Position numbers and translations under genes: made by a program. Of a DNA stretch of 64,000 bases, positions 1 to 64,000 are shown piece after piece (the first letter of the stretch is position 1; each line of letters opens with the position of its first letter). Source of the DNA: Paracoccaceae bacterium. GTDB lineage: Bacteria > Pseudomonadota > Alphaproteobacteria > Rhodobacterales > Rhodobacteraceae. The notes below the pieces were generated by a model. It had not been told where the DNA came from and made no database searches. It was given only the letters and a program-made list of their open reading frames with translations. The DNA is taken from the NCBI GenBank assembly GCA_016936395.1, contig JAFGXY010000043.1:62001-126000 (forward strand). Reading direction: 5' to 3'.

Positions 1-160
1 AAGGCGAGGTCCATGGCCGGGAGGCTAGCCGCTTTGTGCCCTGCGATGCAAGGGGGCGGGTCGGGTGTCTCGCTGTGTTACAAACAGGGAATCATTTAAA
101 AGCATAGGCTTGAGGAATTAAATTAACGGTTTGTTCAGACTTTGGGGGTGTCGCGGGCCG

Positions 161-200
161 CCCCCCCCACCCCATCCCTTCCCCACGAGGGGGGAGGGGG
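161..200 (+). repeat. GC-rich palindromic repeat, family A copy 1
   Basis: A C-run, then ACCCCATCCC, then a hairpin of the form CTTCCCCACGAGGGGGGAG. The same arrangement recurs at about 340, 28638, 28722 (inverted), 44036 and 44138 (inverted). It is intergenic in every case. Function unknown; a transcription-stop or REP-like role is possible. Confidence 0.7.
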
Positions 201-339
201 CGGTCGGTGAATGGGGGTGGGGTTTGGGGCCGGGCCTTGCGCGGCAGCGCCCTGGACCCTGCGGCGCGTCAGACTGGGGTATTTGGTTCGGGCGTGTGCC
301 GCCTTTGTGGTTGGGGGCTGGTGTGGCAGCGCTTGGCTG

Positions 340-378
340 CCCCCCACCCCATCCCGCCCCCACGAGGGGGGCGGGGGC
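340..378 (+). repeat. GC-rich palindromic repeat, family A copy 2
   Basis: Direct copy of the element at 161-200: CCCCCCACCCCATCCC followed by a hairpin GCCCCCACGAGGGGGGC. It ends about 20 bases beyond the stop codon of the minus-strand ABC-F gene, so it could help end that transcript. There is no T-tract on the minus strand, so a classic intrinsic terminator is not evident. Confidence 0.7.
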
Positions 379-399
379 TGTAGCCGGGACCGTGCACCG

Positions 400-2250
400 T
401 CAGGCGGCGGCGGCTTCCAGCTTTTCCTGCGCGGTCAGCCAAAGCGCCTCGGCCTTGTCGAGGCCGTTCATCACCTCGGCGTATTTCTTGTTCCAGGTTT
501 CCAGCTCGCCCACGCGGGCGGCCTCGTAAAGCTCGGGGTCAGCAAGCTTTTTCGCCAGCTTGTCGCGCATGTCGTTCAGCTTGGCCAGCCGTTCCTCGCA
601 TTTGCGGACCTCGGCCTTGAGCGCGAGGATTTCATCCCGGCTGGCTTTCTTTGGCTTTTCCACGGGTTTCGCGGCGGGTTTTTCCACCTCGTCCCCGGCC
701 AGAAGCATGCGGCGATAGGCCTCCAGATCCTCGGTGAAAGGCGTGACCGCGCCGCCCTTGACCAACCAGAGCCGGTCGGCCACCAGCCCCAAGAGGTGCA
801 TGTCGTGGCTGACGAGGATCACGGCACCCGAATATTCGGTCAGCGCCTCGACAAGGGCTTCGCGGGATTCGATGTCCAAGTGGTTGGTCGGTTCGTCGAG
901 GATCAGCAGGTGCGGCGCGTCGATGGTGGCCAGAAGCAGCGAGAGCCGCGCCTTTTGCCCGCCCGAAAGGCGGCCGACGATAGTTTCGGCCTGATCCGCG
1001 CCAAGGCCAAATCCCGCAAGCCGCGCGCGCAGGCGGGGCTGGCCCTCGGCCGGGCGCAGGCGTTGCAGGTGTTGCAGCGGGGTTTCGTCGATGAACAATT
1101 CATCGACCTGATGCTGGGCGAAATAGCCGATCCGCAGTTTCGACGAGCGGGTGATGCGGCCCGCCATGGTTTCGAGTTTGCCCGCCAGCAGCTTTGACAG
1201 GGTCGATTTGCCTTCGCCGTTGCGGCCCAGAAGGGCGATGCGGTCGTCCTGATCAATGCGCAGGGACAGGTTCTTCAGGATGGCCGGGCCGCCATAGCCG
1301 ACGGCGGCGCCTTCCATGTTGATGATCGGCGGCGACAGTTCCTCGGGCGCGGGGAAGGTGAAGACCACCTTCTTGGCATCTTCCGGCGCGGTGATCGTGG
1401 TCATCCGTTCCAGCATTTTCACCCGGCTTTGCGCCTGCACCGCCTTGGACGCCTTGGCCTTGAAGCGGTCGACAAAGCTTTGAAGATGGGCGCGGCGGGC
1501 CTCTTGCTTTTTTGCCTCGGCTTGCAGGACGGCGCGGCGTTCGGCGACTTGCCGCGCGAACTGGTCATAGCCACCCTGCCAATAGGTCAGCTTGCGGTTG
1601 TCAAGGTGCAGGATGCCCTGCACCGCGCGGTTCAGAAGGCCGCGGTCGTGGCTGATGATCAGCACGGTGTGCGGGTATTTCTGAAGGTAGGCCTCCAGCC
1701 ACAGCGCCCCTTCCAGATCCAGATAGTTTGTCGGTTCGTCCAGAAGCAGATAGTCGGGCTGCGCAAACAGCACGCCCGCCAAGGCCACGCGCATCCGCCA
1801 GCCGCCGGAAAAATCGGAACAAGGGCGCTTTTGCGCCTCGGCATCAAAGCCCAGACCGGCAAGGATGCTGGCGGCGCGGCCTTCCGCGCTCCATGCGTCG
1901 ATGTCGGACAGGCGGTGCTGGATTTCGGCGATGCGGTGCGGGTCGTGGGCGTGATCGGCCTCGGCCAGAAGGCTGGTGCGTTCCTCATCGGCTTGCAGCA
2001 CGGTGTCGATGAGCGAGGTGGAGGAGGAGGGCACCTCTTGCGCCACGCCGCCGATGCGGGCGCGGGTGGGCAGGGTGATCGTGCCGCCTTCCAGCGCCAA
2101 TTCGCCCCGGATCAGGCGAAACAGCGTGGTCTTGCCCGCGCCATTGCGCCCGACAAGGCCAACCTTGTGGCCGGTGGGAATGGTGGCCGAGGCCGCTTCG
2201 AACAGCGGTCGGCCTTCGACGTTATAGGTGATGTCTTCGATGCGCAGCAT
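400..2250 (-). CDS. ABC-F family ATP-binding protein (YheS/Uup type)
   Basis: Soluble double ABC ATPase of the ABC-F family, whose members act on the ribosome rather than in transport. The 616 residues hold two nucleotide-binding domains. The first has Walker A GRNGAGKTT (about 34-42), signature FSGGW (about 147) and Walker B LLLDEPTNYLD. The second has GRNGEGKST (about 341), LSGGQ (about 427) and LLILDEPTNHLD (about 445). A Lys/Arg-rich inter-domain linker and a charged C-terminal coiled coil (about 530-616) complete the ABC-F plan, and there are no membrane segments. Order and length fit YheS/Uup-like housekeeping members rather than antibiotic-resistance types, but the subfamily cannot be fixed by eye. 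It appears monocistronic. Confidence 0.92.
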   Translation of the reverse strand: MLRIEDITYNVEGRPLFEAASATIPTGHKVGLVGRNGAGKTTLFRLIRGELALEGGTITLPTRARIGGVAQEVPSSSTSLIDTVLQADEERTSLLAEADHAHDPHRIAEIQHRLSDIDAWSAEGRAASILAGLGFDAEAQKRPCSDFSGGWRMRVALAGVLFAQPDYLLLDEPTNYLDLEGALWLEAYLQKYPHTVLIISHDRGLLNRAVQGILHLDNRKLTYWQGGYDQFARQVAERRAVLQAEAKKQEARRAHLQSFVDRFKAKASKAVQAQSRVKMLERMTTITAPEDAKKVVFTFPAPEELSPPIINMEGAAVGYGGPAILKNLSLRIDQDDRIALLGRNGEGKSTLSKLLAGKLETMAGRITRSSKLRIGYFAQHQVDELFIDETPLQHLQRLRPAEGQPRLRARLAGFGLGADQAETIVGRLSGGQKARLSLLLATIDAPHLLILDEPTNHLDIESREALVEALTEYSGAVILVSHDMHLLGLVADRLWLVKGGAVTPFTEDLEAYRRMLLAGDEVEKPAAKPVEKPKKASRDEILALKAEVRKCEERLAKLNDMRDKLAKKLADPELYEAARVGELETWNKKYAEVMNGLDKAEALWLTAQEKLEAAAA

Positions 2251-2289
2251 GGGCCGTGGCTTGCCTTAGCCGCGCGGGGACGTCAAGCG

Positions 2290-3006
2290 TTAGAGCGACG
2301 GGTTGTGTCTGCGCCATTCCCGATAGGTGAATGAGGCGATGGTGAACGCCGCCCCACCCGCCGCCGCGGCCACGATCAGGTTGCCTTGCAGATTGGCCAC
2401 CACGATGCCGACAAGGGCCCAGACCACGGTCAGGCCATAAAGCGGCATCCGGGGGCGCAGCCATTGCACCAGACTGGCCACCGCGACCACCACGCCGATC
2501 ATCACGAAGGCCGACAGACTGTCACTCAGGATGCCATAGCCTGCCAGCACCACGCCCACCGACACGGCCGATGCCGCCGACAGCCAGCCTGCGTAAATCG
2601 CCAGCGGGGCCGAAAGCAGCCACGGGTCATAATATTCATCGGCTTGCAGAAAGGCGACAAGCGCCGTGGCCAGCATGAACAGGATGCCCACGGTTGCCAG
2701 CAGCGGGAACAGCCCCGCCACCGCCAGCCAGACCGTGCCGATGGCAAGCGAGGTGATCAGCGGTATGCGCACCTCGTCCCAGTCAATGCTGCGGGCGCGG
2801 GCCCAGAAGCCGTAAAGCGCATGGACGATCAGCCACAGATAGATCACCGACCAGATCGCAAAGGCATAGCCCGCGGGCTGCACCGCAGGTTTGGCGATCT
2901 GCACCGGGAATTGCGCCGGGTCAAAGCCGGTGAAGGGTGGCGTCAGAAACGAAGCCACGCCGAAAGCAATGGTGACAAGGATCAGAAGCAATGCGCGCAG
3001 GGTCAT
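2290..3006 (-). CDS. TspO/MBR-related multi-pass membrane protein
   Basis: 238 residues, almost entirely hydrophobic, with six or seven predicted membrane helices. The N-terminal part PAGYAFAIWSVIYLWL resembles the Pro/Trp-rich first loop of the extended TspO-like proteins found in Rhodobacteraceae (TspO itself binds porphyrins and cholesterol). It is longer than classical TspO (about 160 residues), so the ligand is unknown. The start has a good GGGAG Shine-Dalgarno. It lies 31 bases downstream of serS on the same strand and is probably co-transcribed, with no obvious functional link. Confidence 0.6.
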   Translation of the reverse strand: MTLRALLLILVTIAFGVASFLTPPFTGFDPAQFPVQIAKPAVQPAGYAFAIWSVIYLWLIVHALYGFWARARSIDWDEVRIPLITSLAIGTVWLAVAGLFPLLATVGILFMLATALVAFLQADEYYDPWLLSAPLAIYAGWLSAASAVSVGVVLAGYGILSDSLSAFVMIGVVVAVASLVQWLRPRMPLYGLTVVWALVGIVVANLQGNLIVAAAAGGAAFTIASFTYREWRRHNPSL

Positions 3007-3037
3007 GACGGTTCAACTCCCGAAACCAGAAACGGTT

Positions 3038-4327
3038 CTATTCCAACACGCCCGAGGTTGCGATCCGTGTCTTGCCACCCAGATAGGGGTGCAGCACGGC
3101 AGGCAGATCGACCGAGCCATCGGCCTTTTGTCCGTTTTCAAGGACGGCGATCAGGCAGCGACCCACGGCAAGGCCCGACCCGTTCAGCGTAGCGACAAAG
3201 TCTGGCTTGCCGCCTGCGGCACGATAGCGCGCGTTCATCCGGCGGGCCTGAAACTGGCCGCAGGTGGAAACCGAGCTGATCTCGCGGTAGGTGTTCTGGC
3301 CGGGCAACCATGCCTCAAGGTCATGGGTCTTTTGCGCGCCAAAGCCCATGTCGCCGGTGCACAGCACGATGGTGCGGTAGGGGATGCCCAGCTTTTCAAG
3401 GATCGCCTCGGCGCAGCGGGTCATCCGCTCATGCTCGGCCAAAGCGGCCTCAGGCGTGCAGATCGTCACCATCTCGACCTTTTCGAACTGGTGCTGGCGC
3501 AGCATGCCGGTGGTGTCCTTGCCCGCCGACCCCGCCTCGGACCGGAAGCATTGCGAATGCGCGCACATGCGCAGGGGCAAGGTGGCCTCATCCAGAATGT
3601 CACCGGCGACCGAGTTGGTCAGCGTCACCTCGGCGGTGGGGATCAGCCACCAGCCGTTGGTGGTCTGATAGCTGTCCTCGGCAAACTTGGGCAATTGGTT
3701 GGTGCCATACATCGCCTCGTCCTTGACCAGCACGGGCGTCCACATTTCGGTCAGGCCGTGGTCTTGGATATGGGTGTCCAGCATGAACTGCGACAGCGCG
3801 CGGTGCACCCGGATCACAGCGCCTTTCAGCACCACAAAGCGCGAGCCCGAGAGTTTGGCGGCGGTCTGGAAATCCATCCCGGGTTTGACGCCCTCGATGT
3901 CGAAATGTTCACGCGGCGCAAAGTTGAAGCTGCGCGGCGTGCCCCAAGTGCGGATCTCGACGTTGTCCGCCTCATCCCGGCCGTCGGGCACTTCGTCCAG
4001 CGGCAGGTTGGGGATGCGCATCAGCATGTCGCGCAGCGCGTCATCTTCGGCCCCGGCCTCAAGGGTCAGGCGGGCGATGTCGGCCTTGGTTTCGGCCACC
4101 AGCGCGCGCAGGCGGGAAAACTCGGCCTCGTCACCGCGGGCCTTGGCGGCGCCGACGTCCTTGCTGGCCTTGTTCTGCTCGGCCTGCGCCGCCTCGGCCG
4201 CCATGATCTTGGACCGGCGGTCCGCGTCCAGCGCCAATATCTCCAGCGACATCGGCGGCAGACCCCGGCGCGACAGGGCCGCATCAAAGGCGGCGGGGTT
4301 TTCGCGGATGGCTTTGATATCGTGCAT
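3038..4327 (-). CDS. serS: Serine--tRNA ligase
   Basis: Cytoplasmic class II aminoacyl-tRNA synthetase that charges tRNA-Ser and tRNA-Sec. The protein has the N-terminal tRNA-binding coiled-coil arm (about 25-105) and a class II core with motif 2 [14 protein letters not shown] and motif 3 [14 protein letters not shown] near the C-terminus. The ORF track extends 41 residues too far; I chose [11 protein letters not shown] because it is the conserved SerS N-terminus and has AAGAGG upstream. The 429 residues are the normal family length. It is transcribed divergently from yajC. Confidence 0.97.
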
Positions 4328-4562
4328 GGCGGGCCTCTTGAAGCTGTCGCCCCGGCTTATGCCCGATTTGAAAGGGCGGCGAAAGTGGGGCGGGAAACGC
4401 CGCGTCGAAAACGCTGGCCGCGCCCCTACCATTCCGTGCCCGACCCGCATATATCGCCGAAAGGGGCCACGGGTGCCCCGCTTGCGCCCGCGCAGCCCGG
4501 TCTATAGGGTGCGCGCCGATGACACGCGGGATCACACCCGCCCGACAGTGATGAGGATGCCG

Positions 4563-4889
4563 ATGTTTGCAACCCCCGCCTATGCTCAGGCCGCCACCGG
4601 TGGCGGTGCCGAGATGTTCACCAGTTTTGTGCCGCTGATCCTGATTTTCGGGATCATGTATTTCCTGCTGATCCGCCCGCAGCAGAAAAAACTGAAAGAA
4701 CACAAGGCGATGGTCGAGGCTTTGCGCCGGGGCGACCAGGTGCTGACCCAAGGCGGGATCGTGGGCAAGGTCACCCATGTCAATGAGGACGGCACCGTTG
4801 TGGTGGAAATCGCCGACAACGTGAAGGTCAAGGTCGTCAAGGCGACCATCGTATCGGTGATGAACAAGACCGAACCTGCCGCCGCCTGA
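4563..4889 (+). CDS. yajC: Sec translocon accessory protein YajC
   Basis: Small single-span inner-membrane protein that associates with SecDF. Residues 1-12 (MFATPAYAQAA) are typical of alphaproteobacterial YajC, followed by a membrane helix (about 22-42), the IRPQQKK boundary motif and a small cytosolic domain with GGIVGKV. I chose ATG 4563 because TGAGG lies six bases upstream; in-frame ATGs at 4551 and 4557 would add two to four residues. The gene is first in yajC-secD-secF-Mth938, 14 bases before secD. Confidence 0.93.
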   Translation: MFATPAYAQAATGGGAEMFTSFVPLILIFGIMYFLLIRPQQKKLKEHKAMVEALRRGDQVLTQGGIVGKVTHVNEDGTVVVEIADNVKVKVVKATIVSVMNKTEPAAA

Positions 4890-4903
4890 AGGGAACCTTC
4901 GCG

Positions 4904-6571
4904 ATGAACTCGATGCCGCTGTGGAAGCGTGTGATCATTCTGGCGATTTGCGCCTGGGGGATCGTCGCGGCTGTTCCGAACCTGAACTACACGGCGGTGG
5001 AGCGCCACAATGACGCCGTGGCCGCAATTGAAGCGGCCGGTGGCACCGCAACCGTCGAACAGGCGGCCGAGCGGGCGCTGTGGCCCGACTGGCTGCCCTC
5101 GGCGCTGGTGAACCTGGGGCTTGACCTGCGCGGCGGCGCGCATCTGCTGGCCGAGGTCAAGGTGGAAGACGTCTACAAGGCCCGGATGGATGCGCTGTGG
5201 CCCGAGGTGCGCGACGCGCTGCGCGACCAGCGCGCGGCGGTCGGCAATGTGCGCCGCCAGCCCAGCCCGGATGGCACGCTGCGGGTGGCGATTTCCAACC
5301 CCGAAGGTATGGCCGCGGCATTGCAGGCCGTTCGTGCCCTTGCCACCCCGGTGGTCAGCCTGACCGGGGTGGGGCAGAACGATATTGATGTGACCGCCGA
5401 AGGGCTGGACCTTGTGGTGCAACTGTCGCAGGCCGAACGGGCCGCCACCGATGACCGGACCTTGCAGCAAAGCCTTGAAATCATTCGCAGGCGTGTCGAT
5501 GAAGTCGGCACCCGCGAACCCACGATCCAGCGTCAGGGTGACGACCGCGTGCTGATCCAGGTGCCGGGCATCGGCTCGGCGGCGGAATTGAAGGCGCTGA
5601 TCGGCACCACCGCCAAGCTGACCTTTAACCCGGTGGTGGGCCGCACCACCGATGCCGGCGCCAGTGCCGGCGCGCGCAATCTGCTGCTGCCGTCGATGGA
5701 CGAGGCAGGCACTTATTACATCGTCGAGGAAACCCCTGTGGTGACCGGCGAGGAACTGGTTGATGCCCAGCCCGCCTTTGACCAGAACGGTCGCCCGGCG
5801 GTGAACTTTCGTTTCAACCCGTCCGGCGCGCGCAAGTTTGGCGATTATACCGCCGCCAATATCGGCGCGCCCTTTGCCATCGTGCTGGACCAAGAGGTGA
5901 TCAGCGCCCCGGTGATCCAAAGCCATATCGCGGGCGGGTCGGGCATCATCACCGGGTCGTTCAGCGTTGAGGAAAGCACCAAACTGGCGGTGCTGCTGCG
6001 GGCAGGGGCCTTGCCGGCCGAAATGGTGTTTCTGGAAGAGCGCACGATCGGGCCCGAACTGGGGCAAGACAGCATTGATGCGGGCAAGATGGCGGCACTG
6101 ATCGCCATGGCCGCGGTGGTGGTGTTCATGATCGCCAGCTACGGGCTGTTCGGAACCTTTGCCACGGTGGCATTGGGGATCAACGTGGCGCTGCTGTTTG
6201 GCCTGCTTGCGACCATCGGCGGCACGCTGACGCTGCCGGGCATCGCCGGGATCGTGCTGACCATCGGCATGGCGGTCGATGCCAATGTGCTGGTGTTCGA
6301 GCGTATCCGTGAGGAGTTGCGCCACGCCAAATCGCCGGGTCGGGCGGTCGAGCTGGGATATGAAAAGGCGCTGTCGGCCATCATCGACGCCAATATCACC
6401 ACCTTCATCACCGCGACTGTGCTGTTTGCCGTCGGCTCGGGCCCGGTGCGCGGCTTTGCCATCACGCTGGGGCTGGGCATCATCACCTCGGTGTTCACCG
6501 CGCTTTACGTGACGCGGGTGTTGGTCGAGATGTGGCTTTCCTGGCGCCGTCCGAAAACCATCGTCGTATAA
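4904..6571 (+). CDS. secD: Protein translocase subunit SecD
   Basis: Inner-membrane subunit that uses the proton motive force to help pull secreted proteins through SecYEG. The 555 residues show an N-terminal membrane helix (about 8-27), the GLDLRGGAHLL motif, a large periplasmic region and a C-terminal five-helix RND-like domain (from about 390) with GMAVDANVLVFERIREE. Length is typical of stand-alone SecD, not a SecDF fusion. secF follows after 12 bases, so the two are translated in step from one transcript. Confidence 0.97.
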   Translation: MNSMPLWKRVIILAICAWGIVAAVPNLNYTAVERHNDAVAAIEAAGGTATVEQAAERALWPDWLPSALVNLGLDLRGGAHLLAEVKVEDVYKARMDALWPEVRDALRDQRAAVGNVRRQPSPDGTLRVAISNPEGMAAALQAVRALATPVVSLTGVGQNDIDVTAEGLDLVVQLSQAERAATDDRTLQQSLEIIRRRVDEVGTREPTIQRQGDDRVLIQVPGIGSAAELKALIGTTAKLTFNPVVGRTTDAGASAGARNLLLPSMDEAGTYYIVEETPVVTGEELVDAQPAFDQNGRPAVNFRFNPSGARKFGDYTAANIGAPFAIVLDQEVISAPVIQSHIAGGSGIITGSFSVEESTKLAVLLRAGALPAEMVFLEERTIGPELGQDSIDAGKMAALIAMAAVVVFMIASYGLFGTFATVALGINVALLFGLLATIGGTLTLPGIAGIVLTIGMAVDANVLVFERIREELRHAKSPGRAVELGYEKALSAIIDANITTFITATVLFAVGSGPVRGFAITLGLGIITSVFTALYVTRVLVEMWLSWRRPKTIVV

Positions 6572-6583
6572 GGGACAAAACCC

Positions 6584-7555
6584 ATGGCCTTTCGTCTGCG
6601 TCTTGCGCCCGAACACACCAATATCAACTTCTTTGCCTATCAATGGGCCACGCTGGGCGCGTCGGCCTTCATGGTGGTGGCCTCAATCGCGCTGTGGCTG
6701 GTGATGGGGCTGAACTTCGGGATCGACTTTCGTGGCGGCACCACGATCCGGACCGAATCCTCGACCCCGGTGGATGTTGGCGCCTATCGCGCCGCGCTTG
6801 GCACGCTGGACTTGGGCGATGTGTCGATCACCGAAGTGTTCGATCCGACGTTCCGGGCCGATCAGAATGTGGCGCAAATCCGCATCGCGCCGCAGGACGG
6901 ATCAGAGGCGGTGCTGCCCGAAACCATCGCTGCGATGGAAACAGCGCTGAAGGCAATCGATCCGGCGATCAGCTTTCCGTCCGTCGAATCGGTGGGGCCG
7001 AAAGTGTCGGGCGAGTTGATCTGGAGCGCGATCCTGGCGGTTCTGGGGGCATCTGGCGCGATCATGGTCTATATCTGGCTGCGCTTTGAATGGCAGTATG
7101 CGGTGGGCGCGGTCGCGGCACTGGTGCATGATGTGGTCATTACCATCGGCGTCTTCGCGCTGTTCCAGATCAAGTTCGATCTGGCCATCGTCGCGGCGCT
7201 GCTGACGATCCTGGGCTATTCGATCAACGACACCGTCGTGATCTTTGACCGCCTGCGCGAGAACCTGATCAAATACAAGACCATGCCGCTGCGTGACGTG
7301 ATGAACCTGTCGGCCAATGAAACCCTGAGCCGCACGTTGATGACCACCGGCACCACGCTGATTGCGCTGATCGCCATGCTGATCTTTGGTGGCGATGTGA
7401 TCCGCGGCTTTGTCTTTGCCATCACCTTCGGCATCATCATCGGCACCTATTCCTCGGTCTATGTCGCCAAGAACATCGTGCTGGCGATCGGGCTGGACCG
7501 GTCGGACAAGCCCAACAAGGGCGCGCCGGACGAGTTTGCCAATATCGACGCGTGA
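6584..7555 (+). CDS. secF: Protein translocase subunit SecF
   Basis: Partner of SecD in the SecDF complex. The 323 residues contain a first helix (about 24-44), GIDFRGGTTI, a periplasmic loop and a five-helix domain with GYSINDTVVIFDRLRENL, the SecF counterpart of the SecD signature. The Sec operon continues into the Mth938-like gene only four bases further on. Confidence 0.97.
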   Translation: MAFRLRLAPEHTNINFFAYQWATLGASAFMVVASIALWLVMGLNFGIDFRGGTTIRTESSTPVDVGAYRAALGTLDLGDVSITEVFDPTFRADQNVAQIRIAPQDGSEAVLPETIAAMETALKAIDPAISFPSVESVGPKVSGELIWSAILAVLGASGAIMVYIWLRFEWQYAVGAVAALVHDVVITIGVFALFQIKFDLAIVAALLTILGYSINDTVVIFDRLRENLIKYKTMPLRDVMNLSANETLSRTLMTTGTTLIALIAMLIFGGDVIRGFVFAITFGIIIGTYSSVYVAKNIVLAIGLDRSDKPNKGAPDEFANIDA

Positions 7556-7559
7556 TCCG

Positions 7560-7928
7560 ATGCGCCTGACCGAGATCAGCTATGGCAGCGCCCGGCCCAT
7601 CGAAGGCTATGGACCCGGCTTTTTCCGCATCGGCGGGATCGTGCTGCGCGGGGCCTGCCTGATCACGCCTTGGGATGCCGGGCCCTGGGGGGGCTTGGAA
7701 GATACCGAAACGCCGCTGTCGCTGGTGGGCCAGATCGACGTGCTGTTTCTTGGCATGGGGACCGAGATCGCGCACCCGCCCGCCGCCTTTCGCACCTTGC
7801 TTGAGGCGTCGGGTATCGGGGTCGAGGTGATGAACTCTCCGGCCGCCTGCCGCACCTATAATGTGCTCTTGTCCGAAGGCCGCCGCATCGCCGTGGCCCT
7901 GCTTCCCGTGGACCGCGTCAAGGGCTGA
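7560..7928 (+). CDS. Mth938-like domain protein (DUF498/COG3737)
   Basis: 122-residue cytosolic protein of the Mth938/DUF498 fold, whose human relative NDUFAF3 is a complex I assembly factor; the bacterial role is not established. Recognisable features are the N-terminal ITEISYGSARP-like strand, GPGFFRI and the central LFLGMGTEI. The start ATG lies four bases after the secF stop, so it is coupled to the Sec operon, an association common in Rhodobacterales. The track version has 50 spurious residues in front. Confidence 0.85.
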   Translation: MRLTEISYGSARPIEGYGPGFFRIGGIVLRGACLITPWDAGPWGGLEDTETPLSLVGQIDVLFLGMGTEIAHPPAAFRTLLEASGIGVEVMNSPAACRTYNVLLSEGRRIAVALLPVDRVKG

Positions 7929-7942
7929 CCCGACCTTGCGGC

Positions 7943-7975
7943 TTGCTGCTTTGAAAATACTCCCGCGCGGAGCGC
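7943..7975 (-). repeat. Interspersed element, family B (copy d, short form)
   Basis: On the minus strand this reads GCGGGAGTATTTTCAAAG plus a purine-rich tail. It resembles the GGGGTATTT...AAGAGGAAA tail of copies at 10107, 16225, 30771 and 47638, without their strong preceding hairpin. It lies between the convergent Mth938-like and ABC ATPase genes. Confidence 0.45.
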
Positions 7976-7995
7976 ATCCGCCGCCCGCCCCGCGC

Positions 7996-10077
7996 CTATT
8001 CGGCGGCAATGGTGATCACGGGTTCCATTCCCTGCAACAGATCGTCACTAAGGTGGCATTTGATCTGATGTCCGTCGGCCATCACCTTGACGGGGGGCAA
8101 TTCCCGCTCGCACAAGCCCCCCGGCACTTGCGTCTTCCAGCGGCAGCGGGTCTGGAACGGGCAGCCGGGGGGCGGGTTCATCGCGGAGGGGATGTCGCCC
8201 TCCAGCACGATCCGGCGTTTTTTCACGCGGGTGTCGGCAATCGGCACGGCAGAGAGCAGCGCCTCGGTATAGGGGTGGTAGGGCGGGCTGAACACCTGAT
8301 CGGTGGTGCCCAATTCGACCACATGGCCCAGATACATCACCATCACCCGGTCGCTGAGGTAGCGCACGATCGACAGGTCGTGGCTGATGAACAAGAGCGT
8401 GGTGTGGTTTTCGCGCTGGATATCCATCAAAAGATCGGCGACGGCGGCCTGCACCGATACATCCAGCGCCGACACCGGCTCGTCGGCGACCACGATCTTT
8501 GCCCCGCCGGCGAAGGCGCGCGCGATGCCGACGCGCTGCTTTTGCCCGCCCGACAACTGGCGCGGCATCCGGTCGGCAAAGGCGCGCGGCAGTTTGACCA
8601 TGTCGAGCAGGGTCAGCATCCGCTCGACCCGGTCGGCGTCGGACGTGCCCTGGCGGAAGATTTCCAGCGCCCGGATGATCTGGCGGCCCACGGTCATCGA
8701 CGGGTTCAGCGTGTCAAACGGGTTCTGAAACACCATTTGCAACTTTGACACCATGTCGGGGTTGCGCGCCTGAATAGGGGTGTCTTGCACGTTTTCATCA
8801 AACAGCATGATCTGGCCATCGGTCGCGGTTTCCAGACCCATCAGCACCTTGGCAAGGGTGGATTTGCCGCAACCGGATTCGCCGACGATGGCAAGGGTTT
8901 CATTCTCACGCGCCTCGAAGGACAGCGATTCATTGGCTTTGACCACCTGTTCCGCGCCACCACCAAAGGCGCCTGACGACACCGCATAGTATTTCCGAAG
9001 ATCCTCGAGCTTCAGCACCAGCCGCCCCGGTGCCAGCTTTTCGGTCACCCGCCCGACTTTGGGCGGGGCGGCCCAGTCGATCTCGCCCCAGCGCAGGCAG
9101 CGGGTTTCGTGGCGCAGCTGATCGGGCAGCAGAGCCATCGGCACGGCGGCGGCATCACAGCGCCCCTTTAGGAAATAATCACAGCGCGGGCCGAAGTTGC
9201 AGCCCTTTGGCCGTTCATGCGGCAGCGGGAAATTGCCGGGAATCGCGATCAGTGGCCGGTCGTTCTTGTTGGCGCCGGGCAGCGGGATCGACCGGAACAG
9301 CGCCTGCGTATAGGGGTGGCGCATGCGGTCAAACACCTGCGCCACATTGCCGGTTTCCACCGCCTCGCCGGAATACATCACGCACAATCGGTCGCAGACA
9401 TCAAGGATCAGGCCAAGGTTGTGGCTGATGAACAGCATCGAGGTGCCGTATTTGGCCCCCAGATCCTTGACCAGATCGACGATTCCCGCCTCGACCGTCA
9501 CATCCAGTGCGGTTGTCGGCTCATCCAGGATCAACAGGGCCGGGCGCGCCATCAGCGCCATGGCGATGACGATGCGCTGCTGCTGGCCGCCCGACAACTG
9601 ATGCGGATAGGCGCGCAGGATGCGGTCGGGGTCGGGCAGGCGGACATCGGAAATGATCTGCCGGGCCAGCGCCATGGCGTCGGCGTGGCCCATGTTGCGG
9701 TGGATCATCGGCACCTCGGCCAGTTGCTCGCCCACCCGCATGGCGGGGTTCAGGCTGGCCATCGGTTCTTGGTAGATCATCGCAATTTCCGAGCCGCGGA
9801 TGTGGCGCAGATCGCGGTCGCTCATATGGGTCAGGTCGCGGCCCTTGAACCGGATCGAGCCACCGGTGATGCGGCCGTTGCGACCCAGATCGCGCATCAC
9901 GGCCAGGGCCACGGTGGATTTGCCACAGCCGGATTCGCCCACCAGCCCCATCGACTCCCCGGCCATCACGGTGCAGGAAAAATCCATCACTGCGGGGATT
10001 TCGCGCAGGCGGGTGAAAAAGCTGATCGAGAGGTTCTCGATTTCAAGGATCGGTTGTGAGGGGTCCCATTCGGTCAT
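7996..10077 (-). CDS. Oligopeptide-type ABC transporter, fused double ATP-binding protein (DppD-DppF type)
   Basis: Energy-coupling component of a family 5 (dipeptide/oligopeptide/nickel) uptake system; both ATPase halves, usually two proteins, are joined in one 693-residue chain. Half one has Walker A GESGCGKST (47-55), LSGGQQQR (about 160) and LLILDEPTTALD. Half two repeats GESGCGKST (about 399), LSGGQKQR (about 510) and a Walker B. After each half lies the Cys-containing oligo_HPY extension (GCNFGPRC, GCPFQTRC). The start has AAAGGAACC upstream. Last gene of a minus-strand operon SBP-permease-permease-ATPase. The substrate cannot be told from sequence. Confidence 0.93.
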   Translation of the reverse strand: MTEWDPSQPILEIENLSISFFTRLREIPAVMDFSCTVMAGESMGLVGESGCGKSTVALAVMRDLGRNGRITGGSIRFKGRDLTHMSDRDLRHIRGSEIAMIYQEPMASLNPAMRVGEQLAEVPMIHRNMGHADAMALARQIISDVRLPDPDRILRAYPHQLSGGQQQRIVIAMALMARPALLILDEPTTALDVTVEAGIVDLVKDLGAKYGTSMLFISHNLGLILDVCDRLCVMYSGEAVETGNVAQVFDRMRHPYTQALFRSIPLPGANKNDRPLIAIPGNFPLPHERPKGCNFGPRCDYFLKGRCDAAAVPMALLPDQLRHETRCLRWGEIDWAAPPKVGRVTEKLAPGRLVLKLEDLRKYYAVSSGAFGGGAEQVVKANESLSFEARENETLAIVGESGCGKSTLAKVLMGLETATDGQIMLFDENVQDTPIQARNPDMVSKLQMVFQNPFDTLNPSMTVGRQIIRALEIFRQGTSDADRVERMLTLLDMVKLPRAFADRMPRQLSGGQKQRVGIARAFAGGAKIVVADEPVSALDVSVQAAVADLLMDIQRENHTTLLFISHDLSIVRYLSDRVMVMYLGHVVELGTTDQVFSPPYHPYTEALLSAVPIADTRVKKRRIVLEGDIPSAMNPPPGCPFQTRCRWKTQVPGGLCERELPPVKVMADGHQIKCHLSDDLLQGMEPVITIAAE

Positions 10078-10106
10078 GTTTGGTTCCTTTGGGAGGCTTT
10101 GGGACC

Positions 10107-10151
10107 GGGGGGCAGCCCCCGCACCCCCGGGATACTTGTGGAAACAGAAAG
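10107..10151 (+). repeat. Interspersed element, family B (copy a, full form)
   Basis: A tight GGGGGCAGCCCCC hairpin is followed by GCACCCCCGGGATACTTG and the purine-rich tail GGAAACAGAAAG. Same architecture as copies b (47638) and e (16225, minus strand). It fills the 74-base gap between the permease stop and the ATPase start, in the orientation opposite to the operon. Confidence 0.6.
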
Positions 10152-11306
10152 TCAGTCGCGCATCGATTCTTCGCGCAACCCGTCGGCCAGCAGGTTGAGG
10201 CCGAGAACAAGGCTCATCAGGGCGAGGGCAGGGACGACGGCGGGGTGGGGGTAGATCGCCAGCAGGCGGCGGCCATCGTCGATGGTGCTGCCCCAGTCGG
10301 CGGATTCAGGGCTGACGCCAAGGCCGAAGAAGCCAAGCGTGCCCAGAAGGATGGTGGTATAGCCGATGCGCAGGCAGAAATCGACGATCAGCGGGCCGCG
10401 CGCGTTGGGAAGGATTTCCCACAGCATGATATACCACGGGCCTTCGCCGCGGGTCTGGCCGGCGGCGACGTAGTCGCGGGACTTCAGGTCAAGCACGATG
10501 CCGCGCACGATGCGGAACACGGTGGGGGCGTTGACGAAGACCACCGAGACAAAGACGTTGAGCATGTTGGGGTCCATCGACCACAGCCCGGTCGGGTCCC
10601 TGTTGAAGGCAAGGCCCGAATAGGCCCAGAGGCCAAGCGCAAGGGATGCGCCGACATAGAGGTTGCGACGGGCGGGGTTGGTGAAATAGCGGCTGTTGAG
10701 CAGCACCGCGACAAAGATCACCGGGAACAGGAACAGCACGGCGGCAAGGATGGTGGGGATGCCTGTGACCCGGATCTCGGGCGTGACCAGCAGGTAGAAC
10801 AACAGGATCACCGGGAAGGCGAGCACGAGATTGGCAATGAAGCTGAGGCCGGTATCGATCTTGCCACCGAAATATCCCGCTGGCAGGCCAAGGGTGATGC
10901 CCACCATGAACGCGATCACCGTGGCAGCGGGGGCAATGATCAGCACGCGGCGTGCCCCCATCACCATGCGCGAGAACACGTCGCGGGCCAGGTTGTCACC
11001 GCCCAAGAGATACCATGTTCCTTCGGCGCCTTTGACCGGGGTGCCGGGCAGGGCATTCTTCATGCCCGAAAGCTGGGCCAGCGGATCATGGGTCGCGATC
11101 AGGTCGGCAAAGAGCGCGGTGAACACCCAGAACATCACGATGGCAAAGCCGATCATGCCGACGGAGGAGGCAAACAGCTTGCCATAGAGCCCAAGCCGGC
11201 GGCGATAGTGCCATGACAGCGCGAAGGTCAGGCCAAGCGCGATCCAGACCGGCAGGAACTGCACGGCCATCTTGGCAAGGATCAGGGGCCAGGTAAGCGG
11301 GTCCAT
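10152..11306 (-). CDS. Oligopeptide-type ABC transporter permease (DppC/OppC type)
   Basis: Inner-membrane permease of 384 residues with about six membrane helices in the core and an extended hydrophobic N-terminal half, longer than typical DppC (about 300). The binding-protein-dependent transport signature lies near RDYVAAGQTRGEGPW. The DppC-type N-terminal region with DLIATHDPLAQ is visible. ATG 11306 has AAAGG upstream, ten bases beyond the preceding permease stop. It should pair with the DppB-type permease to form the channel. Confidence 0.9.
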   Translation of the reverse strand: MDPLTWPLILAKMAVQFLPVWIALGLTFALSWHYRRRLGLYGKLFASSVGMIGFAIVMFWVFTALFADLIATHDPLAQLSGMKNALPGTPVKGAEGTWYLLGGDNLARDVFSRMVMGARRVLIIAPAATVIAFMVGITLGLPAGYFGGKIDTGLSFIANLVLAFPVILLFYLLVTPEIRVTGIPTILAAVLFLFPVIFVAVLLNSRYFTNPARRNLYVGASLALGLWAYSGLAFNRDPTGLWSMDPNMLNVFVSVVFVNAPTVFRIVRGIVLDLKSRDYVAAGQTRGEGPWYIMLWEILPNARGPLIVDFCLRIGYTTILLGTLGFFGLGVSPESADWGSTIDDGRRLLAIYPHPAVVPALALMSLVLGLNLLADGLREESMRD

Positions 11307-11316
11307 TGCGTGCCTT

Positions 11317-12402
11317 TCAGCTGAGCCGGATGCGCGGGTTCAGGAAGACATAGCCGATGTCCGAGATCAGCTGTGTCACCAGCACCACCAGCACCGCCAC
11401 CACCGAACAGGCCAGCAGCATTTGAATGTCATTGTTGCTGGCGGCCTGCACCAACGTCCAGCCAAAGCCCTTGTAGTTGAACAGGGTCTCGACAATCACC
11501 ACGCCGTTCAGGAGCCAGGGAAATTGCAGCATGATCACGGTGAAAGGCGCGATCAGCGCGTTGCGCAGCGCGTGTTTCACGATGATCTGGCCGAAGGACA
11601 CGCCCTTGAGCCGCGCGGTGCGGATGTATTGCTGGGTCATCACCTCGGTCATCGACGCCCGTGTCATCCGGGCAATGTAGCCGATGCCATAGAGCGCGAT
11701 GGTGATCACCGGCAGGCCAAAGTTCCAAAAGGTGATCTTGTCCATCGCACTGGTGGCGGTGCCCTGAAACAGGGTGCGGCCTGAAATCCAGCCCCATTCG
11801 GCCAGGATCGGCGATATCCCGGCGGTGGCCGAGCCGAACAGCACGATCAGGATCACGCCCGAGACATATTCCGGGGTGGCGGTGGTGGCGATGGCAAAGG
11901 TCGACAGCACCCGGTCGGTGGTTGTGCCTTCGCGCATCCCCGACAGCACGCCGATCAGCAGGGCGGTGGGCACCATCACCAGCATCACCCACAGCATCAG
12001 CCAGCCGGTATGGCCGAGCGAGCGCGCGAGGATTTCCGACACCGGGCGCTTGAACACCGTGGATTGGCCCCATTCCCCTTGCAGCACGCCACAGCGCGCA
12101 GGTGCCGCCTCGGTGGTGCGGTCGGGTGCGATGCAGCGCCCGGTCACGCGGCCCGACGCGTCGGTATGGGTCCAGCCCGGCACCACACCCAGCCATTCGC
12201 CATAGCGCGCCAGCAGCGGGCGGGTGAAGCCGTGGCTGTCAAGCCAGCTTGCGACCTGATCATCCGACATGCGGACCGAGGCTTCGGATTTGGCAAGCTT
12301 TTCAAGGTTCGGCGTCAGGTTCGTCATGAAGAACACGATGAACGTCAGCGCCAGTGCCGTCAGCAACATGACGCCGGAACGCCGGAGGATGAAGAAAAGC
12401 AT
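11317..12402 (-). CDS. Oligopeptide-type ABC transporter permease (DppB/OppB type)
   Basis: Inner-membrane permease with the DppB N-terminal helix (LFFILRRSGVMLLTALALTF) and about six spans. The transport signature lies near YIRTARLKGVSFGQIIVKHALRNAL. I start it at ATG 12402, with GGAGA in the leader, rather than at the track start 19 codons upstream. The result is 361 residues, the usual length. An enlarged periplasmic loop (about 70-140) carries two Cys. Second gene of the uptake operon. Confidence 0.92.
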   Translation of the reverse strand: MLFFILRRSGVMLLTALALTFIVFFMTNLTPNLEKLAKSEASVRMSDDQVASWLDSHGFTRPLLARYGEWLGVVPGWTHTDASGRVTGRCIAPDRTTEAAPARCGVLQGEWGQSTVFKRPVSEILARSLGHTGWLMLWVMLVMVPTALLIGVLSGMREGTTTDRVLSTFAIATTATPEYVSGVILIVLFGSATAGISPILAEWGWISGRTLFQGTATSAMDKITFWNFGLPVITIALYGIGYIARMTRASMTEVMTQQYIRTARLKGVSFGQIIVKHALRNALIAPFTVIMLQFPWLLNGVVIVETLFNYKGFGWTLVQAASNNDIQMLLACSVVAVLVVLVTQLISDIGYVFLNPRIRLS

Positions 12403-12491
12403 CGTTCTCCTTTCCCATCGGGGCAAGGGAGCAATCTGGCCGAAAGAGTCGACGCGCACCCGATGTCGGGCACGCGCCGCGGACCGGTGGA

Positions 12492-14189
12492 TCAGGCGTC
12501 AATCGACCACTTGTAGTGGTGGTGTTCAAAGGTTGCATGCATGTCGCAGCCTTTCACACGGGGGTCGAAATGGCGGAACAGCGAGCGCCAGTAGGGTTGG
12601 ATCATCACGCCTTGCTCTTGCAAGATCTCTTGAATGCGCGCCATCACCACCCGACGGGCGTCGGCATCGGCAATCGCCATCGCCTTGGCCAGCTCGGCAT
12701 CAAACTCGGAATTCGAGAACGCCGTCTCGTTCCAGGCCTCGCCGGTGCGATAGGCAAGGGCCAGAATCTGCACGCCCAAGGGCCGCATGTTCCATTCGGT
12801 GGCCGAGAACGGAAACTTGGTCCAGTCGTTCCAGAACGTCGATCCCGGCAGAACCGTGCGCTTGATATTGATCCCGGCGTCGCGGATCTGGGCGGCAACC
12901 GCGTCACAGGTGGCGGCTTGCCAGGCGTCATCCAGCGAGATCAGCTCGAATTCGAAATCGGCGCGGCCGGCGTCGGCGATCATCTGCCTGGCGGCAGCGG
13001 GATCGACAACCAAGGGCGGCAGTTTGGCATATTCCGGGTGGATCGGGCAGACATGGTGGTTTTCGGCGACGGTGCCCAAGTCGGAATAGCCCAGTTCCAG
13101 CACGACCTTGTTGTCGACCGCCATGGCCAGCGCCTTGCGGACATTCACATCCTGATACTCTTCGGCCAGCTGGTTGAAGCGAACCACCAGCGTCGCAGAG
13201 GTGACGGCTTCGGCTTTGCCCCAGCCCAGACCATCGAGCACGGTGATGAATTCGCCCACAGACTGATAGGTGGCGTCAATCTCGCCCGAACCGGCGGCGG
13301 CCACTTCGGCGGCGGGGTCAGAGCCAAGGTCGATGTATTCGATGCGGTCAAGGTAGGGGCCGCCATAGACGGCCGTGCCCCACCAGGCATGATTGGCATT
13401 GCGCACCAGCACCTGACGCACGCCGACCTCATTCACCTCGGGCAGGAACGGGCCGGTGCCGGGGGTCTGGGTCGGATCGCCATTGTCATACGATGTGTGC
13501 ACCACCGCGGCCGGATAATCGGCAAGACCGGCGATGATGGTGATGTCGGGCGCGTTGAGCTTGAGCACCAGTGTCAGCGGATCAACCACCATCACGGCAC
13601 CTTCGCGCGGTTGCAGCACCTTGACCTCGATGGTCTTGGTCGGATCGGCGGGGTCGGGCCGCGTCTCGGTGATTTCATCGCACAGGGTTGCGACCCGGCC
13701 CGCCATCGAGTTGCCTTCGACCCGGCCATCGCACCAGCGGGCAAAGTTGTGGGCCACGTCAGCGGCGGTGAAATCGTCGCCGTTGTTCCACTTGACGCCG
13801 GGGCGAACCTTCAATGTGTATTCGGTGGCATTGTCATTGGCGGTCCAGCTTTCCAGCAGCATGCCGCGGATCGAGCCGTCGTTGTTGTATTCGACCAGAT
13901 ATTCCAGCCAACCGCGGGTGAAGTTGGAAATCTGGCTCCAGTCCGATGTGCGCGGGTCTTTCAGGCCCTTGGTTTCCATCGACATGCGCAATGTGCCGCC
14001 CATGCTGGGGGTTTGCGCTGCCGCAGGGGCGGCAAGACCCAGCAGGCCATAGGCGCTGGGGACGGCGACACCAAGCGCCGTGGCGCGGGTCAGAAATTCG
14101 CGACGGCTGAGGCTGCCTGCACGCACTTCATCGGCATAGGCTTGCGCTGCCCGATGCACTGGGTAAGCCGTCATCATCCTGTCTGTCAT
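12492..14189 (-). CDS. TAT-targeted family 5 substrate-binding protein of an ABC uptake system
   Basis: Periplasmic peptide/nickel-type binding protein (SBP_bac_5) that delivers solute to the permeases encoded just downstream. The 565 residues begin with a long leader carrying [15 protein letters not shown], a clear twin-arginine signal, and an Ala-rich cleavage region ending AAAQ. So it is probably folded in the cytosol before export. The body has the family motifs [19 protein letters not shown] and, near the end, [15 protein letters not shown]. The start at ATG 14189 has GGGAG six bases upstream. First structural gene of the operon; a possible promoter lies at about 14314-14343. Confidence 0.92.
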
Positions 14190-14313
14190 TGTCATCTCCC
14201 TGCGTGGCATTGCCATCTTGTTGTGTATTTTCGGGCGTTTACCCGGTCGCGCACCGTCGATCGCGGCCCCGCAAGCCCGCATCCAAACGCACACATCTGC
14301 GCGCCGATGGCCC

Positions 14314-14343
14314 TATAGCGCAACATTTTGCCCGGAAGGTCAA
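14314..14343 (-). promoter_or_regulatory. Candidate sigma-70 type promoter of the ABC uptake operon
   Basis: On the minus strand TTGACC, 18 bases, then GCTATA, positioned about 125 bases before the binding-protein start. The -35 matches five of six consensus bases. The 230-base gap to the AraC-type gene contains nothing else recognisable. Prediction by eye only. Confidence 0.35.
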
Positions 14344-14421
14344 CCTCCAGCGGCGACTTAAATTTGAAGGTTTTGCAACGGCGATCTGTATGAAACCGAC
14401 ATTTCGGGGCGAAAAACCGAC

Positions 14422-15219
14422 CTAAACCTCACGCCGAAAGGCGGTGGGCGACCGGCCTGTCAGATGCTGGAACGACCGGGTGAAATAGGCGGGCGAGGTG
14501 AACCCAAGCGCTTCGCCGACCTTGGCCACCGGCAGGTCGGTTTCGCTCAGCAGGCGGCGGGCCTCAAAGATCCGGCGGTCTTGCAGCACCTCGATTGCGG
14601 TCTTGCCACAGGCGATGCGGCAACACCGGGTCAGATGGGTGGGGGTGACGCCAAGGGCCGTGGCAAACTCTCCGACCCCGGTGCCGTTGCGAAACTCACG
14701 CTCCAGCAACGCGGTATAGCGCGCCACCAGCCGACGCGCGGCATCGGGCTTGGGGGCCTCGACGGCGGCCTTGATCGCCTGACGTTCCAGCCAGACACTC
14801 AAAAGCCCAAGATAGTGCCCGGTCGCACGGTCATGCGCCGGAATGTCGCTGTCCATCTCGCGCTGCATGCTGTCGAGCAGCACGTTCACCTCTTGCTGGG
14901 CATGCACTTCGCGGATGCGCAGATGCTGGGGTGTTTCCGGCAAGGTCACGTTGCTGTCGCGCCCGAAGAACACCGCCGTGCCATAGACCTGCGGCCCGAC
15001 TTCAAAGCCGTGCATCACGCCGGGTGGAATGAACACCGCGTTGTGGGCGGTATAGCCGCGTGTCACCCCGGCAATGGTGATCCGGCCCTGGCCCTTGGTG
15101 AACCACAAGAGCAGCGGCTCGGAAATCGCGCGCATCGCTTCCACGCGCCAGCGCCCGCCGACCGCAAGGCGGGGAATCGCAACGATGCGCAACTGTGACA
15201 AGGCGGCTTGCGCGGTCAT
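14422..15219 (-). CDS. AraC-family transcriptional regulator with N-terminal cupin
   Basis: DNA-binding regulator of about 265 residues. An N-terminal cupin-like sensing domain (WFTKGQGRITIAG, VFIPPGVMHGFEVG) precedes a C-terminal double helix-turn-helix (VGEFATALGVTPTHLTRCCRI and VAKVGEALGFTSPAYFTRSFQHLTGRSP), the AraC signature. It lies upstream of and on the same strand as the peptide-type ABC operon, so local control of that operon is a reasonable inference. The start is uncertain: ATGs at 15219 and 15225 are both possible and neither has a strong Shine-Dalgarno; the track start overlaps miaA and is unlikely. Confidence 0.85.
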   Translation of the reverse strand: MTAQAALSQLRIVAIPRLAVGGRWRVEAMRAISEPLLLWFTKGQGRITIAGVTRGYTAHNAVFIPPGVMHGFEVGPQVYGTAVFFGRDSNVTLPETPQHLRIREVHAQQEVNVLLDSMQREMDSDIPAHDRATGHYLGLLSVWLERQAIKAAVEAPKPDAARRLVARYTALLEREFRNGTGVGEFATALGVTPTHLTRCCRIACGKTAIEVLQDRRIFEARRLLSETDLPVAKVGEALGFTSPAYFTRSFQHLTGRSPTAFRREV

Positions 15220-15290
15220 GTCCATCCCAAAGTGATACGTCGGCTGCCAGATAAGCCGGTCATACCTCTGAACCCAAGCAGAATTATGAC

Positions 15291-15326
15291 CTTGTCCACA
15301 GGCGATCACAGGGGCCTGTGGATAAG
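15291..15326. promoter_or_regulatory. Inverted repeat carrying two DnaA-box-like sequences
   Basis: Arms CTTGTCCACAGG and CCTGTGGATAAG pair at 11 of 12 positions around a 12-base spacer. Each arm contains a 9-mer like the DnaA box: TTATCCACA exact (minus strand, 15317-15325) and TTGTCCACA with one mismatch (15292-15300). A CATAAT -10-like hexamer for the AraC-type gene sits beside it (15283-15288 on the minus strand). It may be an operator for that gene, a DnaA-binding site, or part of the miaA transcript end. Confidence 0.5.
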
Positions 15327-15350
15327 TCGAGTCCGTCGGCAGGTCTCCGC

Positions 15351-16217
15351 TCAGCCCGGGGCGATCTTTTGCCAATCGCGCATCCGGTTGCGAAACCAGG
15401 TGCGCTGGCGTTTGGCATATTGCCGGCTGGCCAGTTTGGCCGCGTCCACCGCCGCGTCCAGCGGCACTTGCCCGCGCAAGTATGCCACCAGTTCCGGCGC
15501 GCCGATGGCGCGTGCGCTGGGGCGTGTCGGTTGCCAGGTCGGCAGTTCGCCGCGCACTTCATCCAGCGCGCCTTGCGCCATCATCTGATCGAATCGCCGG
15601 TCGATCCGGGCGTTCAGCCAGGCCACCTCGGGGTGCACCACCAGCGCCTCGGCCTGTGCCCGCGGCAGCAGCGGCGGCGGGGTATGGCCTTGCCAGTCAG
15701 CCAGCCCGCGCCCGGTGGCGCGCAACACCTCCCAGGCGCGCTGCACGCGGGCCGGGTTGGCAAGGTCGATCTGCGCCGCGGTGCGCCCGTCCAGCGCAGC
15801 CAGCATAGCCGCCGGGTCGGCACGCAGCAGCGCATCGCCTTCGGCCCGCACCTCGGGCGGGATCGCGGGCACCTCGGCCAGTCCTTCGGTCAGCGCCCTG
15901 AAATACAATCCTGTTCCGCCGACGATGACCACCGGTCGGTCCAGCCATGCCGCCACATCGCGCAGCCAATGCCCCACCGAATAGGGCTGATCCCGCCCGA
16001 CATGACCATACAGCGCATGCGGCAGGGCGGCTTCCTCTGCAACCGATGGCCGCGCTGTCAGCAGCCGCCAGCAGCCATAGACCTGCATCGCATCGGCGTT
16101 GACGATCACCCGGCCATCGCGCGCCGCAAGCTCCATCGCCAGCGCCGATTTGCCACTGGCTGTCGGCCCGGCCAACAGCACTGGGGCTTCGCGGGACACA
16201 GCGGAAAGGTCCTGCAT
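15351..16217 (-). CDS. miaA: tRNA dimethylallyltransferase
   Basis: Adds an isopentenyl group from DMAPP to A37 of tRNAs that read UNN codons. The P-loop [10 protein letters not shown] is near the N-terminus, followed by [19 protein letters not shown], which holds the conserved DxxQxY substrate motif, and [11 protein letters not shown]. The C-terminal part has [13 protein letters not shown]. Starting at ATG 16217 gives 288 residues, a normal length; the 62 extra residues of the track are junk. Its Shine-Dalgarno AAGAGGAAA belongs to a family B interspersed element. Divergent from pyrH. Confidence 0.95.
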
Positions 16218-16224
16218 CGCGTTG

Positions 16225-16276
16225 GTTTCCTCTTGGAAAAAATACCCCACGGGGGTGCGGGGGTGTGAAACCCCCG
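16225..16276 (-). repeat. Interspersed element, family B (copy e, full form) upstream of miaA
   Basis: Read on the minus strand: hairpin CGGGGGTTTCACACCCCCG, then CACCCCCGTGGGGTATTT and a tail CCAAGAGGAAA. The tail is the ribosome binding site of miaA, about ten bases before its ATG. The same order of parts occurs at 10107 and 47638. Confidence 0.65.
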
Positions 16277-16365
16277 CTCCGGGGCCAGTCACAGGTTGAA
16301 CCCGCCGCCGTTTTGCGACATTTTGCGCCGCAGTCCAACCGCAAAACGAAATACGGGGAACGCCG

Positions 16366-17100
16366 ATGTCCGAAACCGCCCAAGACGGCAGCGTGAAATA
16401 CAAGCGGGTGATGCTGAAGATCTCGGGCGAGGCGCTGATGGGCGATCAGGGCTATGGCCTGCACCCCCCCACGGTGGAACGCGTCGCGCGTGAGGTCAAG
16501 GCGGTGCATGATCTGGGCGTCGAGATCTGCATGGTGATCGGCGGCGGCAACATCTTTCGCGGCCTGCAAGGCAGCGCCCAGGGGATGGAGCGCACCACGG
16601 CCGATTACATGGGCATGCTGGCCACCGTGATGAACGCGCTTGCCATGCAGGCAGCGCTGGAGGCGATCGGAGTCTACACCCGCGTGATCAGCGCCATTCC
16701 GATGGATCAGGTCTGCGAGCCTTACATCCGCCGCCGTGCCGTGCGGCACCTTGAGAAAAAGCGCGTCTGCATCTTTGCCGCAGGCACCGGCAACCCGTAT
16801 TTCACCACCGACACCGCCGCCGCCCTGCGCGCCAGTGAAATGGCCTGCGAGGCGATCTTCATGGGCAAGAATGTCGATGGCATCTATGACAGCGATCCCA
16901 AGACCAACCCCGACGCCAGGCGCTATGGCGCCATCAGCTATGACGATGTGCTGCGGCGGAACCTGAAGGTGATGGATGCCTCGGCGATTGCCTTGTGCCG
17001 TGATAACCGGATGCCGCTGGTGGTGTTTGCGCTGAACGAACCCGGCGGCTTTCGCGGCATCATGGCAGGGCAGGGCACCTATACCCTTGTGCATGACTGA
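16366..17100 (+). CDS. pyrH: UMP kinase
   Basis: Cytosolic amino-acid-kinase-fold enzyme that phosphorylates UMP to UDP, needed for RNA, DNA and wall precursors. [10 protein letters not shown] (ATP site), GGGNIFRG and [17 protein letters not shown] are diagnostic. The 244 residues are standard. It heads the growth/envelope block; frr follows after 102 bases. The usual upstream rpsB-tsf pair is absent here; miaA lies there on the other strand. Confidence 0.97.
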
Positions 17101-17202
17101 TGGTTTGCCGCAATGCGCGGGGCTATACCGCTGGCCTTGCATCGCATATAGACGCTGCCAAGGTCTCGATGCCACGCATGGGGAAGACGAAGGAAGAAGA
17201 CG

Positions 17203-17766
17203 ATGGCTGATGATTTTGAACTGGATACCGCTGATCTGGAGCGCCGGATGGATGGTGCGATCAACGCGCTGCGCACCGAATTTGCCAGCCTGCGCACCGG
17301 GCGCGCCTCGGGGTCGATGCTGGAGCCCATTCAGGTCGATGCTTACGGCCAGATGACGCCGATCAACCAGCTTGGCACCGTCAACGTGCCCGAGCCCCGG
17401 ATGGTGACGATCAACGTCTGGGACAAGGGCATGGTGAACAAGGTCGAAAAGGCCATTCGCGAATCCGGCCTTGGCATCAATCCGCAGACCAACGGCACCA
17501 TCATCATGTTGCCGATCCCGGAACTGAACGAACAGCGCCGCAAGGAACTGACCAAGGTCGCGGCACAATATGCCGAACATGCCCGCGTCGCGGTGCGCAA
17601 CCTGCGCCGCGACGGGATGGACCAGATCAAGAAGGCGCAAAAGGACGGGTTGTCCGAGGATGACGTGAAGTTCTGGGAAGCCGAGGTGCAAGACATGACC
17701 GACAAGTATATCAAGCTGGTCGATCACACGCTTGACTCCAAGCAGGCCGAGATCATGCAGGTTTGA
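17203..17766 (+). CDS. frr: Ribosome recycling factor
   Basis: Splits post-termination ribosomes together with EF-G. The 187 residues match RRF length; signature regions are [29 protein letters not shown] and the C-terminal [27 protein letters not shown] precedes the ATG. Located in the conserved order pyrH-frr-uppS. Confidence 0.97.
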
Positions 17767-17847
17767 CACCGGCAGTCGATGCAATCCTGGTTTGAACGCT
17801 GACGATATCGGGCCAAGGCCCGAGCACGAACGAGAAGGGGTAGGGGC

Positions 17848-18584
<737 letters not shown>

Positions 18585-18588
<4 letters not shown>

Positions 18589-19385
18589 CCCAAGCCGTGG
18601 CCCGCTGGGAAGACCTGCGCAAACGTCTGATTTCCGGGCTTTTCATGCTGGGCATCGGGGTGGCGGATCTGTGGATCGGCGGGGTGCCGTTCCTGATGCT
18701 GGTGATCGCGCTGACCGGGGTGATGTTTTGGGAACTGTCAAACATGACGGCCCCCGGACAAGGCACAACGCCGTTTGCGATGGCGGCCATTGCCGCGACT
18801 TGCCTGAGCGGTGCGGTGCTGCTGCGCAATGATCTGGCGCCCGCGCTGTTGATGCTGCCGGGGTTTGCGCTGGCGCTGACGCCGCGCCGTGACCGTCGCA
18901 TCGCCACGCTCTATGGCATCGCGATCATGGTGGCGGGCTGGGGGTTCATCGAATTGCGCGCGCCCGGCATGCCCGCGATCCTGTGGCTGGTGGCGATCGT
19001 GATCGTGTCGGATGTGGCGGGGTATTTCGTCGGGCGCATGCTGGGCGGGCCGAAGTTCTGGCCGGCGATCAGCCCGAAGAAGACGTGGTCGGGCACTGTG
19101 GCGGGCTGGATTGGCGCGGTGCTGGTGTCGTTGGTTTTTGTCGCCTTCGGTCACGCCTCTTGGCTGGTGGTGGTGCTGGCGCCTCTGGTGGCCTTTGCCG
19201 GGCAGATGGGCGATATCGCGGAAAGCTGGATCAAGCGCCGCGCTGGGGTCAAGGACAGCTCGCACCTGATCCCGGGCCACGGCGGCTTTCTGGACCGGTT
19301 CGACGCGCTGATTGGCGCGGTTGTGCTGATCATGCTGCTGGGTCTGGTCACGTCGGTGCCGATGCCGGGGCCTGTGGGGGAATGA
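18585..19385 (+). CDS. cdsA: Phosphatidate cytidylyltransferase
   Basis: Inner-membrane enzyme making CDP-diacylglycerol from phosphatidic acid and CTP, the branch point of phospholipid synthesis. About seven or eight membrane helices. The C-terminal signature is clear: GDIAESWIKRRAGVKDSSHL followed by PGHGGFLDRFD. 266 residues. It overlaps both neighbours by four bases (uppS and dxr), which argues for tight translational coupling. Confidence 0.96.
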
Positions 19386-20581
19386 GCGTGATGCGGTCGA
19401 TTTCGATTTTCGGGGCCACCGGGTCTATCGGGGAAAACACCTTCGATCTGATCTGCCGCGCGGGCGGGGCCGATGCCTTTCGCACGGTGGCGCTGACGGG
19501 GGGGCGCAATGTGGTGCGGCTGGCCGAGATGGCGCGAGTCCTGCGCGCCGAACTCGCGGTCTGCGCCGATGAGGCCTGTCTGCCCGCGCTGCGCGAGGCG
19601 CTGGCCGGAACCGGCATTGAAACCGCTGCCGGCGCGCAGGCCATTGCCGAGGCCGCCGACCGCCCCGCCGACTGGGTGATGAGCGCGATTGTCGGTGCCG
19701 CCGGTCTGGTGCCCGGTCTGCGCGCCCTGCGGCATGGCCGCACGCTGGCGCTTGCCAACAAGGAAAGTCTGGTCACCGCTGGCCCCTTGCTGATGGCAAC
19801 CGCCGCACAGCATGGCGCGCGCATCCTTCCGGTGGACAGCGAACATTCGGCGATCTTTCAGGGGCTGGTGGGCGAAGATATTGCCACGGTCGAGCGGATC
19901 ATCCTGACCGCGTCGGGGGGGGCCTTGCGCGACTGGCCGCTGGAGGCGCTGGCGCGGGCGACGGTGGCCGAGGCGCTGGCGCATCCGAACTGGTCGATGG
20001 GGCAGCGCATCACCATCGATTCGGCGTCCATGTTCAACAAGGCGCTGGAAGTCATTGAAACGCGCGAATATTTCGGCATAGACCCCGACAAGATCGAGGT
20101 CATCATCCACCCGGAGTCGCTGATTCACTCGATGGTCGGGTTTCAGGATGGCGCGATCATGGCGCATATCGGCGCGCATGACATGCGCCATTCCATCGGC
20201 TACGCCCTGAACTGGCCGCAGCGCGCGCCCCTGCCGGTGGCGCGGCTGGATCTGGCACAGATTGCCACGCTGACCTTTCGCGCGCCGGACCTGGGCCGCT
20301 ATCCTGCCTTGCGGCTGTGCCGCGACGTGATGGCCACCCGTGGCCTTGCGGGGGCCGGGTTCAATGCGGCCAAGGAGATTGCCCTTGACCACTTCTTTTC
20401 CGGCGAAATCGGGTTCATGGACATGGCGGGCGTGGTCGAAACCGCGCTTGCCCGGCTTTCATCCGATCTTTGCCTTGAAACTGACGTGATGACCCTTGAG
20501 GACATCCTTGGTGCGGACCATCTTGCACGGGTGCGCGCGACCGAAGCCGCCGTGGCCCTGGGCCAGACGCGCCACACCTGA
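19382..20581 (+). CDS. dxr: 1-deoxy-D-xylulose 5-phosphate reductoisomerase
   Basis: Second enzyme of the MEP isoprenoid pathway; converts DXP to MEP with NADPH. GATGSIGENT is the nucleotide-binding loop, ANKESLV and PVDSEHSAIFQ are active-site motifs, and HPESLIHSMVGFQDG is conserved. The true start is ATG 19382 inside the cdsA stop (ATGA), giving 399 residues; the ORF track began 133 codons too early inside cdsA. Placed logically beside uppS, which consumes its product line. Confidence 0.97.
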   Translation: MSVMRSISIFGATGSIGENTFDLICRAGGADAFRTVALTGGRNVVRLAEMARVLRAELAVCADEACLPALREALAGTGIETAAGAQAIAEAADRPADWVMSAIVGAAGLVPGLRALRHGRTLALANKESLVTAGPLLMATAAQHGARILPVDSEHSAIFQGLVGEDIATVERIILTASGGALRDWPLEALARATVAEALAHPNWSMGQRITIDSASMFNKALEVIETREYFGIDPDKIEVIIHPESLIHSMVGFQDGAIMAHIGAHDMRHSIGYALNWPQRAPLPVARLDLAQIATLTFRAPDLGRYPALRLCRDVMATRGLAGAGFNAAKEIALDHFFSGEIGFMDMAGVVETALARLSSDLCLETDVMTLEDILGADHLARVRATEAAVALGQTRHT

Positions 20582-20622
20582 GGCCGCCCCACCCGGCGGT
20601 GCATGCAACAAAGGAAGACCCC

Positions 20623-21960
20623 TTGGATCTGATCGGCCTTATCCCCAGTTTCGGCGGCCTTGTCTGGACTGTGATCGCTTTTATCGTGGCGCTTTCGATC
20701 ATCGTGGCGATCCACGAATACGGCCACTACATCGTCGGCCGCTGGACCGGGATTCATGCCGAGGTGTTCAGCCTGGGCTTCGGGCCTGTTCTGTATTCTC
20801 GGGTGGACAAGCGCGGCACCCGTTGGCAGGTGGCGGCTTTGCCGTTTGGCGGCTATGTCAAGTTTCTGGGCGACAGCAACGCAGCTTCGGGCGTTGATGG
20901 CGATGCAATCCGCAACATGGCCGAGTCCGAGCGGCGCCACACCATGCACGGCGCACCTTTGTGGGCGCGCGCGCTGACCGTGGCTGCGGGGCCTGCGTTC
21001 AACTTCGCCAGTGCTCTGGTGATCTTCACCGGCATTGTGCTGTGGACAGGCATCGCGACCGATGACCCGATTGTGGGCAAGGTTCCGGCCTTGCCGTTTG
21101 ACGGCCAGCAGTTGCAGGTCGGCGACCGTATCGTCGAACTTGGTGGCACGCCGACACCCGATCTGGCCGCAGTGGCCAAGGTGGCAGAGTCGCTGCCGCC
21201 CAGCCCCTCGGTGGGCTATGTGGTGGAACGGGGCGGGCAGCGGGTCTCGTTTGACGGCCCCTATCCCTATCCGCCGCTTGCGGGCGGGGTGCAGCCGCAA
21301 TCGGCGGCCTTTGACGCCGGGTTGCTGGCGGGGGATGTGATCCTGGCCATCGACGGCACCGCGCTTGTCAGCTTTACGCAGTTGCGTGACATTGTCGGTG
21401 CATCCGAGGGGCGCAGCCTGACGCTGACGGTCTGGCGCGCAGGCCAGACCTTTGACACCACCTTGACGCCGCGCCGGATGGATTTGCCCCTGCCGGAAGG
21501 CGGGTTTGAAACCCGATGGCTGATCGGCCTGAGCGGTGGCATCGGCTTTGAGCCCTTGACCCGCACCCCCGGCCCGCTTGAAGCGGTGGGGATCGCAGCC
21601 GAGCAGACCTGGCGGATCGTCACCACGTCATTGTCCGGCATATGGCACATGGTCACCGGCGCGATTTCCAGTTGCAACCTGCGCGGCCCGATCGGCATTG
21701 CCGAAAGCTCGGGGGCCGCTGCCAGCCAGGGTGTCGAAAGCTTTGTCTGGTTCATCGCCATGCTGTCGGTGGCGGTGGGGTTGATGAACCTGTTCCCGGT
21801 GCCGGTGCTGGATGGCGGGCATCTGGTGTTTTACGCATGGGAGGCCGTGACCGGCAAACCACCGGCCGAGCGGGCCTTGCGGATGATGATGGCCGTCGGG
21901 CTGGCGCTGCTGCTGACCCTGATGGTGTTTGCACTGACCAATGACCTGTTCTGCCCCTGA
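20623..21960 (+). CDS. rseP: Site-2 protease RseP (RIP metalloprotease)
   Basis: Inner-membrane zinc protease for intramembrane cleavage, classically of anti-sigma factors and signal-peptide remnants. The first helix contains HEYGH (HExxH), and the C-terminal helix has NLFPVPVLDGGHL with the LDG zinc ligand motif. At least one PDZ-like domain lies between (SAAFDAGLLAGDVILAIDG). I prefer TTG 20623 (MDLIGLIPSFGG) because AAAGGAAG lies six bases upstream; the track used GTG 20599. This gives 445 residues. Next to bamA, as in many proteobacteria, suggesting an envelope-stress context. Confidence 0.95.
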   Translation: MDLIGLIPSFGGLVWTVIAFIVALSIIVAIHEYGHYIVGRWTGIHAEVFSLGFGPVLYSRVDKRGTRWQVAALPFGGYVKFLGDSNAASGVDGDAIRNMAESERRHTMHGAPLWARALTVAAGPAFNFASALVIFTGIVLWTGIATDDPIVGKVPALPFDGQQLQVGDRIVELGGTPTPDLAAVAKVAESLPPSPSVGYVVERGGQRVSFDGPYPYPPLAGGVQPQSAAFDAGLLAGDVILAIDGTALVSFTQLRDIVGASEGRSLTLTVWRAGQTFDTTLTPRRMDLPLPEGGFETRWLIGLSGGIGFEPLTRTPGPLEAVGIAAEQTWRIVTTSLSGIWHMVTGAISSCNLRGPIGIAESSGAAASQGVESFVWFIAMLSVAVGLMNLFPVPVLDGGHLVFYAWEAVTGKPPAERALRMMMAVGLALLLTLMVFALTNDLFCP

Positions 21961-22032
21961 CCGCGGGCGGGGGCAGAATGCCTTAAATAAGCCGTATTTT
22001 TTGGCGATGATGCTTGCAACGTGTGAGGTGTC

Positions 22033-22173
22033 ATGATGCAAATGGTCGTCAAGAGCTATGAAGAGCTGTCGTTTCTGGTCTGGATCAATGCCGACCGGAT
22101 CTTCACGCTTGGCACTGTGATCGCGGGGCTTTTGGCCGGGGCGTATTTGGGTCAGGCCATCATGCAGCCCTGA
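22033..22173 (+). CDS. 46-residue membrane microprotein between rseP and bamA
   Basis: Too short for the ORF track. It starts MMQMVVKSYEELSF and has one hydrophobic helix near the C-terminus (FTLGTVIAGLLAGAYLGQAIM). TGAGGTG stands just before the ATG, and a strong intrinsic terminator follows 28 bases after the stop, so it looks like a real short gene ending the rseP transcript. Codon use is like the neighbours. No function recognised. Confidence 0.6.
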   Translation: MMQMVVKSYEELSFLVWINADRIFTLGTVIAGLLAGAYLGQAIMQP

Positions 22174-22200
22174 ACGGCGCAGGCTTTTGGCTGGCTGCGC

Positions 22201-22228
22201 GCCGGGCTTGGCAGGGTCCCGGCTTTTT
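22201..22228 (+). terminator. Intrinsic terminator after the rseP/microprotein unit
   Basis: Stem GCCGGG/CCCGGC with an 11-base loop followed directly by TTTTT. It separates the pyrH-rseP unit from bamA. Confidence 0.75.
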
Positions 22229-22285
22229 CATTGCTGCAAAGCTGCAACGTGTGGCTCTGGGCTGCGCGCCAGACCATGCAACGCT

Positions 22286-22314
22286 TTGACAAGTCTACCG
22301 CTTCAAGCTAGTGA
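22286..22314 (+). promoter_or_regulatory. Candidate promoter of the bamA-lpxB unit
   Basis: A perfect -35 TTGACA followed at 17 bases by a weak -10 (TAGTGA), about 35 bases before the bamA start. Lying between a terminator and bamA, it is the natural place for a new promoter. The -10 is poor, so this is tentative. Confidence 0.4.
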
Positions 22315-22348
22315 CAACACAACAGTTTGTTGAGGATGGGACGTTGTC

Positions 22349-24733
22349 ATGCACGATACAGCGGGTGGCCGTGTGAAAACCGCACGTGACGGGTGGCCGT
22401 TTCGCAGCCGGGCATTGACCGCGCTTTTCCTTTCCACAGCAACGGTTTCGGCGGCTTTCTTAACGCCACTGTCCGCGCAGGAATACAGCTTCAATCAGGT
22501 GACCATCGAAGGCAACGTTCTGGTCGACAATGCCACGATCCTTGGCTTTGCGGGAATCAAGCGCGGGCAGGTGCTGACGACAGGTGGCCTGAACGATGCC
22601 TATCAGGGTCTGGTCCGGTCCGGGTTGTTCGAGACGGTTGAAATCGTGCCACAAGGCGGCCGGTTGCTGATCCGGGTCGCCGAATACCCCATGGTCAGCA
22701 CCATCAACTTCGAAGGCAACAAGCGCCTGAAGGATGAAGAACTGGCCGACATCATCACGTCAAAGCCGCGTCGGGTCTATTCGCCCAGCACCGCCGAGGC
22801 AGACGCCGCGCTGATCGCCGATGTCTATCGTGCGCGCGGCCGCATCGCCGCTACGGTCACGCCCAAACTGATCCGCCGGGGCGGGGGGCGTGTCGATCTG
22901 GCGTTTGAAATCGCCGAAGGCCGCGTGACCGAGATCGAGCGTCTGTCGTTTGTCGGCAACCGCGCCTTCAGTGACCGCCGGCTGCGGCAGGTGCTGGAAA
23001 CCAAGCAGGCGGGCCTGCTGCGCACCCTTATTCAACGCGACACCTATGTTGCTGAACGGTTTGATCTGGACAAGCAGATGTTGCGCGATTTCTATCTGGC
23101 CCGCGGCTATGTCGACATTCAGGTGACCGACTCTTCGGCAGAGGTCTCGCGCGAGCGTGATGCGGTTTTCGTCAGCTTTTCGCTGCGCGAAGGCCGCCAG
23201 TTCCGCTTTGGCACCATCAGCACGGTGTCCGAGGTCGCCGGCGTTGACGCCGCCGAGTATGAGGCGCTTGCCAAGGTTCGGTCGGGCGTGGTCTATTCGC
23301 CGCTGGTGGTTGAAAACACCATTGCGCGGATGGAAAATCTGGCCCTGCGCAACGGCTTGAATTTCGTCCGGGTCGATCCGCGCATCACCCGCAATGACCG
23401 CGACGGCACGCTGGATGTCGAGTTTGCGTTGGTGCGTGGCGAGCGGGTGTTTGTCGAGCGGATCGACATCGAAGGCAACACCACGACGCTTGATCAGGTG
23501 ATCCGCCGCCAGTTCCGCAGCGCCGAAGGCGACCCGTTCAACCCGCGCGAGTTGCGCCAGTCGGCCGAGCGTATCCGGGCGCTTGGGTTCTTTGCAAACT
23601 CTGATGTCGAGGCGCGCCCCGGGTCTGCCGCCGATCAGGTTGTGGTTGACGTGAACGTCGAAGAGCAACCGACCGGGTCGCTGAGCTTTGGCGCCAGCTA
23701 TGGCGTCAACTCGGGCGTCGGTCTGAACATCGGCTTTTCCGAAACCAACTTCCTTGGCCGTGGTCAGGCGGTTGCGGTCAACTTGTCATCCGGCGTTGAC
23801 AGTGCCAACTCGTCGATCAGCATCACCGAACCGGCGTTTCTGGGGCGTGACCTGTCACTGTCGCTGGGGGCGTTTTACAACGAAACCGATCAGCAGAACG
23901 CGATTTACGACACCGCAAGCGCCGGTGTATCCGCCAGCCTGTCTTTCCCGGTGGGTGAGATCAGCCGGATGGAACTGCGCTACGGGCTGTCGGAAAACAC
24001 CATAAAGGATTACGTCGGCGTCAGCATTGGGGGCACCACGGTTTTTGACCCGACCATCGAGGCCGACGCGTTGCGCGAAGGCGAGCTGATCTCGGCCATC
24101 GGATATTCCTACTCCTACGATACCCGTGCCGGCGGGCTTAGCCCGGACCGGGCGCTGGTGCTGCGCTTCAGTCAGGATTTTGCCGGTCTGGGTGGTGATG
24201 CGCAATATGTCGAGACCCAGGTGCAGGCTTTGGCCGAGCGCAAGGTCCTGAATGAAGACGTGACCTTGCGGGCGATTTTCGAGGCTGGGGCGATTGCGTC
24301 GGTCGGCGATTACAAGACCCGCCTGACTGACCGATATTTTGGCAACGGCAAGATCCGTGGCTTTGAAGGCAATGGCATCGGTCCGCGCGATACGGTGACG
24401 GATGACGCGCTTGGCGGCAACTTCTTTGCCGTGGCCCGCTTTGAGGCTGATTTCCCGCTGGGCCTGCCCGAGGAATATGGCATTACGGGCGGGCTGTTTC
24501 TTGACGTGGGCTCGGTCTGGGGGCTGGACGGGGGAGCAAACACCGCGGTTGATCCGGTCACGGGGGTAAGCACGCCCATTGACACCGGCTTCAACGCCCG
24601 CGCGGCGGTTGGTCTGTCGGTGCTTTGGGATGCACCGATCGGGCCGCTGCGCTTTAACCTGTCCAAGGCGCTGCAGAAAGAAGACTACGACAAGGAGCAG
24701 TCCTTCGATCTGACGATCTCGACGAAATTCTGA
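22349..24733 (+). CDS. bamA: Outer membrane protein assembly factor BamA
   Basis: Central component of the BAM complex that folds beta-barrel proteins into the outer membrane. The 794 residues comprise a signal peptide (hydrophobic LTALFLSTATVSAAFLTPLSAQ), five POTRA domains (about 45-450; the first opens with FNQVTIEGN) and a C-terminal 16-strand barrel ending in the aromatic C-terminal signal TISTKF. A KIRGFEGNGIGPRD segment matches the conserved loop 6 region, where a (V/I)RGF motif is diagnostic. skp starts at the last base of its stop codon. Confidence 0.97.
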   Translation: MHDTAGGRVKTARDGWPFRSRALTALFLSTATVSAAFLTPLSAQEYSFNQVTIEGNVLVDNATILGFAGIKRGQVLTTGGLNDAYQGLVRSGLFETVEIVPQGGRLLIRVAEYPMVSTINFEGNKRLKDEELADIITSKPRRVYSPSTAEADAALIADVYRARGRIAATVTPKLIRRGGGRVDLAFEIAEGRVTEIERLSFVGNRAFSDRRLRQVLETKQAGLLRTLIQRDTYVAERFDLDKQMLRDFYLARGYVDIQVTDSSAEVSRERDAVFVSFSLREGRQFRFGTISTVSEVAGVDAAEYEALAKVRSGVVYSPLVVENTIARMENLALRNGLNFVRVDPRITRNDRDGTLDVEFALVRGERVFVERIDIEGNTTTLDQVIRRQFRSAEGDPFNPRELRQSAERIRALGFFANSDVEARPGSAADQVVVDVNVEEQPTGSLSFGASYGVNSGVGLNIGFSETNFLGRGQAVAVNLSSGVDSANSSISITEPAFLGRDLSLSLGAFYNETDQQNAIYDTASAGVSASLSFPVGEISRMELRYGLSENTIKDYVGVSIGGTTVFDPTIEADALREGELISAIGYSYSYDTRAGGLSPDRALVLRFSQDFAGLGGDAQYVETQVQALAERKVLNEDVTLRAIFEAGAIASVGDYKTRLTDRYFGNGKIRGFEGNGIGPRDTVTDDALGGNFFAVARFEADFPLGLPEEYGITGGLFLDVGSVWGLDGGANTAVDPVTGVSTPIDTGFNARAAVGLSVLWDAPIGPLRFNLSKALQKEDYDKEQSFDLTISTKF

Positions 24734-25326
24734 TGCGGGCTGCGGGCGGTATGGTCGGGCTGCTGGTGGCGGTCGCACTGACCCCGGTGGCGGCCCAAGA
24801 ACCGGCGCCGATGGTTCCGGCGCAAAACCTGCAGGCGTCCTTTGCCACACTGGATCGCGAGCGGTTCTTCGCAGGTTCCTTGATGGGGCAGGCGGCGGAG
24901 CAGCGCTATGAGGCAGCTTCGGCGGAGTTGCTGGCAGAAAACCGTCAGCTGGAAGCCTCGCTGGAAGAGGAAGAGCGGCAGTTGACGCTGCGTCGGGCCA
25001 CGATGCCCGCAGATCAGTTTCGCGCCCTTGCGCAAGAGTTTGACACACGGGTAGAGGAATTGCGCGCCGCGCAAGACAGCAAGAGCCGGTCGCTGACCCG
25101 CCGTCGCGAAGAAGACCAACAGGCGTTTTTCAAGGCAAGCATCCCGGTTCTGGCCGGCTTGATGGAAGATCTGGGCGCTGTGGCGATCATAGACCGCTCT
25201 GCCGTGATCCTGAGCTTTGATCGGGTCGACATCACCGCACAGGCGATTGCCCGGCTGGATGCAGTGTTGGGCGATGGAACCACGCCCGCGCCGCCGCCAG
25301 AGCCGCTGCCCGAACCTGCACCCTAG
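24733..25326 (+). CDS. skp: OmpH/Skp family periplasmic chaperone
   Basis: Holds unfolded outer-membrane proteins in the periplasm on their way to BamA. A signal peptide ([22 protein letters not shown]) is followed by a Glu/Arg-rich coiled coil (about 60-145), the Skp tentacle region, and a Pro-rich tail ([13 protein letters not shown]). 197 residues, slightly long because of that tail. Its ATG overlaps the bamA TGA by one base. Confidence 0.9.
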
Positions 25327-25438
25327 GCCGGAGCAAACGGCGCGCATCCCTTGCCCCTTGCGGTTTGACTTGTTAGCAACAGGCAAAGCCAAAGCGCGCG
25401 CCGGTCCCGGCGCCGCCCCAAGAACAGGGACAGACCCG

Positions 25439-25909
25439 ATGACCCATGCCGTGCCGCCTGCCGTGACCGAAGCCGATATCGGTTTGATCCAGCGGATATT
25501 GCCGCATCGCTATCCGTTTCTGGTGGTGGACAAGGTGCGCGACATCAAGGTGAACGAGTCTTGTGTCGGCATCAAATGCGTCACGATGAACGAGCCGCAG
25601 TTCACCGGGCATTTCCCTGGCATGCCGGTGTTTCCCGGCGTGATGATCATCGAGGCGATGGCGCAGACCAGCGGTATTCTGGTCGGCATCTCGATGGATC
25701 TGGTCGACAAGAACGCCAAGGTGTTCTTCATGGGCGTCGATGGCGTCAAGTTCCGCCGCATGGTGGTGCCGGGCGATGTGCTGGAATTGCATGTCACCGC
25801 GCTGCGCAGCGGCGGCAAGGTCTGGCGGTTTCAGGGCCGCGCCATGGTGGGGGACGAGGTGGCCTGCGAAGCCACCTTCACCGCCATGTTCGACGTGCCA
25901 AAGGCCTGA
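25439..25909 (+). CDS. fabZ: 3-hydroxyacyl-ACP dehydratase FabZ
   Basis: Hot-dog-fold enzyme dehydrating 3-hydroxyacyl-ACP in fatty-acid elongation; it competes with LpxA for 3-hydroxyacyl-ACP, which explains the linkage. The catalytic His is in [11 protein letters not shown] and the catalytic Glu in [15 protein letters not shown] 25439 gives 156 residues; the 74 upstream residues of the track ORF belong to the skp overlap. No lpxD lies between skp and fabZ. Confidence 0.96.
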
Positions 25910-25912
25910 GCC

Positions 25913-26710
25913 GTGGCGGTTGACCCCACTGCCCGCATCCACCCTTCGGCCATCATCGAGGCCGGGGCGCAGATTGCTGCTGGCGTCGAGGTTGGCCCCT
26001 TTGCCATGATCGGGGCCGGGGTCACGCTGGCGGCGGGGGTCGTGGTCAAATCGCATGCGGTGGTGACCGGCTGGACGCAGATTGGCGAAGGCACGGTGAT
26101 CTTTCCCTTCGCCTGCGTCGGCGAGGTGCCGCAAGACCTGAAGTTCAAGGGCGAACACACGCGGCTGATCGTGGGGGCGCGCTGCAAGATCCGCGAAGGC
26201 GCCACGCTGAACACCGGCACGACAGGCGGTGGCGGGGTGACACGGGTGGGCGACGATTGCCTGTTGATGACCGGCGCGCATGTCGGCCATGATGCCAGCC
26301 TTGGCAACCGGGTGATTTTGGCCAATCAGGCGGCGATTGCCGGGCATTGTCAGCTGGGCGACGATGTGATCGTGGGCGGGCTGTCGGGCGTGCATCAATG
26401 GGTGCGCATCGGGCGTGGGGCGATCATTGGTGCTGTGACGATGGTGACCAATGACGTGCTGCCGCATGGGTTGGTGCAAGGCCCGCGTGGCGTGCTGGAC
26501 GGGCTGAACCTTGTGGGGCTGAAACGGCGCGGGGTGGAACGGTCCGAGATCACCGCCTTGCGCGCGGGCTATCAGATGCTGGCGCAGGGTGAAGGCTCGT
26601 TTGTCGACCGGGCGCGGCGGCTGTCGGAAGAAACCGAAAGCCCGCATGTGCGCGAGATGACCGAATTCATCCTGTCCGCCTCGGACCGCAGTTTCCTGAC
26701 CCCGAAATGA
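25913..26710 (+). CDS. lpxA: UDP-N-acetylglucosamine acyltransferase LpxA
   Basis: First enzyme of lipid A synthesis, moving a 3-hydroxyacyl chain from ACP to UDP-GlcNAc. It is a left-handed beta helix: hexapeptide repeats such as IHPSAIIEAGAQIAAGVEVG run from residue 8 to about 185, with the catalytic His region GAHVGHDASLGN. GTG start three bases after the fabZ stop. 265 residues, as expected; overlaps lpxI by four bases. Confidence 0.96.
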   Translation: MAVDPTARIHPSAIIEAGAQIAAGVEVGPFAMIGAGVTLAAGVVVKSHAVVTGWTQIGEGTVIFPFACVGEVPQDLKFKGEHTRLIVGARCKIREGATLNTGTTGGGGVTRVGDDCLLMTGAHVGHDASLGNRVILANQAAIAGHCQLGDDVIVGGLSGVHQWVRIGRGAIIGAVTMVTNDVLPHGLVQGPRGVLDGLNLVGLKRRGVERSEITALRAGYQMLAQGEGSFVDRARRLSEETESPHVREMTEFILSASDRSFLTPK

Positions 26711-27504
26711 CCCGAACCGCCATCATCGCCGGGGCGGGGCGTTTGCCTGCCGCCGTGGCCGGGGTGCTGGACCGGCCGATGGTCTGTGCGCTGGATGGCT
26801 TTGCGCCCGAAGGCGTGGCGGTGGATGTCGCTTTCCGGGTGGAACGTCTGGTGCCGCTGTTTCGCGCGCTCGAGGATGCGGGGGTCACGACGGTGACCTT
26901 TGCCGGGGCCGTGCAGCGGCCAAGGCTGGACCCGGCGCTGTTTGATGCCGCCACCGCGCAACTGGTGCCGCGGCTGCTGGCGGCGATGGCGCAGGGCGAT
27001 GATGCCACCTTGCGCGCGGTGATTGCACTGTTCGAGGAGGCAGGTTTTTCGGTGGCGGGCACGGCGCAGATTGCGCCCGGTCTGGTGCCGGGGGCGGGGG
27101 TTTTGTGCGGGGCGGTGTCGGACCGCGACAGGGATGATGCGACCCGCGCCGCGGCCATTGTTGCCGCCTTGGGCGCGGTCGATGTGGGGCAGGGCTGTGT
27201 GGTGGCGCAAGGCTTGTGTCTGGCGGTCGAGGCGTTGCCGGGCACCGATGCGATGCTGGCCGGGGTGGCCGGTTTGCCCGTGGCTTTGCGCTCCCTTGGC
27301 ACGCGCGGGCTGTTCTACAAGGCCCCCAAACCGGGGCAGGACATGCGGGTGGATCTGCCGACGCTTGGCCCTGACACGGTGGCGCGGGTGGCCGAAGCGG
27401 GCTTGGGCGGCATTGTCTGGCAGGCGGGCGGCGTGATCTGCCTTGACCTGCCCGAGATGACGCGCGCCGCCAGTGATGCGGGCCTGTTCCTGTGGGCGCG
27501 CTGA
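26707..27504 (+). CDS. lpxI: UDP-2,3-diacylglucosamine diphosphatase LpxI
   Basis: Alphaproteobacterial replacement for LpxH that hydrolyses UDP-2,3-diacylglucosamine to lipid X. The N-terminal IIAGAGRLPAAVA and C-terminal KPGQDMRVDLPTLGPDTV are typical of the DUF1009/LpxI family. 265 residues. Begins with ATGA overlap to lpxA and overlaps lpxB by 13 bases. Confidence 0.95.
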   Translation: MTRTAIIAGAGRLPAAVAGVLDRPMVCALDGFAPEGVAVDVAFRVERLVPLFRALEDAGVTTVTFAGAVQRPRLDPALFDAATAQLVPRLLAAMAQGDDATLRAVIALFEEAGFSVAGTAQIAPGLVPGAGVLCGAVSDRDRDDATRAAAIVAALGAVDVGQGCVVAQGLCLAVEALPGTDAMLAGVAGLPVALRSLGTRGLFYKAPKPGQDMRVDLPTLGPDTVARVAEAGLGGIVWQAGGVICLDLPEMTRAASDAGLFLWAR

Positions 27505-28634
27505 CGCTGTTTCTGATCGCCGGGGAGCCTTCGGGTGACCGCTTGGGGGCGGCCTTGATGGCGGGGCTGAAAACCCTGTCGCCGGGGGTGACCTTCGCCG
27601 GCGTGGGCGGGCCATTGATGCAGGCCGAAGGGCTGGAGAGCCTGTTCCCGATGGAAGAATTGTCGGTGATGGGGCTGGTCGAGGTGCTGCCGAAGTATTT
27701 CGCCCTGAAGCGCCGCATCGCCCAAGCGGCTCAGGCGGTGCTGGAGTCGGGCGCGCAGGCGCTGATCACCATCGACAGCCCGGATTTTTGCCTGCGGGTG
27801 GCAGGCATCGTCAAGGCCGCGCGGCCCGACTTTCGCACCATCCACTACGTCGCGCCCTCGGTCTGGGCCTGGCGGCCGGGCCGGGCGGCCAAGATGGCGA
27901 AGGTGGTCGATCACGTGCTGGCGCTGTTGCCGTTCGAGCCGCCCTATATGACCGCCGCCGGCATGAGTTGCGATTTCGTCGGGCATCCGGTGGTGGCCGA
28001 GCCTTTGGCCAGCGCCGCCGAGCGCGCCATGATGGCGGGCGAGGGGCCGCTGATCCTTGCCCTGCCGGGGTCGCGCAAGGGCGAGGTATCACGGCTGGCC
28101 CCGGTGCTGGGGCAGGTGCTGGCGCGGGTCAAGGCGGTGCATCCCGACGCACGGGTGGCCTTGCCCACGCTGCGCGGCGTGGCGGGGCTGGTGCGCGATC
28201 TGACTGCCGATTGGCCGATTGTGCCGCAGATCCTCGAAGAGGACGCCACAAAGCGCGCGGCCTTTGCAGCGGCGGATGTGGCGATTGCGGCCTCGGGGAC
28301 GGTGTCGCTGGAACTGGCCGCGAACGGCTGCCCGATGGTGATTGCCTATGACATGAACCCCTTGACGCTGTGGCTGATGCGGCGCGCGGCGCTGATCGAC
28401 ACGGTGACACTGGTCAATCTGGTCTCGGAAAGCCGGCCAATTCCCGAGTTCATCGGCGCGCGCTGCCGTGCCGATCTGATCGCGCCCGAGGTCTTGCGGT
28501 TGCTGGCCGCGGGTGGCGGGGCACAACGGGCGGCGATGCAGGTGACGATGCAGCGGCTGGGACGCGGCGGCGAGGCCCCGGGGTTACGCGCGGCGCGGTC
28601 GGTGTTGGGGGTGTTGGGGTCGCTGACCGCATAA
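27492..28634 (+). CDS. lpxB: Lipid-A-disaccharide synthase
   Basis: GT19 glycosyltransferase that condenses lipid X with UDP-2,3-diacylglucosamine at the inner membrane. LFLIAGEPSGDRLGAALM is the diagnostic N-terminus; VAPSVWAWRPGRAAKM and ASGTVSLELA are conserved. GTG start inside the end of lpxI. 380 residues. Last gene of the plus-strand envelope block; a palindromic repeat pair follows. Confidence 0.96.
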   Translation: MGALTLFLIAGEPSGDRLGAALMAGLKTLSPGVTFAGVGGPLMQAEGLESLFPMEELSVMGLVEVLPKYFALKRRIAQAAQAVLESGAQALITIDSPDFCLRVAGIVKAARPDFRTIHYVAPSVWAWRPGRAAKMAKVVDHVLALLPFEPPYMTAAGMSCDFVGHPVVAEPLASAAERAMMAGEGPLILALPGSRKGEVSRLAPVLGQVLARVKAVHPDARVALPTLRGVAGLVRDLTADWPIVPQILEEDATKRAAFAAADVAIAASGTVSLELAANGCPMVIAYDMNPLTLWLMRRAALIDTVTLVNLVSESRPIPEFIGARCRADLIAPEVLRLLAAGGGAQRAAMQVTMQRLGRGGEAPGLRAARSVLGVLGSLTA

Positions 28635-28637
28635 ATG

Positions 28638-28677
28638 CCCCCCACCCCCAGCCCCTCCCCACAAGGGGGAGGGGAGG
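28638..28677 (+). repeat. GC-rich palindromic repeat, family A copy 3
   Basis: CCCCCCACCCCCAGCCC followed by CTCCCCACAAGGGGGAG. It begins four bases after the lpxB stop and is paired with an inverted copy at 28722, so the two flank about 45 bases between convergent lpxB and the DsbA-like gene. Confidence 0.75.
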
Positions 28678-28721
28678 CGAGAGGTGGTTGGGGCATTCTC
28701 CCCGCCGCAACCGTTAGGGCA

Positions 28722-28762
28722 CCTCCCTCCCCCCTTGTGGGGGGAGGGATGGGGTGGGGGGC
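28722..28762 (-). repeat. GC-rich palindromic repeat, family A copy 4 (inverted)
   Basis: Reverse-complement copy of 28638-28677, ending GGATGGGGTGGGGGGC on the plus strand. Together the pair could form one long cruciform of about 125 bases. It lies 20 bases past the DsbA-like stop. Confidence 0.75.
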
Positions 28763-28781
28763 TTGGGCGAGGGAGCGGACC

Positions 28782-29519
28782 TCAGCCCGCGCGCTGACCG
28801 GCGACGATCTGGCGCATGCCATCGAGCGGCACATAGCCGCGCACCATGGTTTCATCGACGATGAAGGTGGGGGTGCCGCTGATGTCCATCATGCTGCCAA
28901 GCGCGTGGTTGGTGGCGATGATCGCCTGCACCTCGGGGGTCAGCATCTTGTCGGCAACGGCAGCCGGATCATGGCCCAGATCGGCGGCCAGCCGCGACAG
29001 GGTTTCCGGGGTCGCATCGCCGCGCAGGGCGATCAGCGCGTCATGCGCGGCCTTGTAGGCGTCGTCGCCATGCAGCAGGCGCACAGCGATGGCAAATTGC
29101 GACGACAGGGTGGATTGTTCGCCTAGGATCGGGAATTCCTTCATCACCAGTTTGATGTTGCCATCGGATTTGACCAGCTCGGTCACCTCGTCATGTGCCT
29201 TGCGGCAATAGCCGCAGCGGTAATCGACAAACTCGACAATGGTGATGTTGCCCTCAAGGTTGCCACCGGCCCAGGAGTTCGGGTCGCGGTAGATCAGATC
29301 GGCGTTGTCGCGCAGCATTTGCAGGTCGCGGTTGGCGGCCTGCTGTTGCTGGCGGGCGTTCAGCACATCCATGGCCTCGATCAGAACCTCGGGTTCTTCC
29401 AGCAGAAAGGCGCGGACCTCGGCGCGGAACGCCGCGCGTTCCTCGGCCGTCATTTCGGCCAGGGCGGCGGTGGAGGTAAGCATCAACGCGGTGATGCCGA
29501 TCAGTGTCTTGCGGATCAT
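28782..29519 (-). CDS. DsbA-family thioredoxin-like periplasmic protein (ScsC-like layout)
   Basis: Probable periplasmic thiol-disulfide oxidoreductase. From ATG 29519: signal peptide (KTLIGITALMLTSTAALA), a helical N-terminal segment (about 25-75) like the oligomerisation region of ScsC-type proteins, then a thioredoxin fold with CGYC at 102-105 and the cis-Pro loop GTPTF at about 220. 245 residues. The track start 61 codons upstream would overlap the divergent aminotransferase. Substrate unknown; it could be DsbA-like, or DsbC/ScsC-like if it oligomerises. Confidence 0.88.
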   Translation of the reverse strand: MIRKTLIGITALMLTSTAALAEMTAEERAAFRAEVRAFLLEEPEVLIEAMDVLNARQQQQAANRDLQMLRDNADLIYRDPNSWAGGNLEGNITIVEFVDYRCGYCRKAHDEVTELVKSDGNIKLVMKEFPILGEQSTLSSQFAIAVRLLHGDDAYKAAHDALIALRGDATPETLSRLAADLGHDPAAVADKMLTPEVQAIIATNHALGSMMDISGTPTFIVDETMVRGYVPLDGMRQIVAGQRAG

Positions 29520-29607
29520 TGGACGTCCTTGGGGCCTGAATGTCGGGTCGGGGTTGACCTTGCCCCGCGAACCGGGACACTTCGGGGCAAAGCATAGAGG
29601 GGCGGGC

Positions 29608-30759
29608 ATGCGAAGTTCAAGACGGGGTGCGGTTGATCCCTTTATTGTGATGGATGTGATGGAAGAGGCCCGCCAGCTTGAGGCGGCGGGCCGACAGGTC
29701 ATTCACATGGAGGTGGGCCAGCCCGGAACCCCGGCGCCCGGCGCGGCACGCGCGGCGCTGGCCGGGGCGATGGAAAGCGGGGCGCTTGGCTATACGGTTG
29801 CTCTTGGCCTGCCCCAACTGCGGGCGGGGATCGCGCGGCTTTACCAGCGCTGGTATGGTGTGACGCTGGACCCCGAACGGGTTGTGGTGACCTCGGGGTC
29901 GTCGGCGGCATTTCTGCTGGCCTTTACCGCGCTGTTCGAGGCGGGCGACAAGGTCGCCCTGGGCGAGCCGGGATACCCAAGCTATCGCCAGATCCTGCGC
30001 GCGTTGTCGTTGCAGCCGGTGGGGATACCGACCAGCCCGGCCAACCGCTTTCAGCCCACTCCTGCCGATCTGGCCGGCATTGAAATGGCGGGACTGATCG
30101 TCGCATCCCCCGGCAACCCGACCGGCACCATGCTGGACCGCGCCGCACTGACCGCGCTGATCGACCATTGTGCCGGGCGCGGGATCAGTTTTGTCTCGGA
30201 CGAGATTTACCACGGGCTGCACTACGGCGACCGTGCGGTGTCGGCGCTGGAGATCAGCGATGACTGCTATGTGATCAATTCGTTTTCCAAGTATTTCAGC
30301 ATGACCGGCTGGCGGGTTGGCTGGATGGTGGTGCCAAAGGACCATGTGCGTCTGATCGAGCGCCTGGCGCAGAATATGTTCATCTGCCCGCCGCACGCGA
30401 GCCAAGTGGTGGCGCTGGCCGCGCTGGACTGCGTGGATGAGCTGGAGGCCAACCGCGCCACCTATGCGCAAAACCGCCGGCTGATGCTGGACGGCCTGCC
30501 AAGCGCGGGCTTTGCCCGCATCGCGCCGCCCGATGGGGCGTTTTATGTCTATGCCGATGTCTCGGACCGCACCGGGGACAGCCTGGCCTTTGCCCGGCAG
30601 ATCCTGCACGAGACCGGGGTGGCGGTGACGCCGGGGGTGGACTTCGACCCGGTGCGCGGACGGCAGAGCCTGCGGTTTTCCTATGCGCGGGCGACGGCGG
30701 ATATTGTCGAGGGCCTGGCACGGTTGCAGCGCTTTTTCGGGGAGGGGAGCGCAAGATGA
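29608..30759 (+). CDS. PLP-dependent class I/II aminotransferase
   Basis: Fold-type I aminotransferase of 383 residues. The PLP Lys lies in INSFSKYFSMTGWRVGW (about 227), preceded by SPGNPTGTM and FVSDEIYHGL; the C-terminal Arg region is RQSLRFSYA. It resembles aspartate/aromatic-type enzymes, but the substrate cannot be read from sequence. The start was moved to ATG 29608, since earlier residues are antisense to the DsbA-like gene. The amidase gene follows 55 bases later. Confidence 0.9.
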   Translation: MRSSRRGAVDPFIVMDVMEEARQLEAAGRQVIHMEVGQPGTPAPGAARAALAGAMESGALGYTVALGLPQLRAGIARLYQRWYGVTLDPERVVVTSGSSAAFLLAFTALFEAGDKVALGEPGYPSYRQILRALSLQPVGIPTSPANRFQPTPADLAGIEMAGLIVASPGNPTGTMLDRAALTALIDHCAGRGISFVSDEIYHGLHYGDRAVSALEISDDCYVINSFSKYFSMTGWRVGWMVVPKDHVRLIERLAQNMFICPPHASQVVALAALDCVDELEANRATYAQNRRLMLDGLPSAGFARIAPPDGAFYVYADVSDRTGDSLAFARQILHETGVAVTPGVDFDPVRGRQSLRFSYARATADIVEGLARLQRFFGEGSAR

Positions 30760-30770
30760 CGAGGTGCGCC

Positions 30771-30802
30771 TCCGGCGGGGGTATTTGGGCCAAGAGGAAA
30801 TC
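30771..30802 (+). repeat. Interspersed element, family B (copy c, short form) upstream of the amidase gene
   Basis: CCTCCGGCGGGGGTATTTGG with a tail CCAAGAGGAAA. As in copy e before miaA, the tail AAGAGGAAA lies just before a start codon (amidase ATG 30815), although here about 15 bases away. Confidence 0.6.
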
Positions 30803-30814
30803 GGCGGGGCAGGC

Positions 30815-32017
30815 ATGAGGCTTTGGGGGCTGGTTCTGGCGCTGCTGCTGTGGCCTGTGGTTGTGGCGGGGCAAGAGTTGTCGGCGCTGGCACGGTTGCA
30901 GGCGGGGGCCTCGGCGATCGAGGATCACGACGGCGGGGTGGCGGTCGACCTTGTCGTCAGCCAGGCGGTGCCGTGGCGGGTGCGGCTGCTGGATCAGCCG
31001 CCGCGGCTGGTGCTGGACATGCGCGAGGTCGATTGGTCGGGTCTGGCCGAGGTGCGCAAAAGCAGTGCGGCAATTGTCGGCCTGCGGGCCGGCGTGGTGC
31101 GGCAGGGCTGGTCGCGGCTGGTGCTGGATCTGGCCGGGCCGCATCTGGTGCAGGTGGCCGAGATGCGCATGCAAGAGGCCGGGGCCGTGGTGCGCTTGCG
31201 GCTGGTCCCGGCGACGGCGGCTGACTTTGCCGCCGCAGCGGCACGGCCCGAACCGGCCGAATGGGCCTTGCCGGTGGTGGCAAACGTGCCGCAATCGGTG
31301 CCGCGCGGGGCGGGGCCTTTGGTGGTGGTGATCGACCCCGGCCATGGCGGCATTGATCCGGGGGCGGAACGCGACGGGTTTTTTGAAAAGGATCTGGTGC
31401 TGACCTTTGCCCGCGAGTTGAAGGACCTTTTGTTGCGCGATGGCGACAAGCTGGCCGTGCTGACGCGCGAAGAAGACATCTTCGTGCCGCTGGAAGCGCG
31501 GATTTCGATTGCGCGGGCGGCGGGGGCGGATGTGTTCGTGTCCCTGCACGCCGATGCGCTTGCCGAGGGTGAGGCGGTGGGGGTGACGCTTTACACCCTG
31601 TCGGAAGAGGCAAGCGACGCTGCCGCACAGGCGCTGGCCGAACGCCATGACCGGGCGGACCTGTTGTCCGGCGTGGACCTGACCGCACAGGATGATCTGG
31701 TGGCGACGGTGCTGATGGACATGGCGCGCACCGAAACCCAGCCGCGGATTGACCGGCTGGCGGCGGCGCTGGAAGCCTCGATCAAGGCGGCGGGGGTCAG
31801 GATGCACCGCCGGCCCCGGCAGACGGCGGGGTTTTCGGTGCTGAAATCCCCCGATATTCCGTCGGTGCTGGTGGAACTTGGTTTTCTGTCCTCGGCCCGT
31901 GATCTGGCGCGGCTGACCGATCCGGACTGGCGGGCCCGCATGGCGCTGGCGCTGCGCGATGGCATCAGCGCCTGGGCGGCGGAGGATGCGGCCCTGTCGG
32001 CCTTGCGCCGCCGCTAG
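30815..32017 (+). CDS. N-acetylmuramoyl-L-alanine amidase (AmiC type, AMIN + Amidase_3)
   Basis: Periplasmic zinc amidase that removes stem peptides from peptidoglycan during daughter-cell separation. Signal peptide at 1-20 (RLWGLVLALLLWPVVVAG), AMIN domain at about 25-135 for septal targeting, and catalytic domain at about 170-395. The latter has VIDPGHGGIDPGAERDG (first zinc His), SLHADAL (another His) and VLVELGFLSS (catalytic Glu). 400 residues. PBP1A follows, a sensible wall pairing. Confidence 0.94.
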   Translation: MRLWGLVLALLLWPVVVAGQELSALARLQAGASAIEDHDGGVAVDLVVSQAVPWRVRLLDQPPRLVLDMREVDWSGLAEVRKSSAAIVGLRAGVVRQGWSRLVLDLAGPHLVQVAEMRMQEAGAVVRLRLVPATAADFAAAAARPEPAEWALPVVANVPQSVPRGAGPLVVVIDPGHGGIDPGAERDGFFEKDLVLTFARELKDLLLRDGDKLAVLTREEDIFVPLEARISIARAAGADVFVSLHADALAEGEAVGVTLYTLSEEASDAAAQALAERHDRADLLSGVDLTAQDDLVATVLMDMARTETQPRIDRLAAALEASIKAAGVRMHRRPRQTAGFSVLKSPDIPSVLVELGFLSSARDLARLTDPDWRARMALALRDGISAWAAEDAALSALRRR

Positions 32018-32124
32018 GCCGGGGTCGTGACCATTGCGCGAAGCCACGCCGGGGGGGCGGGGATCGTTTTGACCCCATGCCATGCGTCCGGTATAACACA
32101 GCAACATGCGACGGGAGTTCTGGC

Positions 32125-34680
32125 TTGGTTCGGTTCATAGGCTCATTTCTGGGGGGGATATTTACCCTTGTCACCATGGGGGTGCTGTTTGCGGCCCTGT
32201 CGGTCGGCGCGGTTTTCTATATGTATTCCAGTGACTTGCCCAGCCATGAGCGGCTTGCGCAATACACCCCGCCAACGATCAGCCGAATCTATTCGGGCGA
32301 GGGGCGCATCATCGACGAATTCGCCAAGGAACGGCGGCTGTTCGTGCCGGTCGAGGACATTCCCGATCTGGTCAAGCAGGCCTTCATCAGCGCCGAAGAC
32401 AAGAATTTTTACACCCACAACGGCTATGACGTGACCGGCATGGCCGGTGCCTTGCGTGATGCGATTGTCAGCCGGGGCGACAATCTGCGCGGGGCATCCA
32501 CCATCACCCAGCAGGTGATGAAGAACTTCCTGTTGTCGGGCGACCGGACAGGTGAGCGCAAGATCAAGGAGTTGATCCTTGCCAGCCGGTTGGAGGAAAC
32601 CCTGAGCAAGGACAAGATCCTTGAGCTTTACCTGAACGAGATCGACCTTGGCCAACGCAGCTTTGGCGTGGCGGCGGCGGCGCAGTCGTATTTCAACAAG
32701 ACCCTGCTGGAACTGTCGCCCGGCGAGGCGGCCTATCTGGCGGCCTTGCCGAAGTCGCCGGGGCGGGGTCTGCACCCGGTGCGCGATTATGACCGGGCGG
32801 TCGAGCGGCGCAATTATGTGCTGCGTGAGATGTGGCAGAACGGCTATCTGGATCAGGCAACTTATGACGCGCAAAAGGCCCTGCCGCTTAAGACGGTGCA
32901 GAATGGCGACTATCCGTCTTATCGCGAAGCGATGCCCGCGCGCGATTATTTCACTGACGAGATTCGCCGTCAGCTTTCGGGCACCTTTGGCGAGGAAGAG
33001 TTTTTCGGCGGCGGGTTGTCGATCCGCGCCACCGTGGACCCCGAATTGCAAGCCGCCGCCGCGCGGGCGCTGCGCCGCGGGCTGGAACGCTATGACCGGG
33101 GGCTGGGGGTCTGGCGCGGCACTGGCAAGACCATTGCGGTCGACCAGCTGACCTCGGAGGCGGCGTGGCGCGCGGCGCTGTCAGAGGTCGAGGTGCCGCG
33201 CGATGTGGCAGACTGGTTTCCGGCGGTGGTGCTGGAGCTTGGGGACACCTCGGCCCGGATCGGAATCGAGGGTCAGGCCGAAGATGCGGATGGCCACTTC
33301 ATCCCGGCCGCCGATGTGACCTGGGCCCGCAAGCGGCTGCCGGGTGGCAAGCTTGGCAACAAGGCCAAGCGGGCAAGCGATCTGGTCGATGTCGGTGACG
33401 TGGTGCTGGTGAGCGCTGTCACCGATGACAAGACCGGCGATTTCGTGCGCTGGTCACTGCGGCAGGTGCCGCAGGTGCAGGGCGGCTTCATGGCGATGGA
33501 CGTGGTCACCGGCCGGGTTCTGGCGATGCAGGGCGGGTTCTCGTATCAGGATTCAGTGTTCAACCGCGCAACCCAGGCGACACGGCAGCCGGGGTCCAGC
33601 TTCAAGCCCTTTGTCTATGCCGCGGCACTGGACAGCGGCTTTACCCCCGCCACCATCGTGGTCGATGCCCCGATCGAGGTGAACACGCCGCAGGGCCTGT
33701 GGCGGCCCAAGAACGCGTCGAACAAGTTTTATGGCCCGACCACGATCCGCACCGGGATTGAACAGTCGCGCAACCTGATGACGGTGCGGATTGCCGAAGA
33801 GATTGGCATGGAAACGGTCGCGGCCTATGCCGAGCGGTTTGGGGTCTATGACCGGATGAATGCCTTTCTGGCCAATGCGCTGGGGTCACAGGAAACCACG
33901 CTGTTCAAGATGGTGGCGGCCTATGCGATGTTTGCCAATGGCGGCGAGCGGGTAGAGCCGACACTGGTCGACCGGGTGCAGGACCGCTTTGGCCGCACCG
34001 TCTATCGCCACGATCAGCGGCTGTGCACGGATTGCAAGCTTGCCAATCTTGACCCCGGCGCGGGGCTGCACCTGAAATCCAACCGCGAGCGGGTGATGGA
34101 TGCGATCACCGCCTATCAGTTGACCAGCATGATGGAAGGCGTGGTCCAGCGTGGCACGGCGCGCGGCATCAATCTGCCGGTGCCGGTGGCAGGCAAGACC
34201 GGCACCACCAATGATTCCAAGGATGTGTGGTTCATAGGCTATACCAGCAACATCGTGGCGGGCTGCTATATGGGCTATGACCAGCCGCGCACCATGGCCG
34301 GCGCGTCGGGTGGCGGGTTCTGTGGCCCGGTGTTTGAACAGTTCATGCGCACCGCGATCCGGAAATACGGCGGGGCCAGGTTCAAGGTGCCGCCGGGCGG
34401 CTATTTCATCAACATCGACCGTTTCTCGGGGGCGCGGTTGGGCGACGAGGCGACGGGCGACAACGTGGTGGCCGAATACTTCCGCGAAGGCGAAGAGCCG
34501 ATATTTGGCCTTGGCGCGATGGTGGATGGCGGCTTCAGCATGGGCAGCAACCTGCCGCTGTTTGCCGCCGGTGAAACCGATACCGGAAGTTCGGCCACGG
34601 TGACCACCGCCACCGGCGCGCGCAAATCCATTCCAAAGAAGGCCGATTTCGGCACGCTCAGTTCGGGCGGGCTGTATTGA
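32125..34680 (+). CDS. mrcA: Bifunctional penicillin-binding protein 1A
   Basis: Inner-membrane-anchored enzyme that polymerises and crosslinks peptidoglycan. A membrane helix (about 8-33) is followed by the GT51 domain with AEDKNFYTHNGYD (catalytic Glu, about 90) and STITQQVMKN, an inserted OB-like domain, and the transpeptidase domain with SSFK (about 490), SRN and KTGTT (about 690). TTG 32125 is chosen because GGGAG lies seven bases upstream; the track start adds 16 unlikely residues. 851 residues. Confidence 0.96.
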   Translation: MVRFIGSFLGGIFTLVTMGVLFAALSVGAVFYMYSSDLPSHERLAQYTPPTISRIYSGEGRIIDEFAKERRLFVPVEDIPDLVKQAFISAEDKNFYTHNGYDVTGMAGALRDAIVSRGDNLRGASTITQQVMKNFLLSGDRTGERKIKELILASRLEETLSKDKILELYLNEIDLGQRSFGVAAAAQSYFNKTLLELSPGEAAYLAALPKSPGRGLHPVRDYDRAVERRNYVLREMWQNGYLDQATYDAQKALPLKTVQNGDYPSYREAMPARDYFTDEIRRQLSGTFGEEEFFGGGLSIRATVDPELQAAAARALRRGLERYDRGLGVWRGTGKTIAVDQLTSEAAWRAALSEVEVPRDVADWFPAVVLELGDTSARIGIEGQAEDADGHFIPAADVTWARKRLPGGKLGNKAKRASDLVDVGDVVLVSAVTDDKTGDFVRWSLRQVPQVQGGFMAMDVVTGRVLAMQGGFSYQDSVFNRATQATRQPGSSFKPFVYAAALDSGFTPATIVVDAPIEVNTPQGLWRPKNASNKFYGPTTIRTGIEQSRNLMTVRIAEEIGMETVAAYAERFGVYDRMNAFLANALGSQETTLFKMVAAYAMFANGGERVEPTLVDRVQDRFGRTVYRHDQRLCTDCKLANLDPGAGLHLKSNRERVMDAITAYQLTSMMEGVVQRGTARGINLPVPVAGKTGTTNDSKDVWFIGYTSNIVAGCYMGYDQPRTMAGASGGGFCGPVFEQFMRTAIRKYGGARFKVPPGGYFINIDRFSGARLGDEATGDNVVAEYFREGEEPIFGLGAMVDGGFSMGSNLPLFAAGETDTGSSATVTTATGARKSIPKKADFGTLSSGGLY

Positions 34681-34692
34681 CCATGCACCTTG

Positions 34693-34739
34693 GGCGGCGG
34701 CTGGCGGGGCGGCATGCCCTTGCCGGGCCGCCGCCTTTT
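34693..34739 (+). terminator. Probable intrinsic terminator after PBP1A
   Basis: GGCGGCGGC and GCCGCCGCC form a 9-base stem around a 25-base loop and are followed by TTTT. It separates the PBP1A gene from prfB. Confidence 0.6.
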
Positions 34740-34776
34740 CGCTATCAGCCGGGGATCAGCCCGAAGGACAAGACCC

Positions 34777-35901
34777 ATGCGCGCCGAGACGCAAAACAAC
34801 GTAGCCGCCATTGAGAAATCGCTGAAACTGCTGGCCCAACGGATGGACTGGGACACCGCCCCGCACCGGTTGGAAGAGTTCAACGCGATGATCGAGGACC
34901 CGAACCTGTGGAACGATCCGGCCAAGGCGCAAAAGCTGATGCGTGAGCGTCAGGCGTTGATGGATGCGGTCGGCACCTACAAGCTGATCGACAGCGGCTT
35001 GCGCGACAATGTCGAGCTGATCGAGATGGGCGAGGCCGAGGGCGACGCCGAGATCGTGTCCGACGCCGAGGCCGCCTTGCGCGATCTGACCAAGCTTGCT
35101 GCCGACAAGGAGCTGGAGGCGTTGCTGGATGGCGAGGCCGATGGCAATGATACGTTCCTTGAGGTGAACGCGGGCGCGGGCGGCACCGAGTCTTGCGATT
35201 GGGCCAGCATGCTGGCGCGGATGTATGTCCGCTGGGCCGAGAAAAAGGGCTACAAGGTCGAGATGCAGTCGGAAACCGCGGGCGAAGAAGCGGGGATCCG
35301 GTCGGTCAGCTACAAGATTTCCGGGCGCAATGCCTATGGCTGGCTGAAATCGGAATCGGGCGTGCATCGTCTGGTGCGGATCAGCCCCTATGATTCAGCC
35401 GCGCGGCGGCATACCTCGTTTTCCTCGGTCTGGGTCTATCCGGTGATCGACGACAACATCGAGATCGACATTCCCGACCGCGATATCCGCATCGACACCT
35501 ACCGGTCGTCGGGCGCGGGCGGCCAGCACGTCAACACCACAGACTCGGCGGTGCGGATCACCCACCTGCCGACCAATATCGTGGTGACCTCCAGCATGAA
35601 ATCACAGCACCAGAACCGCGAAATCTGCATGAACGCGCTGCGGTCGCGGCTGTATCAGATGGAGATGGACAAGCGTAACGCCGCCATCAACGCGGCCTAT
35701 GACAACAAGGGCGAGGCTGGCTGGGGCAACCAGATCCGGTCCTATGTGCTGCAACCCTATCAGATGGTGAAAGACCTGCGCACCGGGGTGGAAACCTCTG
35801 ACACCAGCGGCGTGCTGGATGGCGATCTGGATCAGTTCATGGCGGCCACGCTGGCGATGGATGTCGCCGGCAAAAGCCGGGCCGAAGCCAACGAAGGCTA
35901 G
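34777..35901 (+). CDS. prfB: Peptide chain release factor 2
   Basis: Releases nascent chains at UAA and [23 protein letters not shown] (about 243-262) contains the catalytic GGQ. The position of the RF2 stop-codon tripeptide SPF reads SPY ([15 protein letters not shown]). The 374 residues are in one frame; the programmed UGA frameshift seen in many bacteria is absent. Start at ATG 34777 with GAAGGA upstream. Confidence 0.96.
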
Positions 35902-36036
35902 TCCTTTGCGCCAGCGGCGCGGGCCCGGTCGGGTGTCGTGCCGTGGCAGATCGGTGGTCTTGCGCCGGGTTGGGGCCGTGCAATCACTGTTGGCCATGCA
36001 CGCAAGCGGACGCGCACCTTGCGACGCCGAATGCAA

Positions 36037-36061
36037 AAGACGCGCCACCAAGGCGCGTCTT
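36037..36061. terminator. Bidirectional terminator between prfB and bactofilin
   Basis: Perfect 10-base stem AAGACGCGCC/GGCGCGTCTT with a 5-base loop, between the convergent prfB and bactofilin genes. T-runs are short on both sides (TTTT on the minus strand), so efficiency is uncertain. Confidence 0.6.
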
Positions 36062-36086
36062 GATCCTTAACTCATAGCGTGAGCCG

Positions 36087-36638
36087 TCAGACGCCATCCG
36101 CGGGCTTGGTGGCCGAATGTGCCGCCGGGGGAGCCTTGGTCGCGGGCGTGGCGGGGGGGGCCAGTTGGGCCTGTTGCAGCGGTGCGGTCAGCCGGCCCTG
36201 GGCCAGCGGGTCATCCTGCCGTTGCACCGAGCCTTCGAAATGCGCACCGGATTCGATGGCGATGGTCTTGTGGATGATGTCGCCCTCAACCCGCGCTGTC
36301 GCGGTCAGGCGCACCTTCAGGCCGCGGACGCGGCCGATGACCCGGCCGTTCACCACGATATCGTCGGCGACAATCTCGCCGCGGATGGTGGCGCTTTCGC
36401 CGACGGTCAGCAGATGGGCGCGGATATCGCCCTCAACCGTGCCTTCGACCTGAACGTCGCCGGTGGTGCGCAGATTGCCGACGATCGTCAGATCGGACGA
36501 CAGGACGGATGCGGAAACTTTGCCCTTGGGGGCGGAAGGCGTAAAGTCCATGCTGGGTTTCGAAGCCTGGGTTTCGGGGGCTTTCGGCTTGTCCTCTGCC
36601 TTGGGCCCGGGTTCATTGATACGGCTCTTAGAAAACAT
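36087..36638 (-). CDS. Bactofilin family cytoskeletal protein
   Basis: Self-assembling beta-helical filament protein of 183 residues. The central DUF583 core (about 48-150) has the repeating pattern SDLTIVGNLRTTGDVQVEGT; the N-terminus and C-terminus are Pro/Ala/Lys-rich and disordered. Its ATG lies inside the last codons of the upstream M23 peptidase gene (11-base overlap), so the two are translationally coupled. Such pairs (CcmA-Csd1, BacA-LmdC) localise wall hydrolysis for cell shape. Confidence 0.93.
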   Translation of the reverse strand: MFSKSRINEPGPKAEDKPKAPETQASKPSMDFTPSAPKGKVSASVLSSDLTIVGNLRTTGDVQVEGTVEGDIRAHLLTVGESATIRGEIVADDIVVNGRVIGRVRGLKVRLTATARVEGDIIHKTIAIESGAHFEGSVQRQDDPLAQGRLTAPLQQAQLAPPATPATKAPPAAHSATKPADGV

Positions 36639-37968
36639 GGTTCGCTGCCTTTATAAAGGTCATCGGGTTCACGGGTCTGCCGCCGATGCGGATTTCGTAG
36701 TGAAGGTGGGTCCCGGTGGACCTGCCTGAATTGCCCATATCACCGATCCTGTCGCCGCGCGAGACCCTATCGCCAACGTTCACCCGCAGAGTCGATAGGT
36801 GAGCATAGCGCGTTTCGATCCCGAACTCATGCTTTATCTTGATCAGACGGCCATAGCCCGACCCCCAGCCGGCCTCGATCACCACGCCATCGGCGGTGGC
36901 ATAGATCGGCATGCCATAAGCCCCGGCCAGATCGACGCCATCATGCATCCGGGTTCCGGCGCCCTTTGGATCGCGACGATAGCCGAACATGCTGGTCCAG
37001 CGGAACGACCCCTTGACCGGCATGGCGAAGGGCGCCTTGAACGCGGCCAGACGATACAGGTTCATCCGGTCCAGACCTTGCAAAATGGCGTTGGCGCGCA
37101 GCTCATCCGGGTTCGACACCGACCCCGAGGTTGACAGCACCAAGGGCGACAGTGGCCCGCCCTGACCCGAATACCCCCGCTTGACCGCCTTGAGCAGATC
37201 ATCGGGCGACATGCCGGCTTCGCGGAACATCTTGTCCAGCGGTTCCATCGAGACGCTGACCGCCTCTTCCAGCTTGGCAAAAATCTCGTTGTTGCGCGAT
37301 TGCAGCGCCTTCTTCTCGGCCATCACGGCTTCGACCCGCTCGGCCGATTGTTCGGCAGCGCCTTCCATCAGGTCACGTTCCTGCGCGGTGGCGGCCAAGA
37401 CGTCGGCCATGATGTCCAGCGTGTCCATGGCATCCCGGGCGCGTCCGGCATCGGTGTTGGCCACCCCGCCCTGCGAGGCCAGCGCCACATTGGCCTGATC
37501 GGCCAGGGCGCGGGCTTCGTCGCGTTCCTTGATGGTGCGGCGCAGGGTGTTCTGGATCACGTCGATCCCGGTCTCCAACTCACGCCGGCGGTCTTCTGAT
37601 GCCAGCAGGCGGCCTTGCATCTGCGCCACCTGTTCCAGCGCCAGATTGAACCGGTCATGGGCGCGGGCGGCCTCTTCAGCGCGGGCGTCCCGGTCCTGGC
37701 TCAGCGCGTTCAGACGCTGTTCATAAAGGCTTTGCTGGCGTTGCGTCTGCTCGCGACCCGACCCGGCGCTGATCGAGTCCATCAAGATGATCGCGGTGGC
37801 AAGGATCATCCAGCCAAGGGCGATGCCCGCGCCGGACACGGCAAGGGCCTGAGTCACGGGCCGAAGCCGGATGAACCGGGTTTCATTGTCGGATTTCAGG
37901 AACAGGCGTCGTTCGGGAAAGAACCGTTCGAAGCCAAGGTTGATGCGGTGGGAAAGGCGGGTGAGCAC
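36628..37968 (-). CDS. Membrane-anchored M23 family metallopeptidase (LmdC/Csd-like)
   Basis: Probable peptidoglycan endopeptidase. With GTG 37968: short cytosolic segment, one membrane helix (about 40-65), long coiled coil (about 70-240), then LytM domain with MHDGVDLAG (zinc His and Asp) and GTHLHYE (HxH). All metal ligands appear present, so it should be active. 446 residues. The track start adds 37 residues with no ribosome site; the GTG site is itself only moderate. Coupled to the bactofilin gene. Confidence 0.9.
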   Translation of the reverse strand: MLTRLSHRINLGFERFFPERRLFLKSDNETRFIRLRPVTQALAVSGAGIALGWMILATAIILMDSISAGSGREQTQRQQSLYEQRLNALSQDRDARAEEAARAHDRFNLALEQVAQMQGRLLASEDRRRELETGIDVIQNTLRRTIKERDEARALADQANVALASQGGVANTDAGRARDAMDTLDIMADVLAATAQERDLMEGAAEQSAERVEAVMAEKKALQSRNNEIFAKLEEAVSVSMEPLDKMFREAGMSPDDLLKAVKRGYSGQGGPLSPLVLSTSGSVSNPDELRANAILQGLDRMNLYRLAAFKAPFAMPVKGSFRWTSMFGYRRDPKGAGTRMHDGVDLAGAYGMPIYATADGVVIEAGWGSGYGRLIKIKHEFGIETRYAHLSTLRVNVGDRVSRGDRIGDMGNSGRSTGTHLHYEIRIGGRPVNPMTFIKAANHVF

Positions 37969-38161
37969 TGATGGCGTTCCGTTCTTGACCGTTGGGCACT
38001 GAAATTGGATTTGCGCCGCCCGGACCCGGGCAAAGACACGTGTGCTTTTGATAACCAAGCGGTCGCAACGTCGCAACAAATATGACCGGAGCCCCGGGTA
38101 TCTTGCCAGAAACTCAGGCTTTTCGGCGATTTCCCGCCGATCCGCGGGCCGAAACCCCGGT

Positions 38162-38989
38162 TCAGGCCGAGTTCTGCGGCGCGCGATCTTCGGTCAGCGG
38201 CCAATAGAAATCGGGGGGCAAGCCTGCGTCCGCACGCTTTTCCGCGTTGAACGGCGGCTTCAGCGTGCCGTGAAAATAGCGCCGGACAAGGGCATGGAAC
38301 ACGTCCTTGGGGTCTGTCCCGTCGCGCCCGCACAGCCAGTTGAACCACTTTGAGCCGTAAGCGACATGCGCCACCTCCTCGGCATAGATCACTTCCAGCG
38401 CGGCGACGGTGCCTGCCTCTTTGGCCTTTCTGAAAATCTCGATCATGCCGGGGGTCACATCCAGCCCCCGCGCCTCCAGCACCATCGGCACCACTGCCAG
38501 ACGGCCGTGCAGATCGCCCGCGGTGTCGGATGCGGCACGCCACATTCCGTCATGGGCGGGCAGCGCGCCATAATGGCTGCCCATGGCTTCCAGACAATCG
38601 CAGATCAGGCCGAAGTGCTTGGCCTCGTCATCTGCTGCCTTCACCCAGTCGTCGTAAAAGCCCATGGGCATCGGCTGATCCGCGAAGCGGGCGATGATGT
38701 CCCAGTGCAGATCGACCGCGTTCAACTCGATATGTGCCACCGCGTGCAGCAGCGCCTGCCGCCCGATCAGGCTGCCGGGACGGCGGCGCGGCACGCAGCG
38801 CGGGTCCAGCAGTTCGGGCAGGGCAGGCCGGGCCGGAAACGCGGGCGGGGTGGCGTGGCCGATGGGCAGGGCGGTGCCTGCCGCACGGGCGGCAAGCCAC
38901 GCCGCCGCATGCCGGCGGCCAAGGGCACATTTCGCGCGCCCGTCGGCGGTGGACAGAACCTCCACCGCCATGTCAGACAGGGTTTGCAT
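38162..38989 (-). CDS. DUF455 family ferritin-like protein
   Basis: Helical protein with ferritin-like carboxylate/His pairs: DDEAKHFGLICDCLEAMG and IYAEEVAHVAYGSKWFNWL, plus HIELNAVDLHWDII. This suggests a di-metal site, but no reaction is established for the family. 275 residues when started at ATG 38989, which overlaps the Bcp stop codon by one base (TGATG). The two genes therefore form one unit. Confidence 0.88.
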   Translation of the reverse strand: MQTLSDMAVEVLSTADGRAKCALGRRHAAAWLAARAAGTALPIGHATPPAFPARPALPELLDPRCVPRRRPGSLIGRQALLHAVAHIELNAVDLHWDIIARFADQPMPMGFYDDWVKAADDEAKHFGLICDCLEAMGSHYGALPAHDGMWRAASDTAGDLHGRLAVVPMVLEARGLDVTPGMIEIFRKAKEAGTVAALEVIYAEEVAHVAYGSKWFNWLCGRDGTDPKDVFHALVRRYFHGTLKPPFNAEKRADAGLPPDFYWPLTEDRAPQNSA

Positions 38990-39486
38990 CACAGGGCTTG
39001 CGCTGCGGCCAGAACCGCATCGGCATGGCCCTTGACGCTGACCTTGTTCCAGACCTGAGCGATCTTGCCCGCGCCGTCGATCAGGAACGTGGTGCGTTCG
39101 ACGCCAATATAGGTTTTGCCATACATGCTTTTCTCGACCCAGACGCCATAGTCTTCGCAGGTCCGGCCCGCTTCGTCGCTGACAAGGATGATGCCAAGGC
39201 CGTGCTTCTTGCAAAACTTGTCATGCGCCTTCACGCTGTCCTTGCTGATGCCGATCACGCTGGTGCCCGCGGCGGTGAAATCGGCCAGACGGGCGGTAAA
39301 ATCCTGTGCCTCCAGCGTGCAGCCGGGGGTGTCGTCCTTGGGGTAGAAATACAGCACCACCTTGCCGGGGCGGAAGCCCGACAGGGTGACGGTTTCCCCG
39401 CCATCGCGCGGCAGGCTGAAATCGGGGGCATCGGTGCCGGGCGCAGGGTTTGCGGCAGGGTTTGCAGCAGGGGTCTGGGCGGGCAT
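38989..39486 (-). CDS. bcp: Thioredoxin-dependent thiol peroxidase, Bcp/PrxQ family
   Basis: Reduces hydroperoxides. Peroxidatic Cys in YPKDDTPGCTLEAQDF; the resolving Cys five residues later in E. coli Bcp is missing (Gln-Asp there), so another Cys or a 1-Cys mechanism is likely. N-terminus is Ala/Pro/Asn-rich (PAQTPAANPAANPAP), unusual for a cytosolic Bcp and without a clear signal peptide. ATG 39486 has AAGGAGA upstream; 165 residues. Confidence 0.92.
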   Translation of the reverse strand: MPAQTPAANPAANPAPGTDAPDFSLPRDGGETVTLSGFRPGKVVLYFYPKDDTPGCTLEAQDFTARLADFTAAGTSVIGISKDSVKAHDKFCKKHGLGIILVSDEAGRTCEDYGVWVEKSMYGKTYIGVERTTFLIDGAGKIAQVWNKVSVKGHADAVLAAAQAL

Positions 39487-39621
39487 GGGCGTCTCCTTGC
39501 TGTATGGGGCTGAGGGCAATCACGACCCTTTGCGTTTTAGCGGCCAATCCGCGAAGATAAAGACAAGTCTGCACCACAAGCAGGCATGGGGTCAGGTTTT
39601 GAGCAAGAGGAGCACGGCGCA

Positions 39622-42600
39622 GTGACCGAAGCGTCAGCGCAAGGCGACCCGGACCGGAACGCAGAGGCGGAGGCAATCGCCCCGCGCCGCAGTCTTGCGC
39701 GGCGCAGCGCCCATCATGCCGGGAGGGTCACGCTGAAGCTGGTTGTCGTGCTGACCGTGCTGGCCGCGATCACGGGTCTGGCGGTGCTTGCGCTGACCGG
39801 CAAGCCGCTGCGGCTGCCGGTCTGGGCGGTGGCCGAGGTCGAGATGCGCGCCAACACGGCGCTGCGCGGGGTGCTGACGGGGGCTTCGGTGTCAGTGGGC
39901 GCGATCGAAGTGGCCTTTGACGAAGACTGGACCCCGAGCCTGCGGCTGGAAGACACCCGGTTGATGCAAGGGGCGGGCGACACCTTGCTGACCTTGCCCG
40001 ATCTGCGGCTGACCTTTGACGCCACCGCCTTTGTCCGCGAACGCGCGCTGCGCCCGGCAAGCCTGCGCATCGTAGGGGGCGCTGTCAGCTTGCGGCGGCA
40101 GGTCGATGGCAGCTTTGATCTGGGCATCGGTGGCAGCGATGCGGGCCCGCCCGTTTTGGGTCTGGCCGACCTGCTGGCCCGGATCGACACGGCGCTGGAC
40201 CTGCCCGCGCTGTCACGGCTGGACCGGATCAAGGCCGAAGCCACCAGCCTGACAGTGCAGGATCTGCGGCTGAACCGGGTCTGGACGCTGGGCGATGGCC
40301 GGATCACCCTTTTGAACCGCGCCGATGCGCTGGCCGCCGAACTGGGGCTGACGCTGGTGTCTGACGGGGGGACCCCGGCGCAGGCTCTGGTCACGCTGGT
40401 GCGGCCCAAGGGGCAGGACACTGTGCGGATGACCGCCAGCGTGACGGGGATATCGGCCGCGGACATGGCAGCGCAAACCCCGGTTCTGGGCTGGCTTGGC
40501 GTGCTGGATGCGCCGCTGTCGGGCCAGATCGCGGCGCAGATCAGCGATGCCGGCCTGATGTCACTGGATGCGCAGATCTCGCTTGGGGCAGGGGCACTGC
40601 GCCCCGATCCCGCCGCGCGCGCGCTGATGTTTGACAGTGCGGCCCTGACCCTGGGCTATGATCCCGACAAGGGCCGCGTGCTGATCCGCGACCTGAGCGT
40701 GGACAGCCCGACCCTGCGTCTGAAAGCCTCGGGCCAGTCCTATCCGCTGGATGGCGCGGGCACGATCATGACCGGGCCTTTGGGCGGGCGCTTGCCGGCT
40801 GGCTTTGTCGGGCAGGTAGCCGTGGCCGAGGCGCAGGTTGACCCCGAGGGCCTGTTTGAACGCCCGCTTGCCTTTACCAGCGGTGCGATGGACGCGCGGC
40901 TGACGCTGGACCCGTTCCGGCTGGACATCGGTCAGGTGTCGCTGATCGCAGACGGCGGGCAACGGCTTTCGCTGGGTGGATGGGCCGAGGTGCAGCACGA
41001 GGGCTGGGCTTTGGCGGTGGATCTGGGGCTGGATGCCATCGATCATGACCGCTTGCTGCAACTGTGGCCAAAGACGGCGGTGCCGCAGACCCGCGCCTGG
41101 GTGGGGCAGAATGTGGCTCGCGGCCTGTTGACCGATGTCAAGGCCGCGCTGCGGGTGGCGCCGAACGTTGAGACACGGCTGTCGCTGGGCTATGAATTTG
41201 CCGATGCCGAGGTGCGCTTGCTGCGCACGCTGCCGCCGATCACCCAAGGCAGGGGGCGGTCGTCGATCGAGGACAACGCCTATACCGTGGTGCTGGATGT
41301 CGGGCAGGTCGAGCCGCCGCTTGGCGGGCCGATTGACATTGCGGGTTCGGTGTTCCGGGTGCCGGATGTCACGGCTAAGCCGCCGATGGCCGAGATGCGG
41401 CTGCGCAGTGACAGCTCGTTGACCGCCGCCTTGTCTTTGCTGGACCTGCCGCCGTTCGGCTTCATGGCCAAGGCCGGGCGCACGCCCGAGATCGGACAGG
41501 GCCACGCGGTGGTGGATACCAGGCTGTCACTGCCGATGGTGCGGCGGGTGGAATTGAAGGATGTCCGCTACACGGTGCAAGGCAGCCTCAGCGGCCTGTC
41601 TTCCGACACGCTGGTCAAGGGCAAGACCGTCACCGCCGAGCAGTTGTCGCTGACCGCCACGCCCGAGGGCCTGATCATCGACGGGCCGGGGCGCATCGGC
41701 AAGGTGCCGTTCAATGTCAGCTTCATACAGGGCTTTGGGGCCTCGGCCGCGGGCAAAAGCCGGATCGAAGGCCAACTGACGCTGTCGCCTGAGACGATTG
41801 CCGAATTCGGGCTGGGCCTGCCCGACGGCCTGCTGCGCGGGGCAGGGCAGGCGCAGGTGCAGATTGATCTGGTGCGGGAAGGCGGTGGCACCCTGCGCCT
41901 GACCTCGAACCTGGCCGGAATCGGGCTGGCGCTGCCCGCGATCGGCTGGAGCAAATCCCCGGCCGATCGGGGCACGCTGGAGGTAGAGGCAAGCCTGGGC
42001 CAGCCGCCGCAGATCAGCCGTCTGGTCGTGTCGGGCGGGGGGCTGACGGCCGAGGGCGACATCAGTGTGCGGGCCGACGGCGGCCTTGACCGCGCGCGGT
42101 TTTCGCGTGTGCAGTTGAACGATTGGCTGGATGGCCCCGTTACCCTGACCGGGCGCGGGGCCGGACGCGCGCCCGATATCAGCCTGCCCGGCGGCACCGT
42201 CGATCTGCGGCGGCTGTCGCTGCCCCCGGGCGGGCAGACGGCGGCGCAGGATGCGGGCGGCCTGTCACTGGCGCTGGACCGGCTGGTGGTCAGTGACGGC
42301 ATCGTGCTGACCGGCTTTCAGGGTGACTTTGCCCAGCGTGGCGGCTTTAACGGCAGCTTTCGCGCCAGCGTCAACGGGGCCGCGCCGGTGACCGGCGTGA
42401 TTGCGCCGTCGCGCCACGGCACGGCGGTGCGGCTGCAATCCACCGATGCCGGGGCGGCGCTGCGGGCGGCGGGTATCTTTCAATCGGCACGCGGCGGCAC
42501 GCTGAACCTGACCCTGACCCCGCGCGCCACCAAAGGCCATTATGATGGCAGCGCACAGATCGCGCGGTTTCGGGTGCGCAATGCCTCGGTGCTGGCGGAA

Positions 42601-42999
42601 TTGCTGTCGGCGATCTCGGTGGTGGGCCTGCTGGAGCAGTTGAATGGCGAAGGGCTGGCGTTTTCGGATGCAGCGGCCGATTTCATCATCACCCCGCAGG
42701 CGATAGAAATCACCAGCGGATCGGCCATCGGCGCCAGCCTTGGCGTGTCACTGGCGGGGGTTTATGGCACGCAGACCAAGCGGCTGGCGATGCAGGGTGT
42801 GGTGTCGCCGGTCTATCTGTTCAATGGCATCGGCGCGATGCTGACCCGGCGGGGTGAAGGTTTGTTCGGTTTCAATTATGACTTGCGCGGCACCGCCGAT
42901 GCGCCGCAGGTGCAGGTCAACCCGCTGTCGATTCTGACGCCCGGCATGTTTCGCGAGATTTTTCGCAGCCCGGCCCCGGTCTTGCGAAAAGGCAACTGA
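39622..42999 (+). CDS. Large AsmA/YhdP-like protein (DUF3971)
   Basis: About 1125 residues: an Arg-rich cytosolic N-terminus, one membrane helix (about 38-60, [21 protein letters not shown]), then a long beta-rich periplasmic region, and AsmA-like C-terminal domain with [28 protein letters not shown]. YhdP/TamB-type proteins are thought to bridge the periplasm and move phospholipids to the outer membrane. GTG 39622 is preferred because GAGGAG precedes it; ATG 39586 has no such site. queA overlaps by one base. Confidence 0.85.
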
Positions 43000-44030
43000 T
43001 GCAACTTTCCGATTTCGACTTTGACCTTCCCGAAGGCCTGATCGCCACGCGCCCGGCGCGGCCTCGTTCAGCGGCACGCCTGCTGCTGGCCCAAGGCGAT
43101 ACGATCACCGATCTGCACGTGCGCGATCTGCCCGGCCTGTTTCGCCCCGGCGATCGGCTGGTGTTGAACAACACCCGCGTGATCCCGGCGCGTCTGACCG
43201 GGCAGCGCCGTCGTGGCGATGCCGCGGCGAGGGTCGAGATCACCCTGATGGAGCCTGCCGCAACCGGCTGGCGGGCGATGGCCAAGCCGTTGCGCAAGGT
43301 GAACCCGGGCGAGGTCATCACGTTTTCTGCCGATCTGTCGGCAGAGGTGGTCGAGAAATCCGAAACCGACCTGCGGCTGGTGTTCAACCTGACCGGGGAT
43401 GATTTTGACGCGGCTTTGGCACAGGCGGGCGCGATGCCGCTGCCGCCCTATATCGCTGCCCGGCGCGCGCCCGACGCGCAGGACAATGACGATTACCAGA
43501 CCGTTTTCGCCCGCCACAAGGGCGCGGTTGCCGCCCCCACCGCCTCGTTGCATTTCGACGCCGCGTTGCTGGCCGCGCTGCAAGACAAGGGTGTCAGCTT
43601 TACCGAGGTGACCCTGCATGTCGGCGCCGGCACCTTTCTGCCGGTCAAGGTTGAAGACGTGACCACCCACAAGATGCACGCCGAATGGGGGCAGGTCACA
43701 GCGCAGGCGGCCGAACAGATAAACGCCACCCGTGCGGCGGGCGGGCGGGTCATTCCGGTCGGCACCACCGCCTTGCGGCTGATCGAGACCGCGGCGCGAT
43801 CAGGCCGGGTCGAACCCTGGGAGGGGCCGACCGATATTTTCATCTACCCCGGCTTTGCCTTCCACACCACCGATGCGCTGATCACCAACTTTCACCTGCC
43901 GAAATCGACGCTACTGATGCTGGTGTCGGCCCTGATGGGCAAGGACCGGGTGGACCGGATCTATGCGCACGCGATTGCGCAGGGCTATCGGTTCTTCAGC
44001 TATGGCGACGCGTCGCTGCTCATCCCGTGA
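42999..44030 (+). CDS. queA: S-adenosylmethionine:tRNA ribosyltransferase-isomerase
   Basis: Queuosine pathway enzyme that transfers and isomerises the ribosyl group of SAM onto 7-aminomethyl-7-deazaguanine in t[25 protein letters not shown] at the N-terminus, [22 protein letters not shown] in the middle and [19 protein letters not shown] near the C-terminus are diagnostic. 343 residues. ATG begins on the last base of the previous stop. Confidence 0.96.
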
Positions 44031-44035
44031 AGCGG

Positions 44036-44077
44036 CCCCCCCCCACCCCATCCCTCCCCCACAAAGGGGGGAGGGTG
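44036..44077 (+). repeat. GC-rich palindromic repeat, family A copy 5
   Basis: CCCCCCCACCCCATCCC followed by CTCCCCCACAAAGGGGGGAG. Begins six bases after the queA stop; an inverted copy follows at 44138. Confidence 0.75.
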
Positions 44078-44137
44078 GTGCTTCGTGCGTGGCCTGAGCA
44101 CCTTTCGGGGTCTGGGCGTTGCACCTGAAATTGCGCG

Positions 44138-44177
44138 GCTCCCCTCCCCCCGTGGGGCGGGGATGGGGGTGGGGGGA
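44138..44177 (-). repeat. GC-rich palindromic repeat, family A copy 6 (inverted)
   Basis: Plus-strand CTCCCCTCCCCCCGTGGGG then GGATGGGGGTGGGGGG, i.e. the reverse of copy 5. The pair spans about 140 bases between queA and the MFS gene, spaced like copies 3 and 4. Confidence 0.75.
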
Positions 44178-44278
44178 CACTTGCGCCCCCGCCGCTTTCC
44201 CCCGACAGACCGTCGCCTGCGACATGACATTTTTATCCGCCAAGCCTAGTCTGGCAACACCGACCGAAGGAATCCCTC

Positions 44279-45520
44279 ATGCTGACCGTTCTGCGCAACA
44301 CCTGGGCGCTTTTGCTGGGGCTGGGCCTGCTGATGCTGGGCAACGGCATGCAGGGCACCTTGCTGGGCATCCGGGGGGGAATCGAGCAGTTTTCCACCCT
44401 GCAGATGTCCATCGTGATGTCGGCCTATTTCGTTGGCTTCCTGTTCGGCAGCCGGATGGCCCCCGAGATGATCAGGCGCGTAGGCCATGTGCGGGTGTTT
44501 GCAGCGCTTGGCTCGCTGATCTCGGCGGTGCTGATCCTGTATGCCGCCGCCCCTGACTGGATGGTCTGGGCCGCCTTGCGGGTAGTGATCGGGTTTTCCT
44601 TCTCGGGCGTCTATATCGTCACCGAAAGCTGGCTGAACAACGCCTCAAGCAATGAAAACCGTGGACAGGCGCTGTCGCTGTATCTGATCGTGCAGATGGT
44701 CGGCATCATCTCGGCGCAGCTTTTGCTGAACATCGGGGACGCGTCGGGCTATATCCTGTTCGTGATCCCGTCGGTTCTGGTGTCGCTGGCCTTTACCCCG
44801 ATCCTGCTGTCCGCATCGCAAGCGCCCGCGTTTGAAACCACCAAGCCCCTGTCGTTTCGCAGGCTGTATGAAGCCTCGCCCTTGGGATGCGTGGGGGTGT
44901 TCCTGCTGGGCGGCGTGTTTTCGGCGCAATTTGGCATGGCGGCGGTCTGGGGCACCACGGCGGGGCTGTCGGTGCCGGACCTGACGATCTTCGTGGCGGC
45001 GATCTATGTCGGCGGTCTGGTGCTGCAATACCCGATCGGCTGGCTGTCTGACCGGGTTGACCGGCGCTTTGTGGTTCTGGGGCTGGCGGCCTTTGGCGCG
45101 CTGGCCCTGATGGTGCCGGTGCTGTTCGATGTATCCTTTCCGGTTCTGGTGGCGATCGGGGCGATCAGTGGCGCGGTCTCGAACCCGCTGTATTCGCTGC
45201 TGCTGGCCTATGTGAACGATTATTTGGACAAGGCCGACATGGCGGCAGCATCGGCCGGGTTGATGTTCATCAACGGCGTGGGGGCAATTTCCGGCCCGGT
45301 CATCACCGGTTGGCTGATCAGCCAGATCGGCCCATCGGGGTTCTTTTTGTATATGGCGGCACTGTTCGGCCTGCTGGCGGTTTACGCGGCATGGCGGATG
45401 ACACAGCGCCGCGATACCCCAAGCGTGACCTCGGGCTATACGCCGGTGCCACCCACGGCGTCGATCGTCACGGTCGAGTCGGCGGCGATGGTCGATGCCG
45501 AAGATGCAAGGCTGAACTGA
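44279..45520 (+). CDS. MFS transporter (YcaD-like)
   Basis: 413 residues with about twelve membrane helices in two bundles. The loop 2-3 motif A is recognisable (FGSRMAPEMIRRVGHVRVF) and repeats in the second half (YPIGWLSDRVDRRFVV). GVYIVTESWLNNASSNENRG is typical of the YcaD-like group of carriers. Substrate unknown. It ends in a polar cytosolic tail. Separated from queA by the family A repeat pair. Confidence 0.9.
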   Translation: MLTVLRNTWALLLGLGLLMLGNGMQGTLLGIRGGIEQFSTLQMSIVMSAYFVGFLFGSRMAPEMIRRVGHVRVFAALGSLISAVLILYAAAPDWMVWAALRVVIGFSFSGVYIVTESWLNNASSNENRGQALSLYLIVQMVGIISAQLLLNIGDASGYILFVIPSVLVSLAFTPILLSASQAPAFETTKPLSFRRLYEASPLGCVGVFLLGGVFSAQFGMAAVWGTTAGLSVPDLTIFVAAIYVGGLVLQYPIGWLSDRVDRRFVVLGLAAFGALALMVPVLFDVSFPVLVAIGAISGAVSNPLYSLLLAYVNDYLDKADMAAASAGLMFINGVGAISGPVITGWLISQIGPSGFFLYMAALFGLLAVYAAWRMTQRRDTPSVTSGYTPVPPTASIVTVESAAMVDAEDARLN

Positions 45521-45571
45521 ATTGCCTTTCCGGTGCGGGCCTGCCACCCTGACGCAAAGCAGGAGGTGCAG

Positions 45572-46156
45572 ATGTCCGACCCGGTCGAAGTTCTGGATTT
45601 CTGGCTGGGCGAGATCGGGCCCGAGGGCTGGTATGCCGGTGGCGAAGACATCGACGCACTGATTGCCGGGCGGTTTGGCGTACTGTGGCAGGCCTTGCAC
45701 AATGACGGATTGGAACACTGGGTGGATGGTGCCGTGGGCACGCTTGCCTATCTTGTTGTGGCTGACCAGTTTTCACGCAACATCCACCGCGGCAGGGCCG
45801 AGGCCTTTGCCACCGATGCCCGTGCCTGCGCCGCGGCACAGCGCGCGCTGGAGGAAGGCTGGGACATGCAGGCCCCGGTGCCGGAACGGCAGTTCTTCTA
45901 CATGCCGTTCGAGCATTCCGAGGACATGGCCGATCAGGACCGCGCCGTGACCCTGATGGCCGAACGGATGGAGGGCGACGCCGAATTGTTGCTGCACGCC
46001 CGCGCGCACCGCGAGGTGATTGCGCGCTTTGGCCGGTTCCCGTTCCGCAACGCAGCCCTTGGCCGCGCCACCACCGCCGAGGAACAGGCGTTTCTGGACG
46101 CCGGGGGCTATGGCGCGCTGGTGCGCGCGATGAAAAGCCATGCGCCGGACGCATAG
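45572..46156 (+). CDS. DUF924 family protein
   Basis: 194-residue soluble, alpha-helical (TPR-like) protein of unknown function. VEVLDFWLGEIGPEGWY at the N-terminus, VADQFSRNIHRG and FFYMPFEHSED are the family motifs. ATG 45572 has AGGAGG directly upstream. Lies between an MFS gene and lpdA, which gives no hint of role. Confidence 0.88.
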   Translation: MSDPVEVLDFWLGEIGPEGWYAGGEDIDALIAGRFGVLWQALHNDGLEHWVDGAVGTLAYLVVADQFSRNIHRGRAEAFATDARACAAAQRALEEGWDMQAPVPERQFFYMPFEHSEDMADQDRAVTLMAERMEGDAELLLHARAHREVIARFGRFPFRNAALGRATTAEEQAFLDAGGYGALVRAMKSHAPDA

Positions 46157-46229
46157 CCGCCGGGCATTCGCTGCGTTGCCTGATTGCAGATAATGGCTTA
46201 AGGCTGAACTACTTTCCGGGGAGGGAATT

Positions 46230-47627
46230 ATGGCAGGCCAGAGCTTTGATGTGATCGTGATCGGTGCCGGGCCGGGCGGCTATGTCGCCGCAATCCGCGC
46301 CAGCCAGTTGGGCCGGAAGGTCGCAATCATCGAGCGCGAAAACCTTGGCGGCATCTGCCTGAACTGGGGCTGCATCCCGACCAAGGCCATGCTGCGCAGC
46401 GCCGAAGTGTTTCACCTGATGCAGCGCGCCAAGGAGTTCGGCCTTGGTGCCACCGGCGTCAGCTATGACCTGCCCGCTGTCGTTGCGCGGTCGCGCGCGG
46501 TGGCCAAACAGCTTTCGGGCGGCATCGGTCACCTGATGAAGAAGAACAAGGTCACGGTGTTCATGGGTGTGGCGACGCTGCCACGGGCCGGGGTGGTGTC
46601 GGTGACAACCGACAAGGGCGTGGACGAGCTGACCGCCCCCGCTATCATCGTGGCCACCGGGGCCCGCGCCCGCGAATTGCCGGGGCTGGAGGCGGATGGC
46701 GATCTGGTCTGGTCCTATCGCCACGCCTTGATGGCGCCTCGGATGCCGAAAAACCTGCTGGTGATCGGCTCGGGTGCGATCGGGATCGAATTTGCCAGCT
46801 TCTTCAACACGCTGGGGGCCAAGACCACGGTGGTCGAGGTGATGGACCGCATCCTGCCGGTGGAAGACGCCGAAATCAGCGCCTTTGCTCGCAAGCAATT
46901 TGTCAAGCAGGGCATGACCATTCTGGAAAAGGCGACCGTCAAGACGTTGGACCGCAAGCCAGGGCAGGGCGTCACCGCCCATATCGAGGTGGGCGGCAAG
47001 ATCGAAAGCCACGAGTTTGATACCGTGATCTCGGCCGTCGGCATCGTTGGAAACGTCGAGGGGCTGGGGCTGGAGGCGCTGGGGGTCAGGATCGACCGCA
47101 GCCATGTGGTGACGGATGCGTTTTGCCGCACCGGGGTGCCGGGCCTGTTTGCCATCGGCGATATCGCCGGCGCGCCATGGCTGGCGCACAAGGCCAGCCA
47201 TGAAGGCGTGATGGTGGCGGAGCTGATCGCGGGTGGCCATCCGCATCCGATCAAGCCCGGCAGCATCGCTGGCTGCACCTATTGCCAGCCGCAGATCGCA
47301 TCGGTCGGCATGACCGAGGCGCGCGCGCGCGAGGCAGGCCATGACATCAAGGTGGGCCGCTTTCCCTTCATCGGCAACGGCAAGGCAATTGCCTTGGGCG
47401 AATCCGAGGGGCTGATCAAGACCATCTTCGATGCCAAGACCGGCGAGTTGCTGGGCGCGCATATGGTGGGCGCCGAAGTGACCGAACTGATCCAGGGCTA
47501 TGTCATTGGCCGCGCTCTGGAGACGACGGAGCAAGACCTGATGAACACCGTCTTCCCGCATCCGACGCTGTCCGAAATGATGCACGAGGCGGTGCTGGAT
47601 GCCTATGGTCGGGCGTTGCATATGTGA
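46230..47627 (+). CDS. lpdA: Dihydrolipoyl dehydrogenase
   Basis: FAD flavoprotein E3 that reoxidises dihydrolipoamide in 2-oxoacid dehydrogenase complexes or the glycine cleavage system. GAGPGGYVAA binds FAD; the redox pair is Cys43 and Cys48 in GGICLNWGCIPTK; GSGAIGIEFASF binds NAD; the C-terminal HPHPTLSEMMHEA carries the His-Glu dyad. 465 residues, without an N-terminal lipoyl domain. No E1 or E2 gene lies in this window, so the partner complex is open. Confidence 0.95.
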   Translation: MAGQSFDVIVIGAGPGGYVAAIRASQLGRKVAIIERENLGGICLNWGCIPTKAMLRSAEVFHLMQRAKEFGLGATGVSYDLPAVVARSRAVAKQLSGGIGHLMKKNKVTVFMGVATLPRAGVVSVTTDKGVDELTAPAIIVATGARARELPGLEADGDLVWSYRHALMAPRMPKNLLVIGSGAIGIEFASFFNTLGAKTTVVEVMDRILPVEDAEISAFARKQFVKQGMTILEKATVKTLDRKPGQGVTAHIEVGGKIESHEFDTVISAVGIVGNVEGLGLEALGVRIDRSHVVTDAFCRTGVPGLFAIGDIAGAPWLAHKASHEGVMVAELIAGGHPHPIKPGSIAGCTYCQPQIASVGMTEARAREAGHDIKVGRFPFIGNGKAIALGESEGLIKTIFDAKTGELLGAHMVGAEVTELIQGYVIGRALETTEQDLMNTVFPHPTLSEMMHEAVLDAYGRALHM

Positions 47628-47637
47628 TTGCCGCAGC

Positions 47638-47704
47638 GGGGGGCTGTCTGCCCCCCTCGGCCCTGCGGGCCTTACCCCCGAGGATATTTCTAGAAAGAGA
47701 AAGA
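47638..47704 (+). repeat. Interspersed element, family B (copy b, full form)
   Basis: Hairpin GGGGGGCTGTCTGCCCCCC, a second small hairpin GGCCCTGCGGGCC, then TTACCCCCGAGGATATTTC and the tail AGAAAGAGAAAG. It lies between convergent lpdA and the rhodanese gene, just after the lpdA stop, so transcription termination or mRNA 3'-end protection is possible. Confidence 0.65.
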
Positions 47705-47731
47705 CCGGAGGGCTTGCCTGGGGAAGGAGCG

Positions 47732-48091
47732 TCAGGCCCGGTCGATCTGGCCGCCGCCGGATTTCCAGTCATACAGACCGCCGATGTTGTGCACCTCTGG
47801 GTAGCCATAGCGGGTCAGCATCCGCACCGCCATGCCCGACCGCGCACCGGTGGCGCAGTAGATGGCGACCGGCTTGTCAGCCGGCAACTGGCAGTCCGGC
47901 TTGGACGGATCGGCCCTCAGCGGCAGCAGCGACAGCGGAATGACCACCGCGCCCCGGGCCTTGCCCGAGGCTTTCGCCTCGGCCATGTCGCGCACATCCA
48001 GCAAGGTCATCTCGCCACGGGCGACCATGGCGATGACATCGGCCACGGCCAGGCGCGGTGGCCGGGCCGCAGGGCGAAGGAAGTTGAACAT
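47732..48091 (-). CDS. Single-domain rhodanese
   Basis: 119-residue sulfurtransferase-like protein, cytosolic. LLDVRDMAEAKASGKARGA is the rhodanese entry motif and IYCATGARSGMAV carries the active-site Cys in a CxxGxR loop, so persulfide chemistry is plausible. The track shows it only as the tail of a 605-residue ORF antisense to uvrA; the real start is ATG 48091 with AGGTG upstream. Divergent from uvrA. Confidence 0.88.
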   Translation of the reverse strand: MFNFLRPAARPPRLAVADVIAMVARGEMTLLDVRDMAEAKASGKARGAVVIPLSLLPLRADPSKPDCQLPADKPVAIYCATGARSGMAVRMLTRYGYPEVHNIGGLYDWKSGGGQIDRA

Positions 48092-48122
48092 GCGGGCACC
48101 TGTGCTGCTATGCGGCATGGAT

Positions 48123-48142
48123 ACATTCGAAAAGCCGAATGT
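48123..48142. promoter_or_regulatory. Inverted repeat in rhodanese-uvrA intergenic region
   Basis: ACATTCG-N6-CGAATGT, a perfect 7-base inverted repeat located 32 bases before the rhodanese start on its promoter side. Possibly an operator of the rhodanese gene. Not a known motif to me. Confidence 0.35.
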
Positions 48143-48162
48143 GTAAAGCCGGTTTTGCGGAC

Positions 48163-48177
48163 GTTCGCGCAATGTTC
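48163..48177 (+). promoter_or_regulatory. LexA (SOS) box upstream of uvrA
   Basis: GTTCGCGCAATGTTC matches the alphaproteobacterial LexA operator GTTC-N7-GTTC exactly. It lies 64 bases before the uvrA ATG, a position suited to repression of the uvrA promoter; uvrA is a well known SOS gene. Confidence 0.8.
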
Positions 48178-48241
48178 CATATTTCTCGTTGGAGACTCGG
48201 TTGGAACCGCCTATCTGTTGGGGGATATCACGGGGTGATCC

Positions 48242-51106
48242 ATGGCTGAGCAGAAGTTCATCGAAGTGCGGGGCGCGCGCGAGCACAATTTGAAGAACGT
48301 GGATGTCGATATTCCGCGCGATCAGTTCGTGGTGATCACCGGGCTTTCGGGGTCTGGCAAGTCGAGCCTCGCCTTTGACACCATCTATGCCGAAGGGCAG
48401 AGGCGCTATGTCGAAAGCCTGTCGGCCTATGCCCGGCAGTTTCTGGACATGATGGGCAAGCCCGATGTGGATCATATCTCGGGTCTGTCGCCGGCGATTT
48501 CCATCGAGCAAAAGACCACCAGCAAGAACCCGCGCTCCACCGTTGGCACAGTGACCGAGATCTACGACTATCTGCGCCTGCTGTTTGCCCGTGTCGGCAC
48601 GCCCTACAGCCCGGCCACTGGCCTTCCGATCACCGCGATGCAGGTGCAGGACATGGTCGATGCGGTGATGGCGATGCCCGAGGGCAGCCGCGCCTATCTG
48701 CTGGCGCCGATCGTGCGCGACCGCAAGGGCGAATACCGCAAAGAGTTTCTGGAGCTTCGCAAGCAGGGATTTCAGCGCGTCAAGGTGAATGGCCAGTTCT
48801 ATGAGCTGGAAGACCCGCCTACATTGGACAAGAAGTTTCGCCACAACATCGACGTGGTGGTGGACCGCATCGTGGTGCGCGAAGGTCTGGAGGTGCGGCT
48901 GGCCGACAGCTTCCGCACCGCGCTGAACCTTGCCGATGGCATTGCCGTGGTGGAAACCGCGCCTGCCGAGGGGGAGGGCGAGCCAGAGCGCATCACCTAT
49001 TCGGAAAAATTCGCCTGCCCGGTGTCGGGCTTTACCATCGCCGAAATCGAGCCGCGGTTGTTTTCCTTCAACGCGCCGTTTGGCGCCTGCCCGGTCTGTG
49101 ACGGGTTGGGGGTGGAGCTGTTCTTTGACGAACGGCTTGTGGTGCCGGATCAGGGGTTGACGCTGATGCAGGGCGCAATTGCGCCGTGGTCCAAGTCGAA
49201 AAGTCCGTATTTCACCCAGACCATCGACGCGCTGGCCAGGCACTATGAGTTTGACAAGAAAAAGAAATGGAAAGACTTGCCCGCCCATGTGCAGCAGGTG
49301 TTCCTGCACGGATCCCACGGCGAAGAGATCGACTTTTCCTATGACGAAAGCGGCCGGGTCTACAAGGTGCGCCGGGTGTTCGAGGGCGTGATCCCGAACA
49401 TGGAGCGGCGCTACAAGGAGACCGACAGCACCTGGTCGCGCGAGGAGATGGAGCGCTATCAGAACAACCGCGATTGTGGGGCCTGTGGTGGCTATCGCCT
49501 GCGCCCCGAGGCCTTGGCGGTGAAGATCGCCGGGCTGCACGCGGGCCAAGTGGTGCGGATGTCAATCAAGGAGGCCTATGCCTGGATCGGGACGGTGCCA
49601 GACACGTTGGGCGTGCAGAAGAACGAAATCGCCCGGGCGATTCTGAAGGAAATCCGCGAAAGGCTGGGGTTTTTGGTGAATGTCGGCCTTGATTATTTGA
49701 CCCTGTCGCGCAACGCAGGCACGCTCTCGGGTGGTGAGAGCCAGCGCATCCGGCTGGCCAGCCAGATCGGGTCGGGCCTGACCGGGGTGCTGTATGTGCT
49801 GGACGAGCCATCCATCGGCCTGCACCAGCGTGACAATGACCGGCTGCTGACCACGCTGAAAAACCTGCGCGATGCCGGCAATACCGTGCTGGTGGTCGAG
49901 CATGACGAAGACGCCATCCGTGAGGCGGATTATGTCTTCGACTTCGGCCCCGGGGCCGGGGTGCATGGCGGGCAGGTGGTGTCGCATGGCACACCGGCGC
50001 AGGTGGCAGCGGATCCGGCCAGCCTGACCGGGCAATACCTGTCTGGTGCGCGCGCAATTGCGGTGCCATCGGTGCGGCGCAAGGGCAGCGGAAAAAAGCT
50101 GACGGTCGTGGGGGCTTGCGGCAACAACCTCAAGAACGTGACGGTTGATTTTCCGCTGGGCAAGTTTGTCTGCGTGACCGGGGTTTCGGGGGGTGGAAAG
50201 TCAACGCTGACCATCGAGACGCTGTTCAAGACCGCGGCGGGCAAGCTGAACGGCGCGCGCGAAACGCCCGCGCCCTGTGAGACGATCACCGGGTTTGAGC
50301 ATCTGGACAAGGTGATCGACATCGACCAACGCGCCATTGGCCGCACGCCGCGCAGCAACCCTGCCACCTATACCGGGGCGTTTGGCCCGATCCGCGACTG
50401 GTTCGCCGGTCTGCCGGAATCCAAGGCCCGCGGCTATCAGCCGGGGCGGTTCTCGTTCAACGTCAAGGGTGGGCGGTGTGAGGCCTGTCAGGGTGATGGC
50501 GTCATCAAGATCGAGATGCATTTTCTGCCCGATGTTTACGTGACCTGTGAGACCTGCAAGGGCCATCGCTATAACCGCGAAACCCTGGAAATAAAGTTCA
50601 AGGACAAGAGCATATCGGATGTTCTTGACATGACATGTGAAGATGCGCAGGCATTTTTTCAGGCGGTGCCCAGCATCCGTGACAAGATGGATGCGCTGTG
50701 TCAGGTCGGGCTTGGTTATATCAAGGTCGGGCAGCAGGCGACCACGCTTTCGGGCGGTGAAGCGCAGCGCGTCAAGCTGTCAAAGGAACTGTCGCGCCGG
50801 GCCACTGGCCGCACCCTGTATATCCTGGACGAGCCGACCACCGGCCTGCACTTTGAAGACGTGCGCAAGCTGTTGGACGTGCTGCATGAATTGGTAGAAC
50901 AGGGCAATACGGTGGTGGTGATCGAGCACAATCTTGACGTGATCAAGACCGCCGACTGGATCATCGACATCGGCCCGGAAGGCGGCGATGGCGGGGGTAT
51001 GATCGTGGCAGAAGGCACGCCGGAAGATGTGGCGAAGGTATCAACAAGCCATACCGGGCGCTACCTTGCCGAAATGCTGAAGCCGCGGCGCCATGCGGCG
51101 GAATGA
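48242..51106 (+). CDS. uvrA: Excinuclease ABC subunit A
   Basis: Damage-recognition ATPase of nucleotide excision repair. The 954 residues contain two ABC ATPase modules: Walker [11 protein letters not shown] near residue 35 and GVSGGGKST in the second half, signatures LSGGESQRI and LSGGEAQRV. Zinc-binding Cys pairs are seen in [14 protein letters not shown] and in CEACQGDG with CETCKGH. The ATG follows GGGGTGA. A LexA box stands upstream and a strong terminator downstream. Confidence 0.97.
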
Positions 51107-51216
51107 TGTGATCTTCAACCTGTAAGCCACGGAAAGCATGACGTTTTGCCAACATACCACAGGCAGGGTCAGGTCATGGTGATAGCGGAGCCGCGAAGCC
51201 TGATCACAGGCGCAGC

Positions 51217-51245
51217 AAAAAGCGGCCCCGGGGGGGCCGCTTTTT
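51217..51245. terminator. Strong bidirectional intrinsic terminator
   Basis: A perfect 13-base stem (AAAAAGCGGCCCC with its complement) around a GGG loop, with A-run and T-run as part of the stem. It serves uvrA on the plus strand and the DUF2892 gene on the minus strand, which end on either side. Confidence 0.88.
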
Positions 51246-51259
51246 CCGCCTGAAGCGGC

Positions 51260-51463
51260 TTACTTCTTGACGTCGCAGGTGTTGATGCCCAGCAGCGTGT
51301 AAAGCGCGCAGGTCTGGAAGATGCCGGTCAGCAGCGGCACGATGCCGATCAGATACAGCCAGCTATTGGTGCCACCAGAGTTCAGGAAGAACCCGGCGAT
51401 CAGGGCAAGCCCGACACCGATACGCAAGATACGGTCAATGCCGCCGACATTTTTTTTCAACAT
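51260..51463 (-). CDS. DUF2892 (YgaP-like) small membrane protein
   Basis: 67 residues. MLKKNVGGIDRILRIGVGLALIAG, a loop, a second helix and a Cys-containing end CALYTLLGINTCDVKK match the DUF2892 fold, two short membrane helices, as in the C-terminal part of YgaP rhodaneses. ATG 51463 has AAAGGAAA upstream. The Crp/Fnr-type regulator lies directly upstream on the same strand; a single-domain rhodanese lies on the other side of uvrA. Confidence 0.85.
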   Translation of the reverse strand: MLKKNVGGIDRILRIGVGLALIAGFFLNSGGTNSWLYLIGIVPLLTGIFQTCALYTLLGINTCDVKK

Positions 51464-51550
51464 GGCGTTTCCTTTCAGGTCATGCAGGGCCGGAACGGCC
51501 CCAGGACAGATCACACCTATCCTGCCAAGAAGGGTGCGTCTGTGACCTGA

Positions 51551-52234
51551 TCACTCAAGGCGTGCGGCAACATGTCGCAGCGCCTGCGGGTCCAGCAGGC
51601 GCACCGTACCACGGTCCGTGGCCACCCAGCCGGCACGGGCAAAGGCATCCAGCCGCCGCGTCACCACTTCGCGCGCGGATCCGATGCGGGCGGCGAGTTC
51701 GGCCTGGGTCGCGGTTACCAGACTGCCCTCGGCAAGGTCAAGCAGCGCCAAGGCCAGACGGCTTTCGATACGGCCAAAAGCCACCCGCTCCAGCAGCCGC
51801 GTGACATCCTGCATCCGGCGGGCAAAGGTCTGCATGCAATGGGCGCGGAAGGCGGCGTCACTGTCCATCAAGGCAAGGAAAAGCGGGCGGGGGATCAGAA
51901 CCAGCTCGGCGTCGTTGGCCGTGATCGCTTCGGCGGAATAGGGCTCGCCTCCCATCAGGCCAAGCGTGGTCTGCACGCAGGATTGCCCGGGTTCGACCGC
52001 ATAAAGCAGAATCTCGCGCCCCGAAGGTCCGGTAAGGAACACCTCGACGCGGCCGGACAGCACCAGCGGGAATCCGGTAACGGCATCGCCGGGGCGAAAC
52101 AATACCGTGCCGCGGTTCAGCCGGATCGGGGTCAGGGCACCAAGACGGCGGGCTGCAGCGGGTGAGAGGTCGGGCAGGGTTTCGGTCCAGTGTTGCATTG
52201 TATCCAGACGGGTGATTTCAGCGTGATCTGACAT
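51551..52234 (-). CDS. Crp/Fnr family transcriptional regulator
   Basis: About 227 residues: N-terminal cyclic-nucleotide-binding-like beta roll (VLFRPGDAVTGFPLVLSGRVEVF) and a C-terminal winged helix (TQAELAARIGSAREVVTRRLDAFARAGWV). The N-terminal Cys cluster of FNR is missing, so it does not bind a 4Fe-4S cluster in the FNR manner; the signal is unknown. Start uncertain: ATG 52234 (MSDHAEITRLD) or 52246; the track start is a further 50 codons out. DUF2892 is the likely local target. Confidence 0.85.
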   Translation of the reverse strand: MSDHAEITRLDTMQHWTETLPDLSPAAARRLGALTPIRLNRGTVLFRPGDAVTGFPLVLSGRVEVFLTGPSGREILLYAVEPGQSCVQTTLGLMGGEPYSAEAITANDAELVLIPRPLFLALMDSDAAFRAHCMQTFARRMQDVTRLLERVAFGRIESRLALALLDLAEGSLVTATQAELAARIGSAREVVTRRLDAFARAGWVATDRGTVRLLDPQALRHVAARLE

Positions 52235-52368
52235 GGAATGGCGCATGTGCACAACCTGTTGTCCCGGCAGGTAATTCGGCATTCCGTCGATGCCGTATTT
52301 GACAGGACATGGCGATTGCGGTGCCGGTTTTAGAACAATCGACGCGTCAAAGGCGAGAATCTTGCTGA

Positions 52369-52409
52369 AGTGTAAACAAACACTCAACCCATGCGCTTAT
52401 TTGAATAAG
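52369..52409. promoter_or_regulatory. Two small palindromes in AT-rich leader of the VPLPA-CTERM gene
   Basis: AGTGT-N6-ACACT (52369-52384) and CTTATTTGAATAAG (52396-52409, six-base arms) lie about 110-145 bases before the start of the secreted protein gene, in a stretch clearly richer in A/T than the genome. Possible operators for either that gene or the divergent Crp/Fnr gene. Confidence 0.35.
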
Positions 52410-52514
52410 TATGGCGGAAATGTGTTCAAACCAGGGGGAAAGTCTGGCACTTTCTCACTCGTAAAGTGGCGAATAGGCATGTTTGCAAATTAGATTTGGT
52501 CTGTGGAGGGTATG

Positions 52515-53030
52515 ATGACAATTGGAAAGAAAACGGCACGGCTGGCATCGGGCTGCGCTGCTGCGCTGTTGATGACGACGGTCGCTGCGTCTGCTGCGAC
52601 TTATCTTGACACGGTTTCAGGCGGGAACGATCCGTTCCCCGATCCGCTTTTCGAGGGACAGGCGCTGGAATCGCCGGCCTTGGCCAAATGTGATGAAGGG
52701 GTCGATGGTGCTCTTTCGTCCACCTGCTCGACGTGGGTAGACGGTAAGGCGTCGGGTGATTACGCATCTGCGTTCACGCTGACCTACTACTTGGTCGATG
52801 ATGAATACTCTTTTGACTGGACATTTGATCCTACCAAGGTGACGGGCGCGAACAGCGTTCTTTATCCGGCCTATGTGGCCGTGAAGCAGAGCACGTTTTA
52901 CGACATCTGGAAGCTTGGCCCCGGCGAGTCCCTTGGCGGGACCATTGCTTCTGGTCTTGCAGCGATTTCGCATGTCAGCTCTTACGACACCGGAGCGCCG
53001 TCTACCGTGCCGCTGCCTGCCGCAGGTTAG
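52515..53030 (+). CDS. Secreted protein ending in a truncated VPLPA-CTERM signal
   Basis: 171 residues as read to the first stop. N-terminal signal peptide (LASGCAAALLMTTVAASAA), mature part with Cys pair KCDEGVDGALSSTC and no recognised domain, then VPLPAAG at the very C-terminus followed by TAG. VPLPA is the invariant start of an exosortase-type sorting signal found in Rhodobacterales, which should continue with Trp, a membrane helix and an Arg cluster. Those parts are present in frame after the stop (see 53031-53087). ATG 52515 has GGAGGG upstream. As it stands, the product would be secreted without its anchor. Confidence 0.75.
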   Translation: MTIGKKTARLASGCAAALLMTTVAASAATYLDTVSGGNDPFPDPLFEGQALESPALAKCDEGVDGALSSTCSTWVDGKASGDYASAFTLTYYLVDDEYSFDWTFDPTKVTGANSVLYPAYVAVKQSTFYDIWKLGPGESLGGTIASGLAAISHVSSYDTGAPSTVPLPAAG

Positions 53031-53087
53031 CTGATGGTGGCCGGGCTTGGCGGGTTGGCCGCAGTGCGTCGCCGCAAGCGCGCCTGA
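53031..53087 (+). pseudogene. In-frame anchor remnant after TAG: membrane helix and Arg tail of VPLPA-CTERM
   Basis: Directly after TAG 53028-53030 the same frame reads LMVAGLGGLAAVRRRKRA and then TGA. This is the expected hydrophobic helix and basic end of the sorting signal. TGG (Trp) instead of TAG would restore VPLPAAGW plus the helix. Explanations: a point mutation, an assembly or sequencing error, or (least likely) readthrough. Confidence 0.75.
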
Positions 53088-53106
53088 TCTGCGTCAGAAC
53101 ATCGGG

Positions 53107-53134
53107 AAAGGGCAGCCCTTGGGCCGCCCTTTTT
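53107..53134. terminator. Terminator between the VPLPA-CTERM gene and mmsA
   Basis: AAAGGGCAGCCC-TT-GGGCCGCCCTTT pairs with one mismatch and is followed by TT on the plus strand; the stem's own A/T ends supply the U-run. It ends the plus-strand transcript and, read backwards, that of mmsA. Confidence 0.75.
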
Positions 53135-53136
53135 CG

Positions 53137-54636
53137 TCAATCCATCTGCTTGAAGTTGAAGGCCGAGCCTTCCTTGATGCCGCTTGGCCAGCGAGAGGTG
53201 ATGGTCTTGGTCCGTGTGTAGAACCGGAACGAATCCGGCCCGTGCTGGTTCAGATCGCCAAAGGATGATTTCTTCCACCCGCCAAAGGTGTGATAGGCCA
53301 GCGGCACCGGGATCGGCACGTTGATCCCGATCATCCCCACATTGACGCGGTTGGCAAAGTCGCGCGCGGTGTCGCCGTCGCGGGTATAGATCGCGGTGCC
53401 ATTGCCGTATTCGTGATCCATCGCCAGTTTCAGCGCGTCTTCATAGGTTTTTGCACGCACGGTCGACAGCACGGGGCCGAAAATCTCGCGCCGGTAGATG
53501 TCCATGTCGGGGGTGACATGGTCAAACAGATGCGGGCCGACAAAGAAGCCATCCTCATAGCCTTGCAGCGCAAAGTTGCGGCCATCGACCACCAGAGTCG
53601 CGCCTTGCTCGATGCCGGATTCGACCAGCCGCAGGATATTGGCCTTGGCGGCGGCGGTGACGACTGGGCCGTAATCGACATCATTGCCCGAGGTGTAGGG
53701 GCCCACTTTCAGCTTTTCGATCCGCGGGATCAGCTTTTCGATCAGCCGGTCGGCGGTTTTATCCCCCACCGGCACTGCGACGGAAATCGCCATGCAGCGC
53801 TCACCCGCAGCGCCATAGCCCGCGCCGATCAGCGCATCGGCGGCCTGATCAAGATCGGCGTCGGGCATGATGATCATGTGGTTCTTGGCGCCGCCAAAGC
53901 ACTGCACGCGCTTGCCGTTGGCACAGCCGCGGCCATAGATGTATTCGGCAATCGGGGTGGACCCGACAAAGCCGATGCCTGCGATCTGCGGGTTGTCAAG
54001 GATGGCGTCGACCGCGTCCTTGTCACCGTTGATGACCTGCAACACGCCATCGGGCAGCCCTGCCTCTTGCATCAGCGCGGCCAGCATCATCGGCACCGAC
54101 GGGTCACGTTCCGACGGTTTCAGGATGAAGGCGTTGCCGCAGGCCAAGGCAGGGCCCAGTTTCCACAGCGGGATCATGGCGGGAAAGTTGAACGGCGTGA
54201 TGCCGGCGGCCACGCCAATCGGTTGGCGCATGGAATACATGTCGATGCCGGGGCCGGCGCTGTCGGTGAACTCCCCCTTCAGCAGATGTGGCGCGCCGAT
54301 GCAGAACTCGATCACCTCCAGCCCGCGCTGGATATCGCCCTTGGCATCGGGCAGGGTCTTGCCGTGTTCCGACGACAGCACCTCGGCCAGCTTGTCCATG
54401 TCGCGGTTCAGAAGGTCGACGAAGCGCATCATCACCCGCGCCCGACGCTGCGGGTTGGTGGCCCCCCATTTGACCTGGGCGCGGGCGGCATCGGCGGTGG
54501 CGGCATCAAGCTCGGCCTTGCTGGCCAATGCCACGCGGGCCTGCACCTCGCCCGTCGCGGGGTTGAAGACATCGGCAAAACGGCCCGAAAGCCCTTGAAC
54601 ATGCTTGCCGTTGATCCAGTGACCGATTTCTTTCAT
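53137..54636 (-). CDS. mmsA: CoA-acylating methylmalonate-semialdehyde dehydrogenase
   Basis: NAD-dependent ALDH-fold enzyme that converts methylmalonate or malonate semialdehyde to propionyl- or acetyl-CoA in valine or inositol breakdown. Family-typical features are the N-terminal IGHWINGKHV, GERCMAISVAVPVG with the catalytic Cys (about 280), and FGGWKKSSFGDLNQHGPDSFRFYTRTKTIT at the end. ATG 54636 has GGGAG seven bases upstream, giving 499 residues. No other valine or inositol gene is adjacent. Confidence 0.95.
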   Translation of the reverse strand: MKEIGHWINGKHVQGLSGRFADVFNPATGEVQARVALASKAELDAATADAARAQVKWGATNPQRRARVMMRFVDLLNRDMDKLAEVLSSEHGKTLPDAKGDIQRGLEVIEFCIGAPHLLKGEFTDSAGPGIDMYSMRQPIGVAAGITPFNFPAMIPLWKLGPALACGNAFILKPSERDPSVPMMLAALMQEAGLPDGVLQVINGDKDAVDAILDNPQIAGIGFVGSTPIAEYIYGRGCANGKRVQCFGGAKNHMIIMPDADLDQAADALIGAGYGAAGERCMAISVAVPVGDKTADRLIEKLIPRIEKLKVGPYTSGNDVDYGPVVTAAAKANILRLVESGIEQGATLVVDGRNFALQGYEDGFFVGPHLFDHVTPDMDIYRREIFGPVLSTVRAKTYEDALKLAMDHEYGNGTAIYTRDGDTARDFANRVNVGMIGINVPIPVPLAYHTFGGWKKSSFGDLNQHGPDSFRFYTRTKTITSRWPSGIKEGSAFNFKQMD

Positions 54637-54848
54637 CTTTGTCTCCCTGAAGATTTGGGCGACCATAGCCGCACGCAAATGCCGGTTAAAGCAGCTTTGT
54701 GACAAGTGGGCATCGAAGTGGTGCCGTCCGCCGATTAACGTTCCGGGCACCCACCGGATCAGGCGTGAGGTGCAGCGACTGGAAGCTTTGACTTGACAGA
54801 ATGTCGCAGGGGGCGGACCCTGAACCCAAGTTCATGGGGAGGAGTGCG

Positions 54849-55283
54849 ATGCTGGTCAGTCAAATCCTGAAATCGAAAGCCGATGATGACGTGGTGACCG
54901 TGCCCACCGGCACCGAAGTCAGCCATGTTGCTGAAATCCTTGCCACACGCAAGATCGGCACCGTGGTGGTGTCAAATGATGGCAAGACCATTCTGGGCAT
55001 CGTGTCCGAGCGTGACATCGTCAAGGATGTCGCGCGCAACGGCACGGTCTGCCTGATCGCCCTGGTCGAGGCGGTGATGACCCACCCGGTGCAGACCTGC
55101 ACAAGGTCGGACCGATCGGACGCGGTGCTGGAGCGGATGACGGTCGGCCGGTTTCGCCACATGCCGGTGGTGGAAGGGGACCGGATGGTGGGCCTGATCT
55201 CTCTGGGTGATGTGGTCAAGGCCCGCCTGTCGCAACTGGCGGTGGAAAATGATGCGCTGGAAGGCATGATCAAGGGCTTTTGA
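54849..55283 (+). CDS. Tandem CBS domain protein
   Basis: 144 residues made of two CBS motifs and little else: the first around VPTGTEVSHVAEILATRKIGTVVV and SERDIVK, the second around CTRSDRSDAVLERMTVGRFRHMPVV and LGDVVKARL. CBS pairs bind adenine nucleotides; stand-alone ones regulate partner proteins or act as energy sensors. The partner is unknown. ATG 54849 has GGGAGGAG upstream. Divergent from mmsA. Confidence 0.9.
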   Translation: MLVSQILKSKADDDVVTVPTGTEVSHVAEILATRKIGTVVVSNDGKTILGIVSERDIVKDVARNGTVCLIALVEAVMTHPVQTCTRSDRSDAVLERMTVGRFRHMPVVEGDRMVGLISLGDVVKARLSQLAVENDALEGMIKGF

Positions 55284-55442
55284 CCCGATGTGTTCTAAGG
55301 CCTGACCGGCGCGTTCACGCGCGTTTGCGGGATGCGCGCGTGTGCGTCTGACAAAACTTGTGCTGCACTGCAGCGCTTTCGGGCTTGCATCCGGGTGCGC
55401 AGTATTGTTGCGTGCGGCCGTCACTTAACGCGGGAGACCCCC

Positions 55443-55943
55443 ATGCGCATCGGCCTTTATCCCGGCACCTTTGATCCTGTCACGCTGGGCCATGTCGATA
55501 TCATCGGGCGCGCGATGGCACTGGTGGATCGTCTGGTGATTGGCGTGGCGATCAACCGCGACAAGGGGCCGCTGTTCAGTCTGGAAGAACGGGTGGCGAT
55601 GGTCGGGGCCGAATGTGCCGCCATCGCCGCGAAAACCGGGGGCGAAATCATCGTGCACCCGTTTGAAAACCTGCTGATCGACTGCGCCCGCGATGTGGGG
55701 GCCACGATCATCGTGCGCGGCCTGCGCGCGGTGGCCGATTTCGAGTATGAGTTTCAGATGGTTGGCATGAACCGCGCGCTGGATGCCAGCATCGAGACGG
55801 TGTTCCTGATGGCCGATGTCAAGCGACAGGCGATCGCGTCGAAACTGGTCAAGGAAATCGCCCGGCTTGGCGGGGATGTGTCGCATTTCGTGACCCCGCC
55901 GGTCGCGGCGGCGCTGCGCAGCCGCTATGCCGGCATGGCATAG
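55443..55943 (+). CDS. coaD: Phosphopantetheine adenylyltransferase
   Basis: Penultimate step of coenzyme A synthesis: transfers AMP to 4'-phosphopantetheine. GLYPGTFDPVTLGHVDII carries the nucleotidyltransferase TxGH motif, and IVRGLRAVADFEYEFQM is diagnostic. ATG 55443 with GGGAG upstream; 166 residues, the usual length. The 37 extra track residues are not real. Confidence 0.97.
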   Translation: MRIGLYPGTFDPVTLGHVDIIGRAMALVDRLVIGVAINRDKGPLFSLEERVAMVGAECAAIAAKTGGEIIVHPFENLLIDCARDVGATIIVRGLRAVADFEYEFQMVGMNRALDASIETVFLMADVKRQAIASKLVKEIARLGGDVSHFVTPPVAAALRSRYAGMA

Positions 55944-55984
55944 GAACGAACGACGCCACCACGGCTTTGCCGACTGATGCGCAG

Positions 55985-58543
55985 CTATTTGGGCGCGCGC
56001 AGCACGCCTGTGCCGCGTCCGGGTGCCGCTGCGGCAGCGGTCACTTGCGCCAGCAAGGCCGGATCCAGTGCCACGCCGCGCTTTTCGGCGCTGGCCTTGA
56101 CCGCGCTGCACAATTGCGGGGCTTGGCGCAGCAGGGCGAGAAAGCGCGCTTCCTCCAGTGTCAGCAAGGTGGTGTGGCTGATGGCCCTGACCCGTGCCCG
56201 TCGCGGACGGCGCAACAGAAGCGACAGTTGCCCGAACATCTCGCCGCGGCCCAACATTACCCGGCTTCCGGCCTGTTCCAGCTCGACCGCGCCCGAGGCG
56301 ACAAACCAGACCCGGTCGGGGCGGTCTTCCTTGCGCATCAGAACGTCGCCCGGTTTGGCGTAGACGGTCTTCATCTGTGCCGACAATTGTGCCAGCGACG
56401 CCGGGTCCAGATCAGAAAACAGCGGAAAGCCGCGCACGATATCGGACCGCTGCAACCGCAGGTCCAGCCGGGGGCGGCGGGCAAGGGCGGCGCGCTCGGC
56501 GGCGGTCTGGTCGCGCAGGGACATCCGCAGTTCCGGGCCGATCAGGCCATCGGCGGTCATCTGGTCATATTCGGCCTCTTCGCGTTGCAACACCAGACGG
56601 CGGATCAGACGGCGTTCCAGCCGTTCGGCATAGCCGGGAAACTGGGTGCGCAGCCCCTCCAGCTCATGCGTGGCATCCTCGACCCGGCGCTTGATCAGGT
56701 CATGCAGCAACCCCGCCACCCGGCGGCCATGGATGCGCAGGATGCGGCTTTCGACAAAGCCGGTCAGTGCTCGCAACATCTGGCGCTGTGCCACCAGCAT
56801 CTCGAAGCGGTCTTCGGTGATGCGTTCCAGCGGGGATTTCCGGCGAAACCGGTTGTGCAACCATTCCGCCGCCCGCATCGCCCGTCCCGGCATCAGCGCG
56901 CGGCGCGCCTGCGCGCGATAGCCCGAGCGGCCTTCGGTGCGGGTGGCTTCGATCAGGCGGTCGGCATCGGCCAGCATCTGGTCGGCCAGCCGGGCGGTCA
57001 TCAGGTTTTCCTGAAACGCCTCAAGGATCAGATCGCGTTCATGCCCGGCAAGCGCGACAAGGCCCAGCGTGACCCGGTCCTTGTCCAGAATATCGCGGGC
57101 GTCATCGGCGCGTTCGACCGATGCGTTCAGCCGTTCGCCAAAGCGCACCGCCTCATCGCGCACGATGGCGGGGGTCAGGTCCAACTGGCGCGTGGTCTCG
57201 GCCACGGTTTCGCGCACCTCTTGCAGCGACACCGCCACCACCTGTTCCGACAAGGCGCGGTCCAGCGGCGACAGCCGGTCCAGCCCCAGCCAGGCGATCA
57301 CCGCGCGCAAGGTGGTGCCCTGCACCAGCAAGGTGAACAGCACAAAGCCGGTGGCGATGATGCCGACCTGCCGTTTGGTTTCAACAAAGATCGCCGGGTT
57401 TTCGGTGACAGCCAGCGCCAGGGCAAGAGTCACCGCGCCGCGCAAACCGCCCCACAGGATGGCGATGCGGTAGGGGGCGCTGACCTTGGGCGACAGGCGC
57501 GCGGCGGTCAGCAGCGGCAACAGGCCGTAAAGCACGATCGCCCGCGCGACAAAGGCCGCAATCACCGTGACACCGATCAGCGCCACGTCACTGGGGCGCA
57601 GGAATTGCAGGATGCGCGGCACCAAGAGCGCCGCCAGCACAAAGATCAGCCCCCCCGCCCAATAAGCGATCAGCGCCCAGGCGTCGCGCAATTGCGACAG
57701 GGCAGCCGGTGAAATCCGACCCGGTGCCAGAAGGTTCACCGTCATCCCGGCGGCCACCACCGCCACAACGCCCGAAGCGCCGACCACCTGATCGGCAAGC
57801 AGAAAGGTGATGAACGGCGTGGCAAAGCTGACCGAGACCTGCGCCAGCGGCCAAGGGTTCATCCAGCCCATCAGCCGCACCGCCAGACGGCTGCCAACCC
57901 AGCCCACCACGGCGCCCGCCGCAATCAGCCAGGGCAGGCGCAGCAGGGCGGCGGCAATGTCGGGCTCGGCCTCACGCGCGGCGACGGCGGTCAGGAACAC
58001 CGAAAACAGTGCGATGGCGGCGGCGTCGTTCAGCAGGCTTTCGCCCTCGACGATGCGGGCCAGCCGTTGCGGGGCAGGGGTCGCGCGAAAGATGCTGACC
58101 ACGGCCGAGGGGTCGGTGGTCGAGACAATTGCCCCGATCAGCAGGCAGGCGATCAGCGGCAGGGTGGTAAAGGGGTGCAGCGCCAGACCGATGACAAAGG
58201 TTGCCACCACGACCGCGATCACCGCCAGCACCAGCACCGGCACCCAGTCGTCCAACAGCCGCCGCAGGTTCAGCGTCAGCGAGACCTGAAAGATCAGCAC
58301 CGGCAGAAAGACATAAAGAAACAGATCCGAGTTGATCGGCAGGTTCAGAATGACCTGCGCCACCGGGTTCAGCGCGTCGGTCATTTCGGTCTGCCAGAAC
58401 CATGCGGCCCCGGCACCAATGGCGATACCCACGGTGGCCAAAATCACCGTGACCGGCAGCCGCAGCCGGGCCGCAAGCGGCTCGGACAGGGCGATGACCA
58501 CGAACAGGGCCGACAGGATGGCAATCAGGGCGATAAGGTCCAT
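55985..58543 (-). CDS. CPA1-type cation:proton antiporter with C-terminal CAP-ED-like domain
   Basis: 852 residues. About 1-410 form a 12-13 helix NhaP-type antiporter with STTDPSAVVSIF and VEGESLLNDAAAIAL, the ion-binding region of this family. A long helical cytosolic stretch follows (about 420-690), then a cyclic-nucleotide-binding-like beta roll (FPLFSDLDPASLAQL, VWFVASGAVELEQAG). In the phosphate-binding cassette the usual FGE reads FGQ, so ligand binding is doubtful although PRRARV keeps an Arg. Probable Na+ or K+/H+ exchange for pH or ion balance, gated by the tail. Confidence 0.92.
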   Translation of the reverse strand: MDLIALIAILSALFVVIALSEPLAARLRLPVTVILATVGIAIGAGAAWFWQTEMTDALNPVAQVILNLPINSDLFLYVFLPVLIFQVSLTLNLRRLLDDWVPVLVLAVIAVVVATFVIGLALHPFTTLPLIACLLIGAIVSTTDPSAVVSIFRATPAPQRLARIVEGESLLNDAAAIALFSVFLTAVAAREAEPDIAAALLRLPWLIAAGAVVGWVGSRLAVRLMGWMNPWPLAQVSVSFATPFITFLLADQVVGASGVVAVVAAGMTVNLLAPGRISPAALSQLRDAWALIAYWAGGLIFVLAALLVPRILQFLRPSDVALIGVTVIAAFVARAIVLYGLLPLLTAARLSPKVSAPYRIAILWGGLRGAVTLALALAVTENPAIFVETKRQVGIIATGFVLFTLLVQGTTLRAVIAWLGLDRLSPLDRALSEQVVAVSLQEVRETVAETTRQLDLTPAIVRDEAVRFGERLNASVERADDARDILDKDRVTLGLVALAGHERDLILEAFQENLMTARLADQMLADADRLIEATRTEGRSGYRAQARRALMPGRAMRAAEWLHNRFRRKSPLERITEDRFEMLVAQRQMLRALTGFVESRILRIHGRRVAGLLHDLIKRRVEDATHELEGLRTQFPGYAERLERRLIRRLVLQREEAEYDQMTADGLIGPELRMSLRDQTAAERAALARRPRLDLRLQRSDIVRGFPLFSDLDPASLAQLSAQMKTVYAKPGDVLMRKEDRPDRVWFVASGAVELEQAGSRVMLGRGEMFGQLSLLLRRPRRARVRAISHTTLLTLEEARFLALLRQAPQLCSAVKASAEKRGVALDPALLAQVTAAAAAPGRGTGVLRAPK

Positions 58544-58570
58544 GGGTCGATGCTAAATCCTTTGGCCGGG

Positions 58571-58609
58571 AACAAAAAGAAAGGGCCGGTCACAAATGGC
58601 GACCGGCCC
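58571..58609 (-). terminator. Intrinsic terminator of gap
   Basis: On the minus strand GGGCCGGTC-N9-GACCGGCCC followed by TTTCTTTTTGTT, 26 bases after the gap stop codon. Confidence 0.85.
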
Positions 58610-58634
58610 GAAACATCGCAACTTTGGCGCGTGA

Positions 58635-59636
58635 TCAGATCAGCTTGCCCATTGCCACAGCCGTGTCGGCCATCCGGTTGGAAAAGCCCCATTCGTTGTC
58701 ATACCACGACAGAACCGAACACAGCGTGCCATCCATGACCTTGGTCTGGTCCATGTGGAAGACGCTGGAATGCGGATCATGGTTGAAGTCCATCGAGACA
58801 TTCTTGAACTCGGTATAGCCAAGGATGCCCTTCAGCTTGCCATCGGCCGCCGATTTGATCGCGGCGTTGATCTCGGCCACGCTGGTTGCGCGCTTGGCGA
58901 TGAACTTCAGGTCCACCACCGAGACGTTGGGGGTGGGCACACGGATGGCAAAACCATCCAGCTTGCCCTTCAGCGCGGGCAGCACCAGACCCACGGCCTT
59001 GGCAGCCCCGGTGCTGGTCGGGATCATCGACAAGGCCGCGGCGCGGCCGCGATACAGATCCTTGTGCATGGTGTCCAAGGTCGGCTGATCGCCGGTATAG
59101 CTGTGGATCGTGGTCATCATGCCGCGTTCGATGCCGATCACCTCGTTCAGCACATAAGCCACCGGCGACAGGCAATTGGTGGTGCACGATGCGTTCGACA
59201 CGATCAGGTCGTCGGCGGTCAGCGTGTCATGGTTCACGCCGAACACGATGGTCTTGTCGGCATCTTCGCCGGGGGCCGAGATCAGCACGCGCTTGGCGCC
59301 GTCTTCCAGATGCGCCCGGCATTTTTCCTTGCTGGTGAAGATGCCGGTGCATTCCATCACGATATCCACATCCGACCACGGCAGATCGGCCGGATTGCGC
59401 AGGGCGGTGACGCGAATGGGGCCACGGCCTGCGTCGATCCAGTCGTCACCGGTGGTCACTACGCCGGGAAAACGGCCATGCACGCTGTCAAAGCGCAACA
59501 GATGCGCGTTGGTTTCCACCGGGCCAAGGTCGTTGATGGCAACAACCTGAATATCCGTGCGCCCCGATTCAATGATCGCGCGCAGCACATTGCGCCCGAT
59601 CCGCCCGAACCCGTTGATGGCAACCTTGACTGTCAT
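58635..59636 (-). CDS. gap: Type I glyceraldehyde-3-phosphate dehydrogenase
   Basis: NAD-dependent glycolytic enzyme, 333 residues. [16 protein letters not shown] is the dinucleotide-binding start, [12 protein letters not shown] carries the catalytic Cys (about 152), and [18 protein letters not shown] and [13 protein letters not shown] are conserved. ATG 59636 with AAGGGAG upstream; the track start is nine residues too early. A 47-residue membrane microprotein gene lies 88 bases upstream on the same strand. Confidence 0.97.
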
Positions 59637-59724
59637 GGCAAACTCCCTTGCACAGCGACTCAATGGTCGAGCTGCGCGTCAAGATGCCCGGATCGACCTG
59701 AAACGCAACGCAAGTTTGCACCGC

Positions 59725-59868
59725 TCAGCGCCAGAACGCCAACCATTCCAGCAAGAAATCAAGCTTGGTCAGCAAGAACAGCATCGCCTGCCCGCCATTG
59801 CCAAGGATATCGGCCAGGATGGCGACGACGACCACGACGCCAAGGGAGAGGGCAATCTTGTCGGTCAT
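59725..59868 (-). CDS. 47-residue membrane microprotein upstream of gap
   Basis: MTDKIALSLGVVVVVAILADIL opens a membrane helix, followed by LGNGGQAMLFLLTKLDFLLEWLAFWR, a second amphipathic or membrane segment. I start it at ATG 59868, preceded by GGGGAC, rather than at the track start 13 codons earlier. Its codon use is normal. Probably co-transcribed with gap; function unknown. Confidence 0.6.
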   Translation of the reverse strand: MTDKIALSLGVVVVVAILADILGNGGQAMLFLLTKLDFLLEWLAFWR

Positions 59869-60041
59869 GCACGTCCCCAACGCGGCGGGCTGTTTGCCCC
59901 TTGGCACAAACGGCCCATCTGGCCTGATATCGGACTCGATAAAGGATAGACGCGCCCAAGAGAAGCGGCTTGCGTCAGACGGGCTTTGCCTTTGACGATT
60001 TCACAGGCTAGATGCGGCAGATCAGGAACGGAGTGGCGTGC

Positions 60042-61007
60042 ATGAGCGGTTTGCTGGCTTTGCTGGATGACGTGGCGGCGATTGCCAAGGTGGCGGCCAG
60101 TTCGGTCGATGATATCGCGGCGGCGGCGGCCAAGGCGGGCAGCAAGGCCGCAGGCGTGGTGATCGACGATGCCGCCGTCACGCCGAAATATGTCACCGGC
60201 TTTTCGGCCAGCCGTGAGTTGCCGATCATCTGGCGCATTGCCCTTGGGTCAGTGCGCAACAAGCTGGTGATCCTGCTGCCGGCGCTGCTGGCGCTGGATG
60301 CGTTCTTGCCGCAGGCGATCACGCCGCTGTTGATGCTGGGCGGTGCCTATCTGTGCTTTGAAGGCGCGGAAAAGGTCGCCCATGCGCTGTTTCCCCATGC
60401 CGACCCGGTGATCGAGGCGGATTTTGCCACTGGCGATGCAACGCATCTGGAAGAGGCAAAGGTCGCCGGCGCGATCAAGACGGATTTCATCCTGTCGGCC
60501 GAGATCATGACCATCGCCCTTGCCGCCATTCCACAAGGCACCGTCTGGATCGAGGCGGTGACGCTGGCGGTGGTGGGCCTGCTGATCACGGTTGCGGTCT
60601 ATGGCGCGGTGGCGCTGATCGTGAAGATGGATGACATCGGCCTGCACATGGCAGCGGGCGGCACGCGCGTCGGGCGCGCGATCGGGCGCGGGCTGGTGGT
60701 GGGGATGCCAAAGCTGCTGACGCTTTTGTCCACCGTCGGCACGCTGGCGATGCTGTGGGTGGGCGGGTCGATCGTCATTCACGGCATGGAGGAATTGGGT
60801 TTTGGCTGGCTGGGCCATCACATCCACGACCTCGCGGTGCTGGCCGGGCAGGCGGTGCCGCAGGCGCATGGCGCGGTCGAGTGGGGGGCCAAGGCGGCCA
60901 TGGACGGGGTGTTCGGTCTGGCGCTCGGGATGGTCCTGATCCCGCTGGTCACCCGGATCATTGCCCCGTTGTGGGGGCTGGTTGCGGGCCGCAAGGCCGC
61001 ACATTAG
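60042..61007 (+). CDS. DUF808 (YedI-like) inner membrane protein
   Basis: 321 residues from ATG 60042 (GGAG eight bases upstream). The conserved N-terminus MSGLLALLDDVAAIAKVAASSVDDIAAAAAKAGSKAAGVVIDDAAVTP is the DUF808 hallmark, and WRIALGSVRNKLVILLPALL begins the membrane part, with about six to eight helices. No biochemical function is known for the family. Confidence 0.9.
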   Translation: MSGLLALLDDVAAIAKVAASSVDDIAAAAAKAGSKAAGVVIDDAAVTPKYVTGFSASRELPIIWRIALGSVRNKLVILLPALLALDAFLPQAITPLLMLGGAYLCFEGAEKVAHALFPHADPVIEADFATGDATHLEEAKVAGAIKTDFILSAEIMTIALAAIPQGTVWIEAVTLAVVGLLITVAVYGAVALIVKMDDIGLHMAAGGTRVGRAIGRGLVVGMPKLLTLLSTVGTLAMLWVGGSIVIHGMEELGFGWLGHHIHDLAVLAGQAVPQAHGAVEWGAKAAMDGVFGLALGMVLIPLVTRIIAPLWGLVAGRKAAH

Positions 61008-61063
61008 CCTTTGCGCGCGCCACGCCCGTGCACGCACCGGGGGCGCCCGGCGCGGATTGCAGG

Positions 61064-61498
61064 TCAGGCGACCCTCAGAATGTCTTCCAGTTCTACATTG
61101 TCGCTCATCAGATCGGCGATCGAAACCTCGTCAAGCTTGGCGTAGAACGCGTCCAGCGCGCCGTTCAGCACGCATTTCAGCCGGCAAGCGGCAAACAGCG
61201 GACAATGGTTGGCACTGGCGGCGAAACATTCGGCAAAGGGCAGCGTGGCCTCCAATGCGCGAAACACCTCGCCCACGCGAATGGTATCGGCCGGACGACC
61301 CAGCATCAACCCACCCGAGCGGCCGCGGATCGTCCGCAGGAAGCCCTTTTGCGCCAGCATGTGAATGACCTGCGCCAAGTGGTTCTCGCTGGCGTTGCAG
61401 GTTTCCGCAACCTCGTGCTTGCGCACGATGCGACCCGGATTTGCGGCACAGAACATCAAGGCTCGCATGGCAAGATTCGTGCGGGTGGTCAAACGCAT
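61064..61498 (-). CDS. Rrf2 family regulator, NsrR/IscR-like with Cys cluster
   Basis: 144-residue winged-helix protein. MRLTTRTNLAMRALMFCA and the HTH (ETCNASENHLAQVIHMLAQKGFLRTIRGRSGGLML) are typical of Rrf2. The C-terminal region AECFAASANHCPLFAACRLK holds three spaced Cys in the place where NsrR and IscR bind an Fe-S cluster, with C-x7-C-x5-C spacing close to NsrR. Hence a nitric oxide or redox sensor is likely by family. Divergent from the SQR-like gene, its probable target. Confidence 0.9.
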   Translation of the reverse strand: MRLTTRTNLAMRALMFCAANPGRIVRKHEVAETCNASENHLAQVIHMLAQKGFLRTIRGRSGGLMLGRPADTIRVGEVFRALEATLPFAECFAASANHCPLFAACRLKCVLNGALDAFYAKLDEVSIADLMSDNVELEDILRVA

Positions 61499-61570
61499 GG
61501 CTGGTCCCTTGGTTAGACGTAGAATCGTAACAATCGTGCAATAAGATGTGTCACTAGGGAAAAGATGAAT

Positions 61571-61584
61571 ATGATCCAGATCAT
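61571..61584. promoter_or_regulatory. FNR-like palindrome 1
   Basis: ATGATCCAGATCAT: same 12-base core TGATCCAGATCA as the perfect site at 61654 but with A/T outer bases. It lies nearer the Rrf2 gene (73 bases before its start). Confidence 0.5.
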
Positions 61585-61599
61585 CTGGGATCAGTTCCG

Positions 61600-61621
61600 T
61601 TCACATTAACTTGCATGTGAA
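61600..61621. promoter_or_regulatory. Inverted repeat TTCACAT-N8-ATGTGAA
   Basis: Perfect 7-base arms with an 8-base spacer between the two FNR-like sites in the divergent Rrf2/SQR promoter region. Could be the operator of the Rrf2 protein or another factor; it is not the CRP consensus, whose half-sites face the other way. Confidence 0.35.
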
Positions 61622-61653
61622 AGGCGACTTTTTGTGCCGTTTGGGCGCTTTAC

Positions 61654-61667
61654 TTGATCCAGATCAA
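61654..61667 (+). promoter_or_regulatory. FNR/FnrL-type box upstream of the SQR-like gene
   Basis: TTGATCCAGATCAA is a perfect match to the Fnr/Dnr operator TTGAT-N4-ATCAA. It is centred 62 bases before the start codon of the SQR-like gene, suggesting oxygen or nitrogen-oxide control. Activation or repression depends on the unmapped promoter. Confidence 0.72.
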
Positions 61668-61722
61668 ATCGCCAGCCAAAGCATACAATCATATACCGGA
61701 ATATGTGCAGGAGGAGTGCGAC

Positions 61723-63090
61723 ATGACACTTTTTTACGACCCCCGGCTTTTGGCCTCGACCCGGCGCGGATTTCTGGGTGCAGCGGCAGGTGGTCTGGCA
61801 GCGGCAGCCATGGTGCGTCCTGCGCGGGCGCAAGCCGTCGCGACCAAAGCCAAGATCGTTATCCTTGGGGCTGGGGCCGGTGGCACCGGTCTTGCCAATA
61901 CGCTGGCCGGACGGCTGGACGGGGCCGAGATCACCATCGTCGATGGCCGCAAGCAGCATTTGTATCAACCGGGGTTCACGCTGATTGCGTCGGGGTTGAA
62001 GCCTGCGTCCTATTCGGTATCGCCCACCGGCGACTGGCTGCCTAAGCAGGTCAAATGGGTGGAAGAATACGCCGCCAACATCGACCCCGAAGCCCAGACC
62101 GTGACCACGACAGGCGGCACCAAGCTGGCCTATGACTATCTGGTTCTGGCCCCCGGCCTGACGCTGAACTGGGACGCGGTCGAAGGCTTTGATCTGGGAA
62201 TGGTCGGCAAGGATGGCATCGGCGCGGTCTATGCCGGCCCCGATCATGCCGCAGCGACATGGACTGCGATGGATGCCTTTACCGACAAGGGCGGTGTCGC
62301 GCTGTTCGGTCGCCCGGCGACGGAAATGAAATGCGCCGGCGCGCCGCTGAAATATACCTTCATCACCGATGATTATCTGCGCCGCAAAGGCACGCGTGAT
62401 CGCTCGCAGATCATCTATGCCGCCAACAACAAGGCGCTGTTCTCGGTCCCGGTGGTGAATGAAAAGCTGAAACTGCTGTTCCGCGACAAGGCGGTTGACG
62501 TGCGTTGGGACCATGTCCTGAAAGGCATCGATGTCGCCACCAAGACAGCCACCTATGTGATCCCGGCCACGCAGACCATCAAGGACGGTGCGATCGTCGA
62601 TACCCCGGCCCGCGAAGAAAAGATCGGCTTCGACTTCATCAACGTGATCCCGCCGATGACCGCGCCAAAGGTTGTCAGAGAGTCGGGTCTGTCCTGGGCC
62701 GACAAATGGGTGGGCGAGGGCTGGATCGAGGTTGACCAGTCGAACCTGCGCCACCTGCGCTATCCCAACATCTTCGGGGTCGGTGACATCAACGGCGTGC
62801 CCAAGGGCAAGACGGCGGCTTCGGTGAAATGGCACATTCCGGTGGTTGTCGATCACCTTGTGGCCTCAATTCAGGGCAAGGAAGGCACCGAGGTGTTCAA
62901 TGGCTATACCTCTTGCCCGATGATCACCAAGATCGGCCGCGCCATGCTGATCGAGTTCGACTACAAGGACAATCTGGTGCCGTCCTTCCCCGGTGTCATC
63001 GCCCCGCTGGAGGAATTGTGGATCAGCTGGCTGATGAAGGAAACCGCCCTCAAGCCCACGTATAACGCCATGCTGCGCGGCAAGGCATAA
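61723..63090 (+). CDS. TAT-targeted sulfide:quinone oxidoreductase-like flavoprotein
   Basis: 455 residues. An N-terminal twin-arginine signal (STRRGFLGAAAGGLAAAAM, cleavage near ARAQA) precedes a pyridine-nucleotide-disulfide-oxidoreductase fold: VILGAGAGGTGLAN binds FAD and GRKQHLYQPGFTLIASG is an SQR-like segment. Two Cys match the conserved SQR redox pair: KCAGAP (about 204) and TSCPM (about 397). The third Cys of R. capsulatus-type SQR is not evident. Sulfide oxidation to quinone is therefore likely, but flavocytochrome c-like or related enzymes cannot be excluded. ATG 61723 with AGGAGGAG upstream. DUF5368 follows after 11 bases. Confidence 0.82.
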   Translation: MTLFYDPRLLASTRRGFLGAAAGGLAAAAMVRPARAQAVATKAKIVILGAGAGGTGLANTLAGRLDGAEITIVDGRKQHLYQPGFTLIASGLKPASYSVSPTGDWLPKQVKWVEEYAANIDPEAQTVTTTGGTKLAYDYLVLAPGLTLNWDAVEGFDLGMVGKDGIGAVYAGPDHAAATWTAMDAFTDKGGVALFGRPATEMKCAGAPLKYTFITDDYLRRKGTRDRSQIIYAANNKALFSVPVVNEKLKLLFRDKAVDVRWDHVLKGIDVATKTATYVIPATQTIKDGAIVDTPAREEKIGFDFINVIPPMTAPKVVRESGLSWADKWVGEGWIEVDQSNLRHLRYPNIFGVGDINGVPKGKTAASVKWHIPVVVDHLVASIQGKEGTEVFNGYTSCPMITKIGRAMLIEFDYKDNLVPSFPGVIAPLEELWISWLMKETALKPTYNAMLRGKA

Positions 63091-63101
63091 GGAGGATCAC
63101 C

Positions 63102-63455
63102 ATGAAACAACTGACACTGGAAACCCTGATTGCGGTTTGGGAAGAAATGTTCGGCAAGGGCCCGTTCTGGGCGATGGCTGGGGCGGCGATCGTGATCACG
63201 CTGGCCTATCTGTTCGTTCTGGTGCGCGATCGCAGCCTGTCGATGAAGAAGTTTCTTTACGCCCAACTGTCGATGCCCTTTGGCGCGGCGGCGGCCGTGC
63301 TGTTCGTGCAGTCGGTCACCTCATCGGGCTTTTCCGACATCGGCGGCCCGATCGACTGGGTCGTCTTGCTGGGTGTCGCGGCGGCCGGGGCGATGGGCCT
63401 TGCCATTCTGGTCTACACCGCGGAATCCCTCTTGATGCGTAAACAAGAGGCCTGA
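63102..63455 (+). CDS. DUF5368 membrane protein
   Basis: 117 residues with three hydrophobic helices (about 24-42, 55-70 and 80-105) and charged ends. It directly follows the SQR-like gene and is closed off by a terminator, so it belongs to the same transcript. By context it might anchor or assist the flavoprotein at the membrane, which is inference only; no function is known. Confidence 0.82.
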   Translation: MKQLTLETLIAVWEEMFGKGPFWAMAGAAIVITLAYLFVLVRDRSLSMKKFLYAQLSMPFGAAAAVLFVQSVTSSGFSDIGGPIDWVVLLGVAAAGAMGLAILVYTAESLLMRKQEA

Positions 63456-63477
63456 TGCCACCTCTTTAGGCACGACC

Positions 63478-63516
63478 CGCCCCCCACTGCCGTGCCGGCT
63501 GGGGGGCGTTTTATTT
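63478..63516 (+). terminator. Intrinsic terminator of the SQR-DUF5368 operon
   Basis: Stem CGCCCCCCA/TGGGGGGCG with a 13-base loop, followed by TTTTATTTTT. Confidence 0.88.
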
Positions 63517-63541
63517 TTGACCGAAAGGGCGCGCCGGCCCC

Positions 63542-63555
63542 TCAAAGCGCTTTGA
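63542..63555. promoter_or_regulatory. LacI-type palindrome upstream of glgP
   Basis: TCAAAGCGCTTTGA is a perfect 14-base palindrome with the central CG and flanking AA/TT typical of LacI-family operators. It lies about 190 bases before glgP in an otherwise gene-free gap of 279 bases. Confidence 0.4.
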
Positions 63556-63636
63556 AGGTGGTAACAAACGGAAATTGTTTTGTTTTATTCACGTGCGTTC
63601 GCCATCTGGGTGCGCTACCACTTGGGTGACGCACAA

Positions 63637-63653
63637 GGTGCTGCCGCAGCACC
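63637..63653 (+). other. Hairpin in the glgP leader region
   Basis: GGTGCTG-CCG-CAGCACC, a 7-base perfect stem with a 3-base loop and no T-run. It is too short-looped for a typical operator and lacks a terminator tail; role unknown. Confidence 0.3.
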
Positions 63654-63734
63654 AGCCCCGTCGGTGATCAAGGGCGCGCTTGACCCTTCCCTGTATGGGT
63701 CTAGCCTGCTTGCACGCCGTCTTGACCCAAACAT

Positions 63735-64000
63735 GTGGATGCCGATTTGAACGACCTCAGCCTCACCCCGACCACGTTGAAAGCCGATATCCTGCGCCAT
63801 CTGGCGTTTACGCTGGGCAAGGACCCTGATCACGCCAGCACCTATGACTGGCGCATGGCGCTGTCTTACGCCATTCGCGACCGGATCGTCGGCCCGTGGT
63901 TTGAATCGACCCGCAAGACCTGGGACAGCGATCACAAGCGGGTCTATTACCTGTCGATGGAATTCCTGATTGGCCGCATCCTTGAGGATGCCACCGTCAA
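63735..64000 (+). CDS. glgP: Glycogen/alpha-glucan phosphorylase, N-terminal part only
   Basis: Runs past the window end; about 88 residues visible. LRHLAFTLGKDPDHASTYDW, AIRDRIVG and RVYYLSMEFLIGRILEDA are the conserved opening of GlgP, which releases glucose 1-phosphate from glycogen using PLP (the catalytic part is outside the window). The start is uncertain: GTG 63735 (MDADLNDLSL) or TTG 63747; neither has a strong Shine-Dalgarno. This short fragment was not in the ORF track. Confidence 0.85.
   Translation, partial: MDADLNDLSLTPTTLKADILRHLAFTLGKDPDHASTYDWRMALSYAIRDRIVGPWFESTRKTWDSDHKRVYYLSMEFLIGRILEDATV

Follow-up and report, generated by a model that had tools for sequence, protein, structure and literature searches.

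The 64-kb stretch of DNA analysed here, termed the window, raises the question of what the short C-rich hairpins behind lpxB and queA are and by which means such inverted pairs spread. All six copies of the original prediction are present in the window, and its inverted pairs after lpxB and queA as well as its direct copies in 161-378 were recovered with a covariance model, whose matches refined the coordinates (Table 1). Each copy is about 43-46 nt long; its C-rich tail (about GCCCCCCACCCCAT) is unpaired and is joined to a hairpin with a 9-bp stem and a loop of 5-6 nt, and the element consensus is GCCCCCCACCCCATCCCTCCCCCACGAGGGGGGAGGGAGGCGC. Two subtypes differ in the position of one T-A stem pair, subtype A having the stem CCCTCCCCC/GGGGGAGGG and subtype B the stem CCCCTCCCC/GGGGAGGGG. 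The exact 11-mer CCCCCCACCCC occurs six times in the window, each time within one of the six copies; with one mismatch allowed there are 10 matches vs 4.4 in shuffles. The inverted pairs begin a few nucleotides past the stop codons of lpxB (28634) and queA (44030), and the folding that had been predicted for them exceeds all shuffles in both cases (z = -5.1 for the lpxB pair and -4.9 for the queA pair). When 16 copies are aligned, which requires almost no gaps, every cell of the stem is paired, and two of its pairs vary on both sides; the second copy of the window holds a compensating G-C in the stem.

Table 1. Repeat copies, their spacers and neighbouring genes in the window. Copy coordinates are those of the covariance-model matches; genomes are given by our working numbers.
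Feature	Position	Strand	Basis or remark
Copy 1, C-tail and hairpin, direct repeat of copy 2	160-205	+	covariance-model match G000:C9:62160-62205
Copy 2, stem G-C replacing T-A (CCCGCCCCC/GGGGGCGGG)	337-382	+	covariance-model match G000:C9:62337-62382
lpxB, upstream neighbour of first inverted pair	27492-28634	+	orthologues in 14 congeners
Copy 3, subtype B, left end of first inverted pair	28636-28681	+	covariance-model match
Spacer of first inverted pair	28682-28717	.	unrelated to same-junction spacers of G003 and G002
Copy 4, subtype A, right end of first inverted pair	28718-28764	-	covariance-model match
Gene convergent with lpxB, thioredoxin/DsbA-like (named by sequence inspection only)	28782-29519	-	
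queA, upstream neighbour of second inverted pair	42999-44030	+	
Copy 5, subtype A, left end of second inverted pair	44036-44082	+	covariance-model match
Spacer of second inverted pair	44083-44133	.	common by descent with G003
Copy 6, subtype B-like with stem mismatch, right end of second inverted pair	44134-44178	-	covariance-model match

Two further observations concern the window itself. Its first 400 nt, which include both direct copies and lie left of a gene ending at 400, are without counterpart beside that gene in the congeners G003, G002 and G007, where it has three different neighbours; this part of the window is a rearrangement or insertion boundary. A search against Rfam gave no match at the six elements, and the only Rfam family found in the window was Cis52_sRNA (Ruegeria cis52 sRNA) at 11562-11740 on the plus strand, with 88 bits.

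The elements extend far beyond these three loci. With the covariance model, termed R1, 50 copies were counted in the 3.07-Mb draft genome from which the window derives (G000), along with 60 in G002 and 42 in G003, five in G015 and two in G004, the remaining congeners having none at the threshold used. The genome-wide count of copies and orientations proposed with the original prediction shows inverted pairs to be the prevailing arrangement: in G000, G002 and G003, 50 of 56 adjacent couples consist of a plus copy followed by a minus copy with the C-rich ends outward, and the gaps within couples measure mostly 29-66 nt. Pairs of A with B account for 21 of the 32 typed, where 15.2 would be expected, a preference for unlike subtypes that is weaker than the 5/5 in E. 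coli.

These features recall the REP dimers published for other bacteria, and the original prediction had placed the elements near REP/BIME repeats and pointed to a REP-associated tyrosine transposase (RAYT) as a possible partner. The first part of this comparison stands insofar as dispersed inverted pairs do spread within genomes, as seen from a copied trio in G002 and from site polymorphism (below), while the link to RAYT fell away. Inverted pairs, variable spacers, intergenic sites and the preference for unlike partners all resemble REP dimers (PMC3733652) and would suit a REP/REPIN family mobilised by RAYT, but the RAYT domain PF01797 was found neither in G000 (91.5% complete) nor in G002 (100%) and G003 (99%), although the same search matched the E. 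coli and Caulobacter genomes used as positive controls. A RAYT gene in the missing part of G000 could not account for the latter two genomes, and the only congener above the PF01797 cut-off, G004, is one with two element copies. No GTAG tag, CGTC tag or CCA tail occurs in the element consensus. With no PF01797 in the high-copy genomes and no GTAG tag, the RAYT-linked REP family was largely ruled out as the class of these elements, and mobilisation by RAYT is extremely improbable. The CGTC-tagged REPs of Alphaproteobacteria (Di Nocera et al., 2013, PMC3733652) are closer in being alphaproteobacterial, in forming mostly pairs of unlike elements and in having no RAYT of their own, but the elements described here lack the CGTC tag and the CCA tail and are unrelated in sequence. 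The CGTC repeats have no known partner gene, and the same authors noted that untagged families exist and raised functional association with specific proteins as a question (PMC3733652).

Where the elements lie could also hint at a function. They are mostly intergenic, only 8 of 75 clusters overlapping a gene call, and on the gene calls of a simple in-house caller the clusters are enriched between convergent genes (28/66 vs 39/253 background gaps, p = 6e-6) and often start 1-30 nt past a stop codon. This is the placement expected if the elements were kept as 3'-end signals, with the C-tail acting as a Rho-loading site and the hairpin shielding the end of the transcript, which between convergent neighbours would work in both directions; the elements also diverge half as fast as their surroundings, differing at 7.2% of positions vs 15.0% at nine shared sites. 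However, single copies between codirectional genes lie 7 times in sense vs 4 times in antisense, most congeners have no element at the same gaps, and insertion tolerance accounts for the location equally well, so that we regard 3'-end signalling as an improbable reason for the elements, though it could be a secondary use of them. Two narrower candidates were rejected as well: an intrinsic terminator, as no T-run follows the stem, and a strand-specific Rho or mRNA-end signal, as the single copies have no clear strand bias.

Comparison of the same gaps in relatives, as the original prediction had advised, revealed sites that are present or absent among congeners. At the lpxB junction a pair is found in G000, G003 and G002, with unrelated spacers and with differing stop-codon distance and subtype order, whereas in G007 the gap is short and empty, and a pair is missing from every other congener examined. 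At the queA site, G000 and G003 have inherited the pair in common and it is absent from G002 and G007, and one further pair of G002 occupies a gap that measures 39 nt in the other three genomes compared. Presence and absence can be seen in this way, but the flanks are too diverged to read insertion junctions or target duplications. Three pairs of G002 are alike in spacer and ends, and because their similarity runs through the spacer and stops at the outer tails, the whole pair was copied. Apart from this trio and from orthologues, spacers are mostly unrelated between loci, which rules out the spacer as a conserved functional part. The strong identity of the copies had been taken as a sign of recent spread; this holds at most for a part of them, since about 17 of 25-29 clusters lie at orthologous places in G000 and its closest congener G003, and movement is therefore infrequent, slow or old.

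Two local changes were noticed at the same junctions. At the queA site of G003 (contig C13), 22 nt of the first copy are duplicated in tandem (CACCCCATCCCTCCCCCACGAA twice), a change within the element that resembles slippage. In G004 and G009, the gap 3' of lpxB holds another repeat, GGGGGCTGCCGCCCCCTTGGACCCCCGCGAGTATTTTTGTCAAGATGAAG, which forms an inverted pair in G009; this gap thus accepts unrelated repeat families.

Judged by their architecture, the elements are a GC-rich, Rhodobacteraceae branch of the BoxC/PIT/triplex-motif superfamily. BoxC, PIT element and triplex motif (TM) are names for one repeat of 34-37 nt in E. coli (Holder et al., 2015, PMC4666352), for which that paper cites Hoyne et al. 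(2000) as an earlier source. Both repeats have a pyrimidine hairpin with a short turn and an adjacent third-strand tract, and both are intergenic, form inverted pairs of unlike subtypes and are dispersed in many genomes. They differ in the stem, which is CCCTCTCCC in E. coli and CCCTCCCCC or CCCCTCCCC here, in the tail, which is nearly pure C here, and in the 3' end, to which AGGCGC is added here. An alignment and pair counts show the hairpin and its third-strand tract in the elements described here, and the same architecture is found in sister repeat types and in E. coli. The register of tail and stem is kept in 97 of 102 parsed copies (run lengths 4/3 in 58 and 5/4 in 39), a count that leaves 29 of 131 copies unparsed and that two founder lineages may inflate, and the interruption of the tail is aligned with the stem's T-A pair, which is what T:A-T triads would demand. 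The G-rich complement of the C-tail is predicted to be able to fold back on the stem and to serve as its third strand, and a quadruplex of the G-rich strand could also be conceived. Triplex formation in vitro has been shown for the E. coli motif only, and neither a linked gene class nor an association with mobile elements was reported for it (PMC4666352).

A linked gene was found for the elements described here. In G000, G002 and G003, repeat pairs flank a small gene on either side; it is about 510-540 bp long as called in G000 and G003 and belongs to PF04480 (DUF559) with E 2e-28. A total of 397 genomes of the family were surveyed, like the other sets of hundreds of genomes, with strict filters and a limit on the candidates scored, so that copy numbers are minimum values and genomes with weak matches may have gone unnoticed. 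Of these genomes, 24 have R1 repeats and 21 have DUF559 (E up to 1e-15), and 14 have both vs 1.3 expected (Fisher p = 9e-15). In 12 of these 14, DUF559 lies at most a few hundred bases from R1-type copies, and in the other two, G324 and G298, sister-type repeats adjoin it. The R1-cognate DUF559 clade is accompanied by the repeat in 12 of 12 sampled genomes (p = 1e-16), and in all seven family genomes having DUF559 and no R1 match, a sister-type inverted pair adjoins the gene, e.g. CCCTCACCCCGACCCTCTCCCGCAGGCGGGAGAGGG. The motif CCCTCACCCYNNCCCTCTCCC, with 2 mismatches, has a median of 10 occurrences per genome (range 0-66) in 11 DUF559-positive genomes and a median of 0 (range 0-4) in 18 DUF559-negative ones, the reversed control giving 0-5.

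The association extends over the phylum. DUF559 (PF04480) was detected in 111 of 399 sampled Pseudomonadota genomes, and C-tail hairpins lie no more than 450 bp from the gene at 49 of the 56 stand-alone DUF559 loci examined; the remaining seven have related inverted hairpins as judged by eye. With a general hairpin finder, a hand-made rule whose only check was random stretches, C-tail hairpins were found at 11/11 DUF559 loci (37 in 9.9 kb) vs 5/320 random windows (9 in 400 kb), the control being 20 stretches of 20 kb from 11 of the DUF559-locus genomes. Repeat subtype also tracks the DUF559 tree, requiring 18 changes vs 29.7 when shuffled, and 0 of 200 shuffles reached as low a number; in one clade (support 100/99) all 14 rows accompany R1-type repeats, and the genome G176 has two DUF559 genes of different clades, each adjoining its own repeat subtype. 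Our search of the open-access literature found no link of DUF559 to repeats, and earlier work in subscription journals is possible.

Several DUF559 loci have peculiarities of their own. At R1-clade loci the reading frame continues into the adjoining repeat, which consequently forms a translated C-terminal tail of the protein (PPPHPSPTRGEG...SPPPRGEGSGVGG). Eight genera of the family apparently have DUF559 and a repeat pair inside the phosphonate (phn) operon by phnJ, named by inspection. In G623, a class-mate genome, and on Sinorhizobium pSymB, long inverted repeats bracket DUF559 and reach well beyond the hairpin.

Outside the family, the E. coli K-12 gene ycjD (b1289) is itself a DUF559 gene (E 1e-49), and motif no. 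9 in the BoxC list of Holder et al. (PMC4666352) lies directly downstream of it. Another E. coli strain has an intact inverted pair at ycjD, the second copy overlapping the ycjD end, and the gene is present in 3366 of 5426 E. coli genomes. In two ycjD-minus strains, homology in the fabI-sapF region does not reach the BoxC copy, and fabI is followed by an operon for RND efflux; the region was replaced by this operon, so it is not a clean empty site and shows no insertion. A similar neighbourhood of DUF559 and repeats was found at plasmid loci of Deinococcus, Azospirillum, Sphingomonas, Sinorhizobium, Photobacterium, Synechocystis and Pseudanabaena. Two Deinococcus species have the order repeat, DUF559, inverted repeat, and in three Deinococcus species a repeat-flanked DUF559 on plasmids occupies three different positions near hpa genes. 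At one Deinococcus plasmid locus a 15-bp inverted extension (GGGCCAGCGTTGCTG) lies outside the repeats. The phage collection gave 2 DUF559 matches and the 72,556 plasmid records gave 43; so few matches indicate that DUF559 is not a typical mobile-element gene.

The DUF559 protein matches PDB 3hrl by sequence (E 2e-14), and the best structural match of its predicted model (mean pLDDT 77) is again 3hrl, followed by the I-Bth0305I catalytic domain (3r3p), with Vsr (1vsr) lower, all as moderate matches (TM about 0.4-0.55). E15, D45, E56, D58 and H62 are invariant across 16 diverse members. With moderate confidence, DUF559 is predicted to be a Vsr-like endonuclease with a fold like those of Vsr and the homing endonuclease I-Bth0305I. 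The protein of 3hrl and VsrA of Caulobacter belong to the same family as the repeat-linked gene, whereas Vsr and I-Bth0305I have a similar fold only; I-Bth0305I is located in an intron and not among repeats. Vsr and DUF559 proteins were described earlier without mention of flanking repeats, unlike the repeat-nested gene found here. For VsrA, a DUF559 protein, an SOS response was described in cells without cytosine methylase, and the protein was interpreted as a mismatch-repair nuclease (PMC12907096).

That DUF559 adjoins such repeats in nearly every locus checked, across several phyla, suggests that this nuclease is the missing spreading enzyme. We think it probable, with considerable reserve, that the repeat pairs are the ends of a mobile unit spread by the DUF559 nuclease and that the pairs of the window are gene-less derivatives of it. 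Two copies with their C-tails outward would form both ends of a short mobile unit, whose complete, autonomous form would be repeat-DUF559-repeat with the gene between or beside the ends, and the pairs of the window would relate to it as MITEs do to their transposon. The nuclease would recognise the folded or triplex end and cut there, and repair would then copy the unit into new sites; the copies that survive would gather past stop codons and in gaps between convergent genes, the sites at which they cause the least harm.

Several points count against mobilisation by DUF559: some high-copy genomes are without the cognate gene (G073 has no DUF559, and that of G324 is of another clade), the closest relatives have most sites in common, phage and plasmid matches are few, and co-occurrence and nesting would also be expected of a passenger or guard enzyme. 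The repeats may then be spread by other means, with DUF559 as a structure-specific repair or guard nuclease that is surrounded by them or hitch-hikes with them. Such a role would account for the co-occurrence and agrees with the Vsr-like fold, with the reading of Caulobacter VsrA as a mismatch-repair nuclease (PMC12907096) and with genomes that retain repeats without DUF559, but it leaves unexplained the physical nesting of the gene among repeats in almost every genome and the match of repeat subtype to DUF559 clade, including two such matches in one genome. We hold it to be rather unlikely, and take the mobile unit spread by DUF559 as the working explanation.

To our knowledge, how BoxC/PIT repeats spread was never explained; they have been familiar from E. 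coli since the 1990s and are known in hundreds of genomes. A linked nuclease makes this spread testable, and ycjD beside BoxC in E. coli K-12 is a ready pair for that purpose. In our estimate it is an evenly balanced question whether the BoxC/PIT repeats of several bacterial phyla represent the termini and remnants of a class of mobile elements not recognised so far, moved by a DUF559 nuclease of the Vsr and homing-endonuclease type that recognises a hairpin or triplex end. Short palindromic repeats in inverted pairs, a variable spacer, intragenomic spread and a single-copy linked gene are common to these elements and to REP/REPIN with RAYT, but the elements here have neither the GTAG tag nor a tyrosine transposase, and their linked gene has a PD-(D/E)XK nuclease fold. 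We know of no REP system with such chemistry, in which a PD-(D/E)XK-type nuclease serves short palindromic repeats. If true, this would add one more REP-type system to the RAYT-linked GTAG repeats and the orphan CGTC repeats; it would suggest a role for DUF559, a very common protein of unknown function, and could change how solitary Vsr-like proteins, Caulobacter VsrA among them, are interpreted.
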